From: Desulfurobacteriaceae bacterium
GTDB taxonomy: Bacteria; Aquificota; Aquificia; Desulfurobacteriales; Desulfurobacteriaceae
DNA length: 34,629 nt
Direction of reading: 5' to 3'
NCBI GenBank assembly: GCA_027013575.1
Contig: JALWGN010000055.1
Span: forward strand, 1-34,629
In this document: positions 1-34,629 of the stretch, piece by piece
Layout of the letters: each line of letters begins with the position of its first letter
How positions within the stretch are numbered: position 1 is the first letter of the stretch
The notes under the pieces: generated by a model
What the model saw: the letters and a program-made list of their open reading frames with translations, nothing else
What the model was told of the DNA's origin: nothing
Database searches by the model: none
Position numbers and translations under genes: made by a program

Positions 1-2
1 GG

Positions 3-761
3 CCTCCCGGTCAGAGGGTTACGATGAAGGAGCTCCTTGAGGCCGGCGTCCACTTCGGCCACCAGAAGGAGCGCTGGAACCCGAAGATGAAGAAGTTCAT
101 CTTCACAGAGCGTAACGGCATCCACATTATTGACCTTCAGCAGACCATCAAGTACTTTGAGGAGGCCTACGACTACATCGCAGACCTCGTTGCAAACGGC
201 GGAACTGTTCTCTTCGTCTGTACGAAGAAGCAGGGACAGGACATCGTAGAGGAAGAGGCAAAGCGCTGCGGAATGTTCTACGTTAACAAGAGGTGGCTTG
301 GTGGAACCCTTACTAACTTCCAGACCATCAGGAAGTCTGTCTACAAACTGAAGATGCTCAAGAAGATGGAAGAGGAAGGGGTTTTAGAGCAGCTTCCAAA
401 GAAAGAGGCCGTAAGGCTCCGCAGGAAGAAGGAGAAGCTTGAGAAGTACATCGGCGGTATTGAGAACATGAACCGCCTCCCCGATGCCCTCTTCATCGTT
501 GACATCGTTCGTGAGGAGAACGCCGTTAGAGAGGCAAGAAAAGCCGGGGTTCCGATCGTTGCCCTCGTTGATACAAACGCAGACCCAGACCTTGTTGACT
601 ACCCGATTCCTGCAAACGACGACGCCATCAGAGCCATCAGGCTCCTTACGTCAAGGATTGCAGACGCAGTTCTTGAAGGAAAGATGAGGAGAGACGCCAT
701 CAAACTTGCCGAAGGTGAGGAAGCTGCCGAGGAAGAGCTTGACTTCCTGCCTGAAGAGTAA
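3..761 (+). CDS. rpsB: 30S ribosomal protein S2 (5' end probably outside window; track start M at 24)
   Basis: [26 protein letters not shown]...[10 protein letters not shown]...PDALFIVD is diagnostic of S2; the frame stays open upstream of M24 ([12 protein letters not shown]) to the window edge. Confidence 0.97.
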
Positions 762-779
762 TTGAAGGAGGAGGAGAAA

Positions 780-1376
780 ATGGCTGAGATAACAACCCAG
801 ATGATAAAGGAGCTCCGCGAGAAAACCGGAGCCGGAATCGTTGACTGTAAAAAGGCTCTCCAGGAGGCCGGAGGAGACATAGAGAAGGCCGTTGAGATAC
901 TCAGGAAGAAGGGAGCTGCAAAAGCTGCCAAGAAGGCCGAGAGAGCTACCGCCGAGGGAATCGTCGTCTCCTACATCCACGCAGGTGGAAAGGTGGGAGC
1001 TCTCGTTGAGCTCAACTGTGAGACAGACTTCGTTGCAAGAACTGAAGACTTTAAAGCCCTCGGCCACGAGATCGCAATGCAGGTTGCCGCAATGGCTCCT
1101 GAGTACGTAAGCAGGGAGGAGGTTCCTGCTGAAGTAGTTGAGAAGGAGAAGGAAGTCCTCAGAGAGCAGGCACTTGCCGAGGGTAAGCCCGAGCACATCG
1201 TTGAGAAAATCGTTGAGGGAAGGCTCTCCAAGTTCTTCTCCGAGAAGTGCCTCTTAGAGCAGCCCTGGATCAAGGACGACAGCAAAACAATAAAAGACCT
1301 CTTAACAGACTACATCACAAAGTTAGGTGAGAACATTAAGGTTAAGCGCTTCTGCCGTTTTGAAGTTGGAAAGTAA
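780..1376 (+). CDS. tsf: Elongation factor Ts
   Basis: Follows rps[41 protein letters not shown] and CETDFVAR motifs; ATG at 780 with GGAGGAGG upstream preferred over track TTG 762. Confidence 0.97.
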
Positions 1377-1384
1377 CAGTTTTT

Positions 1385-1405
1385 GGGGGCTCTTTGCCCC
1401 CTTTT
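1385..1405 (+). terminator. Rho-independent terminator after tsf
   Basis: GGGGGC-TCTTT-GCCCCC-TTTT. Confidence 0.85.
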
Positions 1406-1412
1406 CGTATAA

Positions 1413-2719
<1,307 letters not shown>

Positions 2720-2732
2720 GGAGGTGAGTAAA

Positions 2733-2909
2733 ATGGCTCACAAGATTGATCCTGAACTCTGCATCGGCTGCGGCGCCTGCGCATCCGTATGCCCAACAAA
2801 CGCAATTCACCCAACAGACGACGGAAAGTACACAATCGTAGCTGAGGACTGTATTGACTGCGGCGCCTGCGTAGAGGTCTGCCCGACAGACGCTATCTCT
2901 GCCGAGTAG
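2733..2909 (+). CDS. Small 2[4Fe-4S] ferredoxin
   Basis: CIGCGACASVCP...CIDCGACVEVCP; GGAGGTGA before ATG 2733. Confidence 0.93.
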   Translation: MAHKIDPELCIGCGACASVCPTNAIHPTDDGKYTIVAEDCIDCGACVEVCPTDAISAE

Positions 2910-2921
2910 TCGGCAACCATT

Positions 2922-2941
2922 GGGGGCGTTTGCCCCCTTTT
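2922..2941 (+). terminator. Rho-independent terminator after ferredoxin
   Basis: GGGGGC-GTTT-GCCCCC-TTTT. Confidence 0.85.
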
Positions 2942-2976
2942 ACTCTGGTTAAGGGGGTTATAAGTAAGGGGGGATT

Positions 2977-4305
2977 TTGCTATCAAACCTGGGAAGCTAC
3001 TACAACATCTCTAAACTTCTTGCCGAGATTTCAAACCTCAGCGCTACGTTTGACCCTTCTCTCAGAGGCCACAACCTGAGAGTTTCTCTTATATCGCTTT
3101 CAATTGCAACCAAGCTTACTTTTTCACGAAACTTCCTGCTTAACGTTCTTATTGCATCACTCCTCCACGATATCGGTATTCTCTTTTTTAGAGAGAGGGA
3201 GCAGATATCTCTTCTGAAGGAAGAGAACTACGGCGACGGAGCAATTCACCTTCACGCTCTTATCGGTTATAAGCTCTTAAATCAGTACCCGTTTTTTAGA
3301 GAACCTGCAAGGATAATAAGGGATCACCACAGAACTTACTCTGAGTTTGTCTCCTCTCCCAGCAAATTTTCCTTTCCTGCTCAGATACTCTTTCTTGCAG
3401 ACAGGGTTGACGTTTGGGTTAGTAACCGCCTGGCAAAGGGTTACTCTCTTCTTGAGTCTATCGGCCTGCTGAGAGAGAAGTTGGAAAGGGGAAGGGGAAC
3501 ACTCTTTAGCCCCAAGCTCCTTGACATACTGTTTAACTTCTACTACAACAGAGAGGCCTTCTGGTTCAACATCTATACAGAGGAAGAGTACGCTAAGGAG
3601 ACGGTTTTAGACTGGCTTGATAGACTTGATTTTACTTTGAGTATTGAGGAGCTCCTCAAAACCGTTAACCTGTTCGGCTTCATAATTGACTTTAAGAGTC
3701 CCTTTACTGCAACCCACTCCTCAGGAGTTGCTCAGACTGCAACTCACCTTGCCTCTTACTTTCACTTTTCTCAGGAAGAGCTCCGCAAGATGAAGGTTGC
3801 CGGGTTTCTCCACGACGTCGGTAAGATTCTGGTTCCTACAGAGATACTGGAAAAGCCGGGGCGCCTTACGGATGACGAGTTCTTTATTATGAAGTCTCAC
3901 GTCTATCACACCTACAGAATTCTCTCCCGTTTTATATACGACGAAGACATAGTGAAGTGGGCTTCTTACCACCACGAAAAGCTTAACGGAAAAGGTTACC
4001 CTTTCAGGCTTAAGGCGAACCAGATTCCTCTAGGGTCAAGAATTATGGCGATTGCCGACATGTTTACAGCATTAACGGAAGAGAGGCCTTACAAGAGAGC
4101 GATGTCAAGCTCTGAGGCTTTAAGAATACTGATTCAGCTTTCAAAAAGGGGAGAGCTTGACGGTCAGATAGTTTCCCTGCTGGCTAAAAATCTCAGGGCT
4201 ATTGATAGAAGCAGGCAGGTTGCCCAGGAGAGGGCTTCGGAGCTCTACAGAGACCTTAAAAGGGTTGTTGGGGAGTTTGACTCCTCGGGAGGTGAAAACT
4301 GTTAG
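2977..4305 (+). CDS. Tandem HD-domain protein; C-terminal canonical HD-GYP (cyclic-di-nucleotide phosphodiesterase family)
   Basis: First domain LLHDIGILFF...DHHRTYSEF (no GYP); second domain FLHDVGKILVP...HHEKLNGKGYP...RIMAIADMFTALTEERPYK; TTG start. Confidence 0.85.
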   Translation: MLSNLGSYYNISKLLAEISNLSATFDPSLRGHNLRVSLISLSIATKLTFSRNFLLNVLIASLLHDIGILFFREREQISLLKEENYGDGAIHLHALIGYKLLNQYPFFREPARIIRDHHRTYSEFVSSPSKFSFPAQILFLADRVDVWVSNRLAKGYSLLESIGLLREKLERGRGTLFSPKLLDILFNFYYNREAFWFNIYTEEEYAKETVLDWLDRLDFTLSIEELLKTVNLFGFIIDFKSPFTATHSSGVAQTATHLASYFHFSQEELRKMKVAGFLHDVGKILVPTEILEKPGRLTDDEFFIMKSHVYHTYRILSRFIYDEDIVKWASYHHEKLNGKGYPFRLKANQIPLGSRIMAIADMFTALTEERPYKRAMSSSEALRILIQLSKRGELDGQIVSLLAKNLRAIDRSRQVAQERASELYRDLKRVVGEFDSSGGENC

Positions 4306-4994
4306 ATTTCAGATAGTATCTTCTCGGCGGCCTTTTTAGGGTTGGGAGCTCCCGTTATCGGCCTCCCTATCACCATGTAGTCGGTTCCCAGTTTCACTGC
4401 GTCTTTGGGAGTAACAACCCTCTTCTGGTCGTTCTTTGCAGCCCAGGTGGGCCTTATTCCCGGCGTAACGGTTATGAAGTCCTCTCCGAGGTTCTCCTTT
4501 ATGAGCCTTACCTCCTTTGCCGAGCAGACAACTCCGTCAAGCCCCGCCCTTTTAGAGAGCTCCGCCAGCCTTAAAACCTCATCCTCAACGCTTGAGTTAA
4601 TCCCAACGCTTTTTAAGTCTTCTTCGTCCATACTTGTTAGAACGGTTACGGCAATCAGGAGTGGTCTTTCAACGCCGATCTTCTCAGAGTACTCTCTGTT
4701 GAACTCTGCTATCTGTTTCAGGAACTCGTAGCCACCGAGGGCGTGGACGTTGTACATCCAGACTCCCGCCTCTATGCCAACCCTTGCCGCAGACTTAACC
4801 GTGTTTGGAATGTCGTGGTACTTAAGGTCTAAGAAGACCTTCTTTCCCCTCTCTGAAATCTCTTTTACAACCTCTATTCCGCACCTTGAGAAGAGCTCAA
4901 GGCCAACTTTGTAGTGGTTTATCGTCTCTCCCAGCGTATCAACAAGGTTCAATGCCTTTTCGCAGCTGTCAAAGTCAAGGGCTACGATTACCAT
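4302..4994 (-). CDS. pyrF: Orotidine 5'-phosphate decarboxylase
   Basis: MVIVALDFDS...VFLDLKYHDIPNTV...VTPGIRPTWAAKNDQKRVVTPKDAV...YMVIGRPITGA; internal ATG at 4994 preferred over track start 5009. Confidence 0.95.
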   Translation of the reverse strand: MVIVALDFDSCEKALNLVDTLGETINHYKVGLELFSRCGIEVVKEISERGKKVFLDLKYHDIPNTVKSAARVGIEAGVWMYNVHALGGYEFLKQIAEFNREYSEKIGVERPLLIAVTVLTSMDEEDLKSVGINSSVEDEVLRLAELSKRAGLDGVVCSAKEVRLIKENLGEDFITVTPGIRPTWAAKNDQKRVVTPKDAVKLGTDYMVIGRPITGAPNPKKAAEKILSEI

Positions 4995-4995
4995 C

Positions 4996-6285
4996 TCAGA
5001 GCTCCTCAATCATGCAGATAAAGGTGGGTTTTACTATAACGTCTAACCTGTCTATCTCGGCTATTGCCCTGTCTATCTGCTCTTTTCTGGCAGGGTGGGT
5101 CGTCATAACTATTGGAACGCCGCCTTCAAAGTCTAAACTCTTCTGGAGGGCGCTCTTTATGCTTATCTCTTCTTTTCCGAGGATTTCGGCGATTTTTGCC
5201 AGAACTCCCGGCCTATCAACGGCTGTAAACCTCAAGTAGAAGCTTGAGGTAAACTGATTGGGGGGTTTTAGGGGGAGCTCCTCTCCCCCCTCTATCAGAC
5301 ACTCCGGAACGTCAAAAGTGTTTCCCGTTGCAACGTCAACTATGTCTGAAACAACTGCACTTGCCGTCGGTCTCCTTCCTGCTCCCTTGCCGTAGTAGAG
5401 GGTGTCTCCGACGAAGTCTCCCTCTATGAGGCAGGCGTTGAACACCCCGTTAACGCTTGAGAGTATGTTCTCTTCCGGAATCATCGTTGGGTGAACCCTT
5501 ACCTCAAGCTCGCCGTCTGTAACCTTTGCTATTGCAAGGAGCTTAACCGAGTAGCCGAACTCCTCTCTGGCTATCTCTATGTCTAAGGGGGTGAGCTCCC
5601 TTATTCCCTTAACGAAAACGTTCTCCGTTTTTACCCACCTGCAGTAGGCAAGGCTTGAGAGGATGGCTATTTTGTGGGCTGCGTCATAACCTTCAACGTC
5701 TAAAGTCGGGTCTGCCTCTGCAAATCCTAACTCCTGAGCCTCTTTTAAAGCCTTTTCAAAGCTCATCCCTTTTTGGCTCATCTCTGTAAGGATGAAGTTT
5801 GCCGTTCCGTTTATGATTCCGTAGATGGCCTCTATCCTGTTTCCTACAAGCCCTTCCCTCAGTGCCTTTATTACGGGGATTCCCCCTCCAACGCTTGCCT
5901 CAAACTTTAGTGAAACTCCGTTTTCCCTTGCTAACTTAAAGAGCTCCTCCCCGTAATCTGCAAGGAGAGCCTTGTTTGCCGTTACAACGTGTCTCTTCCT
6001 CTTTAGAGCCTCCTCTATTACCCTCTTTGCTACTCCGGTTCCTCCAATCAGCTCAACAACCGCATCACAGGGAACTTCAAGGGCTTTAAGGCCGTCGTCA
6101 AATACCTTTTCCTCTGGAACTCCAAGGGCTTTTACCTTTTCTACTTCTCTATCTGCAACAAAGGCTATCTCAACCGGTTTCCCGATTCTTTTCTCTATCA
6201 GGTTACCGTTTTTGAGAAGGAGCTCCACAACGCCGCCGCCCACCGTTCCGCAGCCGACGATTCCGACTTTAAAACTCTCCACCAC
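4996..6285 (-). CDS. hom: Homoserine dehydrogenase (with C-terminal ACT domain)
   Basis: VGIVGCGTVGGGVVELL...VTANKALLADYGEELF...EASVGGGIPVIKALREGL...ILSSLAYC...YYGKGAGRRPTASAVVSDI; C-terminal FYLRFTAVDRPGVLAKIA. Confidence 0.95.
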   Translation of the reverse strand: MVESFKVGIVGCGTVGGGVVELLLKNGNLIEKRIGKPVEIAFVADREVEKVKALGVPEEKVFDDGLKALEVPCDAVVELIGGTGVAKRVIEEALKRKRHVVTANKALLADYGEELFKLARENGVSLKFEASVGGGIPVIKALREGLVGNRIEAIYGIINGTANFILTEMSQKGMSFEKALKEAQELGFAEADPTLDVEGYDAAHKIAILSSLAYCRWVKTENVFVKGIRELTPLDIEIAREEFGYSVKLLAIAKVTDGELEVRVHPTMIPEENILSSVNGVFNACLIEGDFVGDTLYYGKGAGRRPTASAVVSDIVDVATGNTFDVPECLIEGGEELPLKPPNQFTSSFYLRFTAVDRPGVLAKIAEILGKEEISIKSALQKSLDFEGGVPIVMTTHPARKEQIDRAIAEIDRLDVIVKPTFICMIEEL

Positions 6286-6296
6286 CTCCTCCAGAT

Positions 6297-7514
6297 TTAA
6301 ACCTTTATGTTCCTCAGGCCGTACTTCTCAAAAGCCCTCTTAATTCCCCTTACGGCCTGCTTTATCCTCAGCTCGTTCTCAACCAGAGCAAACCTGACGT
6401 ACTGGTCTCCGTACTCTCCAAACCCAATTCCCGGAGAGACGGCAACTTTTCCGTCTAAGAGGAGCATCTTTGCAAATTCCAGAGAGCCCATAGAGCGGAA
6501 CTTCTCCGGTATCTTCGCCCAGACGAACATCGTTGCCTTTGGCTTCTCAACGTGCCAGCCTATCCTGTTAAGACCCTCAACGAGGGTGTTCCTCCTGCTC
6601 TCGTAGATCTTCCTGTACTCCTCAACGCAGGACTGATCCCCCTTTAGGGCTATTATTGCCGCTATCTGAATGGGCTGGAACATACCGTAGTCTAAGTAGC
6701 TCTTCATCCTGTAGAGGGCGTGGATTATCTCCTTATTCCCTGCGGCAAACCCTACCCTCCAGCCTGCCATTGAGTAGGTTTTTGAGAGGGAGTAGAACTC
6801 AACGGCAACCTCTTTTGCCCCTTTCACCTGAAGGATGCTTGGGGGAACGTACCCGTCAAAAGCTATTTCTGCGTAGGCTAAGTCCTGTATAACTATCAGG
6901 TTGTTCTCCCTTGCAAAGTCAACGATCTTCTCAAAGAACTGAAGGTCAACGGTTGCCGTTGTCGGGTTGTGGGGAAAGTTGAGTATTAAGACTTTAGGTC
7001 TTGGCCAGCTCTCCTTGTAGGCCTTTACTATTGACTCAAAGAAGGCCTCCTCGTCAAACCCCTCGTCTGTAAGAATGGGTACGCTCCTTACGTCTCCCCC
7101 GGCGATGATTATTGAGTAGGGGTGAATGGGGTAGGCGGGAGTTGGAACTATTGCTACGTCCCCCGGGTTGATAAGGGTAAGTGCAAGGTGTGCCAGCCCT
7201 TCCTTTGAACCTATTGTCGTAATTACCTCTGTTTCCGGGTCAAGCTCAACGTTATACTTCCTCTTGTACCATAAGGCTAAAGCCTCTCTCAGTTTGTAGA
7301 GGCCTTTCGTCTGTGAGTAGCGGTGGTTTTTCGGGTTCTGTGCCGCCTCACAGAGTTTATCAACTATGTGTTTTGGGGTTGGAAGGTCTGGGTTCCCCAT
7401 CCCCAGGTCAACGATGTCCTCTCCAGCCCTTCTCAACTTCATCTTCAGCTCGTTAACAACTGCAAAGACGTAAGGAGGAAGTCTGTCTATTCTTGCAAAC
7501 TGGAACTGAGGCAT
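6297..7514 (-). CDS. Class I/II aminotransferase (alanine/aspartate/LL-DAP-type PLP enzyme)
   Basis: [19 protein letters not shown]...[13 protein letters not shown]...[14 protein letters not shown]...[22 protein letters not shown]; start moved to [17 protein letters not shown] (7514) with GGAG upstream; the track's extra 36 aa overlap promoter/riboswitch DNA. Confidence 0.92.
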
Positions 7515-7562
7515 TTTTTTACTCCTACCTTTGAGTAAGGCTAAATTATACAGTCCTTTTGT

Positions 7563-7568
7563 TAGAAT
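7563..7568 (+). promoter_or_regulatory. Putative -10 (TAGAAT) for the riboswitch/B12 operon; opposing minus-strand TATAAT at 7545-7550 for the aminotransferase
   Basis: TAGAAT places the start near 7575, the first nt of riboswitch P1; no convincing -35. Confidence 0.45.
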
Positions 7569-7570
7569 TT

Positions 7571-7741
7571 GGCTGCACGGGTGAACGGGAAGTCCGGTGA
7601 AAGTCCGGCGCTGTCCCCGCAACCGTAAGCAGGGAATAACTTGCGGCCTTTGCCACTGGAGCAGAGAGGTTTAAAGCCGCTGCTTCGGGAAGGCTCTGGC
7701 CTCTAAGAACCCTGTAAGCCGGGAGACCGGCCCGTGCGATT
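7571..7741 (+). ncRNA. Cobalamin (AdoCbl-type) riboswitch
   Basis: P1 closure GCACGGG (7575-7581)/CCCGTGC (7731-7737); conserved GTGAAAGTCCGGCGCTGTCCCCGCAACCGTAAG, GCCACTGG, GGGAAGGCT, AAGCCGGGAGACCGGCC. Confidence 0.95.
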
Positions 7742-7750
7742 AACCGACTG

Positions 7751-7778
7751 CCCTGCGGGGGTTCGGGGCAGGGAGGTG
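7751..7778 (+). promoter_or_regulatory. Putative riboswitch expression platform: hairpin occluding Shine-Dalgarno
   Basis: CCCTGC (7751-7756)/GCAGGG (7768-7773) stem overlapping GGGAGGTGG SD just before GTG 7781; no U-tract, so translational control inferred. Confidence 0.65.
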
Positions 7779-7780
7779 GA

Positions 7781-8536
7781 GTGAAGAGGGTTTTCTTTGT
7801 CTTTTTCTGGTTCTTCCTGCTCTCTTTAAGCGTTTTTGGGTTTGATAGGGTTGTCTCCCTCTCTCCGGCACTTACAGACATCGTTGCTTACGTTGGAGCA
7901 GGGAAGAAGCTGGTCGGCGTTACGGTTTTCTGCTCAGGGAGTGTATGCCGGGGGAAGGAGAGAGTGGGAGGGATCGTTAACCCGAATCTGGAGAAGATCT
8001 ACTCCCTTCACCCCGACCTTGTTATTGCCACAACAATGACCCCTAAACGGGATATTGAGGCTTTGAAGCGGCTGGGTTTGAAGGTTTTGGTTTTTCGCCT
8101 CGTTTCCCTTGAAGACGTCGTTAATGCTACCGGGAAGCTGGGAGAGCTCCTTTCAGGAGATGAAGATGAGGGGAGGGAGTTATTAAGAAGAATAAGGGAG
8201 GGAGCTCTCCCTCTCTCCCGGTGTTTGAAGGGGAAAAGGGTGGTTGTCGTGATCTCCTCAAGGCCTCTCTACGTTGCAGGTAGCAGGAGTTACCTCGGGG
8301 AGATTCTGACGATGGCCGGTGCAGAAGTTCTTCCCGATACCACTTTCTCTGCCATCTCTTACGAAGCCCTTGTTCGGTTAAAGCCAGACCTCGTTATTTT
8401 CGTTGGAAGGGGAGAGTTTCACCCTCCTGGAAACTTTAAGGTTGTAAGGGTTGCGCCTTCCGACGACCTTCTCCACCCCAGTCCCCGAATTCTCAGGGGA
8501 GTTGAGGAGATTCGGAGGGCAATTTGCGGAAGGTGA
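7781..8536 (+). CDS. btuF: Periplasmic cobalamin (BtuF-like) ABC substrate-binding protein
   Basis: N-terminal signal peptide; RVVSLSPALTDIVAYVGAGKKLVGVT...PNLEKIYSLHPDLVIATT; downstream of B12 riboswitch. Confidence 0.88.
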   Translation: MKRVFFVFFWFFLLSLSVFGFDRVVSLSPALTDIVAYVGAGKKLVGVTVFCSGSVCRGKERVGGIVNPNLEKIYSLHPDLVIATTMTPKRDIEALKRLGLKVLVFRLVSLEDVVNATGKLGELLSGDEDEGRELLRRIREGALPLSRCLKGKRVVVVISSRPLYVAGSRSYLGEILTMAGAEVLPDTTFSAISYEALVRLKPDLVIFVGRGEFHPPGNFKVVRVAPSDDLLHPSPRILRGVEEIRRAICGR

Positions 8537-9426
8537 TAGTTTTCTCTCTTCTTGTCGTTCCACCCCTTCTTCTCCTCTTCTGGGACTCCCCTCCTAAAGA
8601 GGTTCTCGTTAGGCTCAGGCTTCCTGAGCTTCTCCTCTCCTTTGGCTTCGGCGGCTCACTTGCGGCCGCCGGAGGGGTTTTTCAGGGAGTTCTCAAGAAT
8701 CCACTTGCTGAACCATACACTCTGGGGAGTGCCGCGGGAGCGGCGCTTGGGGCGTCTGTTGCCTCCGTTTCTGGCTTTCCCGTTGAGTGGGGAGCTCTCT
8801 CAGGGGGACTGGGAGCGGTTCTGCTGATACTCTTTGCCTTTAAGCTGTTTAGCGACCCGCTGTCGGTTCTTCTCTTCGGTGTCGGTTTAACGGCCTTCTT
8901 CTCGGCGCTTATACTCTTCCTCTACGCCCTCTTTCCTGTTTATACGCTTCAGGAGGCGCTTCTCTTTACCCTCGGTTACATAACTCCTGTTTCCCTTACG
9001 CTTGCACTGACGCTGTTTCTCCTCTCTCTTCTCTTTACCGTTTTCCTCTTAAAGAGGTCAAAGAGTTTAGACCTTCTCTCCCTTGGTGATGAAACGGCCT
9101 TCTTCTCCGGAGTTGACCCTCAGAAGGAGAGGCTCTTTCTGCTGGTTCTCTCTTCGGTTCCCGTTTCGCTCTTTGTGGCCTACTGTGGAGTTGTAGGCTT
9201 TGTCGGGATAGTCGTTCCCCACGCCGTCAGGTTTCTGGGGTTCAGGCGGGGAACTCTCCTCATCCCGGTCTCGTTCGCCGTTGGCGGTGGAGCTCTCACC
9301 TTCTCCCAGTGGGTTGCCAGAACGGTTCTCTACCCAACGGTTCTTCCTGCAGGGGTTGTAACTGCCATTTTGGGAGTTCCTCTCTTCCTCTACATCCTCT
9401 GGAGGTACACAGGTGTTAGAGGTTAG
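8524..9426 (+). CDS. btuC: FecCD/BtuC-family ABC permease
   Basis: RLPELLLSFGFGGSLAAAGGVFQGVLKNPLAEPYTLGSAAGAALGA...YCGVVGFVGIVVPHAVRFL. Confidence 0.92.
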   Translation: MRKVIVFSLLVVPPLLLLFWDSPPKEVLVRLRLPELLLSFGFGGSLAAAGGVFQGVLKNPLAEPYTLGSAAGAALGASVASVSGFPVEWGALSGGLGAVLLILFAFKLFSDPLSVLLFGVGLTAFFSALILFLYALFPVYTLQEALLFTLGYITPVSLTLALTLFLLSLLFTVFLLKRSKSLDLLSLGDETAFFSGVDPQKERLFLLVLSSVPVSLFVAYCGVVGFVGIVVPHAVRFLGFRRGTLLIPVSFAVGGGALTFSQWVARTVLYPTVLPAGVVTAILGVPLFLYILWRYTGVRG

Positions 9427-10114
9427 AGAACTCTCCTACGGCATACTGAAGGGGGTTTCGTTTACGGTTCCAGACGGAAAAATAGTGGGGGTTGTAGGGA
9501 GAAACGGTGCCGGGAAAACAACGCTTTTAAAGTGTTTAGGAGGTTTCTACAGTTACCTGGGAAGCGTTAAGGTAAGTGGCAGGGAGGTGAGGGAGCTCCC
9601 TCCGGAAGAGAGGGTAAAGAGGGTTAACTACCTGCCTCAGGACTTCTACCACCCTTTTCCTTTCACCGTTTACGAGTTTTTGTCTTCAACAACCGGAAAG
9701 AGAGGTTCGGAGGTGGAGGAAGTTCTTGAGTCTCTGGGAATTCTGAAGTTTAAAGAGCGGCTTTTAAACAGTTTAAGCGGAGGGGAAAAGGTAAAAGTTC
9801 ACATAGCCCGTCTTCTGCTCGTTGACCCTGAAATCTACCTGCTTGACGAGCCGGTGGCCTACTTAGACGTTTCTGTTGTTCCCTTCATCGGGAGGCTTGT
9901 GAGGGAGCTCTCTAAGAGGGGGAAAACGGTTCTCATAACCTCCCACGACGTCGGTTTCCTCTACAGTCTCTGTAACCTCTTTTTGGGTTTGAGAGAGGGG
10001 GAGCTTTCTCTCTTCGGTGATGGGAGGGAGCTCCTTGAGAGAAGCCGTGAAATTTTCGGGGTTGAGCTTAAAGCCTTTGAGTGTAACGGAGAGACTTTCA
10101 TAAAAACTGTTTAA
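9413..10114 (+). CDS. btuD: ABC transporter ATPase, BtuD/FecE family
   Basis: VVGRNGAGKTTLLKCLGG (Walker A), SLSGGEKVKVHIARLL (signature), IYLLDEPVAYLD (Walker B). Confidence 0.92.
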   Translation: MLEVRELSYGILKGVSFTVPDGKIVGVVGRNGAGKTTLLKCLGGFYSYLGSVKVSGREVRELPPEERVKRVNYLPQDFYHPFPFTVYEFLSSTTGKRGSEVEEVLESLGILKFKERLLNSLSGGEKVKVHIARLLLVDPEIYLLDEPVAYLDVSVVPFIGRLVRELSKRGKTVLITSHDVGFLYSLCNLFLGLREGELSLFGDGRELLERSREIFGVELKAFECNGETFIKTV

Positions 10115-10126
10115 GGAGGTGGAGAG

Positions 10127-11992
10127 ATGAGGAGATTCCTGACCGTTGCAACGGTTGTAGCCCTTTCGGTTCCTGCGTTTGCTCAGGGCAGTGAGCCGGA
10201 GGTAACCGTAACGGCCACAAGGGTTTCTGTTCCGGTTGAGAACGTTGGAGACGACGTTGACATCATCACACAGGAGCAGATTAAAGAGATGGGGTTCACC
10301 TCAATTACAGACGTCCTTAAGTACGTTGCCGGTGTTCATTTCTATTCAACCGGTGGATGGGGTAAGCAAAGTAACATTTTTGTTCAGGGACTTAAAGGTA
10401 GATATATTCTTGTTCTTGTTAACGGAGCGCCTGTAAACGACCCCTCAACTCCCGATGGAAATGCTAACTTTGAGTGGATAGACCTGGACAACGTTGAAAA
10501 GATTGAAGTTCTTAAAGGTTCCCAGAGTGCCCTTTACGGTTCTGAGGCTATAGCTGGCGTTATAAACATAATTACGAAGAAACCGGAGAAAAATACTTTT
10601 TCCGTTCGCCTTGAAGGAGGTAAATACAAGACCTTTAAAGAAAACATTTACGGAGCTCTTAGACTTAAAAGCGGTTTCTTAAGCTTTTCAGCAGAAAACT
10701 TTAAAACAAACGGCTTCAGTGCTACAAACGAAAAGGCTGGAAAGTGGACTTACAACGAAGATAACGACCCGTTCCACTACACAACGGGAACAGTTTCTTT
10801 TGGTTACTTCCCTTCTGAAAATGTTAAGCTCTATGGAGACTTTTTAGTAAAGGGAGGATATACAGACTACGATGCCGGAACTTTCCCGGCAAGAACAGAC
10901 TACGACAGGCTCTTTTCAGACCTGAAGGCTGAAATCGTCTCATCGGATAACCTCTCCTGGGAAATTCTTTTAAGTAACAATAAGGAAAACAGGGAATCTT
11001 TTGATTCAGGTCATGGAATTTATAATGGAATAACAAGATTCATTTCTATTTCTCCAACATATTATTTAAATAATAATGCTTTTCTAAAACTTAGTGCTTC
11101 TTACAGGTATGAAAAAGTGAGATCTGATTATTTCAATCCTATTTATAATTCCCATTTTACTGCCAACAAAAGTCAATTTATTCGATCACTTTTCATAGAG
11201 GGTTATACGGAGTTCCACTCTGTTTCAATCTCTGCAGCAGGAAGGGTTGATAACCATAGCAGGTTTGGAAGTCATGGAACGTATAAACTCTCGCTCTCTT
11301 ACAGGTTTTCTCCAACTAAAACTCTTATTAAGGGGCAGTATGGAACCGGCTTCAAAGCTCCAACCATTTCGGAACTCTATGGCTACTACACATCTCCTTA
11401 TGGGAAAACAGTTGGAAACCCAAACCTTGACCCTGAAAAGTCTGAAGGCTGGAACATAACCCTTCAGCAGGATATTCCACTTTTAAAGACTTCAGTTTCT
11501 GCAGCCTACTTTAAAAACAGAGTTTGGGACAGGATAACTACAGTCAAGAATGGGACAACTACAACGTACACAAACTCAGGAAAACTCAGAACGGAAGGCC
11601 TTGAGCTGAAAGGAGAAATTTCTCCGTTTGACTTCCTCAAAGTTTACGGAAACTATACTCATACAAACGTTGTTGGGAAAGAAAGCGATAAGCTCAGGAT
11701 ACCAAAAGACAGCTTTACTCTAGGATTTAAGCTTAGCTACGGTAGGTTAACCTTTAACGGCTGGGCAGAACACTATAGCTCAAGGAAAGATTTGGACTAC
11801 TCAACTTGGCCTGCAAGAGTTGTTAGACTTTCAGCTTTCACAACCTATAACTGCTACGTCTCCTACGCTTTAAACGACAGGGTTAACCTTTACGCTAAGG
11901 GAGTAAACCTGACAGATAAGAAGTACGAGCTTGCCTACGGATACAACACTATGGGGAGAGCTCTCTTCGTCGGAACGGACTTCAGGTTTTAA
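10127..11992 (+). CDS. btuB: TonB-dependent outer membrane receptor, BtuB-like
   Basis: Signal peptide, plug domain ITQEQIKEMGFTSITDVLKYVAGV...IEVLKGSQSALYGSEAIAGVINIITKKP, C-terminal beta-barrel ending in F; same operon. Confidence 0.9.
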   Translation: MRRFLTVATVVALSVPAFAQGSEPEVTVTATRVSVPVENVGDDVDIITQEQIKEMGFTSITDVLKYVAGVHFYSTGGWGKQSNIFVQGLKGRYILVLVNGAPVNDPSTPDGNANFEWIDLDNVEKIEVLKGSQSALYGSEAIAGVINIITKKPEKNTFSVRLEGGKYKTFKENIYGALRLKSGFLSFSAENFKTNGFSATNEKAGKWTYNEDNDPFHYTTGTVSFGYFPSENVKLYGDFLVKGGYTDYDAGTFPARTDYDRLFSDLKAEIVSSDNLSWEILLSNNKENRESFDSGHGIYNGITRFISISPTYYLNNNAFLKLSASYRYEKVRSDYFNPIYNSHFTANKSQFIRSLFIEGYTEFHSVSISAAGRVDNHSRFGSHGTYKLSLSYRFSPTKTLIKGQYGTGFKAPTISELYGYYTSPYGKTVGNPNLDPEKSEGWNITLQQDIPLLKTSVSAAYFKNRVWDRITTVKNGTTTTYTNSGKLRTEGLELKGEISPFDFLKVYGNYTHTNVVGKESDKLRIPKDSFTLGFKLSYGRLTFNGWAEHYSSRKDLDYSTWPARVVRLSAFTTYNCYVSYALNDRVNLYAKGVNLTDKKYELAYGYNTMGRALFVGTDFRF

Positions 11993-11997
11993 CCGTT

Positions 11998-12025
11998 CGG
12001 GGCGCTCCGCCCCGCTATAATTTTT
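11998..12025 (+). terminator. Hairpin at end of B12 operon (probable terminator) merging into a TATAAT
   Basis: CGGGGCG-CTC-CGCCCCG followed by CTATAATTTTT. Confidence 0.55.
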
Positions 12026-12028
12026 CCT

Positions 12029-12820
12029 ATGGAAAGGAGAGTTTTGGTTGCAGGAGCTTCCGGCTTTATAGGTTCCCACGTTGTTAAGGCTCTCTCTGAA
12101 AGAGGTTATGAACCTATTCTCATTTCGCGAAACCCTGAAAAGTTAAAGGAGAAGTTCCCGGAGTTTCCCGTCTTTTCGGTTTTGGAGATTGAGAGTGCTT
12201 TCTCACTTAAACCGTTTGCTGTTGTTAACGCCGTTGGGATTTTAAAGGAAGAAGGTTCAACCTACGAAGAGGCTCACGTAAAGTTTACAGAGAAACTCAT
12301 TGAGCTCTCTAAAAAACACGGCGTTGGGAAGTTCGTCCAGATTTCAGCCCTTGGAACCTCGCCAGAAGAGAAGAGCCGTTACTTCAAGACCAAGTGGGAA
12401 GCTGAAGAGATTGTCAGAAAGAGCGAAATTCCCCACGCAATTCTGAGGCCGTCAATCGTTCTAGGAGAGGGTCAGAAGCTCTACGAGAATTTAAGGGAGC
12501 TCTCCCGTTTTCTGCCGGTTCTGGGAGCTCCCAGGATGAAAGTCCAGCCCGTTAGGGTTGAAAAGGTTGTTGATGCTGTTTTAGAGGCCGTTGAGTGCCG
12601 GATTACGGGAACTGTGGAGCTCTGCGGAGACGAGGTTGTTACGATGGCGGAGCTCTTTAGAAGAGTTTTAAGGGAGATGGGAATAAAAAGGCCGGTTTTT
12701 GAGGTTCCTAAGTTTCTGCTCTTTCCACTGGCCGTTTTAAAGGTTGGTGGCCTTGACCTGGAACAGATTAAGATGATTAAGGACAACACCTGTAAAGGAG
12801 ATGCTAAAGATGTTAGATGA
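12029..12820 (+). CDS. NAD(P)-binding SDR / NDUFA9-like epimerase
   Basis: RRVLVAGASGFIGSHVVKAL...VNAVGILKEE...VQISALGTSPEEKSRYFKTKWEAEEIVRKS...ILRPSIVLGEG. Confidence 0.88.
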   Translation: MERRVLVAGASGFIGSHVVKALSERGYEPILISRNPEKLKEKFPEFPVFSVLEIESAFSLKPFAVVNAVGILKEEGSTYEEAHVKFTEKLIELSKKHGVGKFVQISALGTSPEEKSRYFKTKWEAEEIVRKSEIPHAILRPSIVLGEGQKLYENLRELSRFLPVLGAPRMKVQPVRVEKVVDAVLEAVECRITGTVELCGDEVVTMAELFRRVLREMGIKRPVFEVPKFLLFPLAVLKVGGLDLEQIKMIKDNTCKGDAKDVR

Positions 12821-13784
12821 GCTTTTTAACACTGCAGATGCCGTTTTAGAGGGAAGGGAGAGTATCAACAGGTTGCGCGAGTTCCCCGAGGGGAAACCTG
12901 AAAGAAGACCCGTTGAGAACCCGTTTAAAAGGTCTGCCCTTATAGTCTCCGGAGACCGTGTTAAACACCTGAGGAAAGTCTTTTCAAGGCCTGCAGACGT
13001 AATCATCTTCAACGTTGAAGACGGGGTTTCAGACGAGAATAAACCCTTTGCAAGGCTTCTAATAAGAAAGCTCCTCTTGAATACCGACTTTGACGGGAGT
13101 AAGGAGATAGTTATCCGCATCAACCCGATAGACTCCCCCTTCTTCTTCGACGACTTAACAGGGCTCCTTCCCGTACTTCCCCACGCTTTCCGCCTCAGCA
13201 AAGTTCGCTCTCCTGAAGAAGTTGTTGCTTTAGACAGGATCATCTCTGCCTACGAAACTTCAAGGGGAATTGAGAGAGGTTTTGTAAAGATTCAGCTCTC
13301 TGTAGAAACTCCCCAGGCCGTTGAGCGTCTGCCTGAAATCCTTTCGGCTTCAGACAGGATTAACGCCGTTTACCTCGGGATTTTAGACCTGTTTGCGGAG
13401 CTCTCCCTTCCACAGAGGTTTCAGTCCGGGAGGTTGGGGGAGTTTGTAAGGAGCTCCTTTGTCTTCCACTCCCGCTCCCGTGGAGTTTACCCGATAGCTC
13501 CGGCGTACCAGGACTACAAAGACCTTGAAGGTTTTGAGAGGGAAGCAGAGCTTGAAAGGGAGATGGGATTTGCCGGGAAGATGTGCATTTCTGTAAAGCA
13601 GGTTGAGTTAGCAAACAGGGTCTTTTCCCCAACGGAAGAGGAGGTAGAGGAGGCGAGGCAGATAGTTGAGGTTTACGAGAAGGCGATTGAGGAGGGGAAA
13701 GGAGGAGTTACCTGGAACGGGAAGTTTATAGATCAGCCAATTTACAGGAGCGCCCTCAACACTCTCCGTTTTTCCCGCCCTTAA
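12810..13784 (+). CDS. HpcH/HpaI aldolase / citrate lyase beta (CitE-like) family protein
   Basis: RSALIVSGDRVKHLRKVFSRPADVIIFNVEDGVSDENKPFAR...IVIRINPIDSPFFFDDL...IQLSVETPQAVERLPEIL...VYLGILDLFAEL; track start 12801, second ATG 12810. Confidence 0.8.
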   Translation: MLDELFNTADAVLEGRESINRLREFPEGKPERRPVENPFKRSALIVSGDRVKHLRKVFSRPADVIIFNVEDGVSDENKPFARLLIRKLLLNTDFDGSKEIVIRINPIDSPFFFDDLTGLLPVLPHAFRLSKVRSPEEVVALDRIISAYETSRGIERGFVKIQLSVETPQAVERLPEILSASDRINAVYLGILDLFAELSLPQRFQSGRLGEFVRSSFVFHSRSRGVYPIAPAYQDYKDLEGFEREAELEREMGFAGKMCISVKQVELANRVFSPTEEEVEEARQIVEVYEKAIEEGKGGVTWNGKFIDQPIYRSALNTLRFSRP

Positions 13785-14670
13785 AGAGCTTCTCTATCTT
13801 CTCCCACAGGGTTCTAACGACGGGGAGGGGGGTAATGTCTTTCCTCCTAACGGCGTAGAAGCACCGTTTTATCGTAAGCCCCTCCACCTTAACTATTCGT
13901 AACTTTCCGCACTCAACCTCGTCTTCAACCGAGTACTTTGAGACCAGCCCGAAGCCTGCTCCCCTCTTTACGGCCTCTTTTATGGCAGTGTTGCTTCCAA
14001 GGTAGGCTACGATTCTGAGGGTTTTCGGATCCAGCCCGCTCTTCCTCAGGGCCTCCTCAACCGTTCTTCTGGTTCCGGAGTCCTCCTCCCTGAAGATGAG
14101 GGGGAGCTCCGCCAGCTCTTCAACCTCTACTGAGCTCCTCTTAAAGTAGGGAGGAGCTATCAGAACTATCTCGTCGTCGTGGATCTTTTTTACTTCCAGC
14201 TTCGGGTCTCTCACTTCAAGGCCTACGAACCCAATGTCAAACGAGGGGAGCTGTTCTTTAAGGAGGGAAACGACTCTGCTTGAGTCAAAGATTTCAAGGA
14301 TAAAAGTAACTTCCGGGAAAGTCTCCCTGAGCTTCCTGAGAGCGTGGGGTATCAGGTAGTCTCCGGGAATGTTACTTGCTGCTATCTTTACGGTTCCGGA
14401 GTGGGGTTGCCTGTCTAAGGAGAGGAGCTCCGCCAGAGCCTCCTCCCTCTTTTTGAGTATCTCAACTGCGTGTCTGTAGAGTATCTTGGCCTCTGCCGTC
14501 GGAATAACTTTCCTCCCGACCCTGTCAAAGAGCTTCTTCCCGAGAATGTCTTCAAGGTGCTGAATGTGTGTGCTTACAGTGGGTTGAGAGAGCCCCAGCT
14601 GCTGAGCAGCCTTTGAGAAGCTCTGGTTCTCAAAGACCCTTGCGAAAACTTCAAGCTGTTTAATGTCCAT
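13756..14670 (-). CDS. LysR-family transcriptional regulator
   Basis: MDIKQLEVFARVFENQSFSKAAQQLGLSQPTVSTHIQHLEDILGKKLFDRVGRKVIPT wHTH plus periplasmic-binding-like effector domain. Confidence 0.93.
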   Translation of the reverse strand: MDIKQLEVFARVFENQSFSKAAQQLGLSQPTVSTHIQHLEDILGKKLFDRVGRKVIPTAEAKILYRHAVEILKKREEALAELLSLDRQPHSGTVKIAASNIPGDYLIPHALRKLRETFPEVTFILEIFDSSRVVSLLKEQLPSFDIGFVGLEVRDPKLEVKKIHDDEIVLIAPPYFKRSSVEVEELAELPLIFREEDSGTRRTVEEALRKSGLDPKTLRIVAYLGSNTAIKEAVKRGAGFGLVSKYSVEDEVECGKLRIVKVEGLTIKRCFYAVRRKDITPLPVVRTLWEKIEKLFKGGKNGEC

Positions 14671-14674
14671 ATCC

Positions 14675-14998
14675 CTACTCTAAACCAACGATTTTTAAGA
14701 TAACGTCAACAGTTACGAAAGAGAGAACGCCAGACATGATGATTGATATCATCGCTCCAAATCCCCAGACTATAGGGGGAAGTTTTAAAGCTTTAACGTA
14801 CTTTACGTAGTAGAGGAACGTAATAAAGGAAAATACGGCAGCTACTCCCAGTTTTAAACCAAAGTACTCCTGAAGGTTCAGAACTTTTGAGAAAATTCCT
14901 AAGGGTAAGAGGGAAAACATTGTCATCATGTAGAGTCCTACAATCGTAGCTCCTATCCCCAGCCCCTTTGCCAGGCCGTCGTTAAAACTTCTGGCCAT
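14675..14998 (-). CDS. Small membrane protein of unknown function (about 3 TM helices)
   Basis: 107 aa with hydrophobic segments; GAGGAGGTGAAC SD before ATG at 14998. Confidence 0.7.
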   Translation of the reverse strand: MARSFNDGLAKGLGIGATIVGLYMMTMFSLLPLGIFSKVLNLQEYFGLKLGVAAVFSFITFLYYVKYVKALKLPPIVWGFGAMISIIMSGVLSFVTVDVILKIVGLE

Positions 14999-15099
14999 AG
15001 TTCACCTCCTCATTTAATGGCTGAATATATATTCTACCAGGTTATCATTGGGAGAAACTGGCGGGTTTTGATTAAATTCGTTTAAAGTTTCTACCACGT

Positions 15100-15131
15100 A
15101 ACTTTAAAGGAGGTGTAGTTCCTTAAAAGTT
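15100..15131 (+). promoter_or_regulatory. Imperfect inverted repeat abutting the csp -35 (possible operator)
   Basis: AACTTTAAAGGA (15100-15111) / TCCTTAAAAGTT (15120-15131), one mismatch. Confidence 0.4.
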
Positions 15132-15158
15132 GACTTTCCCTTTCTGGGGTGTTAAATT
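15130..15158 (+). promoter_or_regulatory. Putative sigma70-type promoter of csp leader
   Basis: TTGACT (15130-15135) - 17 nt - TAAATT (15153-15158). Confidence 0.65.
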
Positions 15159-15198
15159 AGCTTTCAAGATACAGAAGGCAGCACGACGGAAACTGAGT

Positions 15199-15243
15199 AA
15201 AGCCCCGGAAGGCATGCCGTTTCTGCCTTCTGGGGCTTTTAAC
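15199..15243 (+). terminator. Strong terminator-like hairpin inside the 5' leader of csp (attenuator candidate)
   Basis: AAAGCCCCGGAAGGCA (15199-15214) / TGCCTTCTGGGGCTTT (15224-15239): 16 bp with one G-U, then TTTTAAC; no upstream same-strand gene to terminate. Confidence 0.75.
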
Positions 15244-15276
15244 TTTTTATAAGAAACTTTTAGAGAGGTAAGGAAC

Positions 15277-15483
15277 ATGGAAAAGCTCACAGGAACAGTA
15301 AAGTGGTTTGACTCCAAGAAGGGGTACGGCTTTATCACAGCCGACAACGGACAGGACGTTTTTGTCCACTACACAGGAATCAACGGTGAAGGTTTTAGAA
15401 CCCTTGAAGAGGGAGAGAGGGTTTCCTTCAACGTTACAGAGAGCGACAAAGGCCTTAAAGCTGTTGACGTAGAAAGGCTTTAA
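15277..15483 (+). CDS. csp: Cold-shock domain protein (CspA family)
   Basis: [30 protein letters not shown] (RNP1/RNP2). Confidence 0.96.
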
Positions 15484-15515
15484 CTTAGAGAAATTCTACA
15501 TTTAGATTAGAATAG

Positions 15516-15565
15516 TTGCCACGGTTTCCGTCTGAAACGGCGGCGGGGCCGTGGCAATTTTTATT
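15516..15565 (+). terminator. Terminator-like hairpin between csp and the DEAD-box helicase gene
   Basis: TTGCCACGG (15516-15524) / CCGTGGCAA (15549-15557) followed by TTTTTATTT. Confidence 0.75.
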
Positions 15566-15590
15566 TAAGACACTTTAAAAGGAGAGGCGC

Positions 15591-16841
15591 ATGGAGTTTA
15601 GCTTTAGCCAGCTTGACGAGAGAATTCAGAAATCTTTAGAGGAGATGGGATTTGAGTCTCCAACTCCCATTCAGAAGGAGGCGATACCTGTAGCCCTTAA
15701 GGGAGAGGACATTGTAGGTCAGGCTCAGACAGGAACGGGAAAAACGGCAGCTTTTGGTATTCCCATAGTTGAGGGGATAAGCCCGAGGGAGAGAGGGGTA
15801 AAGGCGATAATTCTTACTCCTACAAGGGAGCTTGCAATTCAGGTAGCTCACGAGATCTCCCTTATCGGGAAGAACAAGGGGGTTTCTGCCTATCCCATTT
15901 ACGGCGGCGTTTCCATTGAGAGGCAGGCTAACATTCTTAAGAGAGGAAGGAACCAGGTAATTGTTGGAACTCCCGGAAGGGTGAAAGACCTCATAAACAG
16001 GGGAATTCTGAAGCTTGACAGGGTTCGTTACGCCGTTTTAGACGAAGCGGATCAGATGCTTGACATGGGTTTCATTGAGGATATTGAGGAGATCCTCTCT
16101 AAAACGCCGAAAGAGAAACAGACGATGCTCTTTTCTGCAACTATGCCGTACGAGATAAGGAAGCTGATAGATAACTACCTCAAGCCAGGTTACAGGTTTA
16201 TAAAGGTCAGTAAACAGCTTATCACTCCAAAGGTTAAACAGAGAGTTCTCCTCGTCAGGAGCGAGGACAAGCTGAAGGCACTTGAGAAGATCCTGAAGGA
16301 GAACGAAGGGACGGCAACTATCGTTTTTGTAAAGACGAAGAGGGATGCTGCAGATATTGAGAGGGAGCTCCAGCGTTGCGGAATAAACGCAAGGGCTATA
16401 CACGGAGACCTTTCCCAGAGACAGAGGGAGAACGTTTTAAAGGCTTTCAGAGAGGGCAGGGTAAAGGTTCTTGTGGCCACAGACGTTGCAGCCAGAGGTC
16501 TTGATATTAAAGACGTTGGCCTTGTTATCAACTACGAACTTCCTGAAAACCCTGAGAGCTACGTTCACAGGATAGGAAGGACGGGAAGGGCAGGAAGAGA
16601 GGGAACGGCAATAAGCCTTGTTGCCGAACCTGAGAAGAGGAGAATGTACAGGATTAAGGGACTAAAAGGGATAAGGCCTGAAAGGTTCAGAGTAAACGAT
16701 GTTAAGGAGCTGAAGGAGAAGCTCCTCTCTGAAGATGCCGGTAGAGTTCCTGAGAGAGTTAAGAGCCTTGCAAGGGAGCTCCTCCAGGAAAGGCCTGCAG
16801 AGGAGCTTGTTGCCCTTCTTCTCTCAAAGGTTATGAGGTAG
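15591..16841 (+). CDS. DEAD-box ATP-dependent RNA helicase
   Basis: Q-motif, AQTGTGKTAAFGIP, PTRELAIQ, TPGRVKDL, VLDEADQMLDMGF, SAT, HRIGRTGRAG. Confidence 0.97.
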   Translation: MEFSFSQLDERIQKSLEEMGFESPTPIQKEAIPVALKGEDIVGQAQTGTGKTAAFGIPIVEGISPRERGVKAIILTPTRELAIQVAHEISLIGKNKGVSAYPIYGGVSIERQANILKRGRNQVIVGTPGRVKDLINRGILKLDRVRYAVLDEADQMLDMGFIEDIEEILSKTPKEKQTMLFSATMPYEIRKLIDNYLKPGYRFIKVSKQLITPKVKQRVLLVRSEDKLKALEKILKENEGTATIVFVKTKRDAADIERELQRCGINARAIHGDLSQRQRENVLKAFREGRVKVLVATDVAARGLDIKDVGLVINYELPENPESYVHRIGRTGRAGREGTAISLVAEPEKRRMYRIKGLKGIRPERFRVNDVKELKEKLLSEDAGRVPERVKSLARELLQERPAEELVALLLSKVMR

Positions 16842-16858
16842 GCTTCTGGCCTGCCTCT

Positions 16859-17794
16859 TTAAAACGCCCCTATCTTCCTGAACTTCTGGTACCGGTCTTC
16901 CACAAGTTCTTCAGGAGAGAGCTTTTTAAGTTCATCAAGGTGTTTCTTTACGTATTTCCTGAAATTCTCAAAGGTCGTCTCCCAGTCTCTGTGGGCTCCC
17001 TCTAACGGTTCCGGGATTATCTCGTCAACTATTCCCAACTTTTCCAGCTCTTCTGCTGTGAGTTTTAGCGCTTCGGCTGCCTCTTTTACTTTGTCCTGAG
17101 ACTGCCAGAGAATTGCAGCGCACCCTTCCGGAGAGATTACCGAGTAGATGGAGTTTTCAAACATTAAGAGTCTGTTGGCAACAGAGATTGCCAGAGCTCC
17201 CCCACTTCCGCCCTCACCAATAACGACGCTAACGATGGGAACTTTCAGCTTTGACATCTCAAACAGGTTTCTTGCAATGGCCTCAGACTGACCGTGCTCT
17301 TCAGCCTCTATTCCGGGAAAGGCTCCCGGCGTATCAACCAGCGTGATAATCGGCTTTTTGAACTTCTCGGCCAGTTTCATAATCCTTAGGGCCTTCCTGT
17401 AGTCTTCCGGAAGTGGCATGCCGAAGTTTCTCTCTATCTTCTCCTTCGTGTCCCTTCCCTTCTCCTGACCGATTACGCATACGCTTTCACCTTCAAACTT
17501 TGCAAAGCCGGCAACTATCGCCTTTCCGTCTCCACAGTGGCGGTCGCCGTGGAGCTCCACAAAGTCCTCAAATACTGCCCTTATGTAGTCAACTGCGTGG
17601 GGGCGGTTGGGGTGGCGTGCTATCTGAACCCTATCCCAGGCAGAGAGGTTGCTGTAGAACTCCTCTATCTTCTTCTGAAACTTCTTCTCTATCTCTTCAA
17701 TTACTGTCGGGTCGTGTTTTCCCATCCGTTTCAGTTCCTCTATCTTCTTCCTGAGTCTGTCTACCTGAACTTCAAACTCGTGCAGTCCGGCCAT
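16859..17794 (-). CDS. accA: Acetyl-CoA carboxylase carboxyltransferase alpha subunit
   Basis: WDRVQIARHPNRPHAVDYIRAVFEDFVELHGDRHCGDGKAIVAG...DTPGAFPGIEAEEHGQSEAIARNL...GEGGSGGALAI...SPEGCAAILW. Confidence 0.96.
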   Translation of the reverse strand: MAGLHEFEVQVDRLRKKIEELKRMGKHDPTVIEEIEKKFQKKIEEFYSNLSAWDRVQIARHPNRPHAVDYIRAVFEDFVELHGDRHCGDGKAIVAGFAKFEGESVCVIGQEKGRDTKEKIERNFGMPLPEDYRKALRIMKLAEKFKKPIITLVDTPGAFPGIEAEEHGQSEAIARNLFEMSKLKVPIVSVVIGEGGSGGALAISVANRLLMFENSIYSVISPEGCAAILWQSQDKVKEAAEALKLTAEELEKLGIVDEIIPEPLEGAHRDWETTFENFRKYVKKHLDELKKLSPEELVEDRYQKFRKIGAF

Positions 17795-17804
17795 CTTTTC
17801 AACC

Positions 17805-20800
17805 TCAGTTAACCTTTACTCTTTTCAGGTTAAGGCTGCTCTGGAGTTCCTTAAGGATATGTGCTTCAAGGGGTAACTTCAAGTCTGGGTCAATTTGCAA
17901 TTTTACAAAACAGTCGGGGAGCTCCGCCTCAACAACAACCGGCTTTCCGTCGGGGGAGGAGTTCTCCTCTATGAAGTTCTTAAGCCTTAAAAGGGTCTCC
18001 TCGTTTATCTGTCTGCCGTCAAGGGTTATTACAACCTCGCTTACCTGTTTGGATACGGCATCTTTAACCAGGAGAATTTCCCTGGCTATAACGCTCTTAC
18101 TCTCTTCCTCTTCCCTGACCTGACCCCTTACGGCAATGAGGTTCCCCTCTGTGAGGAGTTCTGAAACCTCCCTGTAAACGTTCGGGAAGACCAGAACGGA
18201 CACGGTTCCGTCAAGGTCGGTAAGCTCCAACGTTGCCCAGAGCTCCCCCCTCTGAGTCCTCCTCAGCTTCGCCTCCGTTATGGCTCCTGCAAGGAAGACC
18301 TCCTCTCCGTCTTTCCACTCCTCCTTCTCAGACGAGGAGTTGAACTTTAGCTCCACAACACCCCTGTACTCCTCCAGCGGATGACCGGAAAGGTAGAACC
18401 CTATGGCCTGTCTCTCGTACTCCCACTTTATCCTGTCGTTCCACTCAGGGATGTTCGGGAACTCCTTCTCAACAACTGCCGTTTCGTCTCCAAACAGGCT
18501 CATCAGTCCCTTACTTCTTGACTTCTGGATGCTCTGGGCTGCGTTCATTGCCCTGTCTAAAACCTCGTAGTTTGCAGCCCTTGAAATTCCTGTAGAGTCA
18601 AAGGCTCCTGCCTTTATGAGGGCTTCTATAACCTTCCTGTTTACAATCTTCAAATCAACCCTCTGGCAGAAGTCGTAGAGGTCTTTAAACTCTCCTCCTT
18701 CTTTCCTTACCTCTTCAATGTGCAGAGCCGCTTTCTCCCCAACTCCCTTAATTCCTGCAAGTCCAAACCTTATTCCCTCTCCCTCAATCTCAAAGTAGGC
18801 TCCACTTCTGTTGATGTCCGGCGGGAATACCGGAATCCCGTTCTCTTTGCAGTCCTTCATGAACTTTACGATTTCGTCTGTTTTGTCAAAGTCAATTGAC
18901 ATCATTGTTGCCATCAGCTCTTTCGGGTAGTGGGCTTTTAGGTAGGCCGTAACGTAGGCGAGGAACCCGTACGCAGCAGAGTGGGACTTGTTGAAGCCGT
19001 ACTCGGCAAACTTTGCTATGTCGTCAAAGAGCTTCTCTATCTTTTCCTTCGGATATCCCCTTTCAACCGCCCTTGAAACGAATATGCTCCTCTGCTCCTC
19101 CATTATCTCTTTCTTCTTCTTACCCATCGCACGCCTTAAAAGGTCTGCCTCTCCTAAGGAGTAACCGGCAAGTATGTTTGCTATCTGCATTATCTGTTCC
19201 TGGTAGATGAAGAGGCCGTAGGTCTCTTTAAGAACCGGCTCAAGTTCCGGGAAGATATAGTCAACCTCTTCCTCTCCGTGCTTTCTCTTTATGTAGCTCT
19301 CCGCCATTCCGGAGTTGAGAGGGCCGGGTCTGTAGAGGGCAACAAGGGCGATGATGTCCTCAAAGACGCTGGGTTTGAGCCTCTTCATGAGGTTTCTCAT
19401 TCCCCTTGATTCAAGCTGGAAAACGCCGATTGTGTTCCCTTCCTGAAGGAGCTTGAAGGTTTTCTCGTCGTCTAAGGGTAGTTTCGTTGGAACTATCTCT
19501 ACGCCGTGTCTCTCCTTGATGAGCTTTATCGTCCTGTCTATGATTGTAAGGGTTTTAAGGCCTAAGAAGTCCATCTTTAAAAGGCCTAAGGCCTCAACCT
19601 GTCCCATGTCGTACTGGGTTGTAACGTCTCCGTCTTTACTCTTTGCAAGGGGGATGTAGTCTGTAAGGGTTTCCGGTGCGATAACGACGCCGGCGGCGTG
19701 GACTCCCGTCTGGCGGGCAAGCCCCTGCAGCCTTTTGGCTATCTTTATGAGCCTTTCAACTGTCGGGTCTTTCTCCATGAGCTCTTTGATTTCGGGAGCT
19801 CTCTCTACCGCATCCTCAACAGACTTTGCATCGTTTGGAATGAGCTTTGCCAGTTTGTCAACTTCCTTCGGAGGTATTCCAAGAACCCTTCCAACGTCTC
19901 TAACCACCATCTTTGTCTTCATTGTTCCGAAGGTGATGATCTGGCAGACCTTGTCCTCCCCGTACTTTTCCCGAACGTACTGGATAACCCTGTCCCTGCC
20001 TTCCTGACAGATGTCAACGTCAATGTCGGGCATCGTTACCCTTTCGGGGTTTAGGAACCTTTCAAACAGGAGGTTGAACCTTAAGGGGTCTATGTCTGTA
20101 ATCCCTATGGCGTAGGCAACCAGTGAACCAGCCGCCGAACCCCTTCCGGGTCCCACCGGTATTCCGTTCCTCTTTGCCCAGTTGATAAAGTCCCAGACGA
20201 TGAGAAAGTAGCCGGGGAATCCCATGTCGCTGATTATTTTCAGCTCGTGGTTGAGCCTCTCGTAGTACTTCTGCCTCTCCTCTCCGTCTAAGATTCCCTG
20301 CTCTTTAAACCTTCTTTCAAGACCTTCCTCTGCCAGCTTCCTCAGGTAACTTTCGTAGGTGTGGCCTTCCGGAACCTCGTACTTTGGAAGGAGGTAGCCT
20401 CTGTTCTCAAAGGTTTCAAGCGTTCCTTCTACCTTCTCTGCAATTTTTAGCGTGTTGAAAACCGCCTGAGGGACTTCTCTGAAGACCTCCAGCATCTCCT
20501 GAGCGTTCTTGAAGTAGAACTCTTTACTGGGAAATCTCATCCTCTTCTCGTCTGTCAGCTTCTTTCCCGTCTGAAGGCAGAGGAGAACGTCGTGGGCTTC
20601 CCAGTCCTCTTTGTTGAGGTAGTGGGCGTCGTTTGTTGCAACGAGGTCTATGTCAAGTTTTTTGGAGAGCTCTATCAGGAACCTGTTTGCCTTTTCCTGC
20701 TCCTTTATGCCGTGGTACTGGATTTCAAGGTAGAAGTCTTCTCCAAAGAGCTCCTTGTACCACTTTGCGGCCTCTACGGCCTCTTCCTCTTTTCCCATCA

Positions 20801-21260
20801 GGTAGAGAAGGGGTATCTCTCCCTGAATACAGGCAGAGAGGGCAATCAGCCCTTCGCTGTACTTCTCTAAAACCTCTTTGTCTATCCTCGGTTTGTAGTA
20901 GAACCCTTCTGTAAAACCTATCGTGCTGAGCTTCATCAGGTTCTTAAGGCCTTTATCGTTCTTTGCAAGGAGGATGAGGTGGTAGCTCCCCTTCTCACCC
21001 TCTTTCCCTTTGCTCTTGTCAAAGCGGGAGCCTTTGGCTATGTAAAACTCCTGTCCTATGATGGGTTTTATTCCCTTCTCTTTGCACGTCTTGTAGAGCT
21101 CGTAAGAGGCGTACATGTTCCCGTGGTCTGTTACGGCAACTGCCGGCATTCCATACTCTACGGCCTTGTCAACAAGGTCTTTTATCTTTATTGCTCCGTC
21201 TAAGATTGAGTACTGGGAGTGGAGGTGAAGGTGAACGAAGTCTCCCGGCCTGACGCTCAT
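17805..21260 (-). CDS. dnaE: DNA polymerase III alpha subunit (1151 aa; intact-looking PHP domain)
   Basis: VHLHLHSQYSILDGA, TDHGNMYA, PVGPGRGSAAGSLVAY, NPERVTMPDIDVDICQEGRDRVIQYVREKYG, YQEQIMQIA, FNKSHSAAYG. Confidence 0.98.
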   Translation of the reverse strand: MSVRPGDFVHLHLHSQYSILDGAIKIKDLVDKAVEYGMPAVAVTDHGNMYASYELYKTCKEKGIKPIIGQEFYIAKGSRFDKSKGKEGEKGSYHLILLAKNDKGLKNLMKLSTIGFTEGFYYKPRIDKEVLEKYSEGLIALSACIQGEIPLLYLMGKEEEAVEAAKWYKELFGEDFYLEIQYHGIKEQEKANRFLIELSKKLDIDLVATNDAHYLNKEDWEAHDVLLCLQTGKKLTDEKRMRFPSKEFYFKNAQEMLEVFREVPQAVFNTLKIAEKVEGTLETFENRGYLLPKYEVPEGHTYESYLRKLAEEGLERRFKEQGILDGEERQKYYERLNHELKIISDMGFPGYFLIVWDFINWAKRNGIPVGPGRGSAAGSLVAYAIGITDIDPLRFNLLFERFLNPERVTMPDIDVDICQEGRDRVIQYVREKYGEDKVCQIITFGTMKTKMVVRDVGRVLGIPPKEVDKLAKLIPNDAKSVEDAVERAPEIKELMEKDPTVERLIKIAKRLQGLARQTGVHAAGVVIAPETLTDYIPLAKSKDGDVTTQYDMGQVEALGLLKMDFLGLKTLTIIDRTIKLIKERHGVEIVPTKLPLDDEKTFKLLQEGNTIGVFQLESRGMRNLMKRLKPSVFEDIIALVALYRPGPLNSGMAESYIKRKHGEEEVDYIFPELEPVLKETYGLFIYQEQIMQIANILAGYSLGEADLLRRAMGKKKKEIMEEQRSIFVSRAVERGYPKEKIEKLFDDIAKFAEYGFNKSHSAAYGFLAYVTAYLKAHYPKELMATMMSIDFDKTDEIVKFMKDCKENGIPVFPPDINRSGAYFEIEGEGIRFGLAGIKGVGEKAALHIEEVRKEGGEFKDLYDFCQRVDLKIVNRKVIEALIKAGAFDSTGISRAANYEVLDRAMNAAQSIQKSRSKGLMSLFGDETAVVEKEFPNIPEWNDRIKWEYERQAIGFYLSGHPLEEYRGVVELKFNSSSEKEEWKDGEEVFLAGAITEAKLRRTQRGELWATLELTDLDGTVSVLVFPNVYREVSELLTEGNLIAVRGQVREEEESKSVIAREILLVKDAVSKQVSEVVITLDGRQINEETLLRLKNFIEENSSPDGKPVVVEAELPDCFVKLQIDPDLKLPLEAHILKELQSSLNLKRVKVN

Positions 21261-21318
21261 TGCTTTCTCCTTGTAAAGAGCAGTTTGTTCCTAAGAAAGT
21301 TATTCTAACTGTTCCTTT

Positions 21319-21352
21319 TTAACAATTTCTTAACAGTTTCTTCTGATAAAAT
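21319..21352 (+). promoter_or_regulatory. Pho-box-like tandem 11-bp repeats upstream of pstC
   Basis: TTAACAATTTC (21319-21329) TTAACAGTTTC (21330-21340), then TTCTGA and TAAAAT (-10, 21347-21352). Confidence 0.65.
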
Positions 21353-21382
21353 TGGCCTGCATAATGTTTTTGGAGTTTGTTG

Positions 21383-22312
21383 ATGGCCAGGAGTCGGGGA
21401 TTCTGGGCAGACTGGACTTTCGGCAAAGTTGCAGCCCTTTCGGCCTTTCTCGTTGTTGCCATTTTAGTAGCCCTTGCGGTTGTTCTGTACGGAGAGTCCA
21501 AGCTGGCAATTGATACGTTTGGTGTCTGGAAGTTTATAACTTCAAAGGTCTGGAATCCTCCGATGAATAAGTTCGGGGGAGCTCCCGCCATCTTCGGAAC
21601 GATCGTAAGTACCATCATCTCTATTCTCATAGCCGTTCCCGTTGCTATAGGAATTGCAATTTTCCTTACAGAGATCGCTCCCCACCCTTTAAGAACCCCC
21701 GTAGGGGTGGCGATAGAGCTCCTTGCCGCTATCCCCAGCATTATCTACGGGATGTGGGGGCTCTTCTTCTTTGCACCCTTTATGAGAGACTACCTGCAGC
21801 CTGTAATCCACGCAACTTTAGGCAAGCTCCCGCTTATAGGCCACTGGTTTCAGGGCTACACGCCGGGAATTGGACTTCTTACAGCATCTATCGTCCTCTC
21901 AATAATGATCCTCCCCTACACTGCTGCCATCTCAAGGGACTCCTTTAAAATGGTTCCCGACGTTCTTAAGGAGTCTGCCTACGCCCTGGGAGCCACAAAG
22001 TGGGACGTTATGAAGGACGTTGTTATTCCCTATGCCAAACTTGGAGTGGTTGGCGGGATAATTCTCTCGCTGGGGAGAGCTCTCGGTGAAACCATGGCAG
22101 TTACTTTCGTTATGGGTAACCAGCCGGTAATTCCCCACTCCCTCTTGGAGCCTGCAACCTCCATTACAGTTACGCTTGCAAACGAGTTTACAGAGGCAGA
22201 TACAGACCTCTACCTTTCAAGCCTCTTCTACCTGGCCTTTATCCTCTTCGTTATGAGCTTTCTCGTTATAGCCATCGGCAAGTTCGTTTTCCTTAAAAGG
22301 GTTGAGAGGTAA
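21383..22312 (+). CDS. pstC: Phosphate ABC transporter permease PstC
   Basis: PVAIGIAIFLTEIAP...ELLAAIPSIIYGMWGLFFFAP...ALGATKWDVMKDVVIPYAKLGVVGGIILSLGRALGETMAV; track start TTG 21377, ATG 21383. Confidence 0.95.
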   Translation: MARSRGFWADWTFGKVAALSAFLVVAILVALAVVLYGESKLAIDTFGVWKFITSKVWNPPMNKFGGAPAIFGTIVSTIISILIAVPVAIGIAIFLTEIAPHPLRTPVGVAIELLAAIPSIIYGMWGLFFFAPFMRDYLQPVIHATLGKLPLIGHWFQGYTPGIGLLTASIVLSIMILPYTAAISRDSFKMVPDVLKESAYALGATKWDVMKDVVIPYAKLGVVGGIILSLGRALGETMAVTFVMGNQPVIPHSLLEPATSITVTLANEFTEADTDLYLSSLFYLAFILFVMSFLVIAIGKFVFLKRVER

Positions 22313-22315
22313 ACC

Positions 22316-23158
22316 TTGGACGCAGTAAGGAGAAGGAAATTTATAAACGGGTTTATTCTGGTTCTCTCCACTCTTGCTGCCCTCTTTGGCCTTATGTGGC
22401 TTTTCTGGATACTGGGAACTCTTCTGTATAAAGGTCTCGGTTCCCTCTCCCTTGAAGTCTTCATAGGCAATCCTCCCGCCCCGGGAGACAACACGGGAGG
22501 ACTCAAGCACGCAATAGTGGGGCAGACACTTATCGTTCTTATAGCAACCCTTATCGGAATACCCGTTGGAATACTTGCAGGAACCTACCTCTCAGAGTAC
22601 GGTGGGAACAGCAGGGTTGCCAACTTCATAAGGGACTTATCAGACGTTGTTATGAGCGTTCCTTCAATCGTTGTTGGAACATTTATCTACGCGATAATGG
22701 TTAAGCCTGCCGGCCACTTTATGGGAATAGCAGGTTCTGTCTCCCTTGCCATAATGATGATTCCCATCATCCTGAGAACTACAGACGACATGTTGAGGAT
22801 GGTTCCGCCGGAGCTCCGTGAAGCCGCCTACGCCCTCGGAGCAACCAAGTTCAAAGTTATAAAAGACGTCGTCTACAGGGCTGCCATAACGGGGATAGTT
22901 ACCGGAGTGATACTCTCCGTTGCAAGGATTGGCGGAGAGACCGCCCCTCTCCTCTTTACCTCCTTCAACAACAACTTCTTCACACTTAACATCTTCCAGC
23001 CTATGGCGTCTTTAACTGTAACCATGTACGACTACGCCATGAGCCCTTACAAGTACTGGCAACAGCTTGCCTGGGCTGCAGCGATAATTCTGACCTTTGG
23101 TGTACTTGGAGCCAACATAATTGGTAGAGTAATAGCCCACTACAAGTTTAAGAAGTAG
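22316..23158 (+). CDS. pstA: Phosphate ABC transporter permease PstA
   Basis: [42 protein letters not shown]...[46 protein letters not shown]. Confidence 0.95.
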
Positions 23159-23166
23159 GAGGAGAT

Positions 23167-23946
23167 ATGGCCTTTGTTATAGAGCCTAAAGAACCGGTTA
23201 AGATAGTTGTTGATCACCTTAAGTTTTACTACGGAGACCATCAGGTTCTTAAAGACATCTCCTTCAAAGTTCCCGAGAAAAAGGTAACTGCTCTAATAGG
23301 CCCTTCAGGGTGCGGAAAAACCACTCTCCTAAGGTGTTTCAACAGGATGCACGACCTCTACCCCGGTAACAGGTACGAGGGGAGAATACTCCTTGACGGT
23401 GAGAACATACTTGACCCCAACTACGACGTTATAAGGCTCAGAATAAGAGTAGGTATGGTTTTTCAGAAGCCCACGGCTTTCCCCATGTCAATCTTTGACA
23501 ACGTTGCCTACGGCTTGAGACTTCAGGGTCTGAAAAACAAGACAGAGCTTGCAGATAGGGTTGAAAAAGCTTTAAAGGATGCAGCCCTCTGGGACGAGGT
23601 AAAGGACAAGTTGAACAAGCCTGCTACTGCTCTCTCTGGAGGTCAACAGCAGAGGCTCTGCATTGCAAGGGCTATAGCCGTTGAGCCCGAGGTTCTTCTC
23701 TTTGACGAGCCAACCTCTGCCCTTGACCCCATCTCAACTGCAAAGATAGAGGAGCTGGTTGTAAGCTTCAGGGACAAGCTCACCGTAATAATCGTTACCC
23801 ACAACATGCAGCAGGCCGCTAGGGTTTCCGACTATACGGCCTTTATGTACATGGGAGAGCTCATAGAGTTCAACAGAACGGAAGACCTCTTCGTTAAGCC
23901 TAAGGAAAAGCTTACAGAGGACTACATCACCGGAAGGTTCGGTTAA
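23167..23946 (+). CDS. pstB: Phosphate ABC transporter ATPase PstB
   Basis: [32 protein letters not shown]...[22 protein letters not shown]...[15 protein letters not shown]...[15 protein letters not shown]. Confidence 0.97.
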
Positions 23947-24018
23947 GAAAAAGATAAAAATTTCATAATCCTTGACCTTTCAGCCTCTTCTATCTTAAAA
24001 TAGTTTCAACGAGCGCTT

Positions 24019-24058
24019 TTTACAGATTGTTTACAAATTTTTTACAATTTGGTAATAT
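24019..24058 (+). promoter_or_regulatory. Three 11-bp phased TTTACA repeats overlapping the nuoA promoter
   Basis: TTTACAGATTG (24019) TTTACAAATTT (24030) TTTACAATTTG (24041) then TAATAT (24053-24058); middle repeat is a 17-nt-spaced -35. Confidence 0.65.
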
Positions 24059-24084
24059 CAGACCAAAGGATTTAGGAGAGGAAG

Positions 24085-24420
24085 ATGCTCTACAGCTTTA
24101 TAGTTTTCCTCATCGTGATGGCGCTTGCAGGACTTCTTCTCTGGGTAATGTCCGTTGCCGTGGCTCCAAAGGATCCCCACCCTGTTAAGGAAGATACGTA
24201 CGAGTGTGGTCTTCCAGCCCCGGAGCCAATAATCTCCAGCGTTAACTTCCAGTACTACTTCTACGCTATCATCTTTATCGCTATGGATATAGCAGGTGTC
24301 TTCTTCGTTCTTTACTCCGTTGGTAAGGGAGACCCCAAGTTCGGCTGGATATTTATCCTCTTCTCACTCCTTCTCATGATTCCCCTTACTTACGTAATGG
24401 TTGGAGGAAACAGGAGATGA
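24085..24420 (+). CDS. nuoA: NADH-quinone oxidoreductase-type subunit A
   Basis: VAPKDPHPVKEDTYECGLPAPEP...INFQYYFYAIIFIAMDIAGVFF-like NuoA pattern; followed by nuoB. Confidence 0.93.
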   Translation: MLYSFIVFLIVMALAGLLLWVMSVAVAPKDPHPVKEDTYECGLPAPEPIISSVNFQYYFYAIIFIAMDIAGVFFVLYSVGKGDPKFGWIFILFSLLLMIPLTYVMVGGNRR

Positions 24421-24887
24421 TACTTAAGTTCTTTGACTGGTCTCGCTCAAACTCTCCGTGGGGAGTTCACTTCTGTAGCGGTTGCTGTTCACTTGAGGTA
24501 CTTGCTCTTATGAGCCCCCGTTTTGACTGGGAGAGGTACGGTTTTATGATGACTCCGAGCCCCCGTCAGGCCGACTTCATAATCGTTACAGGGCTGGTTT
24601 CAAGGAAGGTTCTGCCCGTTCTTCTCAGGGTTTACCAGCAGATGCCCGAACCCAGGTACGTTTTCGGTATGGGTGCCTGTGCAGGAGGTGGAGGACCTTA
24701 CTGGGATTCAGACTTTGTTGCAGTTGACGTTTCCCAGTACATTCCCTTTGACGTCTTTGTTGCAGGCTGTCCTCCAAACCCTGAAGCTACCCTTGAAGGC
24801 TTCCTGAGGCTTAAGGAGATAATTCTGAGGGATAGGGAAAACGCGGCAAAGAGACACCCGAACCGTATGGAAGAAATAGAGTACTAA
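24417..24887 (+). CDS. nuoB: Complex I-type subunit B (atypical N-terminal Cys motif)
   Basis: HFCSGCCSLEVLALMSPRFDWERYGFMMTPSPRQADFIIVTG...RYVFGMGACAGGGGPYW...DVFVAGCPPNPEATLEG. Confidence 0.95.
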   Translation: MILKFFDWSRSNSPWGVHFCSGCCSLEVLALMSPRFDWERYGFMMTPSPRQADFIIVTGLVSRKVLPVLLRVYQQMPEPRYVFGMGACAGGGGPYWDSDFVAVDVSQYIPFDVFVAGCPPNPEATLEGFLRLKEIILRDRENAAKRHPNRMEEIEY

Positions 24888-24896
24888 GGGGTGGTT

Positions 24897-25364
24897 ATGC
24901 TTGAAGAGATAAGAGAGAAGCTGAAATCTCAGTTTGGGCTTGAGTCTGAAAGTTACGATACCAACATGCTCCTCGTTAAGTGTGATAGAAACCAGCTGAG
25001 AGACCTTATGAAGTTCCTGAAGGAGAACGGTTTTAATTACCCTCACACCGTTTCCGTTGTGGACTATACCCCGAAAGGTGAGGGATTCCAGGCAAACTAC
25101 GTGCTGGAAAACCTGAACAGTAAGAAGTTTGTAATGGTAAGGGTCTCTATCCCCGAAGAGGATCTTACTGTTCCAACCGTTTCCGACATATTTCCACCCC
25201 TTCAGCCCCACGAGAGGGAAGCCTGGGAGATGTTCGGCGTTGAGTTTATAGGGAACCCGCGTCTTGAGGTTATGCTTCTTCCAGATTGGGCAGAAGGGTG
25301 GTTCCCTCTCAGGAAGTCTTACGACTTTAAGAAACACAGGAAGCCCTCTAAGGAGAAGAAGTAA
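24897..25364 (+). CDS. nuoC: Complex I-type subunit C
   Basis: HTVSVVDYTPKGEGFQANYVLENL...DIFPPLQPHEREAWEMFGVEFIGNPRLEVMLLPDWAEGWFPLRKSY; GTG 24891 alternative. Confidence 0.93.
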   Translation: MLEEIREKLKSQFGLESESYDTNMLLVKCDRNQLRDLMKFLKENGFNYPHTVSVVDYTPKGEGFQANYVLENLNSKKFVMVRVSIPEEDLTVPTVSDIFPPLQPHEREAWEMFGVEFIGNPRLEVMLLPDWAEGWFPLRKSYDFKKHRKPSKEKK

Positions 25365-26533
25365 TGGGAAACAGCATAGCCACTGCAGGATACACCTTTG
25401 TTGTTGAGGAGAGTAAGGAGATTTCCGGGGAAGACCTTGGACTTCTTCAGGAGAAGCTCCTCCAGCTTAACTGGGGTGTTCAGCACCCGGCTTCGGGTCC
25501 TATGAGGTTGAAGGTTTGGGTTGACGGTGACGAGGTTGTTAAGGTTGACCCCGACATAGGTTACGTTTTGAGGCTTCTTGAGAAGCTCGTTGAGTATAGA
25601 ACCTGGATAAACGCCATAGTTAACGTAGAGAGAGCCTGTTTTATTGATAACTTTGGAACGATGACCGGCTACTCAATCGCTGCAGAGAAGATAGCAGGCG
25701 TAGAGGTTCCTAAGAAGGCAGATTACGTAAGGACTATCCTCTGTGAAGGTGGAAGGATTGTCAGCCACCTGATAGGTCTGGGAAGCTTCGTTGGAGTTAT
25801 GGGAGTCCATACTCCCATGCAGTGGGCTCTCATAGCCCGTGAGAAGTTCCTTGATGCCTTTGAGGTCTACTCCGGCCAGAGGATCGCTACTGCTTCAATC
25901 ATTCCCGGTGGTGTAAGGTACGAGCCTACCGGGAAGTTTATAGAGAAGATGATTACTGCCGTAGACTTTCTTGAGAAGGAGTTTATTCCAAGGTACGGAG
26001 AGGTTTTTATAGATAACCCGACTCTTAAAGTTCGTTCTGAAGGTATTGGGGTTGTTCCAAAGGAGAAGGCTGTAGAGCTGGGACTTGCGGGACCTGCTCT
26101 AAGGGCGTCTGGTATTCCCTCAGACATCAGGAAGGACTACCCCTACGCAGCTTACGGTGAACTTGACTTTAAGGTTGTAACGAAAGAGGAGGGAGACTGT
26201 TACGCCAGGTATCTGGTTATCTGGGAAGAGCTAATAGAGTCTGCGAAGATAATCAGGCAGGCTATTGAGGGGCTTCCGGAGGGAGAGTGGAGAACGAAGT
26301 TCCCGATAAAGGTTCCTCCCGGAGAGGCCTACGTTAACGTTGAGTGGGCAAGGGGCTGTTTCGGTTTCCACCTCATAAGTGACGGTGGAACGGGACCCTA
26401 CAGGTTGAAGATGAGAGCTCCCTCCTTTGCCAACCTCTGGGCTATGCCGGAGATAATGAAGAACGTTAAGCTTGCAGACGTTCCGGTTATCTTTGCTTCA
26501 CTCTACATGTGTCACGGCGATATAGACAGGTAG
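25364..26533 (+). CDS. nuoD: Complex I-type subunit D (49-kDa homologue, atypical)
   Basis: LNWGVQHPASGPMRLKVWVDGDEVVKVDPDIGYVLRLLEKLVEYRTW...MTGYSIAAEKIAGVEVP...SDIRKDYPYAAY...LISDGGTGPYRLKMRAPSFANLWAM. Confidence 0.95.
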   Translation: MGNSIATAGYTFVVEESKEISGEDLGLLQEKLLQLNWGVQHPASGPMRLKVWVDGDEVVKVDPDIGYVLRLLEKLVEYRTWINAIVNVERACFIDNFGTMTGYSIAAEKIAGVEVPKKADYVRTILCEGGRIVSHLIGLGSFVGVMGVHTPMQWALIAREKFLDAFEVYSGQRIATASIIPGGVRYEPTGKFIEKMITAVDFLEKEFIPRYGEVFIDNPTLKVRSEGIGVVPKEKAVELGLAGPALRASGIPSDIRKDYPYAAYGELDFKVVTKEEGDCYARYLVIWEELIESAKIIRQAIEGLPEGEWRTKFPIKVPPGEAYVNVEWARGCFGFHLISDGGTGPYRLKMRAPSFANLWAMPEIMKNVKLADVPVIFASLYMCHGDIDR

Positions 26534-26543
26534 GAGGCTGAGT

Positions 26544-27488
26544 ATGGAAGCCTGGATTAAAGCTATATTTTTCCCCGGTTTTGTCTTTCTGCTGGTTGTG
26601 TTCCTCATGATTTTCTACCTTGAGAGGAAGATACTTGCAGACGTTCACCTGAGGACGGGACCTTACTACGTCGGTAAGTGGGGTCTTCTTCAGACTACTG
26701 CAGACGTCTTTAAGCTCCTTCAGAAGGAGTTTATTATCCAGAGAAGGGCAAACAAGCTCCTCTTCTCCCTCATTCCCTTCGTTGCCTTCCTTATGGTTGC
26801 AATGCTTATAGCCTTCATACCTTTTTCTGAACACAGTTTTATAGTCAGTACTAGCTTTGACCTGCTTATAGTTCTTGCTCTCGTTACAGGTATGCCTCCC
26901 GTCTTCTTCTACGCAGGCTGGGCTTCAAAGAGTAAGTACTCCTTTATCGGCGGTTTAAGGGTCGTTAACCAGATGATCTCAGGGGAGATCCCTCTGTGGC
27001 TCTCTGCCCTTGCTGCTGCTGTTTTCTACGGAACCCTCAACCACCTTCAGATAGTTCAGGAGAGCTCCTGGCTCGGCTTTATCATTCTCCTTCCCGCGTT
27101 CCTCATCTTTGTTACGGCAACTCTGATAGTTACAGACAGACCTCCCTTTGACATTCCCGAGGCCGAGCAGGAGATAGTTTACGGATTTCTTACAGAGTTT
27201 GGAGGTTTTAACTACGCCATTTTAGTTCTCTCCAAACTCGTTGAGCTGTTTGCGCTCTACTCTATTGCCGTTGTCCTCTTCCTCGGAGGGTTTAAAGGGC
27301 CTGTTCTTCCGGGTATCCTCTGGTTCTTCATAAAACTTGCCGGTCTCTACCTCTTCACTTTTGTCGTAAGGGCTTCAACGCCCCGTATAAGGATGGATCA
27401 GCTTCTGAGGTTCTGCTGGAAGGTTCTTACTCCTTTAGCCCTTCTGAACCTTGCTTTCATAATACTGGTTAAGATGTTTATCTCTTAG
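26544..27488 (+). CDS. nuoH: Complex I-type subunit H
   Basis: YLERKILADVHLRTGPYYVGKWGLLQTTADVFKLLQKE...DRPPFDIPEAEQEIVYGFLTEFGGFNYAI. Confidence 0.96.
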   Translation: MEAWIKAIFFPGFVFLLVVFLMIFYLERKILADVHLRTGPYYVGKWGLLQTTADVFKLLQKEFIIQRRANKLLFSLIPFVAFLMVAMLIAFIPFSEHSFIVSTSFDLLIVLALVTGMPPVFFYAGWASKSKYSFIGGLRVVNQMISGEIPLWLSALAAAVFYGTLNHLQIVQESSWLGFIILLPAFLIFVTATLIVTDRPPFDIPEAEQEIVYGFLTEFGGFNYAILVLSKLVELFALYSIAVVLFLGGFKGPVLPGILWFFIKLAGLYLFTFVVRASTPRIRMDQLLRFCWKVLTPLALLNLAFIILVKMFIS

Positions 27489-27501
27489 GGAGAGGTGTTG
27501 A

Positions 27502-28101
27502 ATGGAAGCGAAAGAGGCTCTTAAGATACCCATAGAGGCAACGAAGAAGGTTGTAAGAGTTACAAAGGCTCTGTTTGCTCCCAAGGCTACAGAGATCTGG
27601 TGGGACAAGGGGATAAGGAGGGAGCTCCACTACAGAGGAAAGCACATCATAAACGCGGAGCTTTGCATAGGCTGTTCAATGTGTGCAAGAGCCTGCCCCG
27701 TTAACTGTATAGACATGGTTCCTACCGGAGTTAAGAAGCCAAGAGCCGTTCCAAAGGTTAGAGCTAACGAGTGCATATTCTGCGGCCTGTGTGAGGATGC
27801 CTGCCCGACGAAACCTGAAAAGGCCATAAAGCTGACAGACCACTACTCAATGATTTTAGAGGACGTTACCTGGGACAAGCTTACAGAGTACATCTTTGAG
27901 CCTGAAAACCTTGAGGAAGCCCTTGAGAAGGCGAAGAAGATGGAGGAGCTCTTAGAGAAGAAAAAACAGGAAGCCCTGAAGAAGAAGCAGCAGGCTCAAC
28001 AGGCAAAGGCCAAAGCTGAGGCGGGTAAGGAGAAACCTTCGGCAGAGAAGAAGCCCCAGCAGGAAGGTAAACTCCAGAAAGAAACCAAAGGAGAGGAGTA
28101 A
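27502..28101 (+). CDS. nuoI: Complex I-type subunit I, 2[4Fe-4S], with long charged C-terminal tail
   Basis: CIGCSMCARACPVNCIDMV...CIFCGLCEDACPTKPEKAIKLTDHY; K/E/Q-rich tail. Confidence 0.95.
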   Translation: MEAKEALKIPIEATKKVVRVTKALFAPKATEIWWDKGIRRELHYRGKHIINAELCIGCSMCARACPVNCIDMVPTGVKKPRAVPKVRANECIFCGLCEDACPTKPEKAIKLTDHYSMILEDVTWDKLTEYIFEPENLEEALEKAKKMEELLEKKKQEALKKKQQAQQAKAKAEAGKEKPSAEKKPQQEGKLQKETKGEE

Positions 28102-28580
28102 TGGGGAACGTCTACTTCTGGATTATCTACGCCGTTATTATAGGAAGTGCGATAATAGCCCTTGAGGCAACTTCACTCCTCTGGGCGGCTGTCTCCTTTG
28201 TCGTTCTCCTTTCAGAAATTGCTCTCGTCTACTTTGGACTCAACATGCCGGTTCTTGGCGGTGTTCAGCTTGCCATCTACGCCGGTGGAGTAACGATTCT
28301 GGTTCTCTTTGCCATAATGATGATAGGGGAGAGCTACAAGAAACCCGGCGGAAAGGCCGTTAGAGCTATTGTTCTAAGCCTGATTCTTCTGATACTCGGA
28401 ACGCTCTTCTCCTTCCTCAGCGCTATAGATACTCTTCCGTTTAAAGCTTACTCTACCGCTTTCCTTGGAACGGTTTTCGTTGAGAAGTACTCGTTCTTTA
28501 CCATTGTTCTAGGCTTTATCGTTTCTGCTCTCCTTTACATGGCCAACGCAATTATTACGAAGAAGAGGGAGGCTAAGTAA
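28101..28580 (+). CDS. nuoJ: Complex I-type subunit J
   Basis: LVYFGLNMPVLGGVQLAIYAGGVTILVLFAIMMIGES. Confidence 0.94.
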   Translation: MGNVYFWIIYAVIIGSAIIALEATSLLWAAVSFVVLLSEIALVYFGLNMPVLGGVQLAIYAGGVTILVLFAIMMIGESYKKPGGKAVRAIVLSLILLILGTLFSFLSAIDTLPFKAYSTAFLGTVFVEKYSFFTIVLGFIVSALLYMANAIITKKREAK

Positions 28581-28888
28581 TGCTTCTTGAGGCTGATGTT
28601 CACGCTTATCTGTTCTTATCCTTCTCCCTCCTTGCAGTGGGGGTGTACGGTCTTCTCTCAAGGAGATCAGTTATCAGGATGCTCTTTGCCGTTGAGATGG
28701 TGATAAATGCGGCCAACCTGAACCTTGCCATCTTCTCAGCCCAGAGAAACGTTGACGGAGAGATCTTTGCCTTCTTCACAATAGGCCTTGCTGCCCTTGA
28801 GGCAGCCGTTGGACTTGCGATAGTTATCGTCTTCTACAAGCGCTTCGGAGAGGTTATTCCTTCAAAAATCAGGAACCTGAGGTGGTAG
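28580..28888 (+). CDS. nuoK: Complex I-type subunit K
   Basis: GVYGLLSRRSVIRMLFAVEMVINAANLNLAIF...FTIGLAALEAAVGLAIVIVFYKRFG. Confidence 0.95.
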   Translation: MLLEADVHAYLFLSFSLLAVGVYGLLSRRSVIRMLFAVEMVINAANLNLAIFSAQRNVDGEIFAFFTIGLAALEAAVGLAIVIVFYKRFGEVIPSKIRNLRW

Positions 28889-28889
28889 G

Positions 28890-30728
28890 ATGGAGAAGCT
28901 GGTCTTTTTAACCTACTTAACGATAGGGATCTTCTTTGCAGGAAGTATCCTCGCATTCCTTGTTGGTAAGTTCACCCAGAGGTGGAACTCCTTCTGGGTT
29001 GCAGCTTTCACCGGACTTGCAGGGTTTCTCCTTACCTGCTTCATTGCACTGAACCTGGGAGAGCACCCTGTAGTTCATAAGTTCAACTGGTTCACCTTCG
29101 GTTCCTTTAAAGTCCCTCTCGGAATTTACGTTGATAGCCTTGCCGTAGTTATGGCGCTGATTGCTACAGGAATTGGTTTTCTGGACATCGTCTTCTCAAA
29201 AGGTTACATGGAAGACGACGAGTCTCCCCACAGGTACTACTTTGAGAAGCTCTTCTTCATCGGCTCTATGGTGGGTCTCGTTTTCGTCAGCAACCTTGTG
29301 GGCCTTTACATATTCTGGGAAGGCGTGGGTCTGTGTTCCTACCTCCTTATTGGCTACTGGTACTGGAAGAAGAGTGCTGCTGAGGCAGCGCTGAAGGCCT
29401 TTGTTATGACCCGTTTCGGCGACGTCTTTATGCTTGCCGGAATAATTGTTGCCTGGGTTCTCCTTGGAACTATAAACTTCCAGGAGCTCAACGCCCTTGC
29501 TCTTGCAGGAGCCTTCTCTGTTAAGCTGGGTCTCATTATCTCCGTACTCATATTTATCGGTGCTGTTGGTAAGTCTGCCCAGTTTCCACTCTTCCCGTGG
29601 CTTCTTGACGCTATGGAGGGTCCTACAACGGTTTCTGCTCTTATTCACGCGGCTACAATGGTTAACGCAGGTGTTTACCTCGTTGCGAGGATGTTCCCCT
29701 TCTTTGACTACTCCCACGCCCTTATAGTTGTTGGTTTCGTTGGAGCTCTCTCCGCCTTCATCGCAGCTACGGGAGCTCTCGCCCACACAGAGATTAAGAA
29801 GATTCTGGCCTTCTCAACCATGGAGCACCTTGCCTTAATGTTCGTTGCCCTCGGTGTCGGTTCAGCCGCTGCAGGTATCTTCCACCTTATGAACCACGCA
29901 ATCTTCAAGGCTCTCCTCTTCCTTGCTGCAGGTGCCGTAATCCACATGGCTCACCACCAGAAAGACGCCTTCAAACTGGGAGGTCTTTACAGGTACATGC
30001 CTCAAACTGCACTTCTCTTCCTCGTCGGTATTCTTGCGCTTGCAGGTGTTCCGCCCTTTAACGGTTTCTTCAGTAAAGACTGGATACTTGCAGCAACTTA
30101 CGCCTACGGTAACCCGATAATCTTCGGCTTAACGTTCGTTGCCGCTGTTCTCTGTATAGCTTACGGATTCAGGCTCTGGTTCGTCGTCTTTACAGGCGAG
30201 CCTTCTGAATACTCCAAGAAGGCCAAAGAGGCCTACCCTGTTATGCTCGTTCCTATGTACGTTCTTGCCGTGCTTACGGTAGTTATTCCTTTCTTTAAGG
30301 AGAAGATTATCCACTTCCTCTTTGGAGAGGTTCACGAACCTTTCTTTATCAACCTCCTGGTGGCAACCCTCACAGTTATGTTTATCCTCTTTGGAATCGT
30401 CTTCCTCATCTACTACAAGAGGGTTATCAGTACTGCCAAGTTCCTTGCCCATCCGCTGGGCAGGGGAATAAACGACTTCCTCTACAACGGCTGGTACGTT
30501 GATGCCGCTATAAAGTGGCTCTGTCGCCACGTCTTCTACGGCTCAATAGCTAAAGCAATAGAGTGGGTTGATATCCACGTTGTTGACGGAGCGGTTAACG
30601 GTACTGCAAAGCTCTCTCTTGCCTGCTGGGACAGGTGCAGGAAGATGCAGACCGGAGACGTTATAGACTACCTTACCTACTTTGTTGCCGGCGTTTTAGT
30701 ACTTACACTGATTATTCTCTTTGTTTAG
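28890..30728 (+). CDS. nuoL: Complex I-type subunit L (Mrp-like antiporter module)
   Basis: FWEGVGLCSYLLIGYWYWKKSAAEAALKAFVMTRFGDVFML...GAVGKSAQFPLFPWLLDAMEGPTTVSALIHAATMVNAGVYLVAR. Confidence 0.97.
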   Translation: MEKLVFLTYLTIGIFFAGSILAFLVGKFTQRWNSFWVAAFTGLAGFLLTCFIALNLGEHPVVHKFNWFTFGSFKVPLGIYVDSLAVVMALIATGIGFLDIVFSKGYMEDDESPHRYYFEKLFFIGSMVGLVFVSNLVGLYIFWEGVGLCSYLLIGYWYWKKSAAEAALKAFVMTRFGDVFMLAGIIVAWVLLGTINFQELNALALAGAFSVKLGLIISVLIFIGAVGKSAQFPLFPWLLDAMEGPTTVSALIHAATMVNAGVYLVARMFPFFDYSHALIVVGFVGALSAFIAATGALAHTEIKKILAFSTMEHLALMFVALGVGSAAAGIFHLMNHAIFKALLFLAAGAVIHMAHHQKDAFKLGGLYRYMPQTALLFLVGILALAGVPPFNGFFSKDWILAATYAYGNPIIFGLTFVAAVLCIAYGFRLWFVVFTGEPSEYSKKAKEAYPVMLVPMYVLAVLTVVIPFFKEKIIHFLFGEVHEPFFINLLVATLTVMFILFGIVFLIYYKRVISTAKFLAHPLGRGINDFLYNGWYVDAAIKWLCRHVFYGSIAKAIEWVDIHVVDGAVNGTAKLSLACWDRCRKMQTGDVIDYLTYFVAGVLVLTLIILFV

Positions 30729-30737
30729 GAGGAGTGG

Positions 30738-32183
30738 ATGGTTCTGCTGAGTATGATTCTGCTCCCTGTTCTGGTTGCACCGTTTGCCTGGATAGGTGAG
30801 AAGGTTAACAGGGACTTTCCGAAATACCTCTCTCTTGCCGTCGGTATTTTCCTTGCGTTCTGTACGGCATACCTCATTGTTAAGTACCCGGGGAACGGGT
30901 TTGCGTTTGAGGAGTTCTACAGGATTTACCCGCCGTTTGACTTCAACCTCCACCTTGCCGTTGACGGCATATCGCTGGTTCTCCTTGCCATTGTTGCGTT
31001 CCTTGCTATAACGGTTACCCTCTCCTCATGGCACGTTGAGAGACCGGGAGCTTACTTCTTCCTTATTCTTATCTTCCTTGGCCCCATGGTAGGTGTTTTC
31101 GTCTCTCTGAACCTGCTCTGGTTCTTTATCTTCTGGGAGTTTACCCTTGTTCCCATGTTCTTCCACATCGGTATATGGGGTGCTGAGAACAGGATATACG
31201 CTGCTATGAAGTTCTTTATCTATACACACCTTGCAAGTATCTTCCTCCTTTTAGGAATTATCGTTCTCTACCTCTCTACCCACACCTTTGAGTTTGGAAA
31301 GATCTTAAACATTCACCTTGATCCTTCAGTTGCCAAGCTGGTCTGGATACTGATGTTTATCGGTTTTGCCGTTAAGATGCCCGTTGTTCCGTTCCACACC
31401 TGGCTTCCGGATGCCCACGTTCAGGCTCCGTCTCCCATCTCCGTTTTCCTTGCAGGACTTCTCCTGAAGATGGGTGCCTACGGTCTTTTAAGGTGGGAGA
31501 TTTTCCTCTTTCCACAGACCAGTAAGTTCTTTGCTCCTCTTATGGCTTTTATTGCAGTTCTTACGATTTTCTACGCAGGTTTCAGAGCTCTGGCAGAAGA
31601 CCACATCAAGAGAATGGTTGCCTACTCCAGTATTAACCACATGGGGTTTGTCCTTCTTGGTCTTTCTGCTCTTACCGCTGCCGGTATCTCTGCTGCCGTT
31701 TACGAGATGGTGGGACACGCCCTCGTAATCTCTCTCCTTTTTATGATTGCAGGTTACATTCACCACAAAACCCACACTTGGTACATCTCTGAGCTCGGCG
31801 GAATTATGAAGAAGATTCCAGGACTTATGACGATGTTTGTTATAGGCGTTCTTGCAGCTGTTGGCCTTCCCGGAACTGCAGGTTTTGTCGGCGAGCTTAC
31901 CGTTATGCTTGCAGCCTTTGACTACTACGGCTGGATTATGGTTATCGTTCCCCTTGCCAGTGCTCTCGGTGCAGGGTTCTTTATGTGGATGCTCCAGAGA
32001 GCTGTTTTTGGACCTCTGAGGGAGGAGTTTAAGAACCTTGCTACGCTGAAGGAGCTCCCCCTCGTAGAGAACATTCCACTTGCCATGTACATTGCAGCTT
32101 TCATAATAGTCGGTATTGTTCCGGCAGTTGTCTTTAACCTTTATAACCCTGTTATCAATACCTTTGCACAACTCTTTCAGTAG
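30738..32183 (+). CDS. nuoM: Complex I-type subunit M
   Basis: FFIFWEFTLVPMFFHIGIWG...GFAVKMPVVPFHTWLPDAHVQAPSPISVFLAGLLLKMGAYGLLRW. Confidence 0.97.
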   Translation: MVLLSMILLPVLVAPFAWIGEKVNRDFPKYLSLAVGIFLAFCTAYLIVKYPGNGFAFEEFYRIYPPFDFNLHLAVDGISLVLLAIVAFLAITVTLSSWHVERPGAYFFLILIFLGPMVGVFVSLNLLWFFIFWEFTLVPMFFHIGIWGAENRIYAAMKFFIYTHLASIFLLLGIIVLYLSTHTFEFGKILNIHLDPSVAKLVWILMFIGFAVKMPVVPFHTWLPDAHVQAPSPISVFLAGLLLKMGAYGLLRWEIFLFPQTSKFFAPLMAFIAVLTIFYAGFRALAEDHIKRMVAYSSINHMGFVLLGLSALTAAGISAAVYEMVGHALVISLLFMIAGYIHHKTHTWYISELGGIMKKIPGLMTMFVIGVLAAVGLPGTAGFVGELTVMLAAFDYYGWIMVIVPLASALGAGFFMWMLQRAVFGPLREEFKNLATLKELPLVENIPLAMYIAAFIIVGIVPAVVFNLYNPVINTFAQLFQ

Positions 32184-32193
32184 GGGGTAGCCG

Positions 32194-33609
32194 GTGAACA
32201 TTAACTACTTAGCAGCAACAATGGTTTTAGCCTTAACGGGAGCCTTTCTTCCCGTTATTAACAGGCTTTTCAGGATATCGGGGATACAGGGAGCTCTCAT
32301 CTCCTCTATAGGTTACATTGTTTCTCTCTTCCTCGTTCTCATCTCGGGGGAGGGAAGGAGCGTTCTGAAGGGATTTTTCACCACTGATCCGGTCTCCATT
32401 CTGGTGGGAGCTCTCGTTTTGGTCTCCTCCTGGATGGTTATGCTGGTTGTCTACTGGATTACAGAGAAGGATAAGTTCGTAAACGAGCTTATCTCGGCGC
32501 TTATGATATCTACCGCCGGAGCTCTCCTCCTCATCAGCGCCAACAACTTTATCTCCCTTATTATTGCAATGGAACTGATGACGATGCCCACCTACCTGAT
32601 GGTTCTCTTTGCCTTTGACGACAAGTCTTTTGAGGCAGGCGTTAAGTACTTCTTCAACGGAGCTCTGGCAGTTGGCTTTATGCTCTTTGGAATATCTCTC
32701 CTCTACGGAATGACCGGCAGCTTTGACTTTTCCGCTCTTGTTAAGAACCTCTTTTCAGACCCTCTGGTTGCCCTTGCAGCCGTCTTTATCTTTGCAGGTT
32801 TTGGCTTCAAAATTACGGCGTTTCCCTTCCACTTCTGGGGGCCTGACGTTTACGATGGGACCTGCCCCGGCGTTGCAGCTCTCCTTACAGGTATCTCAAA
32901 GAGTGCTGCCTTTATAGGTCTTATGAGGGTCGTTTACGAGGCTATTCCGGTTATTGCAGGCCACTTCCCCCTCATACTGGCGATTATCGCAGCACTCACT
33001 ATGACTGTAGGTAACCTTTTAGCCCTTGCCCAGAAGAGGGTTTCAAGGATTCTTGCCTACTCCTCCGTTGCCCACGCCGGCTACACGCTTGTAGCCTTTG
33101 CAGCTCTTTCTGTTCCACTGAGCGTTACAGGTATCATCTACCACTCCGTTGCCTACGTCTTTATGAAAACGGCGGCCTTCCTCTGCTTTGCAGTTCTCCT
33201 GTTCGTCTGGGGTGCGAGGACAATGGACGACTACAAAGGCCTTGGAAGGAGGGAGCCGCTGCTTGGAGCTCTCTTCCTCATCTTCCTCCTCTCACTTGCA
33301 GGTGTTCCGCCTATGGCAGGCTTTATCAGTAAGGTCTTTGTCTTTACGGCTGCCGTTGATGCAGGAATGACATGGCTGGCACTTATAGGTCTTCTCAACA
33401 GTGCCTTCTCGGTTGCCTACTACATCTGGATAGCAAAACAGATGTACCTTGAGGAGCCTACGCTTGAGAAGCCGATAAACGACTCACCGAACAAGAACTG
33501 GATACTCCTTCCACTTGCCGTTATGGCAGTTCTCCTCATACTCTTCGGTATCTGGATCAACCCCGTTGTTGACGCTTCTGCCGTTTACGCTGCAAAGGTT
33601 GGGTTTTAA
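32194..33609 (+). CDS. nuoN: Complex I-type subunit N
   Basis: ISLIIAMELMTMPTYLMVLFA...AGFGFKITAFPFHFWGPDVYDGTCPGVAALLTGISKSAAF; GTG start. Confidence 0.96.
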   Translation: MNINYLAATMVLALTGAFLPVINRLFRISGIQGALISSIGYIVSLFLVLISGEGRSVLKGFFTTDPVSILVGALVLVSSWMVMLVVYWITEKDKFVNELISALMISTAGALLLISANNFISLIIAMELMTMPTYLMVLFAFDDKSFEAGVKYFFNGALAVGFMLFGISLLYGMTGSFDFSALVKNLFSDPLVALAAVFIFAGFGFKITAFPFHFWGPDVYDGTCPGVAALLTGISKSAAFIGLMRVVYEAIPVIAGHFPLILAIIAALTMTVGNLLALAQKRVSRILAYSSVAHAGYTLVAFAALSVPLSVTGIIYHSVAYVFMKTAAFLCFAVLLFVWGARTMDDYKGLGRREPLLGALFLIFLLSLAGVPPMAGFISKVFVFTAAVDAGMTWLALIGLLNSAFSVAYYIWIAKQMYLEEPTLEKPINDSPNKNWILLPLAVMAVLLILFGIWINPVVDASAVYAAKVGF

Positions 33610-33613
33610 CTTT

Positions 33614-33638
33614 AAAGGGGTGGAGCTCCGCCCCTTTT
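33614..33638 (+). terminator. Rho-independent terminator after nuoN
   Basis: AAAGGGGTGG-AGCT-CCGCCCCTTT-T (one T-G pair). Confidence 0.8.
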
Positions 33639-33689
33639 AACTCCCATCGTTTATAATTCCCCAAACTCTTTGAAGAACAAGGAGAGAGT

Positions 33690-34629
33690 GTGCTTGTAAG
33701 GGACATTTACCGGTTGCCTGTGGGAGCTCCCTTCTCAGGGTACTTCGTAATTGAGCACGTAGAGATAAGAAAACACAGAACAGGAGAGCCCTTCTTACGG
33801 CTCGTTCTCTCAGACAAAACCGGAACCTTTCAGGCACTCTGGTGGAAACCCCCAAAAGACGCCGACTTAACAGTTTTCAAAAAAGGAGACGTAGTCTTTG
33901 TAGAGGGACACGTTGAGTACTTCAACGGAAACCTCCAGCCCAAACTTACCCAGATAAGGGTCGCCCGGGAAGGGGAGTACGACCCTAAAAAGTTCATCTG
34001 TGAAAGCAGATTCCCCGTTGAGGAGCAGTTTACACAGCTTTTAGAGCTGATAGAGTCCATAAACAACCCTTTTCTTAAAAAGCTCCTTGAGAGCTTTTTC
34101 TACGACGACCAGTTCGTTGAGGAATTCCTGAGAGCTCCTGCCGGCAAAACTATTCACCACGCCTGTATAGGTGGTCTATTGGAGCACACCCTGGGAGTTG
34201 CCGAAATCTGTGAAACTGTGGCTAAACGATACAAAAGCATAGACAGAGACCTCCTTATAACGGCAGCAATCCTCCACGACGTAGGAAAAGTTCACGAGTA
34301 CAGCGTAGAGACCGCAATAGACAGGACGGACGAGGGGATACTTTTAGGCCACCTCTACATGGGGTGTGAAATGGTTGCCTTTAAAATAGCCGAAATAGAG
34401 GGTTTCCCGAAGGAGCTCAAAACAAAACTCATCCACTGCATACTTGCCCACCACGGCCAGTACGAGCACGGCTCACCTAAGAAGCCCAAAACCCTTGAGG
34501 CCGTTGCTCTTGCTTACGCCGACGCTTTAGACTCTAAAGTGAAGGGCTTTGAAGAGTTTATAGAGAGAGAGCTGGGAGGGGAGAGAGGCTGGACAAAACG
34601 CCACTTTGCCTACGAGGTTCCGATATTCT
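33690..34629 (+). CDS. YhaM-like 3'-5' exoribonuclease family protein: N-terminal OB fold plus HD domain (3'-truncated by window)
   Basis: Manual translation from GTG 33690 open to the edge: LVRDIYRLPVGAPFSGYFVIEHVEIRKHRTGEPFLRLVLSDKTGTFQALWW...TIHHACIGGLLEHTLGVAEICE...LITAAILHDVGKVHEY...HCILAHHGQYEHGSPKKPKTLEAVALAYADALDSK; absent from the supplied ORF track. Confidence 0.9.
   Translation, partial: MLVRDIYRLPVGAPFSGYFVIEHVEIRKHRTGEPFLRLVLSDKTGTFQALWWKPPKDADLTVFKKGDVVFVEGHVEYFNGNLQPKLTQIRVAREGEYDPKKFICESRFPVEEQFTQLLELIESINNPFLKKLLESFFYDDQFVEEFLRAPAGKTIHHACIGGLLEHTLGVAEICETVAKRYKSIDRDLLITAAILHDVGKVHEYSVETAIDRTDEGILLGHLYMGCEMVAFKIAEIEGFPKELKTKLIHCILAHHGQYEHGSPKKPKTLEAVALAYADALDSKVKGFEEFIERELGGERGWTKRHFAYEVPIF

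Follow-up and report, generated by a model that had tools for sequence, protein, structure and literature searches.

The complex I operon of this Desulfurobacteriaceae bacterium is preceded by three TTTACA repeats in tandem, and this triple repeat upstream of nuoA is a real feature. Judging by its sequence, it is one of a family-wide set of near-identical boxes (TTTACA-N5-TTTACA, called the M-box here) covering central carbon and electron metabolism. Our favoured explanation, held with moderate confidence, is that the M-boxes make up a regulon read by the OmpR-type regulator RR1, with the nuo and reductive TCA cycle genes as its targets. In these inhabitants of hot vents, a single regulator, still putative, probably keeps carbon fixation and energy metabolism in balance with each other.

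The window, i.e. the whole stretch of DNA that was analysed, is 34,629 nucleotides long. The features around nuoA, all on the forward strand, are as follows, promoter elements being assigned by consensus only.

21319 to 21335, forward: Pho-type box (P-box) TTAACA-ATTTC-TTAACA upstream of pstC, by pattern match; the contrasting box
21377 to 23946, forward: pstC, pstA and pstB, phosphate transporter genes (NCBIfam TIGR02138, TIGR00974 and TIGR00972, over cut-off)
23972 to 24001, forward: P1, a canonical sigma-70-like promoter, TTGACC-18-TAAAAT; TTGACN-18-TAA[AG]AT in 12 of 17 genomes
24019 to 24024, forward: M-box repeat 1, TTTACA, by sequence and pattern match; kept in 17 genomes
24030 to 24035, forward: M-box repeat 2, TTTACA, at the -35 position relative to TAATAT
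24041 to 24046, forward: M-box repeat 3, TTTACA, 6 nt 5' of TAATAT
24053 to 24058, forward: -10-like hexamer TAATAT of P2, with TGG before it; TAnnnT at equal distance in most of the 17 genomes
24085 to 24420, forward: nuoA, first gene of the complex I operon (Pfam PF00507)
24417 to 33609, forward: remaining nuo operon; nuoB, C, D, H and I by Pfam, J to N by order and length only

Positions 24019 to 24058 read TTTACAGATTG-TTTACAAATTT-TTTACAATTTGG-TAATAT in the window sequence, with 17 nt between the middle hexamer and TAATAT. The preliminary description had set the three hexamers at 24019, 24030 and 24041, in exact 11-bp phase, and had paired the middle one with TAATAT as -35 and -10; re-reading of the positions bore out both the phase and the overlap. 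TTTACA-N5-TTTACA-N5-TTTACA with up to three mismatches is expected 0.03 times per dinucleotide-shuffled window, and for the exact triple the observed frequency of the hexamer predicts about 4e-6 occurrences per window. A nuoA gene of this type is found in 17 family genomes. The absence of the repeats from sister species had been named beforehand as fatal to the reading, and hexamers of the TTTACA type stand on the 11-bp grid upstream of the gene in 17 of the 17. Their number varies from two to five and is mostly three, with two in G004, four in G014 and G009, five in G007, and four in G012 and G017 when degenerate copies are included. A -10-like TAnnnT follows the last repeat by 6 nt in most of these genomes; G017, with TAAGAC, is an exception, and so is G014, in which TACAAT comes from the fourth repeat. 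The M-box was absent at 13 of 13 nuoA-like loci in other families of the class.

The genome scan for TTWACA-N5-TTWACA proposed in the preliminary description was run with the reversed pattern as control, and returned 12 matches against 0 in the host genome and 310 against 31, summed, in 22 family genomes. The 12 host matches fall at nine places, all of them intergenic or at a gene end. In G007, which is AT-rich, most of what a loose scan for the triple with 3 mismatches picked up was noise (70 matches versus 47 in the control). The list of targets was drawn from genes adjoining boxes, orthologues without a box being counted for nuoA only, and NCBIfam and Pfam served to check most of the target names. 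In several genera the M-box lies upstream of sucC (succinyl-CoA synthetase), aconitase, a divergent pair of frdA genes (fumarate reductases) and mdh, and also upstream of nfnA or nfnB of Nfn type, a name which is our reading of matches to 'NADPH-dependent glutamate synthase' and 'sulfide/dihydroorotate dehydrogenase-like'. Further boxes are found upstream of a ybaB-recR operon, with porG next where seen, and at the 3' end of idh, beside ATP citrate lyase (acl). A second complex I operon (nuoA2), downstream of a fumarase gene, also carries the box, and in the genus of G016 and G019 it stands at a much diverged nuoA and at nuoEF genes; no recognisable M-box was found upstream of nuoE in G007. 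The orientation of the box relative to the gene varies among targets. The link to complex I made in the preliminary description was incomplete, as most reductive TCA cycle genes share the box.

Several of these loci have features of their own. The nuoA2 boxes are in reverse orientation in several genomes (C41 = L270, L133, L268, L269), and on contig C41 nuoE lies downstream in the nuoA2 operon. The idh box is situated directly 3' of the stop codon and before a terminator-like hairpin (L003 1501-1540); on the antisense strand TATTAT follows the last repeat by 7 nt, a possible antisense promoter into idh which is inseparable from coding constraint. In several genera an M-box also marks the beginning of a small gene that has no Pfam match and is followed by a gene for a protein with a CxxCH haem-type motif (L142, L018, L266, L274, L276 and L277).

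Tandem 11-bp repeats over a -35 element had been described as OmpR/PhoB-family architecture, and the repeats, the -35/-10 overlap and the sister species all agree with this. Operators of that family have at least two direct repeats at about 11 bp; three are present here and two to five in relatives. They also overlap promoter elements of several genes, as the box does by consensus at P2 of nuoA and at acn, and the regulator RR1 is conserved alongside the box in 21 of 22 genomes. On this reading a response regulator of the OmpR/PhoB type would bind the nuoA repeats as its operator, its monomers arranged head to tail and each on one 11-bp repeat. The site would be a member of a family-wide M-box regulon that takes in Nfn-type transhydrogenase genes as well as complex I and the greater part of the reductive TCA cycle. 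It is hardly credible that the repeats are accidental or mere redundant -35 elements: TTTACA is similar to TTGACA, but the 17/17 conservation, the exact phase, the variable copy number (2-5) and the identical box at unrelated promoters all argue against this. Binding of the M-boxes by a protein outside the OmpR type, e.g. another tandem-binding regulator or a nucleoid protein, is improbable. OmpR-type ownership is read from sequence architecture only, and the RR1 gene lacks a clear autoregulatory box; against this, PhoB, ArcA, WalR and HP1043 are known to use tandem 11-bp repeats of T-rich hexamers as operators (PMC3798270, PMC9210968, PMC5253667), and RR1 is a conserved orphan OmpR-type member at hand. 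Placing complex I in the Pho regulon, with PhoB bound to the nuoA repeats, is slightly less probable still. PhoB is an OmpR-type protein encoded with its kinase in Desulfurobacteriaceae genomes, its half-site TTAACA is closely related and shares the 11-bp spacing, and the pstC box lies within the window, 2.7 kb upstream of the nuoA repeats. The Pho box resembles the M-box in its 11-bp tandem repeats over the -35, and half-sites of Bacillus PhoP are close to TTWACA; the difference is that the Pho genes of Desulfurobacteriaceae carry a separable box. Sites at the pst, pho and presumed phosphate-porin operons read TTAACA-NNTTC-TTAACA, whereas the metabolic sites read TTTACA-AAATT-TTTACA. The two classes differ at position 3, with A/A in 14 of 14 phosphate and 2 of 41 metabolic boxes (Fisher p 3e-11), and at the spacer end, with YC in 13 of 14 and 0 of 41 (Fisher p 1e-11), both p values being indicative because orthologues are not independent. 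The PhoB gene itself sits in a locus with a phosphate-type box (G007), and the recognition helix of PhoB is unlike that of RR1. Since P-box and M-box are separate, PhoB is not a likely owner of the nuoA repeats, which differ from the pst/pho box of the same organisms, and the earlier phosphate reading is not supported.

Three host proteins have an OmpR-type DNA-binding domain, namely RR1 (contig C89), PhoB (C19) and RR3 (C26). RR3 has an atypical receiver and an OmpR-type C-terminus, and HP1043 binds the nuo operon (PMC5253667), which could suggest an analogue of HP1043/CosR with a degenerate receiver controlling nuo; this is extremely unlikely, since RR3 was found in only 8 of the 61 genomes searched and was not detected in the box-keeping G007, G009, G016 and others. 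RR3 gave no PDB match at E<=1. Its patchy distribution rules it out as an HP1043-like owner. The RR3 gene (L051 1489-2148, reverse strand, C26) adjoins two 165-aa proteins whose C-termini have a putative Hfq/LSm-like look.

With RR3 excluded by its distribution and PhoB disfavoured by its distinct boxes, RR1 is the likeliest owner of the M-box by elimination, if the owner is of the OmpR type. It is present in 21 of the 22 family genomes at 58-97% identity, and the genome without it is 62% complete; in the 99% complete G016, RR1 and PhoB are the only OmpR-type regulators. In the aligned full-length copies, RR1 keeps the acidic pocket, the phospho-acceptor Asp, the Thr and the Lys, and its recognition helix TRT[VL]DVYISRLRKKL is invariant in every one. 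No kinase gene lies beside RR1, whereas PhoB has its own kinase adjoining. The partner of RR1 may be a conserved orphan PAS histidine kinase (G000 C43:35267 group), whose gene has no regulator next to it and is kept in four of the four genomes examined. The M-box would accordingly belong to an orphan, phosphorylation-competent regulator. The RR1 gene has no consistent M-box, the best candidates being tandem sites with one mismatch in a few genomes, and no ArcA chain was found among its best 60 PDB matches at E<=1e-20. A further OmpR-type regulator gene has TTWACA tandem repeats at its own start, as if self-regulated (L160 802-829, L161 1684-1700).

Complex I under an OmpR-type regulator has a precedent in ArcA of E. 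coli. The ArcA half-site is TGTTAA, or TTAACA on the opposite strand, whereas the dominant half-site here is TTTACA (TGTAAA on the opposite strand). The sites of ArcA consist of two to five direct repeats spaced by 11 bp and mostly overlap promoters; through them ArcA controls carbon oxidation in response to quinones (PMC3798270). The M-box is comparable with the ArcA regulon of Escherichia coli, in which an OmpR/PhoB-family regulator, 11-bp repeats, carbon oxidation and respiration targets and a quinone redox signal are combined, and 11-bp direct repeats are likewise found here at TCA-cycle and NADH dehydrogenase genes; here, by contrast, the cycle is the reverse one (CO2 fixation), the host is a thermophilic anaerobe and the best candidate for the regulator has no partner kinase gene beside it. 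The orphan OmpR-type HP1043 of H. pylori binds TTTAAG-N5-TTTAAG, with 11-bp centres, and the nuo operon (PMC5253667). HP1043/HsrA of Helicobacter pylori and CosR of Campylobacter thus share the orphan OmpR-type regulator, the tandem 11-bp site and the nuo target, but the half-sites are unlike, and the HP1043 receiver is degenerate and phosphorylation-independent while RR1 keeps all phosphorylation residues; the degenerate protein here, RR3, is patchy. The reverse complement of the M-box, TGTAAA-N5-TGTAAA, fits the WalR/YycF consensus of Firmicutes, TGTWAH-N5-TGTWAH (PMC9210968), but WalR is paired with WalK and controls cell-wall genes, whereas the M-box is found at central metabolism. To call two-component control of complex I unexpected was therefore an overstatement, given HP1043 (PMC5253667) and ArcA. 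The kind of operator is already known; the target set, with an OmpR-type box wired to the reductive TCA cycle, looks new beside these precedents.

The preliminary description had taken the repeats as the nuoA promoter. The -35/-10 overlap stands, but since a conserved P1 lies upstream, they are not the entire promoter; as read from the consensus, nuoA probably has two, P1 upstream and P2 formed by the middle repeat and TAATAT, with predicted starts near 24008 and 24065 respectively. The spacer of P1 is 18 nt in every genome with P1 (12 of 17), and its -10 ends 14-17 nt before the first repeat, or 27 nt in G010. At about -46 to -19 of P2 the nuoA box would be activator-like, the position of PhoB-type activators, and just 3' of the P1 start it has a blocking position, so the sign of control at nuoA is uncertain. 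Within the same regulon, the box could be a plain operator at nuoA, the bound regulator blocking both P1 and P2. P1 is conserved in 12 of 17 genomes and ends just upstream of the first repeat, P2 could work unaided because TTTACA matches the sigma-70 -35 at five of six positions, and most ArcA sites overlap promoters (PMC3798270). We consider blockage of both promoters rather unlikely, for the distance of the P2 -10 to the repeats is fixed even in G004, G007, G009 and G012, where P1 was unrecognised, as expected of an activated promoter, and NuoEFG and the enzymes of the reductive cycle shift oppositely with H2 (PMC12724263) while the acn box is repressor-like. The aconitase promoter, TTGAAA (or TTGATT)-17-CATAAT, has two repeats in the -35/-10 spacer and over the -10 in 11 of 11 genomes, a geometry from which repression is inferred. 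At sucC the repeats run the opposite way, and in most genomes they lie over a TAAAAT hexamer.

Activation of nuo through P2 and repression of the cycle can be compared with the H2 chemostat proteome of Desulfurobacterium thermolithotrophum HR11 (2025). At low H2, Frd was up 2.4 to 18-fold, Suc and Ogor 3.2-4.8, Acl 2.2-3.3 and, with weaker significance, Idh 3.0 and Acn 2.5, while NuoEFG was down 3.2-3.7 and Mdh, fumarase and Por were unchanged (PMC12724263). NuoA-D and H-N were not quantified, and no regulator of the H2 response was named (PMC12724263). A regulator that is active at high H2, activates nuo and represses the cycle would shift most box-bearing pathways in the directions seen, which is suggestive; Mdh and pyruvate oxidoreductase are unchanged, yet their operons bear boxes in some genomes, and the strongest-responding hydrogenases are not among the recognised box-bearing genes. 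When the signal, either H2 or the quinone redox state, is high, complex I could go up and the reductive TCA cycle down. More tentatively, a single orphan OmpR-type regulator could play the part of ArcA in these CO2-fixing anaerobes, as the H2 or quinone-redox switch by which Desulfurobacteriaceae set the reductive TCA cycle against complex I. H2 supply is known from this proteome to move most of the cycle and NuoEFG in opposite directions, the regulator being unnamed in the literature found, and outside subscription journals no regulator of reductive TCA genes in Desulfurobacteriaceae was found. Given a specific box, a list of targets and just one candidate regulator, the control of this cycle becomes directly testable.

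Elsewhere in the window, a cobalamin riboswitch (Rfam RF00174, 90.5 bits) lies at 7562-7749 on the forward strand, upstream of a gene cluster which includes a TonB-dependent receptor gene at 10127-11992.
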